Shown here: positions 1-64,000 of the stretch, piece after piece | Layout: every line of letters begins with the position of its first letter | How positions within the stretch are numbered: position 1 is the stretch's first letter | From: Sphingobacteriales bacterium | GTDB lineage: Bacteria > Bacteroidota > Bacteroidia > Chitinophagales > Chitinophagaceae | DNA: 64,000 nucleotides | Reading direction: 5' to 3' | Assembly (NCBI GenBank): GCA_016200915.1 | Contig: JACQDV010000025.1 | Span: 1-64,000, forward strand | The notes under the pieces: model-generated | The model's input: only the letters and a program-made list of their open reading frames with translations | What the model was told of the DNA's origin: nothing | The model's database searches: none | Translations under genes and position numbers: made by a program

Positions 1-131
1 AAACAATAGATTTTTAACCTGTAGCCTTTAACTGTAAAGAGTTGCAGCATTTTTAAACCCGAGTTTAGTCGGACAACAATGTAAATTTATAACCAACATA
101 GTTTCTATTTAATACCAACTCACTTATTATT

Positions 132-674
132 ATGAAATCTTTTTTGCCGGTAATAAGTATTTTTTTAACTATCATTCCCGTTTCTTGTAACCATAAGTCG
201 TTAAAAGAAAAGGCTGCAATCGCAAAAGATACCGCCAGCCCTGAAGTTGAATACTTGAACAGCCAACAACAAGACGATATATTGAATGCTGCAAAGAAAG
301 ACACAGCCACTGTTATTAGCCTTGGTACTGCTGAAGTAATTTCCATTGGACAGGGAGGGGAAGGATACTATCTTATAAGGAGAACAGTACCCGGCTTTGT
401 TGAACAACATGAGCAATGGGATGATGTGGCAATTATCCGTTCCGGTCATGGTGTATTGCGAACAGGACATAAAATAAAAGGTTACCAGAAATCATCAGGT
501 GGGGAAAAACCCTGGCGTAACTGGTATGATGGAGAAATAGAAGATGCATCAGAAAGAAATGTTTCTCCCGGCGACTTCATTATTATTCCTGCAATGACAG
601 CTCACCAGTATATTCCCGTAAAAGGTGATACACTTACTTACTGGACAATTAAGATTAAACGGGTACATGAATAA
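132..674 (+). CDS. Cupin-domain lipoprotein
   Basis: A 180-residue exported protein. The N-terminus is a lipoprotein signal ending in the lipobox IPVSC (Cys near residue 19), so it is probably anchored in a membrane outside the cytoplasm. The rest reads as one cupin barrel: a first motif around residues 90-115 (EQHEQWDDVAIIRSG) and a second around 145-165 (PGDFIIIPAMTAHQY). Substrate and metal are not evident. It is the first of three rightward cupin genes; its stop overlaps the start of the next (ATGAATAA), so they are probably cotranscribed. It differs clearly from the two cupins that follow, which resemble each other. Confidence 0.8.
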   Translation: MKSFLPVISIFLTIIPVSCNHKSLKEKAAIAKDTASPEVEYLNSQQQDDILNAAKKDTATVISLGTAEVISIGQGGEGYYLIRRTVPGFVEQHEQWDDVAIIRSGHGVLRTGHKIKGYQKSSGGEKPWRNWYDGEIEDASERNVSPGDFIIIPAMTAHQYIPVKGDTLTYWTIKIKRVHE

Positions 675-1356
675 CAACAAAACAATGGTCATGCAAAAAA
701 TATTTTTCCTGCTTGCTGCGATGGTATCCATTATAACTACAACCGCACAATTACCGGTTAAAAACGAACCAAGACACCACAATATTTTCGAAAATAATTA
801 TGTACGCATCCTGGATGTTCATTTTTTGCCGGGAGATACCACATTATATCATCTGCATAACACTCCTTCAGTATTTATCAATTTTACCAGGACACTTGTT
901 GGCTCACAGTTAAAAAACCAGCAACCCGATAAAAGTGAGTTTTCCGTTGTTGGCAGTATTCGTTATGATGAACTGTCAACACCAAGACTGCACAGAGTAT
1001 GGAATGATGACAGTACATGGTATCATGTAATGGACATTGAGCTGGTAGCTGGTAAACCTACGGGGCAACAACAATTACTTACAGCATCATCATTAAAATT
1101 ATTAGACAACAAACCATTGGCAAATATTTACAAGCTTCAATTGAAGAAAGGAGAGAAGATTGTATTACCAGCAACATCAGCAGGATATTTATTGATAAGC
1201 ATAGGAGATGCTTTGGTAAACATATCCGTTAAAAACAAAGTTGATCGCCGGGTGATGAAAGCAGGACACTTTAACTGGATGACAGCCGGAGATGAATTTT
1301 TTATTACTACGGAGAATGAAGGTGATAGTGAATTTGCACTGATACAACTGAAATAA
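667..1356 (+). CDS. Secreted cupin-like protein
   Basis: Exported protein of about 230 residues with a signal peptide ending near TTTAQ. In-frame ATGs occur at 667, 685 and 691; 667 is chosen because it overlaps the upstream stop codon, but 685 or 691 would give an equally good signal peptide. The segment NNYVRILDVHFLPGDTTLYH is a cupin-type first motif and closely parallels NDTVRVLDYTLKPGE in the next gene, so the two are probably ancient duplicates. The C-terminal half is a second, degenerate barrel-like region. No enzymatic function can be assigned. Confidence 0.75.
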   Translation: MNNNKTMVMQKIFFLLAAMVSIITTTAQLPVKNEPRHHNIFENNYVRILDVHFLPGDTTLYHLHNTPSVFINFTRTLVGSQLKNQQPDKSEFSVVGSIRYDELSTPRLHRVWNDDSTWYHVMDIELVAGKPTGQQQLLTASSLKLLDNKPLANIYKLQLKKGEKIVLPATSAGYLLISIGDALVNISVKNKVDRRVMKAGHFNWMTAGDEFFITTENEGDSEFALIQLK

Positions 1357-1369
1357 TAAGATAATATCA

Positions 1370-1795
1370 ATGCTAAAAAAGAATGTAATGCAAAAACTTT
1401 TATTTTTTGTTTTCTTAAGTAGCCTCTGCTTTTCCTGTAAACAAAATACAGGCTCAAAAGCTTCATCAACCAACACACAACTTAATATTGATGCTCTCAC
1501 TGCATCTCCGGCCAATTTTAAACGATTGCTGGAAAACGATACAGTAAGAGTACTGGACTACACATTAAAACCCGGCGAAAAAGACCAATGGCATACACAT
1601 CCGCCTAAATCATCGTATGTAGTAACAGGAGGACGGGTAAAAGTGTTTTTAGAAAATGGAGATACTATTATAGCTGATGAAAAAGCAGGCGATGTTTCAT
1701 GGAAGAACTATATAGGCAAACATTATGTTGAGAATATTGGTTCGACTGAAGTAAAAGTTATCCTTACGGAAGTTAAATTAACGACTAAGCATTAG
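1370..1795 (+). CDS. Small cupin-domain lipoprotein
   Basis: 141 residues with lipobox LCFSC near residue 23, then one compact cupin: VRVLDYTLKPGEKDQWHTHP holds the first-motif histidines and GDVSWKNYIGKHYVEN the second. The start may be 1370 or the in-frame ATG at 1388 (MQKLLFF). It lies 13 bp after the previous gene in the same direction, completing a three-gene cupin operon. Such small cupins often bind a metal or a small ligand, but nothing here shows which. It converges on the alcohol dehydrogenase gene with only 6 bp between the two stop codons. Confidence 0.8.
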   Translation: MLKKNVMQKLLFFVFLSSLCFSCKQNTGSKASSTNTQLNIDALTASPANFKRLLENDTVRVLDYTLKPGEKDQWHTHPPKSSYVVTGGRVKVFLENGDTIIADEKAGDVSWKNYIGKHYVENIGSTEVKVILTEVKLTTKH

Positions 1796-1801
1796 CTGAT
1801 A

Positions 1802-2842
1802 TTAATCTATCTTAATTACAGTAACACCGGTATTACGAAAGCTGTTGAGATCAGTTAACGCTGCACAGCTTTCTTCCAGGGTAATAATTTTTCCTAACAG
1901 TTTATCCGGTTGCATTTTACCGGATACAATCCATTCCATCATCGTAGGATATTGATGCGCCTGCATACCATGACTGCCAATGATGTGCAGTTCCTTGGCA
2001 ATTACTTCATGCATCGGTAATGGAGGATTTGATTCGTCTCCAGCCATCAATCCTAACTGAATATGTTTTCCTTGTTTACGCAAACAGCGAATGGAATTAC
2101 TGCATGTTTCTTTACTTCCCAAAGCATCTACTGAAACATGAGCACCACCTTTAGTTATGGTTTGAATTTCTTCAGTAATGTTATTTGTATGGCGGGCATT
2201 AATTGTAAAAGCAGCTCCGATAGTTTTTGTAAACTGTAATTTTTCATCATCAATATCAATGGCGATAGGAATAGCACCAGCCGCTGCTGCAATCATAATA
2301 GCAGATAATCCCACACCACCACAACCATGCACCGCAATAAAATCACCAGCCTTTAATGCGCCTTGTGCTGTAACACCTCTCCATGCCGTAATAAAGCGGC
2401 AACCCAAAATGGCGGCCGTTATAAAATCCATTGAGTCTGGCAGACGAACTAAGTTATCATCTGCATGAGGAATACGGACATATTCAGCAAAAGAACCCCA
2501 GCCTGTAAAACCCGGTTGATAATAGTTATCACAAATTTGCTGCTGACCGTTTGCACATTGTACACAGGTACCACAACCAATACAAAAAGGAACCGTAACT
2601 CTATCGCCAATCTTCCATTTATAAACACTGCTGCCAACAGCTGCAATAATACCAGCTAATTCATGACCGGGTACATGTGGCAAGTGAATATCGGAATCAT
2701 GACCCTGCCAGCCATGCCAGTCGCTGCGGCATAAACCGGTTGCTTTAACCTGTACGATTACTTCATTGGCAGCAGGAGTAGGGTCGGGTAGTTGAGTGAT
2801 TGTAACCGGGCCTTTGAATGATTCGTAGTATGCGGTTTTCAT
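1802..2842 (-). CDS. Zinc-dependent alcohol dehydrogenase (MDR family)
   Basis: 346-residue medium-chain dehydrogenase/reductase. Visible are the catalytic zinc ligands (GLCRSDWHG and PGHE), the structural-zinc cysteine cluster in CIGCGTCVQCANGQQQIC, and the NAD(P)-binding motif VHGCGGVGLSAIMIA. The length is normal for zinc alcohol dehydrogenases. It should oxidise an alcohol or reduce an aldehyde in the cytoplasm; the substrate is not predictable. It appears to be a single-gene unit, with a 97-bp gap to the membrane protein upstream. Confidence 0.9.
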   Translation of the reverse strand: MKTAYYESFKGPVTITQLPDPTPAANEVIVQVKATGLCRSDWHGWQGHDSDIHLPHVPGHELAGIIAAVGSSVYKWKIGDRVTVPFCIGCGTCVQCANGQQQICDNYYQPGFTGWGSFAEYVRIPHADDNLVRLPDSMDFITAAILGCRFITAWRGVTAQGALKAGDFIAVHGCGGVGLSAIMIAAAAGAIPIAIDIDDEKLQFTKTIGAAFTINARHTNNITEEIQTITKGGAHVSVDALGSKETCSNSIRCLRKQGKHIQLGLMAGDESNPPLPMHEVIAKELHIIGSHGMQAHQYPTMMEWIVSGKMQPDKLLGKIITLEESCAALTDLNSFRNTGVTVIKID

Positions 2843-2939
2843 AAAGGGAAGTTATTTAATTGTGGTAAGAATCCTTATAAGAAAGAACTAAAACGTAAGA
2901 AAACATGTAAGGTGCCTTTTTTGTAAGCTTATCTTTTGA

Positions 2940-3869
2940 TTAACCAATAGAAGTGTCAGCCCGAACCGGGATTCCTAATTTAATCATGTCATCACGGAAT
3001 TCCCTCCAGTGTTTATCCCTTAAACTCCCTGCTCCAAATAGCTTTGATCTAAATTCTTTTGTAATTATGCGTAATGAATTAGACCGTCTGTAGGGTGATT
3101 CAATTACAAATTCGCTTATATCATTCAAGTTGTATAGTTTATTTTTCCAGGGGAAAAAATGATTTTTTATTATTAGGTTCTCTGCATCTATTGTAAAATA
3201 ATTCATTTGAATGCCAAAGAATAAATAAAAAAACAAACACATAAATAAGGGAATCAGGATAAGGATATTTTGTTTTGCAGGATGAGTTACTATGTAATAT
3301 CCCCAAAATGAGATCATCCCAATTAGCATTATTCCGTTTATTGAAGTCCATGGGTTTCCTTTATAATTTCTTTTGTCGAAAAAAAGCAGGTTCGATTTAA
3401 CTATTTTACTTTTCGGGTCTTTAATTTTATCATTAACCTTTTCCTTTATAATGCCTTTTAACTCGGCAAGGTTATTATACATATCTTCCCATAAAATAAG
3501 TTTAGCATTATCGTCAAAATGAATTGTTGTTGCTTCAAAATCCTGACCAAAAATTAATAACATTGAATAATATTCTTTTTTGCTAAAGAATACATCCTTG
3601 ATAGAATTCCAGGCAAAAGTTTTTGTTGTGAAAAAATACTTTACTATAATAAAATCATCATTAAAAGCTACTCTTGGAGACCTTTGAAAGAAAAGATAAG
3701 GCATATAAACTCCAAAAAAACCTAAAGCAAACGGGCCGATATATCCTTTAAAAGTTTGTGGATGTGTTTTCGCATTTATTCGGTATAATAAGACAGCGAT
3801 AGCAATGAAGAAACAACCAAAAAATAAGGAAAAGAATAATTGGAGTGGCTTATATTTTGATTTTATCAT
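2940..3869 (-). CDS. Hypothetical four-TM membrane protein
   Basis: 309 residues, not recognised as a named family. Four hydrophobic segments are visible in two pairs (roughly residues 10-30 and 42-60, then 175-192 and 203-220). Each pair is followed by a hydrophilic domain of about 85-110 residues rich in beta-strand patterns (for example DDFIIVKYFFTTKTFAWNSI), so the protein may be an internal duplication of a TM-hairpin plus PH-like domain. It ends with a hydrophilic tail. The HUH transposase gene lies 8 bp upstream, so it may have been separated from its own promoter by insertion. Confidence 0.65.
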   Translation of the reverse strand: MIKSKYKPLQLFFSLFFGCFFIAIAVLLYRINAKTHPQTFKGYIGPFALGFFGVYMPYLFFQRSPRVAFNDDFIIVKYFFTTKTFAWNSIKDVFFSKKEYYSMLLIFGQDFEATTIHFDDNAKLILWEDMYNNLAELKGIIKEKVNDKIKDPKSKIVKSNLLFFDKRNYKGNPWTSINGIMLIGMISFWGYYIVTHPAKQNILILIPLFMCLFFYLFFGIQMNYFTIDAENLIIKNHFFPWKNKLYNLNDISEFVIESPYRRSNSLRIITKEFRSKLFGAGSLRDKHWREFRDDMIKLGIPVRADTSIG

Positions 3870-3877
3870 AATTCTGT

Positions 3878-4339
3878 TTATTCCGGTTCTGTAAAAATAT
3901 ATCTCTCATCATAATCAATTTCAAACGCTTTTAAAAACTCCACATACTCTTCGAGAAATGTTTTCTTCTGATGATGCTGTTCCTGGTTTTGAATGTAATG
4001 AATAACGTTTAACACATGTGATTTAGAGTAAGAGAATGCGCCATAACCTTCCTGCCAGGCAAAAGGCGAAGTGCAGAATTTATTTTCTTTGATCCACTTT
4101 GTAGTTTCTGTTTTTATATTTTGAATCAATGAAGAAACAGATTGATTAGGCCGCATGCCAATGAAGATATGAATATGATCGGGCATGCTGTTAATTTGTA
4201 ATAGTTTGTGTTCATTCTGTTGAATAATGCCGGTAATATATTGATGTAATCGTTCCTTCCAGCCCGGATGAATTAATGCAGCACGATATTTAACAGCGAA
4301 TACAAATTGGATATGCAATTGAGTGTATGTATTAGGCAT
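3878..4339 (-). mobile_element. IS200/IS605-type HUH transposase (TnpA-like)
   Basis: A 153-residue single-domain Y1 transposase. The metal-binding HUH motif is MPDHIHIFIG (H55, H57) and the likely nucleophile is Y115 in HYIQNQ, matching the family's Y-x3-Q pattern. Length is full for the family and the reading frame is intact. No TnpB is nearby and no left or right ends can be fixed by eye. Immediately upstream (4440-4641) is a cluster of REP-like hairpins, the arrangement expected for REP-associated transposases (RAYTs), which act on such hairpins. Whether it is active is unknown. Confidence 0.85.
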
Positions 4340-4439
4340 AGTGACAAGATTTTTGTTATTGGTGGTTCGCTAAAATTAAAACAATTAGGGTAGATGTTTT
4401 TGTAATGGATAAATTTTTTTATGTTCGATGCTGTATCAC

Positions 4440-4641
4440 TCCCGCATGTTTGCGGGATTCCTACGGAACGAAATTATTTTCCTATCACGGAGCTACCCAC
4501 GAAACGTTCCTACGGAACGAATGAATATCTTTTCATTATTTTCTACCCACGAGATGCTCCTACGGAGCATAGGCTTCGTCCCATAGGGACGTATGGTGGG
4601 TAGAAAAAAATCAAAGCGATTATCAGCGTTCCGTAGGAACG
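4440..4641. repeat. Cluster of REP-like hairpins next to the transposase
   Basis: Five or more small hairpins. TCCCGCA/TGCGGGA is at 4440-4457. CGTTCC-TAC-GGAACG is at 4505-4519, with a shorter form at 4458-4468. ATGCTCC-TAC-GGAGCAT is at 4554-4570 and CGTCCC-ATA-GGGACG at 4577-4591. An inverted copy, CGTTCC-GTA-GGAACG, is at 4627-4641. The 4554 and 4577 hairpins are enclosed by an outer 12-bp stem (4539-4550 with 4596-4607, core CTACCCAC/GTGGGTAG), giving a three-way-junction fold; a second CTACCCAC is at 4493. The gene-free interval 4340-4853 holds this cluster and the promoter below; nothing else was recognised there. Confidence 0.8.
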
Positions 4642-4824
4642 CATGGTGATTGAGTTATGCTGTAAAACGAAGCTGGCAATTCATATTGAATATATAATTA
4701 TTGGGCATGTTCAATAATGTTACCCAACGTAAAAGTGTGCGACGCAACCGAAGCTCAATAGCAGCACAAACCTCAGGCCCAAAATAAATATCCAAACACC
4801 CGTTAGTCTTTAATTCTTTTCAAT

Positions 4825-4832
4825 TATTTTTG
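4825..4832 (+). promoter_or_regulatory. -7 promoter element TATTTTTG
   Basis: Exact match to the Bacteroidetes -7 consensus TAnnTTTG, 21 bp before the ATG at 4854. It overlaps the more upstream TTG at 4830, which argues against translation starting there. Confidence 0.55.
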
Positions 4833-4853
4833 CGGCACTTTAAAAGATTGGTT

Positions 4854-6008
4854 ATGCATTTTCAACTCTCCGAAGAACATTTGATGATTCAGAAAGCTGC
4901 CAGGGATTTTGCTCAAACGGAATGTTTGCCCGGCGTTATTGAACGGGACGAAAAGCAACAATTCCCCAAAGAACAAATTGTGAAATTAGCCGACCTTGGT
5001 TTTATGGGCATGATGGTAAAACCTGAATATGGCGGCGCCGGTATGGACACGGTGAGTTATGTGCTGGCGATGGAAGAAATAAGCAAGGTAGATGCGAGTG
5101 TGAGTGTGTGTATGAGTGTAAATAATAGTCTTGTTTGTTATGGTCTGCAGGAGTATGGCACGGAAGAGCAAAAGCAAAAATATTTAACGCCTTTAGCACA
5201 GGGGAAGAAAAATGGTGAGCTATATATAGGTGCTTTCTTATTAAGTGAGCCGGAAGCTGGTAGTGATGCTACTTCACAAAAAACCACCGCTGAAGATAAA
5301 GGTGATTACTATCTTTTAAATGGTACCAAGAACTGGATTACCAATGGAAATTCAGCCAGTGTTTATTTAGTGATTGCACAAACTGATCCTGCTAAAGGCA
5401 GCCGTGGTATTAATTGCCTGATTGTTGAAAAGAACTGGCCTGGTGTTTCAGTTGGGGCCAAAGAAAACAAACTCGGCATCCGTGGTAGCGATACACACAG
5501 CATTTTGTTTAATGATGTAAAAGTGCCCAAAGCAAACCGGGTAGGTGCAGATGGTTTTGGTTTCACCTTTGCCATGAAGACATTAGCTGGCGGACGAATT
5601 GGTATTGCGTCGCAAGCATTGGGTATTGCCAGCGGTGCTTATGAATTAGCCAAAGCATACAGTAAACAACGTAAAGCTTTTGGCACAGAGATTATGAATC
5701 ACCAGATCATTGCTTTTAAACTGGCGGATATGGCTACAAGAATTGAAGCTGCAAGATTATTATGCCTTCGTTCAGCATGGGAAAAAGATAATGGCATGGA
5801 TTATACATTGAGTTCATCTATGGCGAAAGTATATGCCAGTGAAACAGCCATGTGGACGGCGACGGAAGCGGTGCAGATTCATGGTGGTTATGGTTTTGTA
5901 AAAGAATACCATGTAGAAAGATTAATGCGGGATGCCAAAATCACACAGATATATGAAGGTACCAGTGAAGTGCAGCGGATTGTGATCAGCAGGTCGATAC
6001 TGAAATAA
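4854..6008 (+). CDS. Acyl-CoA dehydrogenase (short/medium-chain type)
   Basis: 384-residue FAD flavoenzyme of fatty-acid or branched-chain acyl-CoA oxidation, converting acyl-CoA to trans-2-enoyl-CoA. The FAD/substrate signature LLSEPEAGSDATS lies near residue 133, and the catalytic glutamate is in the C-terminal motif QIYEGTSEVQRIVISR, as in butyryl-CoA dehydrogenases. GGYGFVKEYHVERLMRDAKI is the usual preceding motif. The start at 4854 (MHFQLSEEH) is chosen because the longer reading begins inside the promoter element. A terminator hairpin follows at 6054-6085. Confidence 0.95.
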   Translation: MHFQLSEEHLMIQKAARDFAQTECLPGVIERDEKQQFPKEQIVKLADLGFMGMMVKPEYGGAGMDTVSYVLAMEEISKVDASVSVCMSVNNSLVCYGLQEYGTEEQKQKYLTPLAQGKKNGELYIGAFLLSEPEAGSDATSQKTTAEDKGDYYLLNGTKNWITNGNSASVYLVIAQTDPAKGSRGINCLIVEKNWPGVSVGAKENKLGIRGSDTHSILFNDVKVPKANRVGADGFGFTFAMKTLAGGRIGIASQALGIASGAYELAKAYSKQRKAFGTEIMNHQIIAFKLADMATRIEAARLLCLRSAWEKDNGMDYTLSSSMAKVYASETAMWTATEAVQIHGGYGFVKEYHVERLMRDAKITQIYEGTSEVQRIVISRSILK

Positions 6009-6015
6009 GAAAGAT

Positions 6016-6043
6016 AGCTGCGAGCCATTAGCTATGAGCTGCG
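6016..6043. repeat. Heptamer word repeat, AGCTGCG type
   Basis: Four consecutive 7-bp words: AGCTGCG, AGCCATT, AGCTATG, AGCTGCG. It sits between the acyl-CoA dehydrogenase stop and its terminator and has the same 7-bp period as the tracts at 6685, 12956, 13079, 19386, 50664 and 51252. Confidence 0.7.
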
Positions 6044-6053
6044 AGAAAATATT

Positions 6054-6085
6054 AGCCATTGGTTTTTTACCGATGGCTTTTTCTT
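6054..6085 (+). terminator. Rho-independent terminator after acyl-CoA dehydrogenase
   Basis: Stem AGCCATTGGT / ACCGATGGCT (one G-T wobble) with a T-only loop, followed by a T-rich run. It lies 45 bp after the stop codon. Confidence 0.75.
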
Positions 6086-6121
6086 TGCGTTTATCTTTGC
6101 TTCTTAGCGCCTTGGCGTGAA
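6083..6121. repeat. Dispersed CTTTGCG-type intergenic repeat carrying a promoter element
   Basis: Resembles the right half of the element at 23651-23727: both read CTTTGCGT, then a second CTTTGC, then TTAGCG, then a GCGTG end. It includes TATCTTTG at 6092-6099, an exact -7 consensus 29 bp before the yggS start, so the repeat may supply the promoter. Confidence 0.55.
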
Positions 6122-6128
6122 ATAAATT

Positions 6129-6845
6129 ATGGCTATAAATACGGAGAAATATCAAGAGATAATAAACGAGTTAAAAGGCAAAGCAACATTAGTTGCCGTA
6201 TCTAAAACCAAACCGGTGGAAGATATAAAAACATTGTGTGATTTGGGGCAAAGAGATTTTGGTGAGAATTATGTACAGGAACTGGTGGATAAACAACCTT
6301 TGCTGCCCAATGATGTACGCTGGCATTTTATTGGTCACCTGCAGAGTAATAAGGTAAAGTTTATAGCTCCGTTTGTTCATTTAATTCATGGAGTGGATAG
6401 TTTGAAACTGTTGCAGGAGATAAATAAACAGGCAGCAAAGAATAATAGAGTGATTGATTGTTTACTGCAGGTGCATATTGCTAAAGAAGAAACGAAGTTT
6501 GGAATGGATGAGGTGGAATTAAATGAGGCAATTAGCCAATTAGCAAATATGCCAATGAAAAATGTGAGAGTAGCGGGATTGATGGGGATGGCGAGTTTTA
6601 GTGAGGATGTGGATTTGGTGAGGAGTGAGTTTAAATATTTGAAAGGATTATTTGATAAAGTGACTGGTGAATCACCCGCCATCGGTCAACGACCAACGAT
6701 CAACAGTTCCCTGTCAACTGCCAACTGTCAACTGTCAACTCTTAGCATGGGCATGAGTGGTGATTATAAAATAGCGATAGAAGAGGGGAGTAATATGGTG
6801 AGGATTGGGAGTTTGATTTTTGGGGAGAGGAATTATAATAAATAA
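6129..6845 (+). CDS. yggS: YggS/PROSC family PLP-binding protein
   Basis: 238-residue PLP-homeostasis protein that keeps free pyridoxal phosphate bound and non-toxic; it has no separate catalytic domain. The PLP lysine is in VAVSKTKP (near residue 26), and the C-terminal signature LSMGMSGDYKIAIEEGSNMV is intact. Just before that signature is an extra hydrophilic stretch (about residues 184-205) encoded by eight consecutive 7-bp units at 6685-6740. Normal family members join the FDKV helix to LSMGMS much more directly, which explains the slightly long protein. The insert keeps frame and lies in a surface loop, so function is probably preserved. Confidence 0.93.
   Translation: MAINTEKYQEIINELKGKATLVAVSKTKPVEDIKTLCDLGQRDFGENYVQELVDKQPLLPNDVRWHFIGHLQSNKVKFIAPFVHLIHGVDSLKLLQEINKQAAKNNRVIDCLLQVHIAKEETKFGMDEVELNEAISQLANMPMKNVRVAGLMGMASFSEDVDLVRSEFKYLKGLFDKVTGESPAIGQRPTINSSLSTANCQLSTLSMGMSGDYKIAIEEGSNMVRIGSLIFGERNYNK
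6685..6740. repeat. Heptamer word repeat inside yggS, GTCAACT type
   Basis: Eight 7-bp words in a row: GTCAACG, ACCAACG, ATCAACA, GTTCCCT, GTCAACT, GCCAACT, GTCAACT, GTCAACT. They are translated in frame as a low-complexity loop. One word (GTTCCCT) is strongly diverged. Confidence 0.85.
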
Positions 6846-6847
6846 CA

Positions 6848-6875
6848 AAAGGCCGGGAAATATATCCTGACCTTT
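6848..6875. terminator. Possible weak bidirectional terminator
   Basis: Imperfect stem AAAGGCCGGGA / TCCTGACCTTT between the convergent yggS and amidohydrolase genes, followed by an AT-rich stretch. It has one mismatch and one wobble. Confidence 0.4.
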
Positions 6876-6899
6876 ATTAATATTGAGCAATTGGATATT

Positions 6900-8213
6900 T
6901 TAATTTGTTTTCTTACCTGCTGCTTCCTTTAGTTTGGCATAATCAAATACAATATTACAAAAAGCTTTTACACCTACATCCAGCATACTGTCATCAATAT
7001 AAAAATCAGGTGTGTGATGTGGTGGAGCTGTTTTAGGATCACCACCTTTTGGCATTCCACCTAAGTTGAAAAAGAAAGCTGGTGCTTTTTCTCCGAAATA
7101 AGAGAAGTCTTCTGCACCTGTTGTCCATGTTGATTCAGAAACATTATTTTCCCCGGCAGCTTTTTGTAATGAAGGCAACATCATCTTTACTAAATCAGGA
7201 TTATTATAAGTTACCAGGGTTTTGGTATCGATTGTAACTTCAGCTGTAGCACCCCATGCTTCGGCAATTTTTTGTGCAGTCAGTTTTATTTTTTCATGTA
7301 CTTCTTTTTGCATTTGTGCATCGAGTGTTCTTATGGTTCCTTCAAGTACCGCTTCTTCGGGAATGATATTACTTCTTAATCCGCTATGGAACTTACCGAC
7401 AGTTATTACTACAGGAGCTTTAGTTAAGTCCTCCTGGCGGCTAACAATATTTTGTAAACCGGTTACTATTTGTGCTCCGATGGCAATAGGATCTTTAGCA
7501 CCCCATGGCATAGAGCCATGTGAACCTTTTCCTTTTACTGTAATAGTAAACCAATCACTCGATGCCATAAATGATCCACTCTTATATTTTAGTTTTCCAA
7601 TTTCTACTGAAGAAGCAATATGTAATCCAAACACAGCATCCACTTTTGGATTATCCATTACTCCTTCTTTAATCATTAATGGAGCACCGCCTTCTTCATT
7701 AGCAGGCGGACCTTCTTCTGCAGGTTGAAAGATGAATTTAACTGTACCGGCAATATCTTTTTTCATTTTGCTTAAAACTTCCGCTGTTCCCATCAGAATA
7801 CTTACATGACTATCATGCCCGCAGGCATGCATCACCGGAACAGTTTGTCCATTGTATTCAGCTGTAACTTTTGATTTAAAAGGAACATCCACTCTTTCGG
7901 GTACAGGCAGTGCGTCCATATCGGCCCGCAACGCTACCACGGGGCCTGGCTTGCCGCCAACTAATATTCCTACCACGCCGGTTTTACCAACACCAGTTTT
8001 TACTTCTAAACCCAGTGATTTTAAATGATTGGCAATATATTCGGCTGTTTTAAATTCACGGTTACCTAATTCGGGATTTTCATGGATATGCCTGCGCCAT
8101 TCAATTAGTTTTGGATAAACTGCTTTTACCTGCTGCTCCAAAGCCGTATTGGTTTGTGCGACAGCAACCTGGAGGGCAGACAACAGGAGTGAAAGAAAAA
8201 TAATTTTCCGCAT
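6900..8213 (-). CDS. Secreted M20 family amidohydrolase
   Basis: 437 residues with a signal peptide (MRKIIFLSLLLSALQVAVAQ), so probably periplasmic. The fold is the IAA-amino-acid hydrolase / carboxypeptidase Ss1 type of M20: metal ligands in HACGHDSH (about residue 130) and FQPAEEGPP (about residue 163), further histidines in GLHIASSVE and a terminal PPHHTPDF. It probably hydrolyses an N-acyl or N-aminoacyl amide bond. All metal ligands are present. The other M20 gene in this window, at 9038-10479, belongs to a different subfamily. Confidence 0.92.
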   Translation of the reverse strand: MRKIIFLSLLLSALQVAVAQTNTALEQQVKAVYPKLIEWRRHIHENPELGNREFKTAEYIANHLKSLGLEVKTGVGKTGVVGILVGGKPGPVVALRADMDALPVPERVDVPFKSKVTAEYNGQTVPVMHACGHDSHVSILMGTAEVLSKMKKDIAGTVKFIFQPAEEGPPANEEGGAPLMIKEGVMDNPKVDAVFGLHIASSVEIGKLKYKSGSFMASSDWFTITVKGKGSHGSMPWGAKDPIAIGAQIVTGLQNIVSRQEDLTKAPVVITVGKFHSGLRSNIIPEEAVLEGTIRTLDAQMQKEVHEKIKLTAQKIAEAWGATAEVTIDTKTLVTYNNPDLVKMMLPSLQKAAGENNVSESTWTTGAEDFSYFGEKAPAFFFNLGGMPKGGDPKTAPPHHTPDFYIDDSMLDVGVKAFCNIVFDYAKLKEAAGKKTN

Positions 8214-8257
8214 GTAATTTTTGTTTGAAGATAAGAAATGTGGTCAAATGAGTGAGG

Positions 8258-8300
8258 AATATTTTATACGTATAAAATATTTTTTTATGTCGTATAAAAT
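8258..8300. promoter_or_regulatory. Palindromic operator upstream of the toxin-antitoxin pair
   Basis: A perfect 24-bp palindrome at 8258-8281 with core TTTTATACGTATAAAA, followed by a repeated half-site CGTATAAAAT at 8291-8300. The two CGTATAAAAT half-sites (8269 and 8291) are 22 bp apart, two helical turns. The second abuts the -7 element at 8303. This is the layout expected for autorepression by an RHH antitoxin or its complex with toxin. Confidence 0.7.
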
Positions 8301-8302
8301 TG

Positions 8303-8310
8303 TACTTTTG
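8303..8310 (+). promoter_or_regulatory. -7 promoter element TACTTTTG
   Basis: Exact TAnnTTTG match, 14 bp before the antitoxin ATG and 2 bp after the second operator half-site. Confidence 0.6.
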
Positions 8311-8324
8311 TAAAAATTACCAAT

Positions 8325-8582
8325 ATGGATGCTAAAATAACATTAAGTTTTGATGAAGGTGTTATAGCCAAAGCCAAGCGGTATGCTGAAAAAAACAATA
8401 TCAGCCTTTCCCGCTTAGTGGAATTTTTGTTACAAAAAATTGTTTCTGCCCCTCATCATACACTGGAAGATTATCCCATCAGCGAATGGGTAAGCATGGT
8501 AGCTGAAGGCAATGCCGTGTATCAAACCAAAAAACGAAGCCGCAAAAACACCCATGCTGAATACTTTTCCTCTAAAAAATGA
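8325..8582 (+). CDS. Antitoxin, DUF6364-like RHH protein
   Basis: 85 residues. The N-terminus (MDAKITLSFDEGVIAKAKRY) reads as a ribbon-helix-helix DNA-binding segment: one beta strand, then two helices through about residue 45. The basic, disordered C-terminus (KKRSRKNTHAEYFSSKK) probably wraps the toxin. Its stop overlaps the toxin start by 4 bp (ATGA), typical of toxin-antitoxin pairs. It should bind the palindrome at 8258-8300 and neutralise the PIN toxin. Confidence 0.85.
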   Translation: MDAKITLSFDEGVIAKAKRYAEKNNISLSRLVEFLLQKIVSAPHHTLEDYPISEWVSMVAEGNAVYQTKKRSRKNTHAEYFSSKK

Positions 8583-9001
8583 AAATATTTTTAGATGCCA
8601 ATATTTTAATTTCTATTGTGAATAAAGAATATCCTTTGTTCACTACCACTTCCCGCATATTGAGTTTGGTTAATCATCGCCAGTTTGAAGTGTTTACATC
8701 GCCACTTTGTTTAGCTATTACCTTTTATTTTGCTGAAAAGAAAAACAAAACCACTGCCCGTAATAAAATAAAAATATTAACTGAAAATATTTCTATTACA
8801 AATTTGCCCGGGAATGCAGTAAAAAAAGTTTTTCAAAACAACCGCATCAATGATTTTGAAGACGGGTTAGAATATTATTCCGCCCTTGAAGCAAAATGCA
8901 AATGCATTATTACCGAAGATGTGGATGATTTTTATTTTTCGGATATTGAAGTGCTTACGGCTGATGGGTTTTTTAAAAAATACATGGCAGGAAAATCATA
9001 G
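8579..9001 (+). CDS. PIN-domain toxin (VapC-like ribonuclease)
   Basis: 140-residue PIN domain. Acidic residues expected for Mg-dependent RNA cleavage are visible: D6 in FLDANI, the pair in NDFEDGLEYYSA (about residues 92-95) and ITEDVDDF (about 112-118). The length is typical for a VapC-type toxin. It is translationally coupled to the DUF6364-like antitoxin just upstream. The RNA target cannot be read from the sequence. The reading frame is intact, so the module may be functional. Confidence 0.88.
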   Translation: MKIFLDANILISIVNKEYPLFTTTSRILSLVNHRQFEVFTSPLCLAITFYFAEKKNKTTARNKIKILTENISITNLPGNAVKKVFQNNRINDFEDGLEYYSALEAKCKCIITEDVDDFYFSDIEVLTADGFFKKYMAGKS

Positions 9002-9037
9002 GGCCACAAAATTTTGCAGCCCTACTAAAATATCATT

Positions 9038-10479
9038 CTATTCAATTGGAGGCATTACATCAGGTAAAATAGCTTTCCATCTTTCTGTTCCTCTTCTTTT
9101 TTCAAACTCAGCTCTTATATCTTTTCTCAACTGTTCGTTCTCAAACATATCACACATAGTAGTGGCAAGCGATTTGGAAGCAAACAATAATCCTTTATGA
9201 CCAATACTCATACCACCGCAGGCAACCACCACCCATGAATGCCAGGGAGATTTTGCAGGAGCAGTAGTAGCAGTTAATCCAACTTCAGGAACAATCCAGC
9301 TGATATCTCCCACATCGGTTGAACCACCATCTGGGTCAGGTCTTGTTGCTTCCAATGGAAATATATGACCATCAATTCCCAATTGTTCTTTGCCATATTC
9401 TTTCATTATGTTATTGCCGAAATCAATTTCTTCTTTTGTATAAGTGATGGGCCCGATAGCATCCATATTCGATTGCATTGCTTTTGCACCTGTTTCATTT
9501 ACCAGTATTTCATATAAACCACTGATGATCGTTACTTTTGATTGTACACCGGCCATCATTCCGGCACCTTTGGCAATATCCATCATTCTTTTTTCTACAT
9601 CGGCCACGCCTGTGCGTTTGGAATCTCTTATCCATAACCACACACTAGCAGTATCAGGAATTACATTGGGAACATTACCGGCTGCTTTATATACATAGTG
9701 AATTCTTACACTTGGCTTCACATGTTCTCTTAAAAAATTAATACCCACATTAAATAGTTCCGCACCATCTAATGCACTTCTTCCGTTCCATGGATCAGCT
9801 GCAGCATGAGCACTCTTACCTTTAAACTCTATCATATAATGGGTAACGGCCTGTGAACTTTGAATGTTTGCTTTGTTTTCTGCTGCAGGATGCCAATCAA
9901 AACAGATATCCACATCATCAAACAAACCAGCTTTTGCCATCCATACTTTTCCTTCACGGTCTTCTTCGGCCGGAGTACCATAAAATCTCACAGTGCCTTT
10001 TATTTTTCCTGCTGCTATCAATTCTTTTATTGCTACTGCTGCACCTAAACTGGCGGCGCCAAACATATTATGCCCGCAACCATGACCCGGTGCTCCTTCT
10101 TTCAATGGCTCCTTGGTGTATTGTGCTTTTTGTGATAAACCTGTAATGCATCAAATTCTCCCATTACTGCAATAATTGGTTTGCCGCTTCCATAAGTAGC
10201 AATAAATGCTGTGGGAATATTCGCTACTCCTCTTTCAACTTTTAATCCCTGTGCTTCCGCATAATCAGCTAATACTTTGGATGATTGTTTTTCCTTCATG
10301 GCTATTTCAGCAAAGCCCCATACTTTATCACTCAGGTCAATTAATTCCTTTTCATGTTTTTTAATTGAGTTGATAAGGAATTGTTTGTTGTCGGAAAGGT
10401 TACCTGTTTGTCCGAACGAAGGAGTAATAATAATTAATAAGAATAATGCGGTGATAACTGTAGTTTTTCTCATATGCAA
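9038..10479 (-). pseudogene. AbgB-like M20 amidohydrolase, frameshifted
   Basis: Two abutting reading frames form one protein of about 480 residues like aminobenzoyl-glutamate utilisation protein B. The upstream frame (10479 to about 10144) gives a signal peptide (ending SFGQ) and runs to GEFDAL. The downstream frame restores homology with GLSQKAQ, then the metal-binding GAPGHGCGHNMFGAASLG. Family members read DALPGLSQ here. The DNA has CA where a CCA proline codon is expected, so one base is missing at about 10143/10144. It is either a recent null allele or a read error. The rest, including STDVGDISW, looks intact. Confidence 0.85.
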
Positions 10480-10524
10480 AAATTAGTGTGACAATTTAAA
10501 ATTTTTCCGGCATTTAACGGCTAT

Positions 10525-11076
10525 TCATTTCCAATCCCACAACACAATATCCCAATCATCTGTTGAATCAGTAAACTGGTGAACGGTTTTGAAACCAATT
10601 TTTTCGTGTGCTCTGGTGCTGCGGGTGTTCCGGGTAGCAATTTCTGTAACAATAAAATCGAATTGTGGGCTATATACTTCCTTGTGTTTATCGTATAACA
10701 TCTTAACCAATCCTTTTCCACGGTAATCTTTGTGCACTCCAATCTGTCCCATTACATAAAATCTATACTCTTGCAATGGTTTGCCGTTGTAGATAATTTG
10801 ATCTAACATGTTAAACATGGGAAGCAGTACCGGAATCAGTTCTCTGCATTCATTAACCATTGTTAAAGCGTAGGCCACTACTTTATTATCGTCTTTTACA
10901 ATTACACTGGGAGACATTTTATGCAGCTGATGTAATAATTCAAACGAATGATGAACAGTTACAAAACCCTGTTCCTTTTCTTCTGTGGCATCATTGTTTC
11001 CTCTTAAATACAATTGCTGCAGGTGAAGTATCTGGTGAAGTTCATCGTCCGTACTCACTAAAGTTGAATGAAGCAT
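10525..11076 (-). CDS. GNAT family N-acetyltransferase
   Basis: 183 residues. The acetyl-CoA binding motif A is GVHKDYRGKGLVKMLYD, preceded by the beta strand YRFYVMGQI, and the terminal ARGTR-like helix and strand (RSTRAHEKIGFKTVHQF) match the GNAT fold. The acceptor substrate is unknown. The gene stands alone, diverging from the DUF4242 gene across 123 bp in which I saw no clear -7 match. Confidence 0.88.
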   Translation of the reverse strand: MLHSTLVSTDDELHQILHLQQLYLRGNNDATEEKEQGFVTVHHSFELLHQLHKMSPSVIVKDDNKVVAYALTMVNECRELIPVLLPMFNMLDQIIYNGKPLQEYRFYVMGQIGVHKDYRGKGLVKMLYDKHKEVYSPQFDFIVTEIATRNTRSTRAHEKIGFKTVHQFTDSTDDWDIVLWDWK

Positions 11077-11199
11077 CCTTAAAATTAATGAGAAACATAT
11101 TGCAATAGCGTCTCAGTAAAAAAATATTTCCCTGTTTTATTTTTTACTAACTTGATATCGTTACCCGGCCAGATTTGTTAATCATTAAAACAAAATGCT

Positions 11200-11472
11200 A
11201 TGCCAAAATTTGTAATTGAAAGGGAAATCCCCGGAGCAGGAAATCTCTCAGCAGACCAGCTTCATGCTATTTCACAAACATCCTGTGGTGTATTAAGTCA
11301 GTTAGGGCCACAAATACAGTGGTTGCACAGTTTTGTTACGGATGACAAAATTTATTGCGTTTATATTGCGCCGGATGAAGCTATGGTAAAGAAACATGCG
11401 GAGATGGGTGGCTTTCCGGCAAATGTGGTTTCGAGAGTAAGAACGGTGATTGACCCCACAACGGCAGAATAA
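11200..11472 (+). CDS. DUF4242 (SCO4226-like) protein
   Basis: 90-residue small protein with the DUF4242 pattern: MPKFVIEREIPGAGNLS at the start, IQWLHSFVTDDKIYCVYIAP in the middle and a final HAEMGGFPANVVSRV helix. Members such as SCO4226 are ferredoxin-fold dimers described as nickel-binding; whether this copy binds metal is not evident. Its stop codon abuts the stop of the convergent mutase gene with no intergenic base. Confidence 0.8.
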   Translation: MPKFVIEREIPGAGNLSADQLHAISQTSCGVLSQLGPQIQWLHSFVTDDKIYCVYIAPDEAMVKKHAEMGGFPANVVSRVRTVIDPTTAE

Positions 11473-13044
11473 CTATTTACTTTTGTATTCGCCAAATACC
11501 CCTCGTAGTTCATCTGCAATTTCTCCCAATGTGCATTTGTTTTCTACTGCTTCAATCACAGCCGGCATTAAATTTTCACCACTCACAGCTTTATCATTTA
11601 TTACCTGGAGCAACTGATCTACTTTGGCGTTGCTACGATTATTGCGGAGTTGTTTTAATTTTTCTGATTGAATAACCCGAATTCCGTCATTAATTTTAAA
11701 GACAGGAGTTGAATCGGTTTCATTTACCTGGAATTTATTTACTCCTACAATGATCTTTTCATTTGTTTCAATATTGCGCTGGTATTCGTAAGCACTACGG
11801 GCTATTTCATTTTGTATAAATCCTTCTTCAATAGCACTTACACTGCCACCCATTGCATCAATCTTTCCAATCAGTTCCCATGCTTTTTGTTCCACTTCAT
11901 CGGTTAATGCTTCAATGAAATAAGAGCCGGCCAACGGATCTGCTGTATCAGGCGCACCACTTTCATAAGCAACAATTTGTTGTGTCCGTAATGCAATCCT
12001 TGCTGCTTCTTCAGTTGGTAAGCTCAATGCTTCATCGTAACCATTCGTATGCAAGCTTTGTGTGCCACCTAAAACTGCTGCTAATGTTTGGATGGTAACT
12101 CTTGAAATATTATTGAGTGGTTGCTGTGCAGTTAATGTGCTTCCGCCAGTTTGTGTGTGAAAGCGAAGCATCATCGCTTTATCATCAGTAGCTCCCAGTT
12201 CTTTCATCATCTTTGCCCACATTCTTCTTGCCGCACGGAATTTGGCTACTTCTTCAAATAAATTATTATGCGAATTAAAAAAGAAGGAGAGACGTTTGCC
12301 AAATACATTTATATCTAATCCTTTTTCAAGAGCAGCTTTTACATAAGCTTTACCATTGCTGAGGGTGAAGGCTATTTCCTGCACCGCAGTACTACCTGCT
12401 TCCCTGATGTGATAGCCGCTGATGGAAATAGTATTCCATTTGGGTAAGTCTTTACTGCACCATTCAAAAATATCGGTGATGATGCGCATAGATGGTTTAG
12501 GGGGATAGATATAAGTTCCTCTTGCTGCATACTCTTTTAAAATATCATTTTGTATGGTGCCGCTTATCTTTTTTAAATCAGCGCCTTGCTGTTTTGCTAA
12601 AGCAACATAAAGAGAGAGTAAAATAAAACCAGTTGCATTAATGGTCATGGAAGTGGATACCTCTTCTAATTTAATTCCTTTGAAGAGTGTTTGCATATCT
12701 TCAATTGAATCTATTGCCACACCAACTTTACCTACTTCACCTTCAGCTAAAGCATGATCACTGTCGTAACCTATTTGTGTTGGCAGATCAAAAGCGACAC
12801 TTAAACCACTTACTCCTTGTGATAATAAATAATGATACCGTTTATTGCTTTCTTCTGCAGTGGAGAAACCTGCATACTGGCGCATCGTCCATAACTTGCC
12901 ACGATACATGTCTGGTTGTACGCCACGGGTAAAAGGAAATTGGCCAGGGAGTTCAGTTTGTGGTTTGTGATTTGTGGTTTGTGGTTCGGTGTAAACTGTT
13001 TTTATTTCAATACCACTATCTGTATATTTTTTATTGTCGTTCAT
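11473..13044 (-). CDS. Methylmalonyl-CoA mutase family, large catalytic subunit
   Basis: 523 residues covering only the acyl-CoA-binding TIM barrel; no C-terminal B12 domain (no DxHxxG), so a separate small cobalamin subunit must exist elsewhere. Signatures: [60 protein letters not shown] and [20 protein letters not shown]. The arginine in AARGTY aligns with the CoA-carboxylate arginine of human MUT (R228), favouring methylmalonyl-CoA, but MYRGKLW is closer to other acyl-CoA mutases, so the substrate is uncertain. Residues near 20-32 (TTNHKPQT) are encoded by a heptamer repeat at 12956-12983 and sit in the nonconserved N-terminal linker. Confidence 0.88.
12956..12983. repeat. Heptamer word repeat inside the mutase gene, AACCACA type
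   Basis: Plus-strand words GTTTGTG, GTTTGTG, ATTTGTG, GTTTGTG, i.e. CACAAAC on the coding strand. The tract is translated as a low-complexity linker near the N-terminus. Nearly the same words occur at 13079, 19386, 50664 and 51252. Confidence 0.85.
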
Positions 13045-13078
13045 CTTAGTATTTATTTTAAAACCTCAAATTTTCGTC

Positions 13079-13106
13079 AACTACAAACTATAAACCACAA
13101 ACCTCA
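13079..13106. repeat. Heptamer word repeat, AACCACA type
   Basis: Four words: AACTACA, AACTATA, AACCACA, AACCTCA. It lies in the gap between the mutase gene and the upstream membrane protein and reaches into the last codons of the latter. It is inverted relative to the tract at 12956. Confidence 0.8.
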
Positions 13107-13640
13107 TAGCATTAATTGTTTTGCCTCATGTCCAATGGCCTGCATCACGATTGATTGTAAGGATGCATTTTTATCTGCATCTAAGAACTGTAGTATTGCC
13201 TTGCTTAAATCTCTTGCCGATGCTTCTGCCGGCAATGCAGCCGCAATTTGGTTTACAATAAATATGTTTTGTTCTTTCAGATTAGTAATGGCTTCCCATA
13301 TTTGAGGGGTTACATAAATCTGCTGACTTACGTTGTACTCATATTCTGTTTTAATAGCATCAGTCATTGCCCCCTGCAATTGCCTCCTTGAAAAACCATC
13401 GTGATTAAACCGGGAGATCAAATTGTTGAGCCCTATTCGTTCGCATAAAATAGTCAGGCGTTCGTAAGCCTGCAGTTTTAATCGTAACGCTTCAGGATTT
13501 AAGGGAGCGTTGCCGGGTGTTGGGTTGTTAGTTGTGTTTCCTGCCATAGTGGTTTCTTTTTTTTCTGATCGTATAAAATATAATACAGCAACTGCTGTGA
13601 CCGCTATTATTAATAAAATAAGCCAGGCCATTGGATCCAT
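13104..13640 (-). CDS. Hypothetical membrane-anchored protein (DUF7935-like)
   Basis: 178 residues: one N-terminal TM helix (MAWLILLIIAVTAVAVLYFI), a Pro/Asn/Thr-rich linker (residues 32-50), then a helical domain with YERLTILCERIGLNNLISR and TEYEYNVSQQIYVTPQIWEA. The ERL...ER / EYEYNVSQQIYV pattern resembles the Bacteroidetes DUF7935 family; I am moderately sure of that. No function is known. It precedes the mutase gene in the same direction (59 bp gap), so the two may be cotranscribed. Confidence 0.7.
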   Translation of the reverse strand: MDPMAWLILLIIAVTAVAVLYFIRSEKKETTMAGNTTNNPTPGNAPLNPEALRLKLQAYERLTILCERIGLNNLISRFNHDGFSRRQLQGAMTDAIKTEYEYNVSQQIYVTPQIWEAITNLKEQNIFIVNQIAAALPAEASARDLSKAILQFLDADKNASLQSIVMQAIGHEAKQLML

Positions 13641-13790
13641 AAATACATTTTGTTTGATTGCAAAAATAGGGGAAAGAAGATTGCAGAATAATGATGTTGA
13701 CGGTCAAACAGGTGATTTTGATCTTGTTAAAAATTTCCTTTAGCGTAAATATGAAGCCTGCGAGGTTATTTTTTCATTCTAAATCTTGAT

Positions 13791-13798
13791 TATCTTTG
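13791..13798 (+). promoter_or_regulatory. -7 promoter element TATCTTTG
   Basis: Exact TAnnTTTG, 17 bp before the ATG at 13816. It lies inside the longer possible reading frame from 13786, supporting the later start. Confidence 0.55.
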
Positions 13799-13815
13799 TA
13801 TCAAATTTGAGTACA

Positions 13816-14160
13816 ATGGAAATGATAATGACGGCACCGGTAAGTTTTACAGTTGCGGCTATTGAAGAAGTTAAAAGATTATTGACAGCCGATAATCCTG
13901 AGCATTATGAATACCTGCGAGTGGGAGTGAAGGGTGGCGGTTGTTCTGGTATGACCTACATTTTGGGCTTTGATAAAAAAGAAGACAACGATGAAGTTTA
14001 CAATATTGAAGGCATTAATGTTATTATGAATAAAGCTCACGGAATTTATCTTATGGGAATGGAGGTTGATTTTAGTGATGGATTAAATGCCCGTGGTTTT
14101 GTATTTAAAAATCCAAACGCCACATCAACCTGTGGCTGCGGAACGTCATTTGCAGTATAG
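13816..14160 (+). CDS. A-type iron-sulfur carrier (IscA/ErpA/HesB family)
   Basis: 114 residues from the ATG at 13816. The three conserved cysteines are visible in GGGCSGMTY and the C-terminal TCGCGTSF. It delivers or holds Fe-S clusters during assembly in the cytoplasm. The start is placed after the promoter element; a third ATG at 13825 is also possible. It is a single-gene unit, not in a suf or isc operon here. Confidence 0.93.
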   Translation: MEMIMTAPVSFTVAAIEEVKRLLTADNPEHYEYLRVGVKGGGCSGMTYILGFDKKEDNDEVYNIEGINVIMNKAHGIYLMGMEVDFSDGLNARGFVFKNPNATSTCGCGTSFAV

Positions 14161-14162
14161 TC

Positions 14163-14771
14163 TTATTTATATTTCTTAATCTTACTTGCTTCAAAATCTG
14201 TTTTAAACTCGCTTTTGAGATAAAGGCGTTCTGTTGAATCAAAAAAATCCTCAGCTGAAAAATCTATCTCTTTCGGGGGAGTTCCGCTAAACTGATAATT
14301 GCTTGGAAAATAATAAACGGAGTCTTTATTTACCCTTGCAATTTTCCAGAATGTATATTTTTTTTTGCTCAACGAATATTTGTAAATAACATTCGGTTTA
14401 ATGCTGCTTAAAAATTTATTCAGGGTGATGGTTCCGTAAGCAAAAATCCGGATGCTAAGAAATGAAACAACCAGAATGGTTATTGAAACAGATCCGAAAT
14501 AATGCCACCAGGGGGCCTTATACTTACTTTTAATTTCTAAATATCTTTCCTTTAAATCAATTGGGAATAACTTGGCATTAGTTACATGCTTGCAGTTATG
14601 GCACATGATGGCGCCTCCGCGGCGGTGAGGAAACATGGGAATCCCGAATAAATGATAGTAACGGTAAAAGATATGCATATCAACATTACCTTTTTGATGA
14701 CAATAGGCGCAGGTAACATCGGGCAAATTTTCTTTTCCTACCTGACTGGGTTTGCTGCTGAATATTTTCAT
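14163..14771 (-). CDS. Hypothetical zinc-ribbon membrane protein
   Basis: About 202 residues from the preferred start MKIFSSKP at 14771. A four-cysteine zinc ribbon (CAYC ... CHNC, residues 20-60) precedes one TM segment (VSITILVVSFLSIRIFAYG) and a C-terminal domain of about 90 residues with alternating hydrophobic strands. It resembles Bacteroidetes zinc-ribbon membrane proteins of unknown role. An in-frame earlier start at 14810 gives an unconvincing extension. Confidence 0.7.
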   Translation of the reverse strand: MKIFSSKPSQVGKENLPDVTCAYCHQKGNVDMHIFYRYYHLFGIPMFPHRRGGAIMCHNCKHVTNAKLFPIDLKERYLEIKSKYKAPWWHYFGSVSITILVVSFLSIRIFAYGTITLNKFLSSIKPNVIYKYSLSKKKYTFWKIARVNKDSVYYFPSNYQFSGTPPKEIDFSAEDFFDSTERLYLKSEFKTDFEASKIKKYK

Positions 14772-14825
14772 TGCTATGAAGTGGTATGCAAAATAATTAA
14801 AAGAAGCCAAGTTTGGTGCTTCAAT

Positions 14826-14860
14826 AAAAAAATCCCCTTCAACAGAAAAGGGGATTTTTT
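14826..14860 (-). terminator. Terminator of secDF
   Basis: Strong hairpin AATCCCCTT / AAGGGGATT flanked by A and T runs, 18 bp beyond the secDF stop in its direction of transcription. The symmetric A/T flanks would let it work both ways. Confidence 0.85.
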
Positions 14861-14877
14861 ACTGTTTTTAAAGATAT

Positions 14878-17800
14878 TTAACCTATAGAATGCCTTGCTT
14901 TGGCCATAGTTTTATCATGTTCCGGCTCACCCAATGGCTTGCTCTTTGCCATATCAATTAAGATAGGGGCAGCTACAAATATGGATGAATAAGTACCTGT
15001 AATAACACCCACCAGCATTGCAAAGGCAAAACCTTTAGTTACTTCACCACCTACAATAAAGAGGATAAGAATGGTGAGGAATACTGTTAAAGATGTCATG
15101 ATGGTACGACTTAATGTATCATTGATAGCCCTGTTGATAATGGTAGTCTTATCTGCTCCATGCAAAGTGCGGCTGTATTCACGGATACGGTCAAATACAA
15201 TAACCGTATCATTCATCGAGAAACCAATTACCGTTAAAACAGCAGCAATAAAATGCTGATCTATTTCCAGCGGGAATGGCATAATCCCTTTTGCAAAGGA
15301 AAATACTGCCAGTGTAACAAATACGTCGTGGAATAAGGCTATAATTGTTCCCAAAGAATATCTCCAGTCACGGAAACGGAGGAAGATATAAACAAAGATG
15401 ATGAGTAACGCAAATATTGTTGCTTTAATCGCACCTTTCTTCAGGTCATCAGAAATGGTAGGCTGAACAGTTTGTGATCCTTTCTTATTTTCTTTTACAA
15501 AATCAGCATACGTAGCGCCTGATTTCAGGAATGGTTTTAATCCCTGGTAAAGTGTGCTCTCCACTGCTGAATCAGCGCTTAACGACGGATCTTCTTTTTT
15601 ATAAGAAGTGGTGATGTTGAGTGTTTTGTTATCGCCAACAGTTTTAATTACCGGGAAATCACCAAATACTTTTTTCAGCTCATCAGCTACTTTACTATTA
15701 TCTTCTATTGCCTTATCAAATCTTACTGTGTAACTGCGGCCACCTTTAAATTCCACACCTTCATCAAAACCATGAAAGAATGAAGCCACACCCATTATTA
15801 AAACAACTCCGGAAATCATATAAGCTACTTTCCGGTATTCGATAAATTTAAAAGCTGCATGTTTAAAAATCCGCTTACTTAAAGAAGTAAAATATTCGAG
15901 GTGCTTTTTCTTATTTGTAAAGAGATCAGTTACCAATCTTGAAATAAGGATACCGCAGAACAATGATAATGCGATACCAAGCATTTGCGTAGTTGCAAAA
16001 CCTAACACAGGGCCTAATCCAAAATAGAAGAGAATAGCGGCAGTTAGAAAACTGGTGATGTGAGCATCTAATACAGGAGGCAAAGAACGGCGGTAACCAT
16101 CTGCCACAGCCAGTTGATAGCTCTTGCCGTGTGTGAGTTCTTCTTTAATACGTTCAAAGATGATAACGTTTGTATCCACTGCCATACCAATGGTTAATAC
16201 TAACGCAGCAATACCCGGAGCTGTTAAAGTAGCTCCAAGGGCACTTAGTACGCCGATAGTGAAGAGCAAGTTTAAGATGAGAGCGATATTAGCAACCCAA
16301 CCTGAAGTGTTATAATAAAGCAACATCAATCCAAAGATTACCAGGAAGGAAATTACAAAAGCCTTAGTACCACCGCTGATTGCTTCTTTACCTAAAGTGG
16401 GACCTACTACTTGTTCCTGTACAATTTTAGCAGGAGCCGGTAATTTACCTGTCTTCAGAATATTTGATAAATCCTGTGTTTCTTCCGGGGTGAAACTACC
16501 GGTAATACTTGAATTACCACCGGTAATCTTATTTATTACATTGGGAATGGAATATACAGTGTTATCTAATACAATGGCAACTGGTTTACCAACATTTCTT
16601 TCAGTTATTGCAGCCCATTTATTGGCGCCCACATTATCCATATCAAAAACGATATCCGGCCGGCCTTTCTCGTCATAACTGGGGCCTGCTTCTGTTATGT
16701 GTTCGCCTTCTAATTCAGCATCTCCGGCGGCATTAAATGCTTTGATAGGATAAAGCATTAAGTAATTAAGTGACTTGCCTTGCTTATTTTTATCGGCATT
16801 TCCATATAATAATTTAAGATTAGCGGGCAACTGATTTTTTACTATGTCTAATCTTAAATAAGTATTTAACGTAGCAGTATCTTTTAATGCTACCTGGCAG
16901 CCATATGGATACCTTGTATCAATTCCGGCGAAATAGCGCAGTAATGGTTTATCGGTTGATTGCTGAACGGAATCTTTTTTAGTACTGTCAGCTTTTACTT
17001 TATTACTTGTAGTTGAATCATTTTTGATTCCTAGTGTTTGGATGATGCTTTGTCCTGTTGTATCAGCAGTAGTATTGGCAGTAGCAACAGTGGTACCTTT
17101 CAAATATTGCGATAATGCTAAATCAGCTTTCTCCAATGCCGTGTAAATATCGCCGTAGGAATAAACTTCAAAGAATTGCAGGTTTGCAGTTGATTGCAAA
17201 TATTTACGAACCCTTTCAGGATTATCAACACCCGGTAATTCAACAGTGATGATGTCTTTTGTTTTATCCAGATTAATACTTGGCTGCGCTACACCAAACT
17301 TATCAATACGGGTTTGTAATACTTTAAAAGTTTGTGATACCGCATCATTTGCCTGTGTTCTTATCTTTTCTATTACCTGTGCATCATTATCAGTAGCTTT
17401 TATTTTTGATTGTGAAGCACCGGCAAACAAAGCTGCCAATGGTTTTTTATCAGCATTTAATTTTTGATACTCTTCGGCAAATAAATTGATGAAATCAGCG
17501 TCACTGTTTGCCTGTCTTTGCGTAGCAGCAGCAATGGCTTTATTTAATTTTTCATCTTGCTTGTTATTGGCTAATGACCGTACCAGCCCATCTAACCCCA
17601 CTTTCATAGTAGCACTCATACCCCCCTGCAAATCCAAACCAAGATTCAGTTCCTGTTCTTTTGCTTTTTGATAGGAGATGGCGCCTGTTACTCCGTAAGT
17701 AACAGTTTCGTCACGGGTACTATCCAATAATTGACGGAGACGGAATTTTTTTACAGAGTCTGCAGTTGCTTTATCAGCATTAGGAAAATTGGCTTTTACA

Positions 17801-17925
17801 AATTTATCAGCCTTTGCTGCCATTTTATTCTCATGATTGTTCACCACCCAGGTAAAGTGCAGTTGGTACAGGGAGATAACGATTAATGCAATCGCAAAAA
17901 AACGGACCAAACCTTTCAGTTGCAT
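14878..17925 (-). CDS. secDF: Fused protein translocase subunit SecDF
   Basis: 1015-residue fusion of SecD and SecF, which use the proton-motive force to pull exported proteins through SecYEG. The SecD part begins MQLKGLVRFFAIALIVI and contains GLDLQGGMSATMKVGLDG, a large periplasmic domain (roughly residues 100-480) and the TM region with GIAALVLTIGMAVDTNVIIF. The SecF part follows with FKGGRSYTVRF and VIGFSMNDTVIVFDRIRE. The start at 17925 is chosen because the longer frame runs through the promoter and overlaps the divergent gene. Fusion is the usual arrangement in Bacteroidetes. Confidence 0.95.
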   Translation of the reverse strand: MQLKGLVRFFAIALIVISLYQLHFTWVVNNHENKMAAKADKFVKANFPNADKATADSVKKFRLRQLLDSTRDETVTYGVTGAISYQKAKEQELNLGLDLQGGMSATMKVGLDGLVRSLANNKQDEKLNKAIAAATQRQANSDADFINLFAEEYQKLNADKKPLAALFAGASQSKIKATDNDAQVIEKIRTQANDAVSQTFKVLQTRIDKFGVAQPSINLDKTKDIITVELPGVDNPERVRKYLQSTANLQFFEVYSYGDIYTALEKADLALSQYLKGTTVATANTTADTTGQSIIQTLGIKNDSTTSNKVKADSTKKDSVQQSTDKPLLRYFAGIDTRYPYGCQVALKDTATLNTYLRLDIVKNQLPANLKLLYGNADKNKQGKSLNYLMLYPIKAFNAAGDAELEGEHITEAGPSYDEKGRPDIVFDMDNVGANKWAAITERNVGKPVAIVLDNTVYSIPNVINKITGGNSSITGSFTPEETQDLSNILKTGKLPAPAKIVQEQVVGPTLGKEAISGGTKAFVISFLVIFGLMLLYYNTSGWVANIALILNLLFTIGVLSALGATLTAPGIAALVLTIGMAVDTNVIIFERIKEELTHGKSYQLAVADGYRRSLPPVLDAHITSFLTAAILFYFGLGPVLGFATTQMLGIALSLFCGILISRLVTDLFTNKKKHLEYFTSLSKRIFKHAAFKFIEYRKVAYMISGVVLIMGVASFFHGFDEGVEFKGGRSYTVRFDKAIEDNSKVADELKKVFGDFPVIKTVGDNKTLNITTSYKKEDPSLSADSAVESTLYQGLKPFLKSGATYADFVKENKKGSQTVQPTISDDLKKGAIKATIFALLIIFVYIFLRFRDWRYSLGTIIALFHDVFVTLAVFSFAKGIMPFPLEIDQHFIAAVLTVIGFSMNDTVIVFDRIREYSRTLHGADKTTIINRAINDTLSRTIMTSLTVFLTILILFIVGGEVTKGFAFAMLVGVITGTYSSIFVAAPILIDMAKSKPLGEPEHDKTMAKARHSIG

Positions 17926-17958
17926 ACGTGTTTGTTTATAGCTTTTTTTAAGAGGTCG

Positions 17959-17966
17959 CAAAGATA
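17959..17966 (-). promoter_or_regulatory. -7 promoter element of secDF (TATCTTTG on minus strand)
   Basis: Plus-strand CAAAGATA, exact -7 consensus when read leftward, 33 bp before the secDF ATG. Confidence 0.55.
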
Positions 17967-18065
17967 GGGTTTTCAGGCAAATACGCCAGTTTTGAGGTGA
18001 AAATCCTTTAGCTGTTAAAATCCTGCTTTTTATTGACCGAAAACGAGTGGCAATGAGGCTTTTTT

Positions 18066-18073
18066 TATATTTG
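18066..18073 (+). promoter_or_regulatory. -7 promoter element TATATTTG almost touching the start codon
   Basis: Exact TAnnTTTG ending only 5 bp before the ATG at 18079, so the transcript would start at or within a few bases of the AUG. Confidence 0.5.
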
Positions 18074-18078
18074 ACCTG

Positions 18079-19407
18079 ATGAAACATTCAAGCCCCGCAT
18101 TCACCCTGCCAGTATTTTTATTTGTACTTATTTTATCATGCAAACCTGTACAAAAATCAGGGCAATATAAAATGGGTGACACAACTATCATAGCATCTGA
18201 CGGTACTAAAACAGACCCATTTCTGAAGAATCTCTTATCAAAATACCCTCAATATTTTGATCTGCTATTAAAAAATGCCGATTCACTCAATGTTCAGATC
18301 ATTTATACCCAAATCAATCGTGATAAAAACAACATTCCGTCACTAACAGATTATTATTTTAACGTAAACTCCAATAAATATTTCTATCCGGCCAGTACCG
18401 TTAAAATGCCGGTAGCATTACTTGCACTGGAAAAGTTGAACGATCTTAAAGTGGAAGGACTCAGCCGTCAATCCACCATGATTACTGAATCAGCTTACAG
18501 CGGACAAACCAGCGTTTATAATGATCCCACCAGTAAAGATGGAAGACCAACAATTGAGCAATACATCAAAAAGATTTTTTTGGTAAGCGATAATGATGCT
18601 TATAACCGCTTATATGAATTTCTTGGGCAAGAGTATATCAATGATAAACTGCATGAGAAAGGATATAAGGATGTACAGTTACTGCACAGGCTTCAACTAC
18701 CATTAAGTGAAGAGGAAAACCGCCATACCAACCCTGTAAAATTTTATGATACTACCGGTAAATTGATTTATGAAAAACCAGCCCTTTTCAATCAGCAGCA
18801 ATATGAACTGCGCAATACAAAGCTTGGAAAAGGATATATGAGCGGTGATAAATTAATAAACGAACCATTTGACTTTAGCAAGCGTAACCGTTTTTCATTG
18901 GGAGATTTACATAATATTTTGCGCAGCATTATTTTCCCCCAAACTGTTGCTGCAGATAAAAGATTTAATCTTACAGAGGAAGACTACCGTTTTCTCCGGA
19001 AATATATGTCGCTTTTTCCCGGTGAAGCTGATTATCCGCAGTATCCGGAATTTGGTGAATGGGATGCTTACTGCAAATTTGTTTTGTACGGCAGTGAAAA
19101 AGGTAATTTGCCAAAACATATCCGCATCTTTAATAAAGTTGGAGATGCGTACGGCTTTTTATTGGATATAGCTTATGTAGTGGATTTTGAAAAAAAAGTA
19201 GAATTCTTTTTAAGCACCGTTATCTACTGCAATAGTGATGGTATTTTCAACGACGATAAATATGATTATGATGAAGTGGGCTACCCTTTTATGAAACACC
19301 TGGGCCAGGTGATTTATGATTATGAATTGCAAAGACCAAAGGTTTACTTACCAGACTTATCTGACTTTCAAATGGACTATATTCAAACCATAAACCATAA
19401 ACATTAA
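18079..19407 (+). CDS. Serine hydrolase lipoprotein, class A beta-lactamase-like
   Basis: 442 residues with lipobox LILSC (Cys21). The beta-lactamase/transpeptidase catalytic pair is S106-x-x-K109 in PASTVKM, and the second motif is SDN in VSDNDAYNRLYEFLG. A classical KTG box is not obvious. Class A enzymes are near 290 residues, so this one carries extra sequence and is more likely a peptidoglycan-related or unknown serine hydrolase than a resistance enzyme. The last residues (TINHKH) are encoded by a heptamer repeat at 19386-19413 that also contains the stop codon. Confidence 0.85.
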   Translation: MKHSSPAFTLPVFLFVLILSCKPVQKSGQYKMGDTTIIASDGTKTDPFLKNLLSKYPQYFDLLLKNADSLNVQIIYTQINRDKNNIPSLTDYYFNVNSNKYFYPASTVKMPVALLALEKLNDLKVEGLSRQSTMITESAYSGQTSVYNDPTSKDGRPTIEQYIKKIFLVSDNDAYNRLYEFLGQEYINDKLHEKGYKDVQLLHRLQLPLSEEENRHTNPVKFYDTTGKLIYEKPALFNQQQYELRNTKLGKGYMSGDKLINEPFDFSKRNRFSLGDLHNILRSIIFPQTVAADKRFNLTEEDYRFLRKYMSLFPGEADYPQYPEFGEWDAYCKFVLYGSEKGNLPKHIRIFNKVGDAYGFLLDIAYVVDFEKKVEFFLSTVIYCNSDGIFNDDKYDYDEVGYPFMKHLGQVIYDYELQRPKVYLPDLSDFQMDYIQTINHKH

Positions 19408-19413
19408 ACTTTA
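19386..19413. repeat. Heptamer word repeat across a stop codon, AACCATA type
   Basis: Words AACCATA, AACCATA, AACATTA, AACTTTA. The TAA stop of the serine hydrolase (19405-19407) lies inside the tract, so the repeat forms the protein's C-terminus. Confidence 0.8.
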
Positions 19414-19455
19414 AATTTTCAACTGTAGTGAACACATGTTAGTGCCAAATAGCAG

Positions 19456-19463
19456 TACCTTTG
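19456..19463 (+). promoter_or_regulatory. -7 promoter element TACCTTTG
   Basis: Exact TAnnTTTG followed by CGG, 31 bp before the aminotransferase ATG. Confidence 0.6.
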
Positions 19464-19494
19464 CGGGCAATTATTCACAACACTTAAGTTCAAA

Positions 19495-20706
19495 ATGGAA
19501 ACATTAACACAGCCGCTCCAATTATCTTCTTTGTTAGATCGCTTTGCAGAACCCGAAACCCTTAAAATGGCCAAGCTCGGACGTGAGTTAAGAGCCAAAG
19601 GAATTGATGTGATTGATCTTAGTTTAGGTGAACCTGATTTTGATACACCGCAACACATTAAAGACGCTGCTAAAAAAGCTATTGATGACAACTGGAGTCA
19701 TTATACTCCGGTGCCGGGTTATTTAGATCTTCGTGAAGCTGTTTGTACCAAATTAAAACGTGATAATAATCTTGATTATAAACCAGAGAACATCGTTGCT
19801 TCAACTGGTGCCAAGCAAAGTTTGGCAAATGTTATTCTTGCATTAGTAGATGAAGGTGATGAAGTGATCATCCCAACTCCTTACTGGGTTACTTATTCTG
19901 AACTCGTTAAGATTGCCAGAGGTGTGGTGGTTGAAATTCATTCAGAGTTAGAAAAAGGATTTAAGATTACTCCGCAACAATTAGAAGATGCTATCACCGA
20001 TAAAACAAAAGTATTTTTATTTTCTTCACCCTGCAACCCTTCCGGTACTGTTTACAGTAAAGAAGAATTACAAGGATTAGCTGAAGTGTTCAGAAAATAT
20101 CCGCAGATCACCATTCTTTCTGATGAAATATATGAATACATCAACTTTGTTGGCGAGCATGAAAGTATTGCACAATTCAGCGATCTGAAAGACAGGGTAG
20201 TACTGATTAACGGGTTGAGTAAAGGTTTTGCAATGACCGGCTGGCGTTTAGGTTATATCGCTGCTAATGTTGATATCGCTAAAGCTTGTGAAAAGCTACA
20301 GGGACAATTTACCAGTGCTACTTGCTCCATTACACAAAAAGCGGCTGTAGTTGCATTGACCACCGATTTGAAACCTTCGTTTGAAATGACAGAAGAGTTT
20401 ACCCGACGCCGTGCTAAAGTGCTTGATCTGATAAAAGATGTTCCCGGTATAAAATGTGCAGAGCCAGAAGGTGCTTTTTATATTTTCCCTGATGTATCTT
20501 ATTACTATGGTAAATCAGATGGAGAAACAACCATTAAAAACTCTGCTGACTTTGCTATGTATTTATTGAATACTGCACATGTATCATCAGTAATGGGTGA
20601 TGCATTTGGTGAGCCAAGATGTGTTCGTTTTTCTTTTGCCAACAGCATGCCGAATATTGAAAAAGCATGGGCAAGAATTAAAGAGGCATTGGCTAAGTTG
20701 AAATAA
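19495..20706 (+). CDS. PLP-dependent aminotransferase (aspartate aminotransferase type)
   Basis: 403-residue fold-type I aminotransferase, class Ib. The PLP lysine is near residue 243 in NGLSKGFAMTGWRLGY. SSPCNPSGTVYSKEEL carries the asparagine that binds the PLP ring region and ILSDEIYEYINF the aspartate. The C-terminal CVRFSFANSMPNIEKAWARI holds the substrate-carboxylate arginine. It most likely interconverts aspartate/oxaloacetate and glutamate/2-oxoglutarate, but could use other amino acids. It has its own promoter and a strong terminator. Confidence 0.92.
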   Translation: METLTQPLQLSSLLDRFAEPETLKMAKLGRELRAKGIDVIDLSLGEPDFDTPQHIKDAAKKAIDDNWSHYTPVPGYLDLREAVCTKLKRDNNLDYKPENIVASTGAKQSLANVILALVDEGDEVIIPTPYWVTYSELVKIARGVVVEIHSELEKGFKITPQQLEDAITDKTKVFLFSSPCNPSGTVYSKEELQGLAEVFRKYPQITILSDEIYEYINFVGEHESIAQFSDLKDRVVLINGLSKGFAMTGWRLGYIAANVDIAKACEKLQGQFTSATCSITQKAAVVALTTDLKPSFEMTEEFTRRRAKVLDLIKDVPGIKCAEPEGAFYIFPDVSYYYGKSDGETTIKNSADFAMYLLNTAHVSSVMGDAFGEPRCVRFSFANSMPNIEKAWARIKEALAKLK

Positions 20707-20725
20707 AAATTTATAATACTGCTGT

Positions 20726-20764
20726 AAAACCTAACAGGTCTTTAAGACCTGTTAGGTTTTTTTG
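20726..20764 (+). terminator. Terminator built from the ACCTnACAGGTCT palindrome
   Basis: A 17-bp perfect stem (20726-20742 with 20744-20760, core ACCTAACAGGTCTT) followed by T residues, after the aminotransferase. A diverged copy of the same palindrome is at 44402-44461. Confidence 0.85.
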
Positions 20765-20776
20765 TACAGTTTTCTT

Positions 20777-20784
20777 TATCATTG
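20777..20784 (+). promoter_or_regulatory. -7-like element TATCATTG next to the start codon
   Basis: One mismatch to TAnnTTTG, ending 4 bp before the ATG at 20789. It is another candidate leaderless start. Confidence 0.4.
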
Positions 20785-20788
20785 CCGC

Positions 20789-21736
20789 ATGAATGAAGCA
20801 AAATTCATCATGTTTGAAAACAGGCTTGCCAAAGTATATAAACATTTAAGCAAGCAGGCGGGGAGGCAATCTATTTCCTGTTACCGTATTTACGATAAAG
20901 ACTTGCCAGAGTTCCCTCTTATTATTGATGTGTATGATGATAAAGTTTATTTAGCTGAATACAGAGCCAAACATAATCTTACTGAAGGTGAACATGAGCA
21001 GTGGTTGAATGAATCCAATCATATCATCAGCAAAGTACTGAATGTTGCCGATGAAAATATCTATCTCAAAGAAAGAAAACGTAAATCAGAAAGAACCGGT
21101 CAGTATCAAAAAACAGGAGAGGAGGCAGCATTTTTTTTAGTAGAAGAAGGTGGGTTAAAATTCAAAATTAACTTGTCTGATTATTTAGATACCGGTTTGT
21201 TTTTAGATCACCGCATTACCAGGGAGATGGTGCGTAAAGAATCTGCCGGTAAACAAGTATTAAACCTGTTTGCTTATACCGGTTCATTTTCTGTTTATGC
21301 AGCAGCAGGCGGAGCAACTGAAGTAACCACTGTTGATCTTTCCAACACCTATATTCAATGGGCTAAAGATAATTTTGAGCTGAATGGATTTACTGGTGCA
21401 TCGAAATATCATTTTATAGTAGCAGATGTGTTGCAGTACCTGGACGAGCTAAAGCTGAATTCATTCGACATTATCATAATGGATCCTCCAACATTCAGCA
21501 ACAGTAAAAAGATGAAAGATTTTTTGGATATCCAGCAGGATCATGCAGAACTTATCAATAAATGTTTGCTGGCATTAAAACCAGGCGGCATCTTATACTT
21601 CAGCACTAATTACACAAAATTTGTTTTAGAAACAGGTAAGATACAAGCATCCGGAATAAAAGATATAACCAAAGCAACTACACCTTTCGATTTTGAAGGG
21701 AAACTAAAACGTTTTTGTTATAAAATCATGAAGTAG
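20789..21736 (+). CDS. SAM-dependent rRNA methyltransferase (RlmK-like)
   Basis: 315 residues from the ATG at 20789 (MNEAKFIMFENRLAKVYKHL). The SAM-binding motif is VLNLFAYTGSFSVYAAAGGA, the acidic motif VTTVDLSNTYIQWAKDNFELNG, and the catalytic-type motif MDPPTFSNSKKM (near residue 231). The organisation matches the C-terminal half of E. coli RlmL (the RlmK part, 23S rRNA m7G2069 methylation), which often stands alone in other bacteria. The position modified is inferred. The gene overlaps the convergent CPBP gene by 11 bp. Confidence 0.85.
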   Translation: MNEAKFIMFENRLAKVYKHLSKQAGRQSISCYRIYDKDLPEFPLIIDVYDDKVYLAEYRAKHNLTEGEHEQWLNESNHIISKVLNVADENIYLKERKRKSERTGQYQKTGEEAAFFLVEEGGLKFKINLSDYLDTGLFLDHRITREMVRKESAGKQVLNLFAYTGSFSVYAAAGGATEVTTVDLSNTYIQWAKDNFELNGFTGASKYHFIVADVLQYLDELKLNSFDIIIMDPPTFSNSKKMKDFLDIQQDHAELINKCLLALKPGGILYFSTNYTKFVLETGKIQASGIKDITKATTPFDFEGKLKRFCYKIMK

Positions 21737-22418
21737 CAGAATTGTCGTCTCCTTTATCTTCTCTCTTTGCTTCTTTTAATATTTGTTTGGCGAAAAAAAT
21801 GTTTACTCCGGTATTATATACAAAATGTGTAACAATAGGCAACAATAGTCCACCACTTAACTGATATAAAAATTGAAACGCTAAACCAAAAGGAATAATA
21901 AATAAAACGGAGGCTGTTCCCTGAGTGGCATGCGAAAAGCCAAACACTACTGCCGATGCTAATGCACCCAACCACCAGTTATTATCAAACGTCTGGTAAA
22001 ACAACAGGAACAATACTCCACGATAGACAAACTCTTCCATAAATGAGGAAATGAAAGTAGTGCCCAGCCAGTAACCCTGTTCTTTGCCATTCCTTGGCAG
22101 TATATATTTAAGATTAGTGTCTTTAAAAGATGCATCTGTTTTCATGCGGATGGAAGATAATGCCCATGCCAGAACAATTAATCCAAGTCCTGCACCAATT
22201 GTTTTTATATTCAATGCCGGGATAAATTTTATTTCAAGCTTGGCTGAACGTAAAGCAAAGTAAGCAAGCACAGTAAGTATTCCCTGCATAAACAGTGATT
22301 GCAGGTATAATTTAGCCCTGGGAATATCCAGTTCTTCCATTAAATGGATTTGCCCCTGGCTTTTATAACTCAGGAAGGGAATGACAAACAATACTGCGAT
22401 TAAAAATAATAAGGTCAT
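21726..22418 (-). CDS. CPBP family intramembrane glutamic endopeptidase
   Basis: 230 residues with about six hydrophobic segments. The abortive-infection/CPBP motifs are all present: EEFVYRG (EExxxR, near residue 124), FGFSHATQG (FxxxH) and HFVYNTG (HxxxN). Relatives include CAAX prenyl proteases (Rce1) and bacteriocin-immunity proteins. The substrate here is unknown. The start overlaps the coaE stop by 4 bp (ATGA), so the pair is translationally coupled. Confidence 0.88.
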   Translation of the reverse strand: MTLLFLIAVLFVIPFLSYKSQGQIHLMEELDIPRAKLYLQSLFMQGILTVLAYFALRSAKLEIKFIPALNIKTIGAGLGLIVLAWALSSIRMKTDASFKDTNLKYILPRNGKEQGYWLGTTFISSFMEEFVYRGVLFLLFYQTFDNNWWLGALASAVVFGFSHATQGTASVLFIIPFGLAFQFLYQLSGGLLLPIVTHFVYNTGVNIFFAKQILKEAKREDKGDDNSATS

Positions 22419-23008
22419 TGGCTGGTTGCTTCTTTTAAAAACTGTTCATGCAGCTTCAACACCTGTGGTATTACCAACTGCTGTTCATCATTATAAATTA
22501 TAAAATCACACAATTTCATTTTCATTTCTTCATTTACCTGGTTTTGCATACGCTTTATTACTTCTTCTCTTGTCACATGATCCCTGTCAATGGTTCGTTT
22601 AATTCGCAATGGCTGTGGTGCATATACACCAATGATATAATTCAATCCTGCACCGCTGCCACTTTCAAATATTAAAGCAGCTTCCTTAATCGAATACGGT
22701 GCCGTTTGTTTTTGCATCCATTCCTTTGCATCCTTTATAGTTGCCGGATGCACCAGGCTGTTTAATAATTCAAGCTTTTGCTTGTTATTAAATACCACTG
22801 ATGCAAGAAAAGACCGGTTCAATTTCCCATCAGCATAACTATCTGCACCAAAATGGTTAATGACCTGTTCTTTCAGTTCCACATCTTCATTCATCAATTT
22901 TTTACCGGCTTCATCAGCATAATAAACAGGTATGCCCAGTGTTTCAAACACTTTAGCTACGGTTGATTTTCCGCTGCCGATACCACCGGTCAATCCAATC
23001 TGGAGCAT
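22415..23008 (-). CDS. coaE: Dephospho-CoA kinase
   Basis: 197 residues from MLQIGLTGGIGSGKSTVAKV. The P-loop GGIGSGKST is at residues 8-16, the dephospho-CoA-binding segment YYADEAGKKLM near 31-41, and the lid/arginine region LRIKRTIDRDHVTREEV in the second half. It catalyses the last step of coenzyme A synthesis. The start at 23008 is the family-typical one; the 16-residue upstream extension is not conserved in type. First gene of a two-gene unit with the CPBP protease. Confidence 0.93.
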   Translation of the reverse strand: MLQIGLTGGIGSGKSTVAKVFETLGIPVYYADEAGKKLMNEDVELKEQVINHFGADSYADGKLNRSFLASVVFNNKQKLELLNSLVHPATIKDAKEWMQKQTAPYSIKEAALIFESGSGAGLNYIIGVYAPQPLRIKRTIDRDHVTREEVIKRMQNQVNEEMKMKLCDFIIYNDEQQLVIPQVLKLHEQFLKEATSQ

Positions 23009-23172
23009 GGTTGAATAAAGAATCACGAAGTACGAGATAAGAAAAACAAATTCCAAATTAATAAATCAGGGAAACAGACTTATCATCTCTGTGCAATATC
23101 TGCTTTCTTTTCCCATACAAAAACTTGCTGCTTCGCATTTTTTATTTAATTTTCATTTAATAAACTGCTGTT

Positions 23173-23601
23173 ATGAAAAAAGTATCTCATATTCTTGCCC
23201 GTAAAGGGAACAATGTCATCGGTGTTTCCCCCAATTCTCCCGTAATTGATGCGTTAAAAGTAATGGCCGATAAAAATATTGGCTCATTAATAGTAGTAGA
23301 GAATGATGAATACATGGGATTGCTGACAGAAAGAGATTATGCCCGGAAAGTAATACTGAAAGGGAAATCTTCAGCTGATACATTAGTGAGTGAGATTATG
23401 TCAACAGGATTACCACGCATTACCCCGGATAATTCCATTGATACCTGTATGCACATTATGAGTGAAAGTAATATCCGCTACCTGCCAGTGTTTGATCACG
23501 ACAAACTGTGCGGAATAATTTCGATTAACGACGTGGTTACAGAAACACTACTGCAACAGCGGGAAACTATCGAGCACCTTCAAAGCTATATCCATTCTTA
23601 A
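23173..23601 (+). CDS. CBS-domain pair protein
   Basis: 142 residues consisting of two CBS motifs and nothing else: the first around VIDALKVMADKNIGSLIVVE ... GLLTERDYARKV, the second around MSTGLPRITPDNSIDTCMHI ... GIISINDVV. Stand-alone CBS pairs bind adenine nucleotides and regulate other proteins. No partner is evident from the flanking genes. Confidence 0.9.
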   Translation: MKKVSHILARKGNNVIGVSPNSPVIDALKVMADKNIGSLIVVENDEYMGLLTERDYARKVILKGKSSADTLVSEIMSTGLPRITPDNSIDTCMHIMSESNIRYLPVFDHDKLCGIISINDVVTETLLQQRETIEHLQSYIHS

Positions 23602-23650
23602 AGTTTAGTTGGTATATCAGTTTCAAAAATAGGATCGGTAAGGTTTAATT

Positions 23651-23727
23651 TCACGCAAAGGTGCAAAGAGAATAAACGCTAAAAATAAAACCTTTGCGTC
23701 TTTGCCTGGTTAGCGTCTTTGCGTGGA
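23651..23727. repeat. Dispersed imperfect inverted repeat, CACGCAAAG type
   Basis: Outer arms CACGCAAAG (23652-23660) and CTTTGCGTG (23717-23725), inner arms ACGCTAA/TTAGCGT and GCAAAGA/TCTTTGC-like words. It resembles the single-arm copy at 6083-6121. It lies between the CBS gene and the ABC exporter promoter. Confidence 0.65.
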
Positions 23728-23788
23728 AAGAATTTATACTGAGCAATACCAAACTTTATGAGCGGTTAGGCAGTGCCTCATTTGTACT

Positions 23789-23796
23789 TACCTTTG
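23789..23796 (+). promoter_or_regulatory. -7 promoter element TACCTTTG close to the start codon
   Basis: Exact TAnnTTTG followed by CGG, ending 6 bp before the ATG at 23803. It also rules out the in-frame GTG at 23773. Confidence 0.55.
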
Positions 23797-23802
23797 CGGG
23801 GC

Positions 23803-25626
23803 ATGAAGCATTTATCCGTTGTTAATAAATATTTCTGGAAGTATCGCTGGCGTTTCTTTTTAGGAATCTTCTTTGTAATAGCCTCCAACTATTTTGCGGT
23901 GTTGGCTCCGCAGGTAACGGGATTTGTAATTGATAAAGTACAGCAGCATTTACCGGGATATAAGTCAAAGAATGTGGTTGTGAAAAATGATCCTTTGGTT
24001 GATAAATTTATTCATTGGATAAGTTCTCTTAATCTTAGTTTTGAAAACATCATAGCCCTTTGTGGTATCATCTTATTATTGCTGGCACTCATCCGTGGCA
24101 TCTTTATGTTTTTTATGCGACAGACTATTATTGTAATGAGCCGCCATATTGAATATGATCAGAAGAATGAAGTTTATTTACATTACCAGAAACTCGATAC
24201 GCAATTTTTTAAAACACATGATACCGGAGACCTGATGAGCCGCATGGCAGAAGATGTGAGCAGGGTGAGAATGTACACCGGCCCGGCCATCATGTATCTG
24301 ACAAACTTAGTTGCTGTAATTGTGATGTGCTCCTTTTATATGTGGCATAAAAACCCTGAACTTACCATTTGGGCTTTAGCACCTTTACCTCTTCTTGCCA
24401 TCACAATCTATTTTGTTAATAACATCATCAACAAAAAAAGTGAACGCATACAGGCTTTACTATCTGATCTTACCACTAATGCGCAACAATCCTATTCAGG
24501 AATAAGAGTGATCAAATCTTATGTGCAGGAAAAAGCCATGCTTAAGTTTTTTGATAAGAATAGCGAAGAGTATAAAAACAATGCATTGGGTTTGGCAAAA
24601 TTAGAAGCCGTGTATTTTCCTGCTATGGCGTTAATCATTGGCATCAGCATATTGCTCACCATTTATAAAGGTGGTATGCTGCATATTGCCGGTAAAATTG
24701 AGTTTGGTGATATTGCTGCTTTTATAATGTACATCACTATGATGACCTTCCCGGTAAGTGCTATAGGTTGGGTGGCAAGTATGATACAAAGAGCGGCTGC
24801 CTCGCAAAAAAGATTGAATGAGTTTTTGCAAACTGTTCCTACAATACAAAATCCACCAATACCGGCGAAGAAAAAAATAGACGGAGAAATCCGTTTTGAT
24901 CATGTTGATTTTATTTATCCGCATACCGGCATTCATGCATTAAAAGATTTTAATCTTTCCATTCATAAAGGGCAGAAGATTGCGATCATCGGCAGAACCG
25001 GTTCAGGTAAGTCAACTGTTGCACAACTGTTGTTGCGAATGTATGATCCGCAAAAAGGAATGATCACTGTTGACAGCACCGACATCAAACAAATGGAGCT
25101 GAATAATCTTCGTAACCAAATTAGTTATGTACCGCAGGATGTATTTCTTTTCAGTGATAGTATTGCCAATAATATCAAATTTGGATTAGAGAAAAATGCC
25201 GAAGGTGATTATCGCAAAGCTGCCCGCCAGGCTTCAGTAGAAAGAGATATTGATGGTTTTGCTGAAAAATTTGAAACCATGGTAGGAGAACGTGGCGTTA
25301 CATTAAGTGGCGGACAAAAACAACGGGTCTCCATTGCGAGGGCATTGATTAAAAATCCGCAGGTTATTGTTTTAGATGATTGTTTAAGTGCTGTGGATGC
25401 TAAAACAGAGAAAGAAATCATCAACCAGCTTCATGAATATCTCAACGATAAAACGGCCATCATCATCACACACCGTATTTTCAGTCTCTTTGACTTTGAC
25501 AGTATTGTAGTGATTGAGGATGGACGTATTGTTGAACAGGGAACACATACCGGCCTGCTGCAAAAAGGCGGTTACTATGCAGAGTTATATGCCCGCCAGC
25601 AGGAGCAGGAATCTGCAGACGCCTGA
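23803..25626 (+). CDS. ABC exporter half-transporter (TMD-NBD)
   Basis: 607 residues: six TM helices over about residues 15-310, then an ATPase domain. Walker A is GRTGSGKST (about 397-405), the Q-loop SYVPQDVFLF, the signature LSGGQKQR (about 501) and the H-loop ITHRIFSL. Walker B reads VIVLDDCLSAVD: the catalytic glutamate is an aspartate, as in the degenerate half of some heterodimeric exporters. No second half-transporter is adjacent. It probably exports a lipid or drug-like molecule; the substrate is not predictable. Confidence 0.9.
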   Translation: MKHLSVVNKYFWKYRWRFFLGIFFVIASNYFAVLAPQVTGFVIDKVQQHLPGYKSKNVVVKNDPLVDKFIHWISSLNLSFENIIALCGIILLLLALIRGIFMFFMRQTIIVMSRHIEYDQKNEVYLHYQKLDTQFFKTHDTGDLMSRMAEDVSRVRMYTGPAIMYLTNLVAVIVMCSFYMWHKNPELTIWALAPLPLLAITIYFVNNIINKKSERIQALLSDLTTNAQQSYSGIRVIKSYVQEKAMLKFFDKNSEEYKNNALGLAKLEAVYFPAMALIIGISILLTIYKGGMLHIAGKIEFGDIAAFIMYITMMTFPVSAIGWVASMIQRAAASQKRLNEFLQTVPTIQNPPIPAKKKIDGEIRFDHVDFIYPHTGIHALKDFNLSIHKGQKIAIIGRTGSGKSTVAQLLLRMYDPQKGMITVDSTDIKQMELNNLRNQISYVPQDVFLFSDSIANNIKFGLEKNAEGDYRKAARQASVERDIDGFAEKFETMVGERGVTLSGGQKQRVSIARALIKNPQVIVLDDCLSAVDAKTEKEIINQLHEYLNDKTAIIITHRIFSLFDFDSIVVIEDGRIVEQGTHTGLLQKGGYYAELYARQQEQESADA

Positions 25627-25666
25627 AACCATTATCCACAAAGGTTTTTAGGCTAAATCTTAAAAT

Positions 25667-25696
25667 TTTGCCAATTCGTAGCAAACATTATCTTTG
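25667..25696 (+). promoter_or_regulatory. Bacteroidetes-type promoter of the DUF3276 gene
   Basis: TTTG at 25667-25670, an 18-bp spacer, then TATCTTTG at 25689-25696, close to the published -33/-7 consensus. The GTG start is 44 bp downstream. Confidence 0.65.
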
Positions 25697-25740
25697 TCGC
25701 TCATTTAAAAAAAGGAATTATAAACTAAAACTGTACAACT

Positions 25741-26172
25741 GTGGCGTACGACAACAATGACAAAAAGATGGAAAGCGTTTATAGCAAACGTATCCGTGCG
25801 GGAAAAAGAAGAACTTATTTCTTTGATGTAAGAGCAACCCGTGGTAATGATTATTACATCACCATTACTGAAAGCCGTAAGCGTTTTAACGACAACGGTT
25901 ACGACAGACACAAGATTTTCCTTTACAAAGAAGACTTCAACAAGTTCCTTAAAGGTTTGACTGAAGCTGTTGATTATGTAAAAACAGAATTGATGCCTGA
26001 TTTTGATTTTGATGCTTTCAACCATGATAATGTGGAAACTGAAGGTGCTGAAGAACAACATCATGAAGCAGAGACACAGGAAAGTGCTGCACCAGCTCCT
26101 GCTCCTGCTGCAGAATCAGCTCCCAGTGCCAGCAGCAACAGCAGCAGCACTGAGGAAGTAGATAAATGGTAA
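25741..26172 (+). CDS. PUR-alpha-like nucleic-acid-binding protein (DUF3276)
   Basis: 143 residues. The PUR-like repeat occupies about residues 8-85: SVYSKRIRAGKRRTYFFDVR, DYYITITESRKRF and HKIFLYKEDFNKFLKGL. The tail is acidic, then Ala/Pro/Ser-rich (from residue 100). DUF3276 is a Bacteroidetes/spirochaete family related to PUR-alpha single-stranded nucleic-acid-binding proteins. The start is GTG at 25741; ATG 25768 would remove nine residues before the conserved part. It has its own promoter and terminator. Confidence 0.9.
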   Translation: MAYDNNDKKMESVYSKRIRAGKRRTYFFDVRATRGNDYYITITESRKRFNDNGYDRHKIFLYKEDFNKFLKGLTEAVDYVKTELMPDFDFDAFNHDNVETEGAEEQHHEAETQESAAPAPAPAAESAPSASSNSSSTEEVDKW

Positions 26173-26191
26173 TATCATTTACAAATATTTC

Positions 26192-26217
26192 AGACCCCCG
26201 GAATTTCCGGGGGTTTT
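26192..26217 (+). terminator. Terminator of the DUF3276 gene
   Basis: GC-rich stem ACCCCCGGAA / TTCCGGGGGT followed by TTTTG, 20 bp after the stop. Confidence 0.88.
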
Positions 26218-26251
26218 GTTGTTTATGGCTGTGACAGATAAATGTCTTTAA

Positions 26252-27934
<1,683 letters not shown>

Positions 27935-27940
27935 AATTGA

Positions 27941-27968
27941 ATCCCGGTTGATAGCCGGGATTTTTCTT
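27941..27968 (+). terminator. Terminator of the ABC-F gene
   Basis: Stem ATCCCGG / CCGGGAT with a 7-nt loop, then TTTTCTTT, 6 bp after the stop codon. The convergent MFS gene ends just beyond. Confidence 0.88.
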
Positions 27969-27975
27969 TCCCAAC

Positions 27976-29226
27976 TTAAAGTGTGCTTATCATATCCACA
28001 TCTTCTTCCTCTACTTCTTTAATACTTGCCTGCTGGGTAATAATCTTTCTTCCCTGCCGGAATACAAAGAAAGCACTGATAGCACAGGCAGCCATTATTG
28101 CTGTCATCGGCAAGGGTGTATTGTTATGCAGAATACTCACCAGTGAGGATGTTCCGGCGCCGATGGCCATTTGTATGCCCCCCATCAACGCAGAGGCACT
28201 ACCGGCATTATGCCCGAATGAAGCAAGTGAAAGCGCTGAAGCATTGGGAAATATAAATCCCTGGCAGCAGAGAAAAATAAAGATCATAAAAATGATCACA
28301 AACAAATCGGGTGAACCCAACCCGGTGATGATGATTAAAATGAGTCCAATGATACTCTGGCAAAACAATGCTGCTTTAATAATTTGTTCACTGCTATACG
28401 TTTTTAATAACACACTGTTTACCTGGCTGGCGCCAATCAATCCCATTGCTATTAATGCGAATATCCATCCGTATTGCCGTTCATTTACTTTATAAATTTC
28501 CATAAACACATGTGGTGAGCCTCCGATGTATGCATATAAACCGGCAGAAGCAATCGCAGCTGTTAATGCATAGGTATAAAACTGCGGATGCTTTAGTACG
28601 GAATAAAAATTATTGATAATAGGCCTGGGCTTTAATGAAAAATTGGGATTAGGTTCTTTACTTTCCGGTAACAGGAAATAGATACAGGCAATAATTACTG
28701 TAGCTACTAAAATGAGCATGAAGAAAACAAAACGCCATCCCAGCAAAGCTGTAACATAGCCACCCACCGTTGGTGCAATAATAGGAGAGACCGCCACTAC
28801 CAGCATCAGCGATGAAAACACTTTGGCATTTTCTTTTACTTCAAACAAATCTCTTACCATTGCCCTTGCTGTTACCATACCTGCACAGGCACCCAATGCT
28901 TGTAATAACCGAAAAATAATTAATGCATTTACCGAAGAAGAAATAGCACAACCTGCTGAAGCAGCTAAATAAACAATCATCCCGGTATATAATGGTTTCT
29001 TTCTTCCATAGCGTTCAAGCAAAGGGCCATATAAAAATTGTCCCGCTGATATGCCAATAAAAAAGCTGGACAACGACAAAGTAACCTTTGATACATCGGT
29101 ATGCAAACCAGCAGCAATATCAGGAAAGGCCGGTAAATACATATCAATAGAGAAAGGGCCAATAGCCGTTAGCAATCCTAATATTAAGATGAGATAGAAA
29201 TTTTTGTCCGGTTTCCTGTTATCCAT
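27976..29226 (-). CDS. Bcr/CflA family MFS multidrug exporter
   Basis: 416 residues, 12 TM segments in the DHA1 pattern. FSIDMYLPAFPDIAAGL is the Bcr/CflA first-helix signature, GPLLERYGRKKPLYTG the MFS loop 2-3 motif, and RLLQALGACAGMVTARAMVR the motif B region. It would export small drug-like molecules or amino acids by proton antiport. The gene appears monocistronic. Confidence 0.9.
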   Translation of the reverse strand: MDNRKPDKNFYLILILGLLTAIGPFSIDMYLPAFPDIAAGLHTDVSKVTLSLSSFFIGISAGQFLYGPLLERYGRKKPLYTGMIVYLAASAGCAISSSVNALIIFRLLQALGACAGMVTARAMVRDLFEVKENAKVFSSLMLVVAVSPIIAPTVGGYVTALLGWRFVFFMLILVATVIIACIYFLLPESKEPNPNFSLKPRPIINNFYSVLKHPQFYTYALTAAIASAGLYAYIGGSPHVFMEIYKVNERQYGWIFALIAMGLIGASQVNSVLLKTYSSEQIIKAALFCQSIIGLILIIITGLGSPDLFVIIFMIFIFLCCQGFIFPNASALSLASFGHNAGSASALMGGIQMAIGAGTSSLVSILHNNTPLPMTAIMAACAISAFFVFRQGRKIITQQASIKEVEEEDVDMISTL

Positions 29227-29440
29227 TATTGTAAAACTACGAAAGTATTCATCTCACCTGCAAGCAGCGGGCCAGTTAGCACTTATCAATGCCACACACC
29301 AATTCTATTTATCAACAACGGGAGAAATCCACTGTTACATTTCCTGTTTTTTATATCTGACATAACTGTTTTCATTTCTAAATTTTGTCTTAGAAGCTTT
29401 CTAAAATTGATTATTTGAATCTTTTAATGGGCTTAAAGTG

Positions 29441-29497
29441 GGCTGTGGGGACACAGCCTACGACAGAGTGTAGCGATTCGTGTCTTCACGAATCGCT
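29441..29497. repeat. REP-like pair of hairpins
   Basis: GGCTGTG-GGGA-CACAGCC at 29441-29458 and an 11-bp perfect stem AGCGATTCGTG/CACGAATCGCT with loop TCTT at 29472-29497. They form the core of the gene-free interval 29227-29542, where nothing else was recognised. Their sequence differs from the REP cluster at 4440. Confidence 0.75.
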
Positions 29498-29542
29498 TAC
29501 ATGGTGAATTAAACTTTATTTTTAGACAGCTTCCTATACCTC

Positions 29543-30133
29543 TCAATTATTTTTCAGTAATCGGTTATAGTCTTCATCTGTATCAATATCTTCTTTCCCC
29601 ATTGGAAAATTAACCAGGCTAACACGTTCTTTATCTTTTCGTATAATTGATTTTGCTCCTTTATCGCCTGTTAATTGCATTAGCTCAGGAAAAATAGTAT
29701 GATGAAAAAAAGCAGGAGTGCCGGTAATACCGCCATAATCACTGGCAATGATTTGTAGATTACTCTGCGTATGTTTATCAATTAATTGCTGAAGAAGTTC
29801 TGTTGTTACATATGGCTGATCGCATACCGATATAATTGTTCCTTTAATAGTTGGAAAATTTTTAAGCAAAAAATCAATACCGCAGCAAATTGATCCTGCC
29901 ATCCCGGTTTGCCAGTTTTCGTTGATAACTGTAATGGCATCTTCACATTCTTTCATAAAAAGTTCTGCCTCTGATCCGAGAATCACTATAACTGCTCCGC
30001 TGTTGGTGGCTATGGCGGTTTTCACCATTTTGCTTAAAAGTGTTTCTTCTTTGTATATGAGTGATTGTTTGGGATGGCCCAATCTTGAAGATTTTCCGGC
30101 AGCCAGTATGATTATTCCATATTCTTTTTCCAT
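29543..30133 (-). CDS. MobA/MocA-like nucleotidyltransferase
   Basis: 196 residues from MEKEYGIIILAAGKSSRLGH. The nucleotide-binding motif LAAGKSSRLG is followed by KQSLIYKEETLL, and the Mg-binding aspartate is in ISVCDQPYV. This class adds CMP or GMP to molybdopterin. Beside XdhC and two molybdenum hydroxylases, a MocA-like cytidylyltransferase making MCD cofactor fits best, though GMP cannot be excluded. It starts 8 bp after xdhC and is the last gene of the cluster. Confidence 0.87.
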   Translation of the reverse strand: MEKEYGIIILAAGKSSRLGHPKQSLIYKEETLLSKMVKTAIATNSGAVIVILGSEAELFMKECEDAITVINENWQTGMAGSICCGIDFLLKNFPTIKGTIISVCDQPYVTTELLQQLIDKHTQSNLQIIASDYGGITGTPAFFHHTIFPELMQLTGDKGAKSIIRKDKERVSLVNFPMGKEDIDTDEDYNRLLKNN

Positions 30134-30141
30134 GAAATTTC

Positions 30142-31299
30142 TCAACCAGGTTTTGTAATTGCTTTTTCAATTGTAAGATGAGAGCGATGATGAATAGGAT
30201 CATTTTTTTTAGTTAAAGGCTCCGGGTTTCGTGAAGCAAGTACTGATTTTATTTCTGCCATTATGGAAAGTGCAATTTCTTCCGGAGTTTCCGCACCTAT
30301 ATCCAAACCAACCGGGCTATGCAGAACAGATAATTGTTCATCTGAGTATTCAAATCCGTTCTCTTTGAGTTCACTCAGTATTCTATCTTTCTTTTTCTTA
30401 GGCCCCAGCATTCCTATATAAGTAACTTTTTTCTGAAGCAGTTGCCGCAGTATTGCCATGTCGTAATTATAATTATGCGTCATCAGTAAAAAGAAAGTCA
30501 GCTCATCAATTGAAATTTTTTCAATTGCCTGTTCTGGTTTTGCTACGAGTACCCTGCAGGTACTTGCAAACCTGTCTTTTGCAGCATAATTAGCTCTTCC
30601 ATCAACTACCGTAGTTTCCCATCCAAGTATTTCTGCCATCTCTACTACTGGCATCACATCATTTCCTGCGCCGATAATTACCAATGAAACAGGTGGATTG
30701 ATAAATTCAATGAAAGCAGTAAGATCAATTTCTTCCGAAACATAATTTATAAATGATGATTGCCTGCTTATGAGACTTTTTTTTGCATCTGCAATTAACC
30801 TGTCATTAATTACCGGACCATTTTCAATTACTGTTTCATCACCATTTATTAGTAAACAAGTCCCGGGCTGCGGGTTCTTTTTATCTTCAAGGTTGAATAA
30901 GGTTACTAAAACAGATTTTTGTCTTTTTTTATTTAATGTCTTCAAAAAAACAATAGAGTTATAGGGATCAGCGGAATCAATTGGTTCTATCAATACCTGT
31001 ATTATACCATTACAGCCAAGCCCAACTCCAAATTTTGCATCATCATCATCCATCGTATCGTAGGTAACCAGCCTCGATTTTTTTTCATGCATTACCAACA
31101 AAGCTTTTCGCAGTGCATCACCTTCAAGGCAACCACCGCTAATGGCACCAGTTAATCGTCCATCTTCTTCAATCAGCATTCTTGCACCTGGTCTGCGGTA
31201 GGATGATCCTTCAACATGTACAACAGTAGCAAGAGCAGTTTGCCTGCCTTCTGCAACCGCTTTATCATATTGTTCTATGATCTGTTTTATCTCCTTCAT
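30142..31299 (-). CDS. xdhC: XdhC/CoxI family molybdenum-hydroxylase maturation factor
   Basis: 385 residues. The N-terminal XdhC domain has LATVVHVEGSSYRRPGARML and the family cysteine motif GAISGGCLEGDA (about residues 50-61). The C-terminal Rossmann domain has VIIGAGNDVMPVVEMAEILG followed by VTYIGMLGPKKKKDR. XdhC proteins bind sulfurated molybdenum cofactor and insert it into xanthine-dehydrogenase-type enzymes. It lies 19 bp downstream of a molybdopterin subunit and 8 bp before the nucleotidyltransferase, clearly one operon. Confidence 0.92.
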   Translation of the reverse strand: MKEIKQIIEQYDKAVAEGRQTALATVVHVEGSSYRRPGARMLIEEDGRLTGAISGGCLEGDALRKALLVMHEKKSRLVTYDTMDDDDAKFGVGLGCNGIIQVLIEPIDSADPYNSIVFLKTLNKKRQKSVLVTLFNLEDKKNPQPGTCLLINGDETVIENGPVINDRLIADAKKSLISRQSSFINYVSEEIDLTAFIEFINPPVSLVIIGAGNDVMPVVEMAEILGWETTVVDGRANYAAKDRFASTCRVLVAKPEQAIEKISIDELTFFLLMTHNYNYDMAILRQLLQKKVTYIGMLGPKKKKDRILSELKENGFEYSDEQLSVLHSPVGLDIGAETPEEIALSIMAEIKSVLASRNPEPLTKKNDPIHHRSHLTIEKAITKPG

Positions 31300-31318
31300 T
31301 TTATCCGCACACTTCAGG

Positions 31319-33571
31319 TTAACTGTGGATTGGCTGATTCTCTATCATAAATGGTTGCACATAGTATCTTTTTCCGGTGGCTTTATATAAAGCATTTGCC
31401 AACGCACCAATTGCTGGCGGCCCCGATGGTTCACCCATTCCTGTAGGATCAATTTCGTTTTTTACAAAATGGGTCTCTATTTTTTTAGGTGCTTCGGAGT
31501 TACGTATCATTCTGTATTTATCAAAATTACTTTGATCAGGAACTCCGTTTGTAAACGTCATACCACTAAACATTGCATGACCAACAGCATCTGTTACCGC
31601 ACCTTCAGACAGGTTAGTGGCTGCATCAGGATTTACAACAATACCACAATCAACTGCTGTTGTCACTTTTTCAATTACAGGTTTGTTGTTCTTTATTGAA
31701 ATATCAAATACATGTGCCACATAACTATCATGACAGAAATAAGCAGCCACTCCTCTTGAAATTCCGGGTTGTGTTTTACTCCATTCTGATTTTTCTTTTA
31801 CCAATTTTAATACGCCAGCATAACGATCGGCATTATAATCATTATTCTTTCCAACCGGATTGCTTTTAGCTTTTTCAAAAAGTTCTAACCGCATTTCAAT
31901 CGGGTCTTTTCCCATTGCTTCAGCTACTTCATCAAGAAATGATTGTTCAGCTCCTGCAATAAAATTTGAACCGGGTGCCCGAAACGCACCAACACTAATA
32001 TTTGTTGGAATGGCCCATTCTTCTGCCAAATAATTTTCAACAGCCCCGGCCGGATACCTGTTTGCCATCAAAGCGTTTTCAGGAATACCTCCGGCTTTAA
32101 CATGAAAGGCAATTAAGTTTTTGTTCTCATCCAATGCAGCACGGTAAGTGGCGTAATAGGCAGGGCGGTAAACACCATTTGTCATATCATCTTCTCTTGT
32201 ATAAATGAGTTTTACCGGTGCTTTCATTTTTTGTGAAATGAGAGCTGCCTCAACAAGAAAATGTCCATACAACCTTCTGCCAAAACCTCCACCCATCCTT
32301 GTCATCTTCACTTCTACTTTATCTAATGGAATTCCTAATCTGTCAGAAACTGATTTTTCCATAAAGGATGGAGTTTGTACCGGCCCAACCAATGTAGCCT
32401 GGCCGTCTTTTACATTGGCAAAAAAATTCATTGGCTCCATTGCATTATGTGCCAGGAATGGACAGGAATAACTTCTTTCAATAATAACACTGGCTTTTTT
32501 AAAGGCCGCTTCCGGATCGCCATCTTTTCTAACAGTCTTTACCTGCTTCGGCGATATACTTGCCATTTGTTGTTTATGTGTTGTAGTGTTTTCAAAACCG
32601 GCAGGAGTGATAACTTCAGTTACAGTGCCAAATACGTTTACTTTCTCACTCGAAGCTTTTATAGGTTCTGTTTCTGGTTTGAATGTTTTTTTTGCCTGCA
32701 TAACCTGCCAGGTAGATTTTCCCACAACGGCCAACAGCTTGGTGAAAGCTGCTACATCACACCATTGTTTGTTTTTACTATCTGGATAAACGTCAATAAA
32801 AAAAGCATCTGCAATACCAGGCATAGATTTAATTGCACTTACATCTGATTCTTTTAATTGCAATCCAAAGGCTGGTGGATGTACGATCATGGCTATCAAC
32901 ATTCCTTCTTCTTTATAATCCAAACCAAACAACGGTTTACCAGTAGCGATTTTCTGTCCATCAACATTTTTTCTGCTGGTGCCAATGATTTTAAAATCTT
33001 TAGGTTTTTTCAACGCTACTTTTTCAGGTACAGTAAGTTTCGAAGCGGCAGAAGCAAACTCACCGTAGTCAGCAGATTTTCCACTTGCTTTATGAATAAG
33101 TTTACCATCTATTGTTTCTATTTCTGATACAGGAACTTTCCATTCATTTGCTGCAGCTTGCTTTAGCATTTCACGGGCGGTAGCACCAGCTGTACGCATT
33201 GTTTGCCACGAAGCACTAATGGAATTACTTCCTCCCGCCAGCTGCATTGGTTTATACAAATCTGTATTTAATGGCGCCTGTTCTACAATTACTTTTTTCC
33301 AGTTTACATCCAGCTCTTCTGCTACCATCATCGGCATACTGGTCTTTACATTTTGTCCTATTTCAGGGTTTGGTGACATTAATGTAATTAATCCATTATC
33401 ACCAATCTTTAAATATCCATTGAATTGAAACCATTCTTTTGGTAATTCCGCTGCCTCACTTACTGACGGCTTACATCCGGTTAATAAATTAAAACTAAGC
33501 AACATGCCTCCACCTGTTAAGGCAGATACTTTTATAAATTTTCTTCTGTTTAAAGAATTATTGGTGGACAT
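31319..33571 (-). CDS. Mo-hydroxylase molybdopterin subunit, copy 2 (Tat-exported)
   Basis: 750 residues, xanthine-oxidase family, closest in layout to IorB/aldehyde dehydrogenase large subunits. A Tat signal (NRRKFIK) leads to a possible lipobox LLTGC at residue 33. Cofactor motifs: GGGFGRRLYGHF, GAFRAPGSNF and the catalytic-glutamate region MGEPSGPPAIGAL near the C-terminus. It oxidises a heterocycle or aldehyde in the periplasm. It is very similar along its length to the copy at 34284-36545. The partner [2Fe-2S] gene is 13 bp upstream. Confidence 0.92.
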   Translation of the reverse strand: MSTNNSLNRRKFIKVSALTGGGMLLSFNLLTGCKPSVSEAAELPKEWFQFNGYLKIGDNGLITLMSPNPEIGQNVKTSMPMMVAEELDVNWKKVIVEQAPLNTDLYKPMQLAGGSNSISASWQTMRTAGATAREMLKQAAANEWKVPVSEIETIDGKLIHKASGKSADYGEFASAASKLTVPEKVALKKPKDFKIIGTSRKNVDGQKIATGKPLFGLDYKEEGMLIAMIVHPPAFGLQLKESDVSAIKSMPGIADAFFIDVYPDSKNKQWCDVAAFTKLLAVVGKSTWQVMQAKKTFKPETEPIKASSEKVNVFGTVTEVITPAGFENTTTHKQQMASISPKQVKTVRKDGDPEAAFKKASVIIERSYSCPFLAHNAMEPMNFFANVKDGQATLVGPVQTPSFMEKSVSDRLGIPLDKVEVKMTRMGGGFGRRLYGHFLVEAALISQKMKAPVKLIYTREDDMTNGVYRPAYYATYRAALDENKNLIAFHVKAGGIPENALMANRYPAGAVENYLAEEWAIPTNISVGAFRAPGSNFIAGAEQSFLDEVAEAMGKDPIEMRLELFEKAKSNPVGKNNDYNADRYAGVLKLVKEKSEWSKTQPGISRGVAAYFCHDSYVAHVFDISIKNNKPVIEKVTTAVDCGIVVNPDAATNLSEGAVTDAVGHAMFSGMTFTNGVPDQSNFDKYRMIRNSEAPKKIETHFVKNEIDPTGMGEPSGPPAIGALANALYKATGKRYYVQPFMIENQPIHS

Positions 33572-33584
33572 AGTTTAAATTTTA

Positions 33585-34040
33585 TTATGATTTAGCAGCA
33601 GATTTTACAGCGGCTCTAATTCTTAAATAAGTACCACAGCGGCAAATATTGCCATCCATTGCAGCAGCAATATCTTCATCCGAAGGATTTGGATTCTTTT
33701 TTAAAAATGCTGCTGCTGTCATTATCTGACCAGCCTGGCAATAACCGCATTGCGCTACATCATGTTCAACCCATGCCTTCTGTACCGGGTGATCTCCTTT
33801 TTCAGAAAGTCCTTCAATGGTAGTTATTTCATGGTTGCCCACTTGCGAAACAGGCAATACACAAGAACGTGTTGCTACATCATCAAGATGAACAGTACAG
33901 GCGCCGCATTGTGCAAGACCACAACCGAACTTAGTACCTACCATATCTAAATGTTCCCTTAATACCCATAACAACGGTGTAGAAGGATCTGCATCCGTTT
34001 CATGCATTTTACCATTAATTTTCAGGTTATAAGTTGCCAT
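33585..34040 (-). CDS. Mo-hydroxylase [2Fe-2S] subunit, copy 2
   Basis: 151 residues. The plant-type [2Fe-2S] cluster ligands are in [14 protein letters not shown] plus the later RSC; the second cluster is formed by CGYCQAGQ and CRCG. All eight cysteines are present. There is no signal peptide, so it probably travels through Tat bound to the catalytic subunit encoded just downstream. It passes electrons from the molybdenum site toward the cytochrome. A 243-bp gap separates it from the upstream copy. Confidence 0.93.
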
Positions 34041-34194
34041 GTTTTAAAATTTAACTGTTAAACGGAGACTTATTGAGGTCAATTAAAGTTACTGAATTGC
34101 TATAAAAGGAAAATAAATAATTCAAAGAACAAGTATATTATCAATAAAGATTTTTGTTTTGCATCCATTTAAGACAATCATTGCTTATGGTTTG

Positions 34195-34213
34195 TTATCC
34201 CGGTTTCCGGGAT
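34195..34213. repeat. Isolated hairpin in the gap between the two Mo-hydroxylase pairs
   Basis: ATCCCGG-TTT-CCGGGAT within the 243-bp gap. No T-run follows on either strand, so it is not a convincing terminator. It might cause partial attenuation or stabilise mRNA ends between the two gene pairs. Confidence 0.5.
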
Positions 34214-34283
34214 TATCACATAAGTTCCTATAATACTGCCAATCTCCCGTATCACTTTTCTCACAATCAGAAAAATTTTAATT

Positions 34284-36545
34284 CTAAAAAGCTTTCTTAG
34301 TTATGAGATCATTATTAAATGGCTGATTATACACTCTCTTGCCGGTGTTTTTATATAGCGCATTGGCTACTGCAGCAAATACCGGTGGAAAAGGTGGTTC
34401 GCCCAAACCGGTTGGATCAATATCGTTTTGTACAAAGTGAACTTCAATTTTCTTTGGAGCTTCTTTCATGCGGATGATGCGGTAGCGATTAAAATTATTC
34501 TGCTCAGTAACACCGTCTTTATGCGTTAGTCCTCCATAAAGTGCATTCCCAATTCCATCAACAACAGCACCCTGTACCATATTGGTTGCTGCATCAGGAT
34601 TTACAACTATACCACAATCCATTGCACTAAAAACTCTTTCCACATAAGGTTGTCCATCTTTCTTCACCATGTCAACAACATGTGCTGCATACGAATTATG
34701 ACAGAAATAAGCAGCTACACCACGACTGTATTTTTTATTTGCAGGATCACCCCAACCTGATTTTTCTTTTATTAACTGTAATACCCCTGCATAACGGTCT
34801 GCATCATATTCATTGTTTTTGCCAACGGGATTTTCTTTGGCTCTTTTCAACAGTTCTAATCTGAAATCAATAGGATCTTTTCCCATTGTTTCTGCCAGTT
34901 CATCTAAAAAAGATTGTTCAGCGGCTGCATTAAAATTTGATCGTGGAGCCCTGAATGCGCCAATGGTTATATTAGATGGTATCTCCCAGCTTTCGGCAAG
35001 ATAGTTATCCACGGCACCGGCAGGAAACCTGTTTTGATGAATGGGACTTTCAGGAATACCACCACCTTTTACATGAAAGGCGATTAAATTTTTATTGGCA
35101 TCTAATGCTGCACGATAAGTAGCTGTGTACATGGGACGATAAATTCCATAAGTCATATCGTCTTCACGACTATAAACAAGTTTAACAGGAGCTTTTATTT
35201 TTTTAGAGATAAGCGCCGCTTCAACAACATAATGACCATATGCCCGCAGACCAAAACCTCCACCCATCCGGGCCATTCGTATTTCGATTTTATCAGCCGG
35301 CAAGTTTAAAATTTTTGAAACGGTAGGTTCTATCCAACCAGGTGCCTGGTGAGGTCCGATTAATAGTGCACTGTCATCTTTAACATGAGCGAAAAAATTC
35401 ATTGGCTCCATACAGTTGTGAGCCAAAAACGGAGCTGTGTAAGTACGTTCTATAATCTTTGCCGCATTTTTAAATGCCGTTTCGGGGTCACCATCTTTTC
35501 TCAGCAAAGTGGCCGGTTCCTTTGCTTTATCCTGCATCTTCTTATACTGTGTTACCGAACTTTCAAGTGCACCGGGAATTACAACATCCTGTTTTCTTCC
35601 GAAATTATTTTTCTTTTCTGTTAAATCACCGATTGGCTCCCATTGAACAATTAATTTCTTTCTGGCATTCATCACTTCCCAGGTAGTATTGCCCACCACA
35701 ACCAGCAGATCATTAAATGACCTTGTATCAAAACCTGCCTGTTCAAAACCATCTTCATATAATTTCAACGTAAACACATCTTTGATGCCGGGCATTTTCA
35801 AGGTTTGAGCAGCATCAAATGATTTTACTTTCATACCAAATGCCGGTGGATGATGGATCATGGCTATGAGCATTCCTTCTTCTGTATAATCCATACCAAA
35901 CAATGGCTTACCGGTAACAATTTTAGTTCCTTCAACATTCTTCTGTGAATGCCGTACTACATTAAAATTCTTTACATCTTTTGGCTTAATACCTTTTGGT
36001 ATTGATAAACCAGCAGCTTTTGATGCAAACTCACCGTATGTACCAGATTTGCCGCTCTTTTCATGATAAACCGTACCTGCTTTTGTTGTCACTTCTTCCA
36101 ATGGCACACTCCAGGTTTGTGATGCAGCATCCATCAACATATGTCTTGCCGAGGCACCCGCTTCACGAAGTGGTCGCCAATACATCCTTACAGAATTACT
36201 TCCGCCGGTAAATTGCGGTCCTAACTTTACATTGTCATGCGGTCCCATTTCAACCACAATTTTTTTCCAGTCAACATCCAGTTCTTCAGCAATAATCATG
36301 GGGAGTGAGGTCATTACATTTTGGCCAAACTCAGGGTTAGGGTTAAATATTTTTATGATGTTATCTGCAGTTATCTTGATATAGCCGGTTAATTCGTAAA
36401 ACTGACCGCCAACATCAGGAATACCTGGTTTACCGGCAAATGCGAATTCTGACAACCAGCTAAAACTTATCATCAAGCCACCACCGGTAAGTGCGGTTGA
36501 TTTAAGAAACGAACGACGGCTATAATTTGTTTTTGTCTTTTCCAT
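34284..36545 (-). CDS. Mo-hydroxylase molybdopterin subunit, copy 1 (Tat-exported)
   Basis: 753 residues, paralogue of the product at 31319-33571. The Tat signal is YSRRSFLKSTALTGGG, followed by a non-lipoprotein cleavage region (FAFAGKPG). Cofactor motifs GGGFGLRAYGHY, GAFRAPRSNF and the glutamate in GLGEPPFPPVFAAV are conserved. Differences from copy 2 include a Lys/Arg-rich central loop (around residues 325-365) and GLR for GRR beside the cofactor. It probably acts on a different but related substrate. Confidence 0.92.
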   Translation of the reverse strand: MEKTKTNYSRRSFLKSTALTGGGLMISFSWLSEFAFAGKPGIPDVGGQFYELTGYIKITADNIIKIFNPNPEFGQNVMTSLPMIIAEELDVDWKKIVVEMGPHDNVKLGPQFTGGSNSVRMYWRPLREAGASARHMLMDAASQTWSVPLEEVTTKAGTVYHEKSGKSGTYGEFASKAAGLSIPKGIKPKDVKNFNVVRHSQKNVEGTKIVTGKPLFGMDYTEEGMLIAMIHHPPAFGMKVKSFDAAQTLKMPGIKDVFTLKLYEDGFEQAGFDTRSFNDLLVVVGNTTWEVMNARKKLIVQWEPIGDLTEKKNNFGRKQDVVIPGALESSVTQYKKMQDKAKEPATLLRKDGDPETAFKNAAKIIERTYTAPFLAHNCMEPMNFFAHVKDDSALLIGPHQAPGWIEPTVSKILNLPADKIEIRMARMGGGFGLRAYGHYVVEAALISKKIKAPVKLVYSREDDMTYGIYRPMYTATYRAALDANKNLIAFHVKGGGIPESPIHQNRFPAGAVDNYLAESWEIPSNITIGAFRAPRSNFNAAAEQSFLDELAETMGKDPIDFRLELLKRAKENPVGKNNEYDADRYAGVLQLIKEKSGWGDPANKKYSRGVAAYFCHNSYAAHVVDMVKKDGQPYVERVFSAMDCGIVVNPDAATNMVQGAVVDGIGNALYGGLTHKDGVTEQNNFNRYRIIRMKEAPKKIEVHFVQNDIDPTGLGEPPFPPVFAAVANALYKNTGKRVYNQPFNNDLITKKAF

Positions 36546-36589
36546 GTTTCAATGTTTTGAACTTTACAAATTGGGGTTCCTGACAAATG

Positions 36590-37048
36590 CTATTTTTGTT
36601 TTGCTGCCACTTTGATCGCATCTTTTATACGTAAATAAGTTCCGCAGCGACAAATATTGCCCGTCATTGCAGCATCAATATCTGCATCTGTTGGATTGGG
36701 TTTTGATTTCAGCAATGCTGCAGCACTCATTATCTGTCCCGTTTGGCAATATCCACACTGGGCCACATCCAATTCAAGCCAGGCTTTTTGCACAGGATGA
36801 TCTCCATTGGCTGAAAGACCTTCAATAGTAGTGATCTCTTTGTTTGTAACAGCTGCAACTGGCAGTTGACAAGAACGAACTGCATTACCATTTAAATGAA
36901 TAGTGCAAGCTCCGCACATGGCAACACCACATCCATATTTAGTACCGGGCATATTTAAATGCTCTCTTAAAACCCAAAGAACAGGGGTGGCCGGATCCAC
37001 ATCTACCTGTTTGGTTTGTCCATTGACTTTTAAATTATAGATAGCCAT
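36590..37048 (-). CDS. Mo-hydroxylase [2Fe-2S] subunit, copy 1
   Basis: 152 residues, paralogue of the product at 33585-34040. Clusters are formed by [14 protein letters not shown] plus RSC, and by CGYCQTGQ and CRCG; all eight cysteines are present. No signal peptide, so again a Tat hitchhiker. It lies 36 bp after the cytochrome c gene and 44 bp before its molybdopterin subunit. Confidence 0.93.
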
Positions 37049-37084
37049 AAAAGCGAATTTTTCTGGATTGATTATGTATAAAAA

Positions 37085-37492
37085 CTATTTTCTTGCTGCT
37101 TTTACCATTGCCGGTGTTATCAGTCCCGGTATCTTATTTCCCCAATTATTCCTTGAGTAATTTAATACATCAGCAATTTGAATATCCGTTAAATATTCCT
37201 GCGCTGGCATGGCAACATTATATTTTTTACGATTTACCACTACTTCACCTGATTGTCCTTTCAATATTATATTAATTAATGTTTTTGGAGGTTTGCGCAG
37301 ATAATCCGCTTTCGCCAGTGGTGGATTTACATCAGGCATTCCTTTTCCATCTTCCATATGGCAACTCTGACAATTCAAAGCATATACTTCCTTTCCTCTT
37401 TTAATACTTTGGCTCAATTTAGGATCGGGCATAAAACTACTTAATGAAAAAATTCCGATGGTTATTAAAGAGATTGTAATCACTCTATTCAT
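37085..37492 (-). CDS. Periplasmic class I cytochrome c
   Basis: 135 residues with a signal peptide (MNRVITISLITIGIFSLSSF). One haem site CQSCH lies near residues 38-42, and the probable axial methionine is in VAMPAQEYL. It is the first gene of the leftward Mo-hydroxylase cluster and is the natural electron acceptor for the exported enzymes, feeding the respiratory chain. Cytochrome c partners are typical of periplasmic IorAB-type systems. Confidence 0.9.
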   Translation of the reverse strand: MNRVITISLITIGIFSLSSFMPDPKLSQSIKRGKEVYALNCQSCHMEDGKGMPDVNPPLAKADYLRKPPKTLINIILKGQSGEVVVNRKKYNVAMPAQEYLTDIQIADVLNYSRNNWGNKIPGLITPAMVKAARK

Positions 37493-37672
37493 AAATCTGT
37501 ACTGATTTTAATTTCTTGTTACTAATGTTTTCAAAAGGGGAGGAGTGCCGGTCTTTTAGCAACTTAAAGGTAGAAACAATAATTTCATATACCTTTAACT
37601 TTTCACAACAATTGATTACGAAATTCAAACAATTTTTAAATTATTATTTCTTCCGTTTCAAAACCTATCACT

Positions 37673-38272
37673 CTATTCTATGATTTTTATTTTGCGCAGC
37701 CATTGCTTCACTTCTGTTTCTGCTTCTTTTGCTTTTTCATCTTTTATAGCAAGATATATTCCATCTCTTTCCACTCCGCCTTTTATTTCAAAACCTTCTA
37801 ATATGGTGCTGTTTGGACAAAGCTCTTTTACCGTATAGAAACTATTTCCTACACCATACCCTGCATTGGTATTAAAAGGAATTACAGTTTTCCCACTTAA
37901 ATCGTATTGATGTAAAAAACTTTTCATTGGCGGTGGCATTTTCATGTCCCATGTTGGAAAACCGAGAAAAACAATACCGTAATTTTCTATGCTGTCTATT
38001 TTAGTTTTTAGCGGGGGCAAAAACCCTGTTTCATTTTCAGATACTACCTGCTGCACTGTTTGTTTATAATTCTCAAGGTATGGTTTTTCTAATTCCAGGG
38101 CTACTAACGTTCCACCTGTATTTTTCTGAATGATTTCTGCTATGGCCTTTGTGTTATTTGTTCTTGACAGGTAAACGATCAATATTTTTTTTGACAATAC
38201 AGGTTCTGCATGTGAACAACCCGTTGTCAAATGCAATACAATTATTATAAAATATGCTATTCTAATTTTCAT
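37673..38272 (-). CDS. Flavodoxin-fold lipoprotein
   Basis: About 199 residues from MKIRIAYF. The lipobox is LTTGC near residue 19. The flavodoxin FMN-phosphate loop is YLSRTNNTKAIAEII, with later loops FLGFPTWDMKMPPPM and NTNAGYGVGNSF. Flavodoxins are normally cytoplasmic; exported flavodoxin-like lipoproteins occur in Bacteroidetes with unclear electron donors. It is the last gene of the AKR/cupin/flavodoxin group. Confidence 0.85.
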   Translation of the reverse strand: MKIRIAYFIIIVLHLTTGCSHAEPVLSKKILIVYLSRTNNTKAIAEIIQKNTGGTLVALELEKPYLENYKQTVQQVVSENETGFLPPLKTKIDSIENYGIVFLGFPTWDMKMPPPMKSFLHQYDLSGKTVIPFNTNAGYGVGNSFYTVKELCPNSTILEGFEIKGGVERDGIYLAIKDEKAKEAETEVKQWLRKIKIIE

Positions 38273-38317
38273 TATGGTATTATACAACTGAAATTTATAC
38301 CAGTCTTTAAGTAAATA

Positions 38318-39187
38318 TTATTGCTTGTTAGTATTCATTTTAACCGGTCTGAGCAGCCGTGAGAAAGTAAGTGATCCCATTTTCCATTTTCCTTTTTCTT
38401 TTACATAAACTTCTGTCACCATAAAAGGATTTGTAACTGTATTGCCACCCACCACTGCTTCTAAATCTATATCATTTAAAAGTATTGCAGTGTTACCAAA
38501 CATATTGACCACAACTGAATAGATTGCTGCTTTTTTATACCAGATACCACCGCTTTTGATTGTATTCAGTTCTTGTTGCCTGCCCCAACTCCCACCCATA
38601 TGAACAAACATAGATTTATCGGCAAACAAGTTTCCTAAAGAATCAATATTCTTTTCAGCCATCCAATCCCATTTTCTTTTTGAAAGACTGATGATTTCCT
38701 GTTCTTCATTTTTATCATTTACTGATGCTGCGTCTTGTTTTTGTTGCAGTGCTTTATACTCTTCATCCGTAACTCTCTTTAACCAAATTGTTTTTCCTTT
38801 TTGAGTGGGTGTAGCACCAATATATCCAAAATCACTTTCCTGTGTTGCACCATGCCAATGTTCTACTCCGGGAAGACATTTGATCACATCTCCTTTGTGA
38901 ACTATTTGTACAGGCTTTCCTTTTTCCTGGTAATAGCCAGTTCCCTCAGTGATAAGCAGGTATTGTCCGGCAGGATGAATATGCCAATCAAGTTTTGCAC
39001 CCGGAGCAAAACTGGCATGTGCCAGGCTGAGATTAAATATTGTATCAGGCGTATTTAGTTCTTTAAGCCAAACAATTCCGGTATGATTGTCAGTAGTAGA
39101 TATTTCTCCTTTTGGAAAAACAGTATTATCCTGCGCCTGCGCAGACAGTGTAACTAATAATGCAATCGTGTACAATAGTCGTTTCAT
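38318..39187 (-). CDS. Secreted cupin + SnoaL/DUF4440-type fusion protein
   Basis: 289 residues with a signal peptide ending SAQAQ. The N-terminal half (about 25-135) is a cupin with a clear metal site: DWHIHPAGQYLLITEGTGYY and GDVIKCLPGVEHWHGA. The C-terminal half (about 160-285) is an NTF2-like domain (KRKWDWMAEKNIDSLGNLFA, KMGSLTFSRL). Both domains exist separately in many genomes; the fusion suggests they act in sequence on one small molecule. It lies 28 bp after the aldo/keto reductase gene. Confidence 0.88.
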   Translation of the reverse strand: MKRLLYTIALLVTLSAQAQDNTVFPKGEISTTDNHTGIVWLKELNTPDTIFNLSLAHASFAPGAKLDWHIHPAGQYLLITEGTGYYQEKGKPVQIVHKGDVIKCLPGVEHWHGATQESDFGYIGATPTQKGKTIWLKRVTDEEYKALQQKQDAASVNDKNEEQEIISLSKRKWDWMAEKNIDSLGNLFADKSMFVHMGGSWGRQQELNTIKSGGIWYKKAAIYSVVVNMFGNTAILLNDIDLEAVVGGNTVTNPFMVTEVYVKEKGKWKMGSLTFSRLLRPVKMNTNKQ

Positions 39188-39215
39188 ATTTTTTATTTAT
39201 TGATTATTTGGTTAA

Positions 39216-40097
<882 letters not shown>

Positions 40098-40127
40098 TTA
40101 CTATTTATCCGGTTCATGGTTATACCA

Positions 40128-40158
40128 ATTGCTGATTTATCTACCAATATTGCCGATA
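40128..40158. promoter_or_regulatory. Candidate AraC-type operator upstream of the aldo/keto reductase
   Basis: Direct half-sites ATTGCTGATT (40128-40137) and ATTGCCGATA (40149-40158), 21 bp apart, matching the site at 41916-41946 over 19 identical bases (ATTGCTGATTTATCTACCA) plus most of the remainder. It is 61 bp upstream of the AKR start codon, in the promoter region. Confidence 0.65.
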
Positions 40159-40187
40159 ATATGGAAAAGGTTTTATTGCTTCTTAAT

Positions 40188-41825
40188 TTAAATACCAATT
40201 TTCTGCAGACGGTACCGATGTTTAAATGCCTTTTCAATTACATTAAATCTCATCTTTCGGGGATCCGGCTTGCTTACAGGTTTGCCATCTAAGTCAATAT
40301 CCATGATATTTTCTTTTTGAGTATCATAAAGGGGCCATACCGGTAAGCCTTTACCGTTAGGGTTACCTGTTTTAGCAAAATTTGTCCAATACGAGTTCAT
40401 GATCCTTGCTAACTCTTTTTCTTCAGGTGTTGCTTCGCCAGGATTTCCCCATCTGGCATTAAGTGTATTAAAAACAAAAGAGACTTCTGACCCATGACCA
40501 GCACCATAAGGCGAAAATTTTCTGTTTGTGGTAGGAACATAACCAAATTGATATACATAAACAGGGACACGTTTGGTAATAAAAGCTCTTGCTGTCATCC
40601 TTGCCGGTTCACCCCATACCCAGTCTGTATTAAACTTTGTGATTACTTCAGCAAATTCTTTATTATTGTCAGAATCGAAAGCAGCTTTGGCTTCGCTTTC
40701 ATTCTCGCCAAAAGATGCGAACAATGCTTCTTTGGAACCAGCTTTACTAACAAAAGCTCCGCCTATCTCGGCACTACAGTTTCCAATCATCAATGGAACC
40801 TGAGCTTGCCTTCCGGCTTTATATGCGCTTTCTGCTGTTTCAACTACTAATTTTCCATCAAGGATTGGACCTGAATAGATACGATTACCTGCACTGTCAT
40901 TCTCCTGGCCTCCATCTACAATTTCTTGTGCAGTAAGTGCACGAAGTTTTGTCAAAGCAGATGCATCTGTGCCTTCAATTTTATGTTTGCGGGCAAAGTT
41001 TATTCCAATCGTTTCTGCTGAAACGGGATAAAGGGAATCTGCATTTTCTTTATTTATAGGTCTGCCAGTAAGAACACCATCACGACCACCACTGGATTCT
41101 CCAATAGCCTTTTGAAAAAGACCTCTTGCAGCCGGTATCGTTAATAGAGAATGAATGGATACCCCACCTGCAGAAAAACCAAAAATTGTTACGTTATTCG
41201 GATCTCCACCAAAAGAAGCAATGTTTTTTCTTATCCATTTAAGTGCAGCAATCTGATCCATGTATGCATAGCTGCCTTTAAATTCTTCGGGATGTTCCTT
41301 GCTCAATGCAGGGAATGCAAAATGACCAAGACGACCAAGTCTGTAATTGATTGTTGCAAGTATTACACCTTGTTTGGCAAATGCATCTCCTGCTGATCCG
41401 GGATCAGAGCCACTACCACCAGTGAAACCGCCTCCATGTATCCAAACCATTACCGGCAATTTTGATTTCTTAGTTGCTGTAGCTGGCGCCCATACATTTA
41501 GAAAAAGACAATCTTCGGATTGTTTTGCTGTCGAACCAGGCCAAGCCCTCTGTGGGCAATCGGGACAAGTCGTGGTTGCATCCCGAACATCATTCCAGGG
41601 CTTTACAGGTTGTGGTGGTCGCCAACGGTATTCTCCTACAGGTGCAGCAGCATAAGGAATTCCTTTAAAACTGGTTACACCATCTTTTGTTGTTCCACGC
41701 ATTATTCCATCAGCAATTCTAACAAGTGGTGCATCATCAATTGCTGTTGAATCTTTACTTGTCTGTTGTGCATATAAAAACGAATATGATATAAGGAAAG
41801 CAAACGCAATTGATAATTTTTTCAT
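40188..41825 (-). CDS. Secreted type-B carboxylesterase
   Basis: 545 residues with a signal peptide ending FLYAQ. Carboxylesterase type-B signatures: SEDCLFLNVWAPA and the nucleophile elbow FGFSAGGVSIHSL (Ser near residue 217). The oxyanion motif is WIHGGGFTGGSG and a histidine candidate is in GAGHGSEVSF. Length is full for the family. It should hydrolyse ester substrates in the periplasm or outside the cell. It diverges from the AraC regulator at 42013 and shares the predicted operator with the AKR. Confidence 0.92.
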   Translation of the reverse strand: MKKLSIAFAFLISYSFLYAQQTSKDSTAIDDAPLVRIADGIMRGTTKDGVTSFKGIPYAAAPVGEYRWRPPQPVKPWNDVRDATTTCPDCPQRAWPGSTAKQSEDCLFLNVWAPATATKKSKLPVMVWIHGGGFTGGSGSDPGSAGDAFAKQGVILATINYRLGRLGHFAFPALSKEHPEEFKGSYAYMDQIAALKWIRKNIASFGGDPNNVTIFGFSAGGVSIHSLLTIPAARGLFQKAIGESSGGRDGVLTGRPINKENADSLYPVSAETIGINFARKHKIEGTDASALTKLRALTAQEIVDGGQENDSAGNRIYSGPILDGKLVVETAESAYKAGRQAQVPLMIGNCSAEIGGAFVSKAGSKEALFASFGENESEAKAAFDSDNNKEFAEVITKFNTDWVWGEPARMTARAFITKRVPVYVYQFGYVPTTNRKFSPYGAGHGSEVSFVFNTLNARWGNPGEATPEEKELARIMNSYWTNFAKTGNPNGKGLPVWPLYDTQKENIMDIDLDGKPVSKPDPRKMRFNVIEKAFKHRYRLQKIGI

Positions 41826-41915
41826 TTCTAAATGTTTTTAAATTCTTTATTTAATCGTTCGTCGTTTATTTGGAAAGTAAAGGTCATTCCATTTTATAGG
41901 CTGTTAGGTATATGG

Positions 41916-41946
41916 ATTGCTGATTTATCTACCATTATTGCTGATT
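41916..41946. promoter_or_regulatory. Candidate AraC-type operator between esterase and araC-like gene
   Basis: Two identical direct half-sites ATTGCTGATT (41916-41925 and 41937-41946), 21 bp apart, i.e. on the same face of the helix as in classical AraC family sites. It lies in the divergent 187-bp region, 91 bp from the esterase start and 67 bp from the regulator start, and has a near copy at 40128. Confidence 0.65.
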
Positions 41947-41982
41947 AACAAAAGCCCTCAGATAGGTGGTGGATATTTTTAA

Positions 41983-41990
41983 TAATTTTG
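41983..41990 (+). promoter_or_regulatory. -7 promoter element TAATTTTG
   Basis: Exact TAnnTTTG, 22 bp before the AraC regulator ATG and 36 bp past the candidate operator. Confidence 0.5.
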
Positions 41991-42012
41991 AGTAATAGTA
42001 AACAATCGTATT

Positions 42013-42909
42013 ATGGATACCATGCGTCGCTTTGAAACCATTAGTGAATACAATGCTTTCAACAATAATGAAACCCTTCATCCATTAGTAAATGTAGTTG
42101 ACCTGTCAAAAGCAGATCCACGAAAAGGTTCAAAGATGTATTTTGGTTTTTATACCATCTTTTTAAAAGATGTAAAATGTGGTGATATAGTGTATGGCCG
42201 GCATACTTATGATTACCAGGAAGGAACGCTGGTTTTTCTTGCTCCTGGTCAGGTGGCGGGCATCAACAGCAATGGAGAAGTTTATCAACCTAAAGGCTAT
42301 GCGCTGGTATTTCATCCGGATTTGATACATGGAACTCAGTTAGGAAGGCATATATCTGATTACGGTTTTTTCAGCTATCAATCAAACGAAGCACTTCATT
42401 TGTCTGAACGTGAAAGAAATATTGTGCTGGATTGTTTTTCAAAAATTAAATATGAACTGGAGCATTCCATTGACAGGTACAGCAGAAAATTAATCGTGTC
42501 CAATATTCAATTGTTTCTTGATTATTGCATCCGCTTTTACGACAGGCAATTTATCACCCGTGAAGTAGTACACAAAGGCGTTTTAGAAAGATTTGAATCA
42601 TTATTGAATCAATATTTTGAATCAGACAAACCACAAACCATTGGATTACCATCCGTAGCTTACTGTGCCGGTGAACTCCACTTATCAGCAAGCTATTTCG
42701 GGGATTTAATAAAAAAAGAAACGGGTAAATCTGCCCAGGATTATATACAAACCAAACTGATTGATGTGGCAAAAGAAAAAGTATTCGATCACAGCAAATC
42801 AGTTAGTGATATTGCTTATGAACTGGGGTTTAAATATCCTCAACATTTTACCCGTTTGTTTAAACAAAAGGTGGGACAAACTCCCAATGAGTACAGGATG
42901 CTGAATTAA
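42013..42909 (+). CDS. AraC family transcriptional regulator
   Basis: 298 residues. The N-terminal cupin-like sensor domain spans about 20-140 (FLAPGQVAGINSNGEVYQ), and the C-terminal two-helix-turn-helix domain spans about 200-298: YFGDLIKKETGKSAQDYIQT, then VSDIAYELGFKYPQHFTRLF and GQTPNEYRM. It is divergent from the carboxylesterase. The 31-bp elements at 41916 and 40128 are its likely binding sites, which would make the esterase, AKR, cupin fusion and flavodoxin its regulon. The ligand is unknown. Confidence 0.93.
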   Translation: MDTMRRFETISEYNAFNNNETLHPLVNVVDLSKADPRKGSKMYFGFYTIFLKDVKCGDIVYGRHTYDYQEGTLVFLAPGQVAGINSNGEVYQPKGYALVFHPDLIHGTQLGRHISDYGFFSYQSNEALHLSERERNIVLDCFSKIKYELEHSIDRYSRKLIVSNIQLFLDYCIRFYDRQFITREVVHKGVLERFESLLNQYFESDKPQTIGLPSVAYCAGELHLSASYFGDLIKKETGKSAQDYIQTKLIDVAKEKVFDHSKSVSDIAYELGFKYPQHFTRLFKQKVGQTPNEYRMLN

Positions 42910-42953
42910 ATTAGCAGTTTTGAATTAGTACATAGTCTATTTATTTCTGCACA

Positions 42954-44054
<1,101 letters not shown>

Positions 44055-44082
44055 TTACGGGCATCCTGCTTAATATTGTATC

Positions 44083-44394
44083 ATGTTAAAAGGAAAATTA
44101 ATTGACAATGAAACCCGTTGTGAGCATTACCATTCACCGCTGGATATTATTGCCATAAAATTCAAATGCTGCAATGATTATTATCCGTGTTATGAATGTC
44201 ACCAGGAGTTAACGGATCATTTTGCACAGGTATGGACAAAAGTGGAGAGAGATACCAAAGCTATTTTATGTGGTGTATGCAAAACAGAATTGACCATACA
44301 AGAATATTTTGATTCAGCTAATACCTGTCCTAACTGTCACAGTTCTTTTAATCCCAACTGCAGCCGGCATTATCATTTGTATTTTGAAATGTAA
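44083..44394 (+). CDS. CHY zinc-finger protein
   Basis: 103 residues dominated by Cys/His: CEHYHSPLDIIAIKF, CCNDYYPCYECHQELTDHF, CGVCKTEL, CPNCHSSFNPNCSRHYHLYF. This spacing matches the CHY-type zinc finger, which binds three zinc ions. In eukaryotes the domain occurs in ubiquitin ligases; bacterial stand-alone copies have no established role. A long-stem hairpin follows the gene. Confidence 0.88.
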   Translation: MLKGKLIDNETRCEHYHSPLDIIAIKFKCCNDYYPCYECHQELTDHFAQVWTKVERDTKAILCGVCKTELTIQEYFDSANTCPNCHSSFNPNCSRHYHLYFEM

Positions 44395-44401
44395 CCGAGA
44401 T

Positions 44402-44461
44402 AAACCTCACAGGTCTTTAGCGGAATAAAAACCTAAATACACTTTGAGACCTGTGAGGTTT
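44402..44461. terminator. Long-loop ACCTnACAGGTCT palindrome, possible terminator
   Basis: A 15-bp perfect stem (44402-44416 with 44447-44461) with a 30-nt loop, between the convergent CHY and AraC genes. The stem is a diverged copy of the terminator stem at 20726-20760, suggesting one dispersed element reused in both places. Confidence 0.65.
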
Positions 44462-44472
44462 TGGCATTGTCA

Positions 44473-45375
44473 CTAAATACTCCTGAACTTTAAAGGAGCC
44501 AGTGATGTATGTTTCTTAAAGAAATTATTGAAGTGAGTTGTTTCAGCAAAACCCAATGCATAGGCAATCTCAGATACATTCCACGGGCTGTGCTTTAATA
44601 ATATCTTAGCTTCCTGCAATACCCGTTCAGCAATGATTTGTGAAGTGGTTTTATCAGTAGTTTCTTTTATTGCCCTGTTGAGATGATTGACATGTACATT
44701 CAGTTGTTCTGCAAAATCTGAAGCAGAACGAAGACTAACCTGCTGATGGTTTTCATCAATAGGAAATTGCCGCTCTAATAATTCCAGAAATAAAGTAGCA
44801 ATCCGTTGTGATGCATTTATTGATCTTATATCGCTGATGGTAGTGGTTGTCTGCATCTTCAACGCAAAATGAATCAGCTCCATTACCATTGTACGCAACA
44901 CATCATATTTGTGTGCATAGTCGGAACTTAATTCATCAAACATCCGCTGAAAAATGGGAGAGACCTTTTGTAGCTGTTCATTACTCAATTCAAATACACG
45001 GTTACCACCCGGCTGATAAACGGCATACTGGTTTAGATTACCAAACTGGTGAAAAAAATGCTGGTCAAATATGCAAAAAACTCCGCCAGTGATTTTATCC
45101 AAATGCTCCCATTTATAAGGTATTTGTGGATTAGAAAAAGTTAATGCCTGTTTTTGTACTTCATATACTTTATCGGCAAAATATACTTTACCACTGCCAA
45201 GTGTTACAGTAATCTTATAAAAATCACGTCGGCTGTAAGGAACCGGTTTAGCATGAGCACCCACATAAGGATCGAGCCGGAAAACATTAAAATGACCAAT
45301 CTCATTTTTAAGATTATCCGGCACCCAGTTAAACTTGCGCTGGTAGAACTGTTCTATGGTTTCTACTTTGCTCAT
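44473..45375 (-). CDS. AraC family transcriptional regulator
   Basis: About 300 residues from MSKVETIEQFYQRKFNWVPD. The N-terminal AraC-binding cupin spans about 35-150 and the C-terminal HTH pair about 200-300: RSASDFAEQLNVHVNHLNRA and WNVSEIAYALGFAETTHFNN. The 45375 start is preferred (GGGAG directly before the ATG on the minus strand); ATG 45420 would add 15 residues and overlap the upstream gene. Target genes are unknown; the outer-membrane-type gene directly upstream is in the same direction. Confidence 0.9.
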   Translation of the reverse strand: MSKVETIEQFYQRKFNWVPDNLKNEIGHFNVFRLDPYVGAHAKPVPYSRRDFYKITVTLGSGKVYFADKVYEVQKQALTFSNPQIPYKWEHLDKITGGVFCIFDQHFFHQFGNLNQYAVYQPGGNRVFELSNEQLQKVSPIFQRMFDELSSDYAHKYDVLRTMVMELIHFALKMQTTTTISDIRSINASQRIATLFLELLERQFPIDENHQQVSLRSASDFAEQLNVHVNHLNRAIKETTDKTTSQIIAERVLQEAKILLKHSPWNVSEIAYALGFAETTHFNNFFKKHTSLAPLKFRSI

Positions 45376-45403
45376 CTCCCACAAACTTACTAATTCCTTA
45401 TGT

Positions 45404-46159
45404 TTATTGGTGCCTGACATAATTTTTATTAAAAGAATAAATAAGGCTGACGTTCCAAACAAAATCTTTGCTGCCTAATATATTTCCGCTGAGGGTTTTG
45501 TTGATGATGGAGGAAACAGAAAATGGAAAATTATTTTTGCTTATAGTGAAGGCAGAAGTAAAATAAAATCCATCTCTTTTATCCTGCTTTAAGTAATAAA
45601 ACTGTGGATTGAATCTCAACTTCAGCTTACCCGGAAGACCTATATTGGAAATATTGCTGTTCACAGTAATAAAATGTCCATACTTGGGTGTATTAATATC
45701 AAAACCTATTGCAAACAAATAGTACAATCCAATACTTACATTTTTTGAAAGCAGATAATTCGGTGCCAACTCACCGGCAAGGAAACGTCTTGCCACTGTT
45801 ACATCAGTTGAATCACCATTTACCGGTAACCGGTATGTACGGAAATTAACTGCCGGGTGTGCCCCAACCGTTAGTCTGAATTTACCAGATTGCACTGCTT
45901 TATACCTCCACCAGAAAATAAAGCTCCATGGCTTTCCTTCCAGTGCAAAACGCATATCAGGTTCAAAGCTGAGTCGTCCTTTACCCACTGACAATAAGAA
46001 AATAGCAGCCGGTTTTCCCAATGAAAAAGTGGGTACCAGTGAAATGCCGTTGTTGGTTACATTAACCGAACCGGAGAAATGACTTATACTGTCTTTGGTT
46101 TGTGCAAAACCAGTAAACGACCATAGTAAAACAAGCAGCAGGAGTGAAAATCTTTTCAT
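45404..46159 (-). CDS. Hypothetical outer-membrane beta-barrel-like protein
   Basis: 251 residues from MKRFSLLLLVLLWSF with a signal peptide ending TGFAQ. The mature part alternates hydrophobic and polar residues in short strands (SFIFWWRYKAVQSGKFRLTV, SIGLYYLFAIGF, DFVWNVSLIYSF) and ends near aromatic residues, as in outer-membrane barrels. No named family was recognised. It lies 28 bp upstream of the AraC gene in the same direction, so the two may be cotranscribed. Confidence 0.7.
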   Translation of the reverse strand: MKRFSLLLLVLLWSFTGFAQTKDSISHFSGSVNVTNNGISLVPTFSLGKPAAIFLLSVGKGRLSFEPDMRFALEGKPWSFIFWWRYKAVQSGKFRLTVGAHPAVNFRTYRLPVNGDSTDVTVARRFLAGELAPNYLLSKNVSIGLYYLFAIGFDINTPKYGHFITVNSNISNIGLPGKLKLRFNPQFYYLKQDKRDGFYFTSAFTISKNNFPFSVSSIINKTLSGNILGSKDFVWNVSLIYSFNKNYVRHQ

Positions 46160-46422
46160 CAGTTTAGTGTTATAGTTACTGATGCAAAGCAACATTAATT
46201 TTTGTTGTTGCTGAAACGAATATCAAAGCAATCCTTACAAATTTCAAACAATGATGATGCTTACAACTGTACATTGGGGTAAATCATTGGTGAGGCGGCC
46301 AACGATGGCGAAGTTTTCAGCAATTATTTGACATTTATCAAACTGGTGGTTTATCAATATATTTAAATTGTGAAATTATACCGTTCACTCTTATTGCTTA
46401 ATCAAACTAATTACACTGCTAT

Positions 46423-47592
46423 ATGAGCATTGACAGCACTTCTATTTCAGCTTATGCTGATTCCAAAAAACATTACCAGATATTGGATGCCTTACGTGGC
46501 GTAGCTGCGGTAACAGTAGTGATATTTCACTTACTCGAAACTTTCACCGGTGGTGATCACACCAAACAGATCATCAATCATGGTTATATGGCTGTTGATT
46601 TCTTTTTCCTGCTTTCCGGTTTTGTAATTGGTTATGCCTATGATGATCGCTGGAATAAGATGAGTTTGGGAGGATTCTTTAAACGCCGGTTGATTCGTTT
46701 GCATCCAATGATTGTTATGGCCATGTTGATTGGTGCAATAACATTTTATTTCCAGGATTGCCAGTACTTTAATAATATAGCCGGTGTACCGGTGTGGAAA
46801 TTATTACTGGTGATGCTGATTGGTTTTACATTATTACCAGTACCATCTTCATTAGATATTCGTGGGTGGACAGAGATGCACCCGTTAGTTGGCCCGGCAT
46901 GGACACTTTTCTTTGAATACATTGCTAATATACTGTACGCTTTAATTCTTCGCCGATTGCCCAATGCTATATTAGCGATATTAGTTTTTATAGCCGGAGC
47001 AGCATTGATACATTTAGCAGTAACAAGTCCGCAGGGAGATATTATTGGTGGCTGGGCTATTGATCCTACGCAATTGAGAATAGGATTTACCCGATTACTC
47101 TATCCCTTCCTTGCAGGCTTATTATTAAGCCGTATAGTAAAACCGGGCAAAATCAATAATGCTTTTTTATTGAGCAGCATATTGTTATTGATTGTATTGG
47201 CTATACCAAGAGTTGGGGGACATGAACGGCTTTGGATGAATGGACTATATGATTCACTTTCTATTGTTCTTATATTTCCAATCGTAGTTTACATTGGCGC
47301 CAGTGGTGAAATAAAAGATGGCATCTCATCTAAGATAAGTAAGTTCCTTGGTGATATTTCTTATCCCATCTATATCATTCACTATCCGTTTATATATATG
47401 TATGTGGCTTTTGTAGCCAAACATCCGCAATATTCAGATGGTACTGCACCTAATGGAATGTTGATTTTGGTATTGGTTGCCTTACTGGTATTATTTGGAG
47501 CCATCATACTGGCTTATCTTATTGTGAAGTTTTATGATGTGCCGGTGAGAAAATGGCTGACTAAAAAGTTTATGAGCAGCGGTGCTAAATAA
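46423..47592 (+). CDS. Acyltransferase 3 family membrane protein (OafA-like)
   Basis: 389 residues with about ten TM segments. The family signature begins LDALRGVAAVTVVIFHLLE (conserved His), then DFFFLLSGFVIGYAYDDRW and FKRRLIRLHPMIVM. The conserved TLFFEYIANILYAL and YPIYIIHYPF segments follow. It transfers acetyl or other acyl groups to sugars of surface polysaccharides or to related acceptors. No polysaccharide genes are adjacent, so its acceptor is unknown. Confidence 0.92.
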   Translation: MSIDSTSISAYADSKKHYQILDALRGVAAVTVVIFHLLETFTGGDHTKQIINHGYMAVDFFFLLSGFVIGYAYDDRWNKMSLGGFFKRRLIRLHPMIVMAMLIGAITFYFQDCQYFNNIAGVPVWKLLLVMLIGFTLLPVPSSLDIRGWTEMHPLVGPAWTLFFEYIANILYALILRRLPNAILAILVFIAGAALIHLAVTSPQGDIIGGWAIDPTQLRIGFTRLLYPFLAGLLLSRIVKPGKINNAFLLSSILLLIVLAIPRVGGHERLWMNGLYDSLSIVLIFPIVVYIGASGEIKDGISSKISKFLGDISYPIYIIHYPFIYMYVAFVAKHPQYSDGTAPNGMLILVLVALLVLFGAIILAYLIVKFYDVPVRKWLTKKFMSSGAK

Positions 47593-47690
47593 TAGCTGTA
47601 CAAGTTCGCAATGAGTTTCAATTTTTATCTTATAGCTAATTCATTACTTAGAATGGGAAAATAGAAGTTTTAAAGACAGGAACTTTCGCA

Positions 47691-47698
47691 TATTTTTG
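47691..47698 (+). promoter_or_regulatory. -7 promoter element TATTTTTG
   Basis: Exact TAnnTTTG, 16 bp before the ATG at 47715. Confidence 0.55.
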
Positions 47699-47714
47699 AG
47701 TTAGCTATAGATTC

Positions 47715-48254
47715 ATGACAGAAACCGTCCAAATAAAATATAATAAGGGTTTTGCCTACATATCAGGGATCGGAATTAGTTTATTACTCATTACAATTAA
47801 TTTAATGCCCGTTGACGATAACCGTGGAGTCATTTTTGGTGATATCGTATTTGGCTTATTCCTGCTATATTTTTTTTATAAATATTTTAGGCCAATGTTT
47901 AATGGGCAAATAGCATTAGAATTAAATGATACCGGCATTTATGATTTTATTCGCAATCAAAATGTTACATGGGACAATGTAATTGAGATAAGAAAAGTAA
48001 GTTTTGGGAAAGGTTCTTTTGGACTTGGAATTGTAATTGCTGACAAAAAACAATTTATAGAGGAGAGAAGTTTTAGCCGAAGACTTCTTTGTTATTTCAA
48101 TAATTTCTTTTACTCCACTCCATTTATTATTCCATTACAATTTTTGGCTGGTAGCGACAACGAAATTGTAGAAACAGTACAAACCTACTTTATGCATAGA
48201 AACTTAGAAGACAGTAAAGGCTTTGGCAACAAAGAGAAACCGGATAATTTATAA
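47715..48254 (+). CDS. Hypothetical membrane protein, STM3941-like
   Basis: 179 residues: two TM helices in the first 60 residues (GFAYISGIGISLLLITINLM, IVFGLFLLYFFYKYF), then a soluble domain with ALELNDTGIYDF, VTWDNVIEIRKVSFG and a C-terminal helix. This arrangement resembles the STM3941 family of bacterial PH-like membrane proteins of unknown function. It converges on the ThuA gene with a 13-bp gap. Confidence 0.65.
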   Translation: MTETVQIKYNKGFAYISGIGISLLLITINLMPVDDNRGVIFGDIVFGLFLLYFFYKYFRPMFNGQIALELNDTGIYDFIRNQNVTWDNVIEIRKVSFGKGSFGLGIVIADKKQFIEERSFSRRLLCYFNNFFYSTPFIIPLQFLAGSDNEIVETVQTYFMHRNLEDSKGFGNKEKPDNL

Positions 48255-48267
48255 TGTCATTAATATT

Positions 48268-49080
48268 TTACCTTTTCCCCAACCAGAGCAACCCATCAAT
48301 CATCAGTTTATTTTGCATTTCACTGGAAAACTGGGAGGAGAGTTCTTTATTAGTGCCATGCTCATAGTCAATATCATTATGTCCCATGTTAATGTAGAGC
48401 ATACGGTATTTTTTATTCGTCCATACAACAGGGTAATAACCACTATGCCATATTTCATACAGCTTTGGCCCGGTGCCCAATGGAAAACTGGTAGAATCAA
48501 TGGACAATAAAATGTTGATGTCTTTATTTAAACGCAGATCTTTTTCCCAGCTATACCATTCATTAGCAGCTGAGCGGAAGGTGAGGGGCAAATGTTTGGT
48601 TGCAGCATGTGTACTGTCTTCCACCCGAAGTATGGCGGATGTTGGCCGCCAGGTATTGCCTTTATACTGACCGGCACCGATAAATTCATTATGATACCAA
48701 TCCCAGTTTTGCGGATAATCAGAAGGCGTTAAAGCAAACCCTGCAAAATGAAAACCCATCCAGCCGCCACCGTTGTCCATATATTTTTTAAAAGCGGTTC
48801 TTTGTTCCGGTGCTTCAGGTCTTGTATCTAAAAAAAGAATCACTTTATATTTTGAAAGCACCGTGTCATTTAACCGGCTCCAATCGTTAGTGGAATCAAA
48901 GATGAAGTTGTATTGCTTTGATGCATTATAAAACCATTTGTTGGCTTCATGCACAAAGCTGATGTGTGCAGCATCCTGTTTGGCGGTGAAGAAGGCGAGG
49001 ACTTTAAAGGGGTTGTTTTTTTGCTGGGCTGAGGCAGTGCTTAGTACTGCAAGTAAAATAATGGTGGTGATTGATTTCAT
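48268..49080 (-). CDS. Secreted ThuA-domain protein
   Basis: 270 residues with a signal peptide ending STASAQ. The ThuA fold, related to class I glutamine amidotransferases, begins FKVLAFFTAKQDAAHISFVH and continues through YKVILFLDTRPEAPEQRTAF and NGGGWMGFHFAG. ThuA proteins are linked to trehalose or other sugar use, but many Bacteroidetes copies are secreted and unassigned. No sugar-utilisation genes are adjacent. Confidence 0.85.
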   Translation of the reverse strand: MKSITTIILLAVLSTASAQQKNNPFKVLAFFTAKQDAAHISFVHEANKWFYNASKQYNFIFDSTNDWSRLNDTVLSKYKVILFLDTRPEAPEQRTAFKKYMDNGGGWMGFHFAGFALTPSDYPQNWDWYHNEFIGAGQYKGNTWRPTSAILRVEDSTHAATKHLPLTFRSAANEWYSWEKDLRLNKDINILLSIDSTSFPLGTGPKLYEIWHSGYYPVVWTNKKYRMLYINMGHNDIDYEHGTNKELSSQFSSEMQNKLMIDGLLWLGKR

Positions 49081-49175
49081 GTGGTATGAAATTACGATAA
49101 TGTTTAGTACAGCAGTTCCATCATCAATACCAGCACTTTCAGCAGATTACTACATTACCGCTATGCACAAAGCAA

Positions 49176-49313
49176 TGCTTCGTTCCTCGCAATGACGCTT
49201 TAGTGTGCACCGTCATTGCGAGACTTGCGTAGCTTGTCGTGGCAATCTGCTCTTGCAAAATTAAGTATGCTGCTATTCATACTGCAGATTGCTTCGTTCC
49301 TCGCAATGACGCT
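49176..49313. repeat. CGTCATTGCGAG-type palindromic repeat, three copies
   Basis: A 24-bp unit with core TTCCTCGCAATGACGC occurs identically at 49176-49199 and 49290-49313, with an inverted partner CGTCATTGCGAG ... GGCAATCTGC at 49211-49250. Direct and inverted copies can pair into long hairpins. The cluster fills the gap between the ThuA start and the LVIVD gene end. Confidence 0.85.
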
Positions 49314-49321
49314 CTACTTCA

Positions 49322-50575
49322 CTATTTCCTCGCTGCCAAAAAGCTTAAGCGGCGAACATTGTCAATATTACTGTAATCGTATTGATATAATCCATCATTA
49401 CAAACGATCATCATCTTTTTATCAAAAGTAATTACATCATAAGGCTGGTTGCTGCCTATCTTTTTCAACAATACCAGAGCAGACGGGTTGCTGGCATTAT
49501 ATATTTTCACTGCTGTTTCATCACACACAAAGAGCAGGTTACCATCTTTGCTTAGCCCTGTTGGTTTTGTTAGTTGATAAGTCTTAACCAGTTTGCTATT
49601 TGCAAGGTCATTAATATCTATCACATGCAGTTCATTGGCATCACCACCACAGCCATCACCGGCATGTAAGGTTACATACGCATAGTTATCATCAGCAATC
49701 ACGGGGTCGCAGGCACGGCTATGTGCAAACTGTCCTGCCGCTACCGGATGTTGCGGATCAGTAACGTCATACATAAACATGCCCACAGCAGAACCAAGAA
49801 ATAATTTACCCTTGAACGGGAATACCGTTTGCAAATCGAACCCGGCAAAAAAGCTGGTATCAACCTTAGGCGCAGCAGGATTGCTGATATCAACAATACC
49901 GAGCGAATGCATTTCGGTAATAGCATATAAATGATCCTCCATTAATACCATACTGGCCATAGAACCACTTGTACCGGTTGATTTAACTCCGGCTGCATTA
50001 GCAGTAAGCATTTCAAATGCACAAAAGTCGCACATGGGCGGATAGCGATTGTTCACTTCCACAACCGTATCTCTTTCTATCCAGTCAGCAACAATTTTAT
50101 CCCCGGCTTGCGTATTAAACCCATTCACATACATACGTCCCGTAAAAAAGTTTTCTACTTTACTTACAATAGTTGCATTGCGGGGATTAGTAATATCTAG
50201 TGCCAGCAGGTCGCTGTACATATCCGCATATAAAATATTCCCCTTCACGGCTACATCCAGGTTACCGGGAATAGCAAGAAAAGCGATCTGCACCGGCAGA
50301 GAAGGGTTACTGTTGTCAATGATGTGAATACCCTTGTTAAGATCATTCAGGAAAATATAATTGTCTTTGATATAGATTTTACCGGCTTTGGTTACTGCCT
50401 GGCTCTGGCTGCCGTTGATACTAGCCAACGCTGTTGCTTTAGAGCTGTAAACAGGTGTGTACAGTTTGATGGTTTTGGTAGTAATATTGCTGTTTTTCTT
50501 ACAAGCGATAGCGAAAATGGTAATGAACAAAACAGTTAAGAGGTGTGGTGTTATGAAGGATGTATTTTGTTTCAT
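49322..50575 (-). CDS. LVIVD-repeat lipoprotein (beta-propeller-like)
   Basis: 417 residues with lipobox FAIAC near residue 25. It contains repeated LVIVD-type units, each with a strand then a D-x-S/T-N-P turn: GIHIIDNSNPSLPV, LLALDITNPRNATI, LGIVDISNPAAPKV, MFMYDVTDPQHPVA, LHVIDINDLANSKL. Such repeats form a seven-bladed propeller used for binding at the cell surface. A cysteine pair (CDFCAF, about residue 183) might bind metal or form a disulfide. The ligand is unknown. Confidence 0.88.
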   Translation of the reverse strand: MKQNTSFITPHLLTVLFITIFAIACKKNSNITTKTIKLYTPVYSSKATALASINGSQSQAVTKAGKIYIKDNYIFLNDLNKGIHIIDNSNPSLPVQIAFLAIPGNLDVAVKGNILYADMYSDLLALDITNPRNATIVSKVENFFTGRMYVNGFNTQAGDKIVADWIERDTVVEVNNRYPPMCDFCAFEMLTANAAGVKSTGTSGSMASMVLMEDHLYAITEMHSLGIVDISNPAAPKVDTSFFAGFDLQTVFPFKGKLFLGSAVGMFMYDVTDPQHPVAAGQFAHSRACDPVIADDNYAYVTLHAGDGCGGDANELHVIDINDLANSKLVKTYQLTKPTGLSKDGNLLFVCDETAVKIYNASNPSALVLLKKIGSNQPYDVITFDKKMMIVCNDGLYQYDYSNIDNVRRLSFLAARK

Positions 50576-50663
50576 AAGCCTTTAGTTTTATAGGTTGACA
50601 GTGGGTTTATAACTACCGTTGCACCGGTTGGCAATTATTTTTCACCGGCATTGATGAAGCTGC

Positions 50664-50684
50664 AACTACAAACCACAAACCAAT
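50664..50684. repeat. Heptamer word repeat, AACCACA type
   Basis: Three words: AACTACA, AACCACA, AACCAAT, in the gap upstream of the small secreted protein gene. Confidence 0.65.
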
Positions 50685-50751
50685 TCTTTCTGCGGCTTTT
50701 TTGCACACCGGTGATTTTAGCAAGGAATTTGATATAGTTAAGGAAAAACCC

Positions 50752-51243
50752 ATGAAAAAATCCATCCTGCTTTCATTACTGGTAATGTCAACAGTAACAG
50801 GTTTTGCCCAGTTAAAAACTACTCCTGTATGCGGGGTATTTGAAGTAAATGTGTTAAAAGGATCGGTGAATGATGTGATGCCTAATTTTACTGCTGCAGA
50901 AATTAAAAAGAAACTTCCCTGCTTTACCAGTGAAGAACCGGAAGGTAAAGACAGTAAGTGTAATGGCGCCGTATTTTATAAAGACAGGGATGTAAGCTTC
51001 TATACTTTTAGAGATTATATTGTAATTGGTCCTGCCTTTAAAGGAAGAACCAATATGCCGGTGATTGGCACTAAACGCAACAGTCTTTTTAATAAGTTGG
51101 GGAATCCACAGTTAAAAGACCCTAAATGGGATGCTTATCAAACTCAATATGGCTGTTTGATATTGTATTATGATGCACAGAACAAAGTGAACCGGATCAT
51201 CATGTCAACCAAAGGAACAGATGAAATTGATTTGTGTCAATGA
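50752..51243 (+). CDS. Hypothetical small secreted protein
   Basis: About 163 residues from MKKSILLSLLVMSTVTGFAQ, whose signal peptide ends at FAQ. A further start at 50701 would add 17 residues before the signal peptide and is rejected. The mature protein has four cysteines and a C-terminal region (YQTQYGCLILYYDAQNKVNR) like proteins that read as a short repeat of beta strands. No family was recognised. Confidence 0.72.
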   Translation: MKKSILLSLLVMSTVTGFAQLKTTPVCGVFEVNVLKGSVNDVMPNFTAAEIKKKLPCFTSEEPEGKDSKCNGAVFYKDRDVSFYTFRDYIVIGPAFKGRTNMPVIGTKRNSLFNKLGNPQLKDPKWDAYQTQYGCLILYYDAQNKVNRIIMSTKGTDEIDLCQ

Positions 51244-51251
51244 TATGAGTG

Positions 51252-51272
51252 GTTTGTGGTTTATGGTTTGTA
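51252..51272. repeat. Heptamer word repeat, GTTTGTG type (inverse orientation)
   Basis: Words GTTTGTG, GTTTATG, GTTTGTA just after the small secreted protein gene, the reverse complement of the AACCACA type. With the tract at 50664 the gene is bracketed by the repeats in inverted orientation. Confidence 0.65.
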
Positions 51273-51412
51273 GTTGAAGAAAGTTCTAAATAATTTGATA
51301 TTAAAATGAAAACTTATTTTAAATGGTTATCATTTTTAAATTCACCTTCCACATAATTATAAAATTGAGTTATTGCGCAATTGTCACATTTTCACATTTG
51401 CTAATTGTCAAA

Positions 51413-52312
51413 TTAATTTTTATTGATCATCACCGATGTCATAGTTAAAGAACCTGCCACGGCTTTATCATTGAATAAAGAAACATTATCAGTTTCTTCT
51501 TTTAATGCCAGTGTATATAACAATGGTAAGTAATGTTCCGGTGTGGGAATAGATAATTGAAATGGTTTTCCCTGTGCATTATAATTGATTAATGAGGAGT
51601 GATCACCATTTAAAATAAAACGTTTCATTTTTTCACTTGCTTCCAATGCCCAGTCGTAACCATAATTATCAGCTTTTAATTTATCCCATGCCACCATGCC
51701 TAAATTATGTACCATATTACCACTGCCAACAATCAATACACCTTTATTACGAAGCGTTGCTAATTCTTTTGCGAGTTCATAATGATATTGTGGTGTTTGG
51801 TAATAATCTAAGCTCATTTGTATCACGGGCACATCTGCTTTTGGATATAAATGTTTGATTACACTCCACGCCCCATGATCCAATCCCCATTTATCATCCA
51901 ACCCAACTTCAGTTTTCTTCACTATTTCTTTTGTTTCTTTTGCTAAATCAGGACTGCCTGGTGCAGGATATTCCACTTTAAATAATGCTTCCGGAAATCC
52001 ACCAAAATCATGAATGGTGCGGGGATGCTCCATGGCTGTTACAAAAGTTCCTTTGGTTTCCCAGTGAGCGGATACACAAAGGATGGCATTAGGCTTTGGT
52101 ATCTCTTTGCTGATGTTACGGAAACCGGTTACAAATTCATTTTCTTCAATGGCATTCATCGGGCTGCCATGACCTAAAAACAATACCGGCATTCTATCCG
52201 TATTGCTTAAAGGCGAGGTCATCTTATTGAGTTCATTAAGTTTCATAGCTGCTCCTGCAAAAGGCACCGCTGCTAACGGTGCCATTGTTTTTATAAATTG
52301 TTTTCTGTTCAT
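51413..52312 (-). CDS. ygiD: DODA-type extradiol dioxygenase (YgiD family)
   Basis: 299 residues. Family motifs: FLGHGSPMNAI, LCVSAHWETKGTF and IVGSGNMVHNLG carry the metal-binding histidines of 4,5-DOPA extradiol dioxygenases. E. coli YgiD is a zinc-type member. This copy has an N-terminal extension MNRKQFIKTMAPLAAVPFAG like a Tat signal with RK in place of RR, suggesting possible export. Starts 1 bp after the ester cyclase gene stop, so they form an operon. Confidence 0.9.
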   Translation of the reverse strand: MNRKQFIKTMAPLAAVPFAGAAMKLNELNKMTSPLSNTDRMPVLFLGHGSPMNAIEENEFVTGFRNISKEIPKPNAILCVSAHWETKGTFVTAMEHPRTIHDFGGFPEALFKVEYPAPGSPDLAKETKEIVKKTEVGLDDKWGLDHGAWSVIKHLYPKADVPVIQMSLDYYQTPQYHYELAKELATLRNKGVLIVGSGNMVHNLGMVAWDKLKADNYGYDWALEASEKMKRFILNGDHSSLINYNAQGKPFQLSIPTPEHYLPLLYTLALKEETDNVSLFNDKAVAGSLTMTSVMINKN

Positions 52313-52313
52313 A

Positions 52314-52904
52314 TTACTTACCTAATCCTAATTGATTCATGTAAGTTTGGTTATCCCAATATAAAGATTCTTCAATCATCACACCATCTTTCCATATACC
52401 AATGGTAGCCATCGGAATTTTAAATGCCTTACCGGTTGGCTGAATGAATTTACCATTTCCAATCGGCATAGGGTTGGTAAAAGTTCCTTCCATAACACCG
52501 GTAACAGCTGTAAAGTTACCTGATCCAAAACGAATAGGGTGTTCTTTAATACGTGTATCGGGTGCATACACAAACATGGTTTTTAAATCTTCAATGTGTT
52601 TTTCAATTCCGGTGGTAAAATGTCCGTCGGGCCAGTTTACTTTAATGTCTTTGGCATGGCTCTCGTGTAATCTTGTCCATTCCTGGTTGGTGAATACAGT
52701 AAAGTCAAGCGTATCAAAAGTAACCAGGTTCTTTTCAATGGTTTCGTTGTTAGCAGTAAGTGTTTTGATCTGGTTACGCAGTGAATCAATTTCTGATTGA
52801 CTGGTTGCTGTGCTGCCACTGTTACAACTGCTGATAGTAAATAGTATAGCAGATAATATAATTGCTCCTGAGATTTTGAAAGAGGCTGTTCGCTTTTTCA
52901 TTGT
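52314..52904 (-). CDS. SnoaL-like ester cyclase lipoprotein
   Basis: 196 residues from MKKRTASFKISGAIILSAIL, with lipobox ISSC near residue 27. A short coiled-coil stretch (SEIDSLRNQIKTLTANNETI) precedes an NTF2/SnoaL fold (about 70-195) with DVK/WPDGHFTTGIEKHIEDLK and IWKDGVMIEESLYWDNQTYM. These proteins are usually small-molecule cyclases or isomerases, with many unassigned members. Together with the dioxygenase it may act on an aromatic product outside the cytoplasm. Confidence 0.85.
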   Translation of the reverse strand, partial: TMKKRTASFKISGAIILSAILFTISSCNSGSTATSQSEIDSLRNQIKTLTANNETIEKNLVTFDTLDFTVFTNQEWTRLHESHAKDIKVNWPDGHFTTGIEKHIEDLKTMFVYAPDTRIKEHPIRFGSGNFTAVTGVMEGTFTNPMPIGNGKFIQPTGKAFKIPMATIGIWKDGVMIEESLYWDNQTYMNQLGLGK

Positions 52905-52938
52905 GTTGTATTTAATTTTCATATTTGATTTGATAACA

Positions 52939-52946
52939 CAAAGGTC
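52939..52946 (-). promoter_or_regulatory. -7-like element GACCTTTG on the minus strand
   Basis: Plus-strand CAAAGGTC; one mismatch to TAnnTTTG, 34 bp before the ester cyclase start. It would drive the two-gene unit 52904 to 51413 independently of the AraC gene upstream. Confidence 0.4.
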
Positions 52947-53018
52947 CGCCAGGAATCAAAGCGGATGGTAACAGTTTTAGGAAAAGCTGTTGTAATTTTC
53001 GGAAAAAGGGGAGAAGTA

Positions 53019-53855
53019 TCAGGCTTTTTGCATCAGTTTACGCATCTCTTCCCTGAACTCTTTGGGTGTTTGTCCTGACTTCTTTTTAAAGACATTGGTG
53101 AAATAGGCTTTTTCTTTATAGCCAAGATCAAATCCTATTTCGGAGATGGTTTTATCGGTGGTAGTTAAAAGATTTTTTGCTTCCAGCAGTTTACGTGTTT
53201 CAATAATTTCAGATACACTTTGATGAACAATGTTCTGGCAGATGATATTGAGGTTACGGCTGCTCATAAATAATTTCTCTGCATAAAATTCAACTCCTTC
53301 GGGTCGGTGGAAATTGTTTTCCAGTAATTGTAAAAAGTTTTTGAATGAAGCACTTTGAGATTTAATCGAAGCATCTTCTTCGGGATGCTGCTTTTTTCTT
53401 TCAGATTCAATCATTATGAACAAAGTACTCAGCAGTTGTTTTATTACTGCATAATCGGGCGCCGCTTGTTGCATTTCCCCACTGATCATCTCACATAATG
53501 CTGCCAGTCTTTTAAAGCATAGATCATTGTTTAAAACAAGATTCGCATTATCATGATACCACGAATACAGTTGGAAAGTAGTTTCAGCAATAAACTCACT
53601 TTTAAAACGGATGACCCACAAAAAACATTTGCCTTGATTTACCAATGGTTTTACCCGATGTATTTTTCCTTTGGTAACAAAGCTTATAAAGGGAGCATCA
53701 AATACCGTTGTTTTAAAATCAATAAAATGTTCTAACTGACCTTCTGTACCGATGATCAGTTCTTCATAATCATGACCATGTGGATCGTTGAGTATGGTTT
53801 CAATTCGTTTTGCTTCAGTTGCATCAACGGAGAATATTTTGAATGTTTCTGTCAT
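53019..53855 (-). CDS. AraC family transcriptional regulator
   Basis: 278 residues. N-terminal cupin-like sensor (about 25-130) followed by the HTH pair: FYAEKLFMSSRNLNIICQNI and KTISEIGFDLGYKEKAYFTN ... GQTPKEFREEM. It begins 6 bp after the amidase gene stop and is followed, after 114 bp, by the ester cyclase and dioxygenase genes. It is likely to control one or both. Ligand unknown. Confidence 0.9.
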   Translation of the reverse strand: MTETFKIFSVDATEAKRIETILNDPHGHDYEELIIGTEGQLEHFIDFKTTVFDAPFISFVTKGKIHRVKPLVNQGKCFLWVIRFKSEFIAETTFQLYSWYHDNANLVLNNDLCFKRLAALCEMISGEMQQAAPDYAVIKQLLSTLFIMIESERKKQHPEEDASIKSQSASFKNFLQLLENNFHRPEGVEFYAEKLFMSSRNLNIICQNIVHQSVSEIIETRKLLEAKNLLTTTDKTISEIGFDLGYKEKAYFTNVFKKKSGQTPKEFREEMRKLMQKA

Positions 53856-53861
53856 TAATGA

Positions 53862-55484
53862 TTATCCTTTTAAAAACTTAGGTGCCTCTCTTTTCTTAGT
53901 TGCCTGTTCATACGCATAAGCAAACTTTATTATTTCACCTTCCTGGTAAGCACCTGCGATAAACGATAATCCAACAGGCAATTCATGTACTGTACCCATC
54001 GGTACGGTGATATGCGGATAACCGGCCATTGCAGCAGGCGGACAGAAATAAAAACCCGTATCATAATCACCATTGATCAAATCAATAAGATTAGCATAAC
54101 CAATACTGGTGCCGATAATACCATCTAATTTATCTTTTGCCATCATATCGTTAATGATCTTTCTGCAGCTGGTTGTTTTAGCAACCGCATCTTTATATTC
54201 TTTAGTATCGAGACCAGTTCTTACTTCACACATTTCTAATATTTCCTGTTTAAACCATGGCATAGCTTCGGCTTCATTCTTTTTATTAAAGTCAATGACA
54301 TCCATTAGTGTTTTAACAGGCGCATTGGCTTTGGCTAAATATTTATTTACGCCATCTTTAAATTCATATTGCAGTACGGTAAATTCTGCTTCTCCATTTT
54401 TTTCAACAGCTTTCATCAGTTCCACTTCAACAGTTTCTGCTCCTGATTTTTTTATTTGTTCAATGGCTTCTTTGTACAAAGCCACTACGTCAGGATGACC
54501 GGTTAAGAATTTTTTCTCTACACCAATTCGTTTTCCTTTCAATCCATTTGCATCTAAGAAAGTGGTATAATCTTTTTGTGCTTTGTCTTTGCTTTCATTC
54601 GTTACTGCATCATCAGCGTCCACGCCGGTTAATGCACTGAGTAATATTGCAGCATCTTTCACTGTTCTTGCCATTGGCCCTGCTGTATCCTGTGTGGCTG
54701 AAATAGGGATGATACCGCTTCGGCTCAAAAGACCTACCGTTGGTTTTATACCAACAACACCACAAAACGAAGAAGGCGCTATCACCGATCCATCCGTTTC
54801 AGTACCTATTGCAATCGCACATAAATTAGCTGATACGGCAGCACCGGAACCCGAACTGGAGCCACAGGCATTGCGGGTTAACATGATGGGATTTTTTGTT
54901 TGTCCGCCACGGCTGCTCCAGCCACTGGTGCTCCTTGTAGAACGGAAGTTGGCCCACTCACTTAAATTAGTTTTGCCTAATAACACTGCACCCGCTTCTC
55001 TTAATTTACCAATGATGAATGCATCTTTTGCCGCTTTATTACCAACCAAAGCCAACGCACCGGCTGTTGTCATCATTTTATCTCCGGTATTAATATTGTC
55101 TTTTATTAAAACAGGTATGCCATGTAAAGGTCCACGAAGTTTTCCTTCTTTTCGCTCCTTATCCATTGCCTCTGCTATTGATACAGCATCAGGATTTACT
55201 TCAATCACTGCATTAATCGCCGGGCCTGATTTATCAATAGCATCAATTCGTTTTAAATACATTTCAGTAATGGACTTAGAAGTGTAATCTCCACTTTTCA
55301 TCTTTTCCTGTAGCTGATCAATAGTGATTTCGTTCAACGCAAAATCATCTTTAAAAACATCATCACCAATGGCGGCGACTGTTTGCTTTTCTTTTTGATC
55401 GGCCGAATTGCAGGCGGCCGTAGTTAATGCAGCAACTGATAATCCTGTAAGTGAAGTGTTGCGTATAAAATTTCTCCTGTTCAT
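53862..55484 (-). CDS. Tat-exported amidase (amidase signature family)
   Basis: 540 residues from MNRRNFIRNTSLTGLSVAAL, a Tat-type signal with lipobox-like TAAC at residue 24-26. The Ser-cisSer-Lys catalytic triad is visible: K near residue 125 in PVLIKDNIN, the cis-Ser in GSSSGSGAAV (about 206) and the nucleophile region GTETDGSVIAPSSFCGVV. Full length for GatA/peptide amidases. It hydrolyses an amide of unknown type. It is followed immediately by an AraC regulator. Confidence 0.92.
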   Translation of the reverse strand: MNRRNFIRNTSLTGLSVAALTTAACNSADQKEKQTVAAIGDDVFKDDFALNEITIDQLQEKMKSGDYTSKSITEMYLKRIDAIDKSGPAINAVIEVNPDAVSIAEAMDKERKEGKLRGPLHGIPVLIKDNINTGDKMMTTAGALALVGNKAAKDAFIIGKLREAGAVLLGKTNLSEWANFRSTRSTSGWSSRGGQTKNPIMLTRNACGSSSGSGAAVSANLCAIAIGTETDGSVIAPSSFCGVVGIKPTVGLLSRSGIIPISATQDTAGPMARTVKDAAILLSALTGVDADDAVTNESKDKAQKDYTTFLDANGLKGKRIGVEKKFLTGHPDVVALYKEAIEQIKKSGAETVEVELMKAVEKNGEAEFTVLQYEFKDGVNKYLAKANAPVKTLMDVIDFNKKNEAEAMPWFKQEILEMCEVRTGLDTKEYKDAVAKTTSCRKIINDMMAKDKLDGIIGTSIGYANLIDLINGDYDTGFYFCPPAAMAGYPHITVPMGTVHELPVGLSFIAGAYQEGEIIKFAYAYEQATKKREAPKFLKG

Positions 55485-55593
55485 AGCAGTTAATTTACGA
55501 AGTATGAATTTAGTTATTTCTGAAATGGAATAAGGCTCCTGTTTAATCAAATCATTTTCCTATATTCATTTTTAATATCACCCAAACAACTGC

Positions 55594-57045
55594 ATGGCAA
55601 AACCACAATTAGCAAAAACAATTGGTCTGTACTCTGCCACCATGCTGGTAATAGGCAGTGTAATTGGCAGCAATATTTTTATGAAGCCGGCTACAATGGC
55701 GGCACAGCTTTGTTCTCCTTATCTCATTATCATTGTTTGGATAATGGCTGGTATTGTAAGTCTTTTTGGAGCAATGGCATTTGCTGAATTGGGTACCATG
55801 TTTCCTGAAACAGGAGGACAGTATGTGTATCTCCGTTATGCTTATGGTGATTTAATTGCCTATTTAAACGGATGGGGTGCTGTAGCAGTTGTTAATACTG
55901 CTGCGATTGCTGCTGCAGGATATGTATGTGCTTCTTATGCTGGTTATTTTATTCATCTGCCACCAATAAGCGCTGCTGCTGAGCATTCCATTGTGTGGCA
56001 TGTTCCGCTGATTGGAGATATTATGCCTTTGCAAAACTTCAGTGTAAAGATGCTGGCCATCCTGCTTATTTTAATTTTTACTGTTATCAATTATTTAAGT
56101 GTTAAGTATGGTAATGCATTGCAGTTTGTTTCTACCATTTTAAAAACAGCTGCTATTGCTTTACTTATTATTGGAATTTTATTTTCAGGTAAAGGTCATG
56201 TGTCCAACTTTTTTACGAATGCTCCCACATTTAATTTAGGTGGCTGGAAATTATTAGGTGCTTTTATGGCTGCTACCACCGGTGCGTTTGCTGCCTATGA
56301 TGGATGGAATAATTTGAATATGGTGGCAGGTGAAATAAAAAACCCCACCAAAAACATCAACAGAAGTTTAATTATTGGACTATGGGCATGTATATTAATT
56401 TATACATTGGTTACGCTTTCTTATATATATGTATTGCCGGTTGAAAAAATGGCGCAATCGCCACTTGTTGCCAGTGATGCCACCGCTGTAATTATGGGTA
56501 CAATTGGCGGAACGATCATAGCTGTGTTAATTATGCTTTCATCAATCAGTAATGTAAGTGTAAACCTGCTGGCCAATTCAAGAATGATATTTGCCATGAG
56601 TGAATCGAAACTATTTTTTGATTTTGCAGGCAAAGTTCATCCCCGTTTTAAAACACCGGGTAATTCCGTATTAATACTTGGTGTGTGGAGTTGTGTATTG
56701 GTATTAAGCGGATCATTTGATGTACTGGCAGATATGTTTGTTTTTATGAGCTGGGTGTTTTACGGATTGGTGATACTGGGATTATTTATATTAAGAAAAA
56801 AAATGCCAGATGCTGAACGACCATATAAAGCATGGGGTTATCCTGTTGTCCCATTATTCTTTCTTGCGTTTACAGCGGTTTATATTGTGAGTAATTTAAT
56901 TACTGATATTAATAATTACATGGAAGGGAAATCACATATCATTAACTCCGTATTCGGTATTATTCTTACAGTTATTGGCATTCCATTATATTATTATTTT
57001 AAGATACGGAACAAAAAAGCAGCAGCATCAGCTGAAGATCAATAA
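55594..57045 (+). CDS. APC family amino-acid permease
   Basis: 483 residues, about twelve TM segments. The first helix region TIGLYSATMLVIGSVIGSNI is the LeuT-fold APC substrate-binding loop (GSGI-like), followed by FGAMAFAELGTMFPETGGQY and the KYGNALQFVSTILKTAAIAL region. It belongs with the LAT/glutamate-antiporter branch. It imports or exchanges amino acids; which one is not clear. Divergent from the amidase by 109 bp. Confidence 0.9.
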   Translation: MAKPQLAKTIGLYSATMLVIGSVIGSNIFMKPATMAAQLCSPYLIIIVWIMAGIVSLFGAMAFAELGTMFPETGGQYVYLRYAYGDLIAYLNGWGAVAVVNTAAIAAAGYVCASYAGYFIHLPPISAAAEHSIVWHVPLIGDIMPLQNFSVKMLAILLILIFTVINYLSVKYGNALQFVSTILKTAAIALLIIGILFSGKGHVSNFFTNAPTFNLGGWKLLGAFMAATTGAFAAYDGWNNLNMVAGEIKNPTKNINRSLIIGLWACILIYTLVTLSYIYVLPVEKMAQSPLVASDATAVIMGTIGGTIIAVLIMLSSISNVSVNLLANSRMIFAMSESKLFFDFAGKVHPRFKTPGNSVLILGVWSCVLVLSGSFDVLADMFVFMSWVFYGLVILGLFILRKKMPDAERPYKAWGYPVVPLFFLAFTAVYIVSNLITDINNYMEGKSHIINSVFGIILTVIGIPLYYYFKIRNKKAAASAEDQ

Positions 57046-57156
57046 GAATAAGAATCAGAACATTAACAGGTTGTTGTATCACAATAAGCTGCTTTGGCTA
57101 AACGTTTGTAAGTTTAGAAAAGACCAGCATAGCTTGTCACTTTAACCCTGGGAAGC

Positions 57157-57164
57157 TATCTTTG
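57157..57164 (+). promoter_or_regulatory. -7 promoter element TATCTTTG
   Basis: Exact TAnnTTTG followed by CGG, 35 bp before the GTG start at 57200. Confidence 0.6.
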
Positions 57165-57199
57165 CGGCGGTTTAAAAATTACCAACTAAATGGAAGACG

Positions 57200-57886
57200 G
57201 TGCGGAACTATTTATTAATAGCTATCATACTACTTACGGCCACCAGTTGCGCTACATTAAAACCTGCTGATAAAGCGGCAGCAAAACCGGCGTCTTCCTC
57301 CCGTAAAATATCTTCTAATTCAGCTGCTTCTGTTAATCTTCAATTCATTAATGGAATAGAAATGAACCAGGAGAAGAAAACAACCGTTCACAATAAATCA
57401 GCGAATAATATTGTTCCGGCAGAATATAAAACGGTTTCTGCAAATGCTGCATTTGATATAGAAAGAGCATTGCCTATTCATTTTATATATGCTGCTAAAC
57501 TTGGCGTTGATGTGGAATCAATCACCAATTTTAAATTGTTTCAAACAATTGATGACTGGTGGGGTACTCCTTATCGCATGGGTGGCAGCACTAAAAACGG
57601 AATTGATTGCTCGGCATTTGTAAATACGCTGATGCTGGCAGTTTATGCAGTTAATCTTCCCCGTACATCAAGAGAGCAATATGAAACAGTTGCAAAGATT
57701 GATGATGCTGATTTAAGTGAAGGAGATTTGGTATTCTTTAATACAAGAGGAGGAATCTCACACGTAGGTGTTTATCTCGCCAATAATAAATTTGTTCATG
57801 CCTCCACCTCCGGAGGTGTTATGATCAGTGATTTGAATGAAGCTTACTGGAAAGCACGTTACAAGGGAGCGGGGAGGGTGAAGTAG
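57200..57886 (+). CDS. NlpC/P60 family cell-wall hydrolase lipoprotein (C40)
   Basis: 228 residues starting at GTG 57200; the nearby ATG at 57190 is in another frame. Lipobox TATSC near residue 18. After a linker of about 90 residues the NlpC/P60 domain has its catalytic cysteine in GIDCSAFVNTLML (about 136), the histidine in SHVGVYLANN (about 187) and the third polar residue in FVHASTSGG. It should cleave stem peptides of peptidoglycan. Confidence 0.9.
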   Translation: MRNYLLIAIILLTATSCATLKPADKAAAKPASSSRKISSNSAASVNLQFINGIEMNQEKKTTVHNKSANNIVPAEYKTVSANAAFDIERALPIHFIYAAKLGVDVESITNFKLFQTIDDWWGTPYRMGGSTKNGIDCSAFVNTLMLAVYAVNLPRTSREQYETVAKIDDADLSEGDLVFFNTRGGISHVGVYLANNKFVHASTSGGVMISDLNEAYWKARYKGAGRVK

Positions 57887-57918
57887 AGGTTAGGATTATT
57901 GATTACGGAGAAATTTTT

Positions 57919-58398
57919 GCCGCAGATTCGCAGATTGAAGGACGGATAAGAAGATTATTTAAACTTCAGATCATATGACCACATTTAATGAAAAAGATTT
58001 CCCATTACAAGATGAAACAGGAATGCTGATTGGTGTTGGAATGGAGATTCACCGGTTGTTGGGTAAAGGATTCCTTGAAATAGTTTATAAAGATGCTTTT
58101 TAATACGAAATGAAGCAACGACAGGTTACCTATGAAAGAGAGAAAGAATACACTGTCCAATACAAAGAAATTATACTGCCTCATAAATTTTATGCAGACT
58201 TCGTAGTTTTTGATCAGATAATATTAGAACTAAAAGCAAAAGAAGGAATCGCCAATGAAGATATGGCCCAGGCAATGAACTATCTGGCTGTATCTAAATG
58301 TAAAGTTGCTTTAATTCTAAACTTTGGAACTGGATCATTACAAATAAAACGGGTTGTTCTTTCCAAATAATCTGCGTCACAATCTGCGAATCTGCGGC
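57919..58398. mobile_element. Candidate cassette: GxxExxY gene between 18-bp inverted repeats
   Basis: GCCGCAGATTCGCAGATT at 57919-57936 and its exact reverse complement at 58381-58398 bracket the broken GxxExxY gene. The right arm is preceded by a further partial copy (AATCTGCGTCAC at 58369). No target-site duplication was recognised. Treating this as a mobile unit is inference. Confidence 0.55.
57975..58370 (+). pseudogene. GxxExxY protein (PDDEXK_3), interrupted by a nonsense codon
   Basis: The frame opens at ATG 57975 and reads MTTFNEKDFPLQDETG ... LLGKGFLEIVYKDAF, then meets TAA at 58101-58103 and continues YEMKQRQVTYEREKEY in the same frame. The family motif GFLEIVY is before the stop, and the PD-(D/E)XK-type residues (YADFVVFDQIILELKAKEG) are after it. 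Family members have a residue such as Gln at the stop position, so CAA to TAA is the likely change. Total 131 codons, the usual family length. An ATG at 58110 could still give an 86-residue fragment that lacks the name-giving motif. Confidence 0.88.
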
Positions 58399-58404
58399 TA
58401 ATTG

Positions 58405-60087
58405 CTACTTCACCTTTTTATACTCTACATAAAAATTCTTATCAAACAAATCTGTCGTTAATTCTTCGGCTGATTTAAAGTTTGTTCTGAATTTTTGCCA
58501 GTTCTCTGTGGCAATAAAATAACCTTTCTTTCCATCTTTATCAGCAGGAAGTTTGATAGGCATATTAAATCCTTTTATACAATTTGTCCAGCGGTAGTTG
58601 AGCAGAATGCTGCCTTTTTCAACAGTAGTATAGTATTCCAGTACAGGAATTCTTATGTCTCTTAAATACTGATCAAACACTTTGGATAAACCGGTACCAC
58701 TTCTCACCGCAATGTATTCTTCAATTTCTTTGGAGGTAACTGTTTTGTGATAATACTTTTCATTCAGTCCGTGCAGGATATTCCTGAACAATGTATCGTT
58801 ATCAATTATTTGCCTGACCGTATGCATCAGGTTAGCTCCTTTGGGATACATATCTCCGCTACCTTGTTTATTGACACCATATTCTCCGATAATGGTTTTA
58901 ATATTTCTTATTCCATTTCGTTGTCCCTGTACATAAGCATCACCGGCAGCTTTACCAAAATAATATTCTGTGTACAAAGTTTCACTATAATCAGTAATAC
59001 CTTCATGCACCCACATATCAGCAATGTCTTTAGTAGTGATATTATTAGCAAACCATTCATGTCCGCTTTCATGCACAATAATATAATCCCATTTTAATCC
59101 CCATCCGGTATTGGAAAGATCACGACCCAAATAGCCATACATAAATTTATTACCATAAGCAATGGCACTTTGGTGCTCCATTCCCAAATGAGGACTCTCC
59201 ACCAGTTTATAACCATCTTCATAAAAAGGGTAGGGGCCAAACCAATATTCAAGTGCCTTCATCATACTATCTGTTCCACCGGGAATATGCGCTTTTGCTT
59301 TTGCTTCATCACATTTTAAAAACCAATAGTTAATATTTAGTTTACCTTTTAATCCATTATACTCTTCGCTCCAGTTAACATATTTACCAATGTATGGAAT
59401 GATATTATAATTATTGATGGGCTGAGATACATTCCACATATAAGTTGCAGTGCCATCATTATTATCAAGCCTGGTGGAAAGTGTACCATTGCCAACAGCA
59501 TTCAATGAATCAGGAACAGTAATGTTGAGTACCGCACCAAAATCAGGTTTATCACTCTGGTGATCTTTGCAGGGATACCAAACACTGGCGCCTAATCCCT
59601 GGCAGGCAACAGAAACCCACGGACTACCCGTACAATCAGTCTTCCAAATCCATCCGCCATCCCATGGTGGATTCACTGCTTCTCTTGGCTTGCCACTGAA
59701 ATAAATAACAACAGACTGGTTCGTGTTTATTTTTAACCTGGTTGGAAAATCAATCCAATACACATTTCCTTCTCTTGTAAAATTTAATTGCTGGTCTTTG
59801 TATTCAACTTTATCAATCTGCATTGGTTCCTGCAGATCAATCTGCATTTTTTTCCCGGGTTGCAGCACTTTAAAATCAATTCCATTTTTGCCGCTGATAG
59901 TTTTATTAGCAATATCAGGTTTTACATCAATAGTGTAATGGGTAACATCCCACCATGTTCTTTCAGGGCCAAGACTTCCACGTAAACTATCCTGCCGGGT
60001 AAATGCCTGTTTTTTATTGAATGACTGTGCAAATGAGAAATAAGAAATCAGAAATAATAAATTAGAAAGGAGGAGGTATCTTTTCAT
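58405..60087 (-). CDS. Secreted M1 family metallopeptidase
   Basis: 560 residues with a signal peptide ending YFSFAQ. The zinc site HESGHEW (about residues 341-347) is followed by the glutamate in DMWVHEGITDY about 18 residues later, giving HExxH-x18-E. The substrate-binding exopeptidase motif of aminopeptidase N is represented by GMEHQSAIAYG (HMEN-like). Shorter than full APN (no C-terminal ARM domain). Diverges from the peptide-binding protein gene by only 28 bp, suggesting joint peptide use. Confidence 0.92.
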   Translation of the reverse strand: MKRYLLLSNLLFLISYFSFAQSFNKKQAFTRQDSLRGSLGPERTWWDVTHYTIDVKPDIANKTISGKNGIDFKVLQPGKKMQIDLQEPMQIDKVEYKDQQLNFTREGNVYWIDFPTRLKINTNQSVVIYFSGKPREAVNPPWDGGWIWKTDCTGSPWVSVACQGLGASVWYPCKDHQSDKPDFGAVLNITVPDSLNAVGNGTLSTRLDNNDGTATYMWNVSQPINNYNIIPYIGKYVNWSEEYNGLKGKLNINYWFLKCDEAKAKAHIPGGTDSMMKALEYWFGPYPFYEDGYKLVESPHLGMEHQSAIAYGNKFMYGYLGRDLSNTGWGLKWDYIIVHESGHEWFANNITTKDIADMWVHEGITDYSETLYTEYYFGKAAGDAYVQGQRNGIRNIKTIIGEYGVNKQGSGDMYPKGANLMHTVRQIIDNDTLFRNILHGLNEKYYHKTVTSKEIEEYIAVRSGTGLSKVFDQYLRDIRIPVLEYYTTVEKGSILLNYRWTNCIKGFNMPIKLPADKDGKKGYFIATENWQKFRTNFKSAEELTTDLFDKNFYVEYKKVK

Positions 60088-60115
60088 TTGGTAAATTTAG
60101 TTTTTTAAACCAGCG

Positions 60116-61759
60116 ATGAAATTAAAAAATCCCTTGCTTACTGTTAAATATTTTTGCATTGTGCTCTTGTTTTTTTTATCAGCGGCCTGTAATAATGCTG
60201 AAAAGAAAAATAACTTATCAGTTTTTCGTTATAATGAATCCGCAGGAATAAGTTCATTAGATCCTGCTTTTGCAAAAAACCAGGCTATTATGTGGCCGGT
60301 GCATCAATTGTACAACACCTTAGTGGAAGTGGATAGTAATCTTAATATCGTTCCTTCATTAGCTAAAAGCTGGGATATATCAGATGATAATTTGATTTTT
60401 ACTTTTCATTTAAGAACAGATGTGGTCTTTCATGATAATGATGCTTTTCCAAGTGGAAAGGGGAGGCAATTGAATGCTGAAGATGTAGTATATAGTTTAC
60501 AACGAATAACAGATAAAACAGTCGCCAGTCCTGGTGCATGGATATTTAATAAAAGAGTGGACAGTGCTGATGGTTTTAAAGCTACTGATGACAGTACCTT
60601 TCAATTAAAGCTCACCAAACCATTTCATCCCATACTTGGATTGTTGAGTATGCAATATTGTTCAATGGTGCCTAAAGAAGTAGTGGAAAAGTATGGAAAA
60701 GAATTTCGCCGTCATCCCTGTGGCACAGGTCCTTTCCGGTTAAAAGAATGGGCGGAAGGACAAGCATTGATCTTAACAAAGAATGAAAATTATTTTGAGC
60801 AGGATGAATATGGCAGACGTCTGCCATATTTGGATGCCATTAAAATTTCTTTTCTGGATAGTAAAGCAACTGAGTTCTTAGAATTTCAGCAGGGACGATT
60901 AGACTTTATTGATGATATAGATGCATCGTTTAAAGATGAGATATTAACGAAGAAAGGAGCGTTGCGCAAAGACTGGATTGGCAGGATTGAATTGCAGAAA
61001 CATCCTTATCTCAATATTGGTTATTTGGGAATGCTGGTTGATTCAACAAAAGAAATAGCTAAATCATCACCGCTACTTAATAAAAAAATCAGGCAGGCAA
61101 TCAATTATGGATTCGACAGAAGAAGGATGATTATGTACCTGCGTAACTCAATAGGAATACCAGCCGAGAGTGGTTTTCTTCCTGCTGGATTACCTTCCTT
61201 TGATTCAACAATAGTAAAAGGCTATTCATACGATCCTGAAAAAGCAAAACAATTACTCAAAGAAGCTGGTTATCCTAACGGAAATGGATTGCCTGCTATT
61301 AAACTGCTTACTATTCCTCAATATGCAGATATGGGGACTTATATAGCCCGTGAATTACAAGAGATAGGTTTGAACATACAGGTAGAAGCAGTACAAAAAA
61401 GTTTTTTATTAGATGCTACTGCTAAAAGTGAGGCTAACTTCTTCCGTGCCAGCTGGATTGCTGATTACCCGGATGCAGAGAATTATTTAAGTGTGTTTTA
61501 CAGCAAGAACCCTTCACCACCTAATTATACCCGCTATAAAAATCCGGCTTTTGATCAATTGTATGAAAAGGCATTACTGGAGAAAAATGATTCCGCCCGT
61601 TTTCAATTATACCGGCAGGCAGATCAAATAGCCATTAATGACGCTCCGGTAGTTCCTTTGTGGTATGATATGATTATCCATTTAGTGCATAATAATATAA
61701 ATGGGTTTACGCCAAATGGATTGAACCTGCTTGAGCTTAGAAGAGTACAAAAAAAGTAA
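60116..61759 (+). CDS. ABC-type peptide-binding lipoprotein (SBP family 5)
   Basis: 547 residues with lipobox SAAC near residue 25. Family 5 motifs: SSLDPAFAKNQAIMWPVHQL, LAKSWDISDDNLIFTFHLRT and NAEDVVYSLQRIT. It binds oligopeptides or dipeptides for an ABC importer. No permease or ATPase genes are adjacent, so the importer is elsewhere. Neighbouring M1 peptidase could supply or process the peptides. Confidence 0.92.
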   Translation: MKLKNPLLTVKYFCIVLLFFLSAACNNAEKKNNLSVFRYNESAGISSLDPAFAKNQAIMWPVHQLYNTLVEVDSNLNIVPSLAKSWDISDDNLIFTFHLRTDVVFHDNDAFPSGKGRQLNAEDVVYSLQRITDKTVASPGAWIFNKRVDSADGFKATDDSTFQLKLTKPFHPILGLLSMQYCSMVPKEVVEKYGKEFRRHPCGTGPFRLKEWAEGQALILTKNENYFEQDEYGRRLPYLDAIKISFLDSKATEFLEFQQGRLDFIDDIDASFKDEILTKKGALRKDWIGRIELQKHPYLNIGYLGMLVDSTKEIAKSSPLLNKKIRQAINYGFDRRRMIMYLRNSIGIPAESGFLPAGLPSFDSTIVKGYSYDPEKAKQLLKEAGYPNGNGLPAIKLLTIPQYADMGTYIARELQEIGLNIQVEAVQKSFLLDATAKSEANFFRASWIADYPDAENYLSVFYSKNPSPPNYTRYKNPAFDQLYEKALLEKNDSARFQLYRQADQIAINDAPVVPLWYDMIIHLVHNNINGFTPNGLNLLELRRVQKK

Positions 61760-61884
61760 TTATACCAATTGTTTGCAGGTAAACTTCCTGTTATACGATT
61801 ACGAAATCGAACTTTTTAGTGCTTTCGTCGAAAAGAAATTGAAAAGCTTGCATCAAAAAAAAATCATATCTATGTTTGTGTCCC

Positions 61885-61962
61885 CTCCAATATTTATGTA
61901 ACACCAGGCATATCCAGAGAAACTCTTTATTAGTATTCTTATCTCCAATACTTATGTAACAC
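61885..61962. repeat. Pair of direct repeats upstream of the T9SS cargo
   Basis: CTCCAATATTTATGTAACAC (61885-61904) and CTCCAATACTTATGTAACAC (61943-61962), 58 bp apart and identical except one base, with similar following sequence (TATCC and GGGAAA-like). They sit in the promoter region of the gene at 62023; purpose unknown. Confidence 0.7.
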
Positions 61963-62022
61963 TTAACGTATCCCAGGGAAAACCATTCGTATCAAATACC
62001 TGTAACAACAAAAAGTACCCAA

Positions 62023-63270
62023 ATGAGAACGAATGGAGCTTCGCTTTGCTTAAAAGCATATTCAACAATTGTGTGTGTGTTATTAATAAACACGGCAATT
62101 TTTTCACAAAATTATTCTTTTACCAACCCAACATTGGAGTCAGGCACTGACCTTTCAACTGGTGCTGTTTACCTGTTTAAAAACGTTGCGACTAATGTTG
62201 ATGCAAGAATTCAAGTTACTGGCATGAGTGGCGGTATTACTTTAACTGCTATCGATGACAGTTCAACGGGGTTTAAAAGAGCGTTCCAGCCTTTTATAAA
62301 TGTACCGCCAAGTTCAGATGGTTATGTAGATTTTACAATAACATTTTATATAGCAGGGACCAACATTCAAGCCGTTCAGGCAATTATTCCAATGACTCCG
62401 ATTGATGTTGATGGTAATAGTTATTCAAATGGTAAACTCTATGAACAGGATCAGGTAGAGTTACAATCAGGTGGAACGTATGAATATTCATCCACCACAA
62501 CTAATCTTTCCGTTACATCCGCATCAGGCTGGGTAACGGGAAAAAATACCACAGCAGTTTCGTATCCCGGTATTGATACAACTCAAAAGGACGTTATGTT
62601 TACTGTTACCAACAGAGCCATAAGTACTCTTAAGTATCGTAGTGGTGCAAGAAACACATCCACAACCTCAGGTGAAGTAAGATATAGAAGTATTTATTTC
62701 CAATCGTTTAGTTATCCTGCACCAGTAACTTTAGCATTAGGCCCTGTATCAGAGTTTACCGGGGTAGCTAATGATAATAAAGTAAATTTAAATTTCAGTC
62801 TTTCAGAACCCACTAAGTTTTCTTCAGCTGTTATTGAAAGAGCCGTTAACAGTAAAGATTTTAAATCAATCACCGAGATTAAAACTGCTGAATTTAAAAA
62901 AGCTTACAGCTATGCTGATGCACAGGAAACAGGAACTTCTTACTATCGTTTAAAATTAGTTAGAGCTGACCGAAGCTTTGTGTACAGCAACATCCTGTCA
63001 TTTAAATCAAATGTAACCAGCAGTTTTGCTGCTTTCCCAACAATGATACAGGATAAAGTAACATTACAATTTCAAAATACCAGTAATGCTGACAGAACTG
63101 TACAAATATTTGACTACAGCGGTAAAATGGTACATACTGAAAAAATTAAAACTCAAAAAGGAACGCAAAACATCACTATATATGGACTTGATAATTTATC
63201 AACCGGTAATTATATTGTTGTAACTAAAGCTGGTGACGAAGTATTAAGTCAAAAAATTGCTAAACTGTAA
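62023..63270 (+). CDS. T9SS-secreted surface protein with C-terminal sorting domain
   Basis: 415 residues with an N-terminal signal (ending NTAIFSQ). The middle is beta-rich and unassigned (about 30-245), then an Fn3-like segment (LNFSLSEPTKFSSAVIERAV ... SYYRLKLVRADRSF). The last 80 residues are a type A T9SS sorting domain: FAAFPTMIQDKVTLQFQ, VQIFDYSGKMVHTE and LSTGNYIVVTKAGDEVLSQK. It is exported by Sec, then by the type IX machinery to the surface. No ligand is predictable. Confidence 0.9.
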   Translation: MRTNGASLCLKAYSTIVCVLLINTAIFSQNYSFTNPTLESGTDLSTGAVYLFKNVATNVDARIQVTGMSGGITLTAIDDSSTGFKRAFQPFINVPPSSDGYVDFTITFYIAGTNIQAVQAIIPMTPIDVDGNSYSNGKLYEQDQVELQSGGTYEYSSTTTNLSVTSASGWVTGKNTTAVSYPGIDTTQKDVMFTVTNRAISTLKYRSGARNTSTTSGEVRYRSIYFQSFSYPAPVTLALGPVSEFTGVANDNKVNLNFSLSEPTKFSSAVIERAVNSKDFKSITEIKTAEFKKAYSYADAQETGTSYYRLKLVRADRSFVYSNILSFKSNVTSSFAAFPTMIQDKVTLQFQNTSNADRTVQIFDYSGKMVHTEKIKTQKGTQNITIYGLDNLSTGNYIVVTKAGDEVLSQKIAKL

Positions 63271-63303
63271 CACCTGTTTAAGCTAACCTTCACCTCAACC
63301 ACT

Positions 63304-63340
63304 ACAAACTGGAGCATCATTAATGCTTCAGTTTGTTTTT
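63304..63340 (+). terminator. Terminator between the T9SS cargo and msrA
   Basis: 14-bp stem (63304-63317 with 63323-63336) with a 5-nt loop and one wobble pair, followed by a T run that favours rightward termination. Confidence 0.85.
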
Positions 63341-63970
63341 AAACACCTTCTGAAATTTTTCTACTTTAGGGCGAATTACAAAATAGCAGTAAGGTTGTGA
63401 TCCGTTATCATTATAATAATTTTGATGATAATCTTCAGCTTTATAAAATGGAGCGGCCGGAACGATCTCCGTTACAATAGGATTTTCCCAGGCGCCGCTT
63501 TTATCTAACTCGGCTTTATACTTTTCTGCTTTCTCTTTTTGTTCCCGGTTATGATAAAAGATAGCACTGCGGTATTGAGTGCCCACATCATTACCCTGCT
63601 TGTTTAAGGTAGTAGGATCATGCACTTGCCAGAAAACCTGCAGTAAATCATCATAAGTTATTTTAGTTGGATCATATACGATCTCCAAACATTCTGCATG
63701 ACCTGTTTCACCGGTACACACTTCTTTATATGTTGGATTTTCAACATGACCACCGCTGTAACCGGAAGTTGCTTTTAATACACCTTCTAATTGCTGAAAC
63801 ACCGCCTCGGTACACCAGAAACATCCGGTACCAAAAGTGGCGGTATCTGTTTTTACATTTGCTGAAAGAGAAGTAGAATTGTCGCTCATATTCTTTTTGG
63901 GATTTTCTTTTTGTGCACAGGAATAGATGGTTGCCATGCTGCACAGTAATATAATGGATGAAATCTTCAT
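63320..63970 (-). CDS. msrA: Exported peptide methionine-S-sulfoxide reductase MsrA
   Basis: 216 residues from [18 protein letters not shown], a lipoprotein signal with lipobox IYSC. After a linker rich in Ser/Asn/Thr, the MsrA catalytic motif [16 protein letters not shown] lies near residue 46-50 of the catalytic segment; [13 protein letters not shown] and [11 protein letters not shown] are also conserved. It repairs oxidised methionine in exported proteins. The alternative start at 63991 adds seven residues before the signal. It overlaps the terminator hairpin at its 3' end. Confidence 0.93.
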
Positions 63971-64000
63971 TGCTTTTGCATTTAAAGTCATTTGTTTTCA

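Follow-up and report, generated by a model that had tools for sequence, protein, structure and literature searches.

The window, by which we mean the whole 64,000-nucleotide stretch of Sphingobacteriales DNA that was analyzed, probably contains a decayed or dead copy of a widespread and apparently selfish family of hairpin-armed cassettes. With more confidence than doubt, we explain these cassettes as selfish elements resembling the intervening sequences (IVSs) of 23S rRNA, in which a putative nuclease gene of ~350 bp lies between complementary arms made up of short quasi-repeats that are specific to each locus.

The GxxExxY proteins encoded by these genes form a very common, multi-copy family that has long gone unexplained; their name and Pfam accession turn up in just three of 5.39 million open-access papers, whose accessible passages assign them no role. 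The cassette model would give the family a testable role and thereby link it to the rRNA IVSs and heptamer repeats of many bacteria. Travel within covarying hairpin arms, targeting of operon junctions and target-site duplications (TSDs) would make this dark family a candidate for a mobile element whose enzyme and substrate are both defined. The model would also account for many spurious repeat-derived ORFs and offer a clean test of nuclease-only element movement.

The window locus and its protein

As the first-pass annotation had reported, a GxxExxY gene in the window is enclosed by an exact 18-bp inverted repeat, GCCGCAGATTCGCAGATT, whose two copies (57919-57936 on the + strand and 58381-58398 on the - strand) show no mismatch. 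The repeat extends beyond this to 19 bp exact and 22 nt at 95%. When the window was shuffled 40 times under a second-order Markov model, no inverted pair of exact 18-mers arose at a distance of up to 600 bp. The further partial copies that had been placed beside the right arm came down to a single partial unit. The features of the locus are as follows:

57200..57886, + strand: left neighbor, an NlpC/P60 lipoprotein gene
57919..57937, + strand: left arm GCCGCAGATTCGCAGATTG, consisting of two CGCAGATT octamers and extending at 95% over 57916-57937 (22 nt)
57975..58370, + strand: GxxExxY (PF13366/TIGR04256) pseudogene of the GKGFLE type with one internal stop, from a profile match
58101..58103, + strand: in-frame TAA disrupting the GxxExxY gene
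58369..58376, - strand: additional single CGCAGATT unit on the inner side of the right-arm region, overlapping the GxxExxY stop codon
58380..58398, - strand: right arm, the left arm inverted
58405..60087, - strand: right neighbor, an M1-family peptidase gene

The reading frame opens with the ATG at 57975 and has its original stop at 58368-58370; owing to the TAA at 58101-58103, the listed 86-aa ORF (58110-58370) is only the C-terminal portion of the gene. Membership in TIGR04256/PF13366 is evident both when the gene is read through (110 bits) and for the C-terminal ORF by itself (84.4 against a cut-off of 35), and the GxGxxExxY, D, ExK and QxxxY motifs remain legible on either side of the stop. 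The arms pair as a 19-bp stem enclosing the ORF in both the MFE and the centroid RNA folds (z -3.4). This copy is atypical in sitting between convergent genes, a minority arrangement, and a search for direct repeats abutting its arms revealed no TSD. In the congener G002, the junction between the NlpC/P60 and M1 peptidase genes is without a GxxExxY gene; the G002 intergene is not alignable with that of the window, which limits this comparison to the presence or absence of the gene.

Elsewhere in the window (50659-51279), inverted heptamer arrays, AACTACAAACCACAAACCA / TGGTTTGTGGTTTATGGTTTGTAGTT, enclose an unrelated secreted-protein-like ORF (50701-51243), and a similar pair encloses a fabI-like gene at another locus (L230:12510-13393).

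The AlphaFold2 model of the GxxExxY protein displays a PD-(D/E)XK fold with high confidence (pLDDT 96). Its best structural match is Cas4 SSO0001 (E 6e-4, with Z 9.8 across 96 residues), followed at lower scores by restriction enzymes and by Hjc, a Holliday junction resolvase (Z 7.2); a sequence search of the PDB returned no relative. Four residues, D63, K75, Q87 and Y91, are invariant in the family, and E73 and H14 are conserved in at least 90%. The D...ExK and QxxxY residues thus occur within the predicted fold, as in the Cas4/RecB-like members of the PD-(D/E)XK superfamily. At 117 aa, GxxExxY is a minimal domain, and it differs from Cas4 proper, with its four conserved cysteines and Fe-S cluster, in that the family alignment has no conserved cysteine column, which implies that there is no Cas4-type iron-sulphur cluster. 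From the modeled fold and these motifs, we infer that GxxExxY is a minimal Cas4/RecB-like nuclease, presumably catalytically active. A previous survey remarked upon a cas4 gene labelled 'GxxExxY' (PMC8934634).

Arm words, insertion sites and target duplications

The expectation that GxxExxY genes are present in multiple copies was borne out by eight loci in the window's genome, each of which has a short word of its own repeated in opposite orientations on its two sides (CACAGAGTAACACGGAGG, CGCAAAG, GGCGCTACGG, CCGCAGAG, CGCAAAGGCGCTAAGG, CGCAGATT, CACGGATT and TCTGAACC-GATT). We scored arms by aligning each upstream flank to the reverse-complemented downstream flank, and counted a best score of at least 30 as positive. 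By this measure, 74% of 82 loci from the same bacterial family possess arms, as opposed to 3.4% for mispaired flanks, and about a quarter of GxxExxY loci are without clear arms. Among ordinary ORFs from 344 kb of the window's genome, 5 of 255 (2%) have arms; a GxxExxY gene and a RAYT-like gene with palindromes are among these five. In other groups (79 loci from several phyla, among them Cyanobacteria, Planctomycetota, Acidobacteriota, Spirochaetota and Gammaproteobacteria) the figure is 58%, against 10% for mispaired flanks. The flanks of GxxExxY genes show periodicity peaks at 8-9 nt. The distribution of the genes is multi-copy and patchy, several copies per genome are broken, and complete hairpins without a gene are present in several flanks (L154, L175).

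The class of arm word is strongly associated with the protein clade (P=3e-15; P=1.6e-9 when restricted to one bacterial family): GATT words dominate 28:0 in GxGFQE/GxGFLE loci and CRCARAG words 86:24 in GPGL-type loci. This comparison of word classes was used in place of a global k-mer Mantel test, which gave a weak correlation (r 0.11, P<0.01). The association can be explained by joint descent of gene and arms, and would also fit the earlier suggestion that the protein recognizes its repeat. Within one clade the two arms covary, with shared departures from the consensus at 53.8% versus 40.5% +/- 1.4% in permutations; covariation can also be seen by eye at trpG|trpD, where one genome has the arm pair TCTGAACTGGGAT/ATCCCAGTTCAGA and another has TCTAAACTGAGAT/ATCTCAGTTTAGA. 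Such covariation would fit selection for complementarity or arm-to-arm conversion as well as recognition.

The 18-mer of the window is a different matter. Its 4.5-Mb genome contains 12 exact copies, and 17 at no more than one mismatch (0 for the reversed-pattern control), of which two flank the window GxxExxY gene and one other lies ~1.1 kb from another GxxExxY gene. The 18-mer is thus dispersed genome-wide and its association with the window gene is not exclusive. The proposed tie between this word and GxxExxY was not borne out in its detail: other GxxExxY genes have arm words of their own and most 18-mers lie away from such genes, which, taken literally, are the very observations that the first-pass annotation had named as contradicting it. 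The dispersed copies likewise led us to reject the 18-mer as a transposon end private to the window gene. All copies other than the window pair are solo. The intergenic ones form part of longer mosaics in which other short words also occur, and two of them (L097, L109) have no counterpart in the congener intergenes aligned with theirs. A dispersed quasi-repeat, CAATTAGCCAATTTGCCAATGTGCAAATGGCTCAATAACGCAAT, often precedes the intergenic solo copies (L097, L108, L109, L110, L113) and is itself missing from some congener intergenes. Coding copies are found in mutS, an SGNH hydrolase, an FAD oxidoreductase and an MBL-fold gene (exact in L091, L094, L106 and L111), all with their length unchanged relative to orthologues, on which ground an origin as 18-bp insertions was rejected. 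In the MBL-fold gene the 18-mer apparently overwrote sequence in place, and in mutS of G001 (L124) it is interrupted by a 30-bp in-frame insert, CCTGCCTGCCGTAAGTTCAGCAAAGGCAGG, that is itself a hairpin.

The cassettes are predominantly co-directional with both neighbors (77:5 for GxGFQE and 79:6 for GPGL; P about 1e-17 each), an orientation that could be attributable to survival instead of mechanism. Certain junctions recur, namely nuoF|nuoG (11 loci), trpG|trpD (9) and metH|metH (5). The metH|metH cassettes are independent in 5/5 cases on the protein tree, such trees being built from ~117 aa and poorly resolved; the proteins at this junction are only 64% identical between G000 and G002, as against 95% between L003 and L055, which are true orthologues. 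The junction upstream of a preA-like gene is occupied in G000 by a GxxExxY gene with CGCAAAGG arms and in G002 by an S23-type gene whose arms are TTGAATG heptamers; this sole mixed GxxExxY/S23 junction came from direct comparison, and the automated test across the survey set returned 0. At another junction, G002 has a GxxExxY gene and G000 a hairpin without a gene. No tRNA or rRNA neighbors were found as targets among the surveyed loci, and a motif search detected no rRNA signature in any of them. Several GxGFQE cassettes (L174, L181, L366, L380, L385, L356, L167) are concentrated in what appear to be operons for type I restriction-modification.

The GxGFQE clade has recognizable outer ends, TGTCTGAA...TTCAGACA, at 88/106 loci on each side and at 77 on both sides; the reversed-motif control for TGTCTGAA was found in 16/106 upstream flanks as opposed to 88/106. 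Direct repeats abut these ends at 7/77 testable loci versus 1/1521 mispaired controls, after exclusion of direct repeats within arm arrays (L154, L175, L247 and others). The TSDs are rare, were detected in this clade only, and are long and variable, at about 30-87 bp. Their contexts are given below, with gene names taken from translations and profile tests covering part of them:

L008, at the 3' end of a histidine kinase gene in the window's own genome: 87 bp, with an internal deletion in the right copy
L167, at an hsdS end: 39 bp, exact
L356, at an hsdS end
L366, at an hsdM end
L181 and its orthologue L380, at hsdM ends
L385, at an hsdR-like end
L174, at the start of an hsdM gene, as an eighth case

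In the congener G002 the site corresponding to L008 (L416) is empty and the histidine kinase end is uninterrupted; this read-through identifies L008 as an insertion with target duplication. The search for empty sites in relatives, which the first-pass annotation had recommended, thus succeeded here, and G002 is also without a cassette at the window junction. As the TSDs lie outside the arms, gene and arms entered together. Their movement as a unit by repeated insertion is well supported by these sequence comparisons; no identical recent copies were seen among the loci compared. The proposal that gene and arms form a mobile unit hence holds with respect to the empty G002 junction and the TSDs outside related arms, but the 18-mer is not the shared end.

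Explanations for the association of gene and arms

In the mechanism that we envisage for the selfish cassette, the unit would insert in sense between co-transcribed genes and consequently be read with the host operon. By pairing, its arms would fold the transcript, or extruded DNA, into a stem that sets the insert apart in the manner of the 23S rRNA IVS. This pairing would act in RNA, and the hairpin arms may serve to mark the unit as well as to protect the host transcript. The insertion cut would be made by the GxxExxY nuclease; in the GxGFQE clade insertion can evidently duplicate about 30-87 bp of the target, and such long and variable duplications would be expected if the two strands were nicked at points far apart. 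The window copy presumably arrived in the same way as the TSD-bearing cassettes. More tentatively, we raise the possibility, which we hold to be real but short of probable, that these cassettes belong to a new minimal class of selfish elements. These would be sense-oriented operon-junction hairpins with either a Cas4-like nuclease (GxxExxY, with octamer-like arms) or an S23 four-helix-bundle protein (with heptamer arms) as cargo. They would compete for junctions, generate long variable target duplications by a nicking mechanism, and give rise to gene-less derivatives and solo arms that make up much of the short-repeat content of these genomes.

Alternatively, the cassette might be moved in trans by transposase or retroelement machinery, with GxxExxY being cargo or a host-benefit gene, for example one for defense. 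This would sit well with a unit that has no transposase, with a sense bias that agrees with RNA-mediated mobility, and with the frequency of type I restriction operons as hosts of GxGFQE cassettes. However, the cassettes also neighbor nuo, trp, met and moxR genes with no shared partner gene seen, and the sole recurring protein of the unit is a nuclease with intact motifs. Moreover, the TSDs vary in length, whereas most DDE transposases produce TSDs of fixed length. We consider mobilization in trans unlikely. It is rather improbable, too, that GxxExxY genes are simply passengers among independent dispersed intergenic repeats, comparable to terminators or REPs, that have gathered at operon junctions. 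Such an origin would accommodate the gene-less complete hairpins, including the one in G000 at a junction occupied by GxxExxY in G002, and the occurrence of the 18-mer and heptamer words away from GxxExxY and S23 genes, as around fabI and the secreted-protein-like gene of the window. Yet it fares poorly against the incidence of arm pairs (2% of ordinary ORFs as opposed to 74% of GxxExxY loci) and the variation of arm words by protein clade and family (period 8-9 for GxxExxY and 7 for S23), and is already disfavored by the joint entry of gene and arms that the TSDs record. Finally, arms that covary, are predicted to pair in RNA and lie in sense in operons might belong to a domesticated gene, immobile today, around which they form a stem of regulatory RNA. 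This reading is made highly improbable by the patchy multi-copy distribution, the empty congener junctions and the TSDs, which show past mobility, and by the several broken copies per genome.

Relationship to known repeat-bordered elements

The GxxExxY cassettes share with insertion sequences and MITEs their terminal inverted repeats, target duplications and forms with and without a gene, the combination of terminal inverted repeats and TSDs being found in the GxGFQE clade only. They differ in having no DDE/HUH transposase, in ends formed by degenerate word arrays, and in TSDs that vary from about 30 to 87 bp where the classical elements have fixed short ones. The REP/REPIN-RAYT systems (PMC3733652 for REPs) likewise combine a multi-copy gene with its own inverted short repeats that are also dispersed alone, a pattern that we recovered here. 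In contrast to these, the GxxExxY unit has no Y1/HUH transposase, its protein having a predicted PD-(D/E)XK fold; in place of a single fixed REP it has complementary arms that differ from locus to locus, and its TSDs are long. In the window's genome, a RAYT-like gene (named from sequence; L236:1544-2204) that is flanked on either side by the palindromic AAGGAAGTCAAGTTTT..AAAACTTGACTTCCTT provided a positive control. Degenerate short-unit repeats whose sides pair are also known from the P6b region of the Nostoc tRNA-Leu intron (PMC3488679) and from the GGGAATC repeats of Xanthomonas (PMC4692102); the accessible portions of these reports describe no protein gene linked to such heptamer hairpins.

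The 23S rRNA IVS of Coxiella burnetii is an insert of ~430 nt with an S23 ORF, whose terminal inverted repeats pair as a 28-bp stem; the ORF is preceded by tandem GACAGAT heptamers, and the authors call the IVS selfish (PMC4990558). The GxxExxY cassettes resemble it in that a small ORF is enclosed by terminal inverted repeats that can pair as a stem, in a position to be read with the host transcript. They differ in encoding a PD-(D/E)XK nuclease instead of an S23 four-helix bundle, in their octamer-like words, and in occupying junctions of protein genes instead of lying inside 23S rRNA. S23 genes outside rRNA were also observed with inverted heptamer arrays (TTAAGTA, TTGACAG, GGATGTT, ATGGACT; L189-L224). 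Across the same genomes, S23 (PF05635) genes have inverted arms in 67% of cases versus 3.6% in the control, with a strict 7-nt periodicity. Together with the Coxiella IVS, these S23 arms suggest that the GxxExxY cassettes are best seen as IVS-like elements with a different cargo and a different home.
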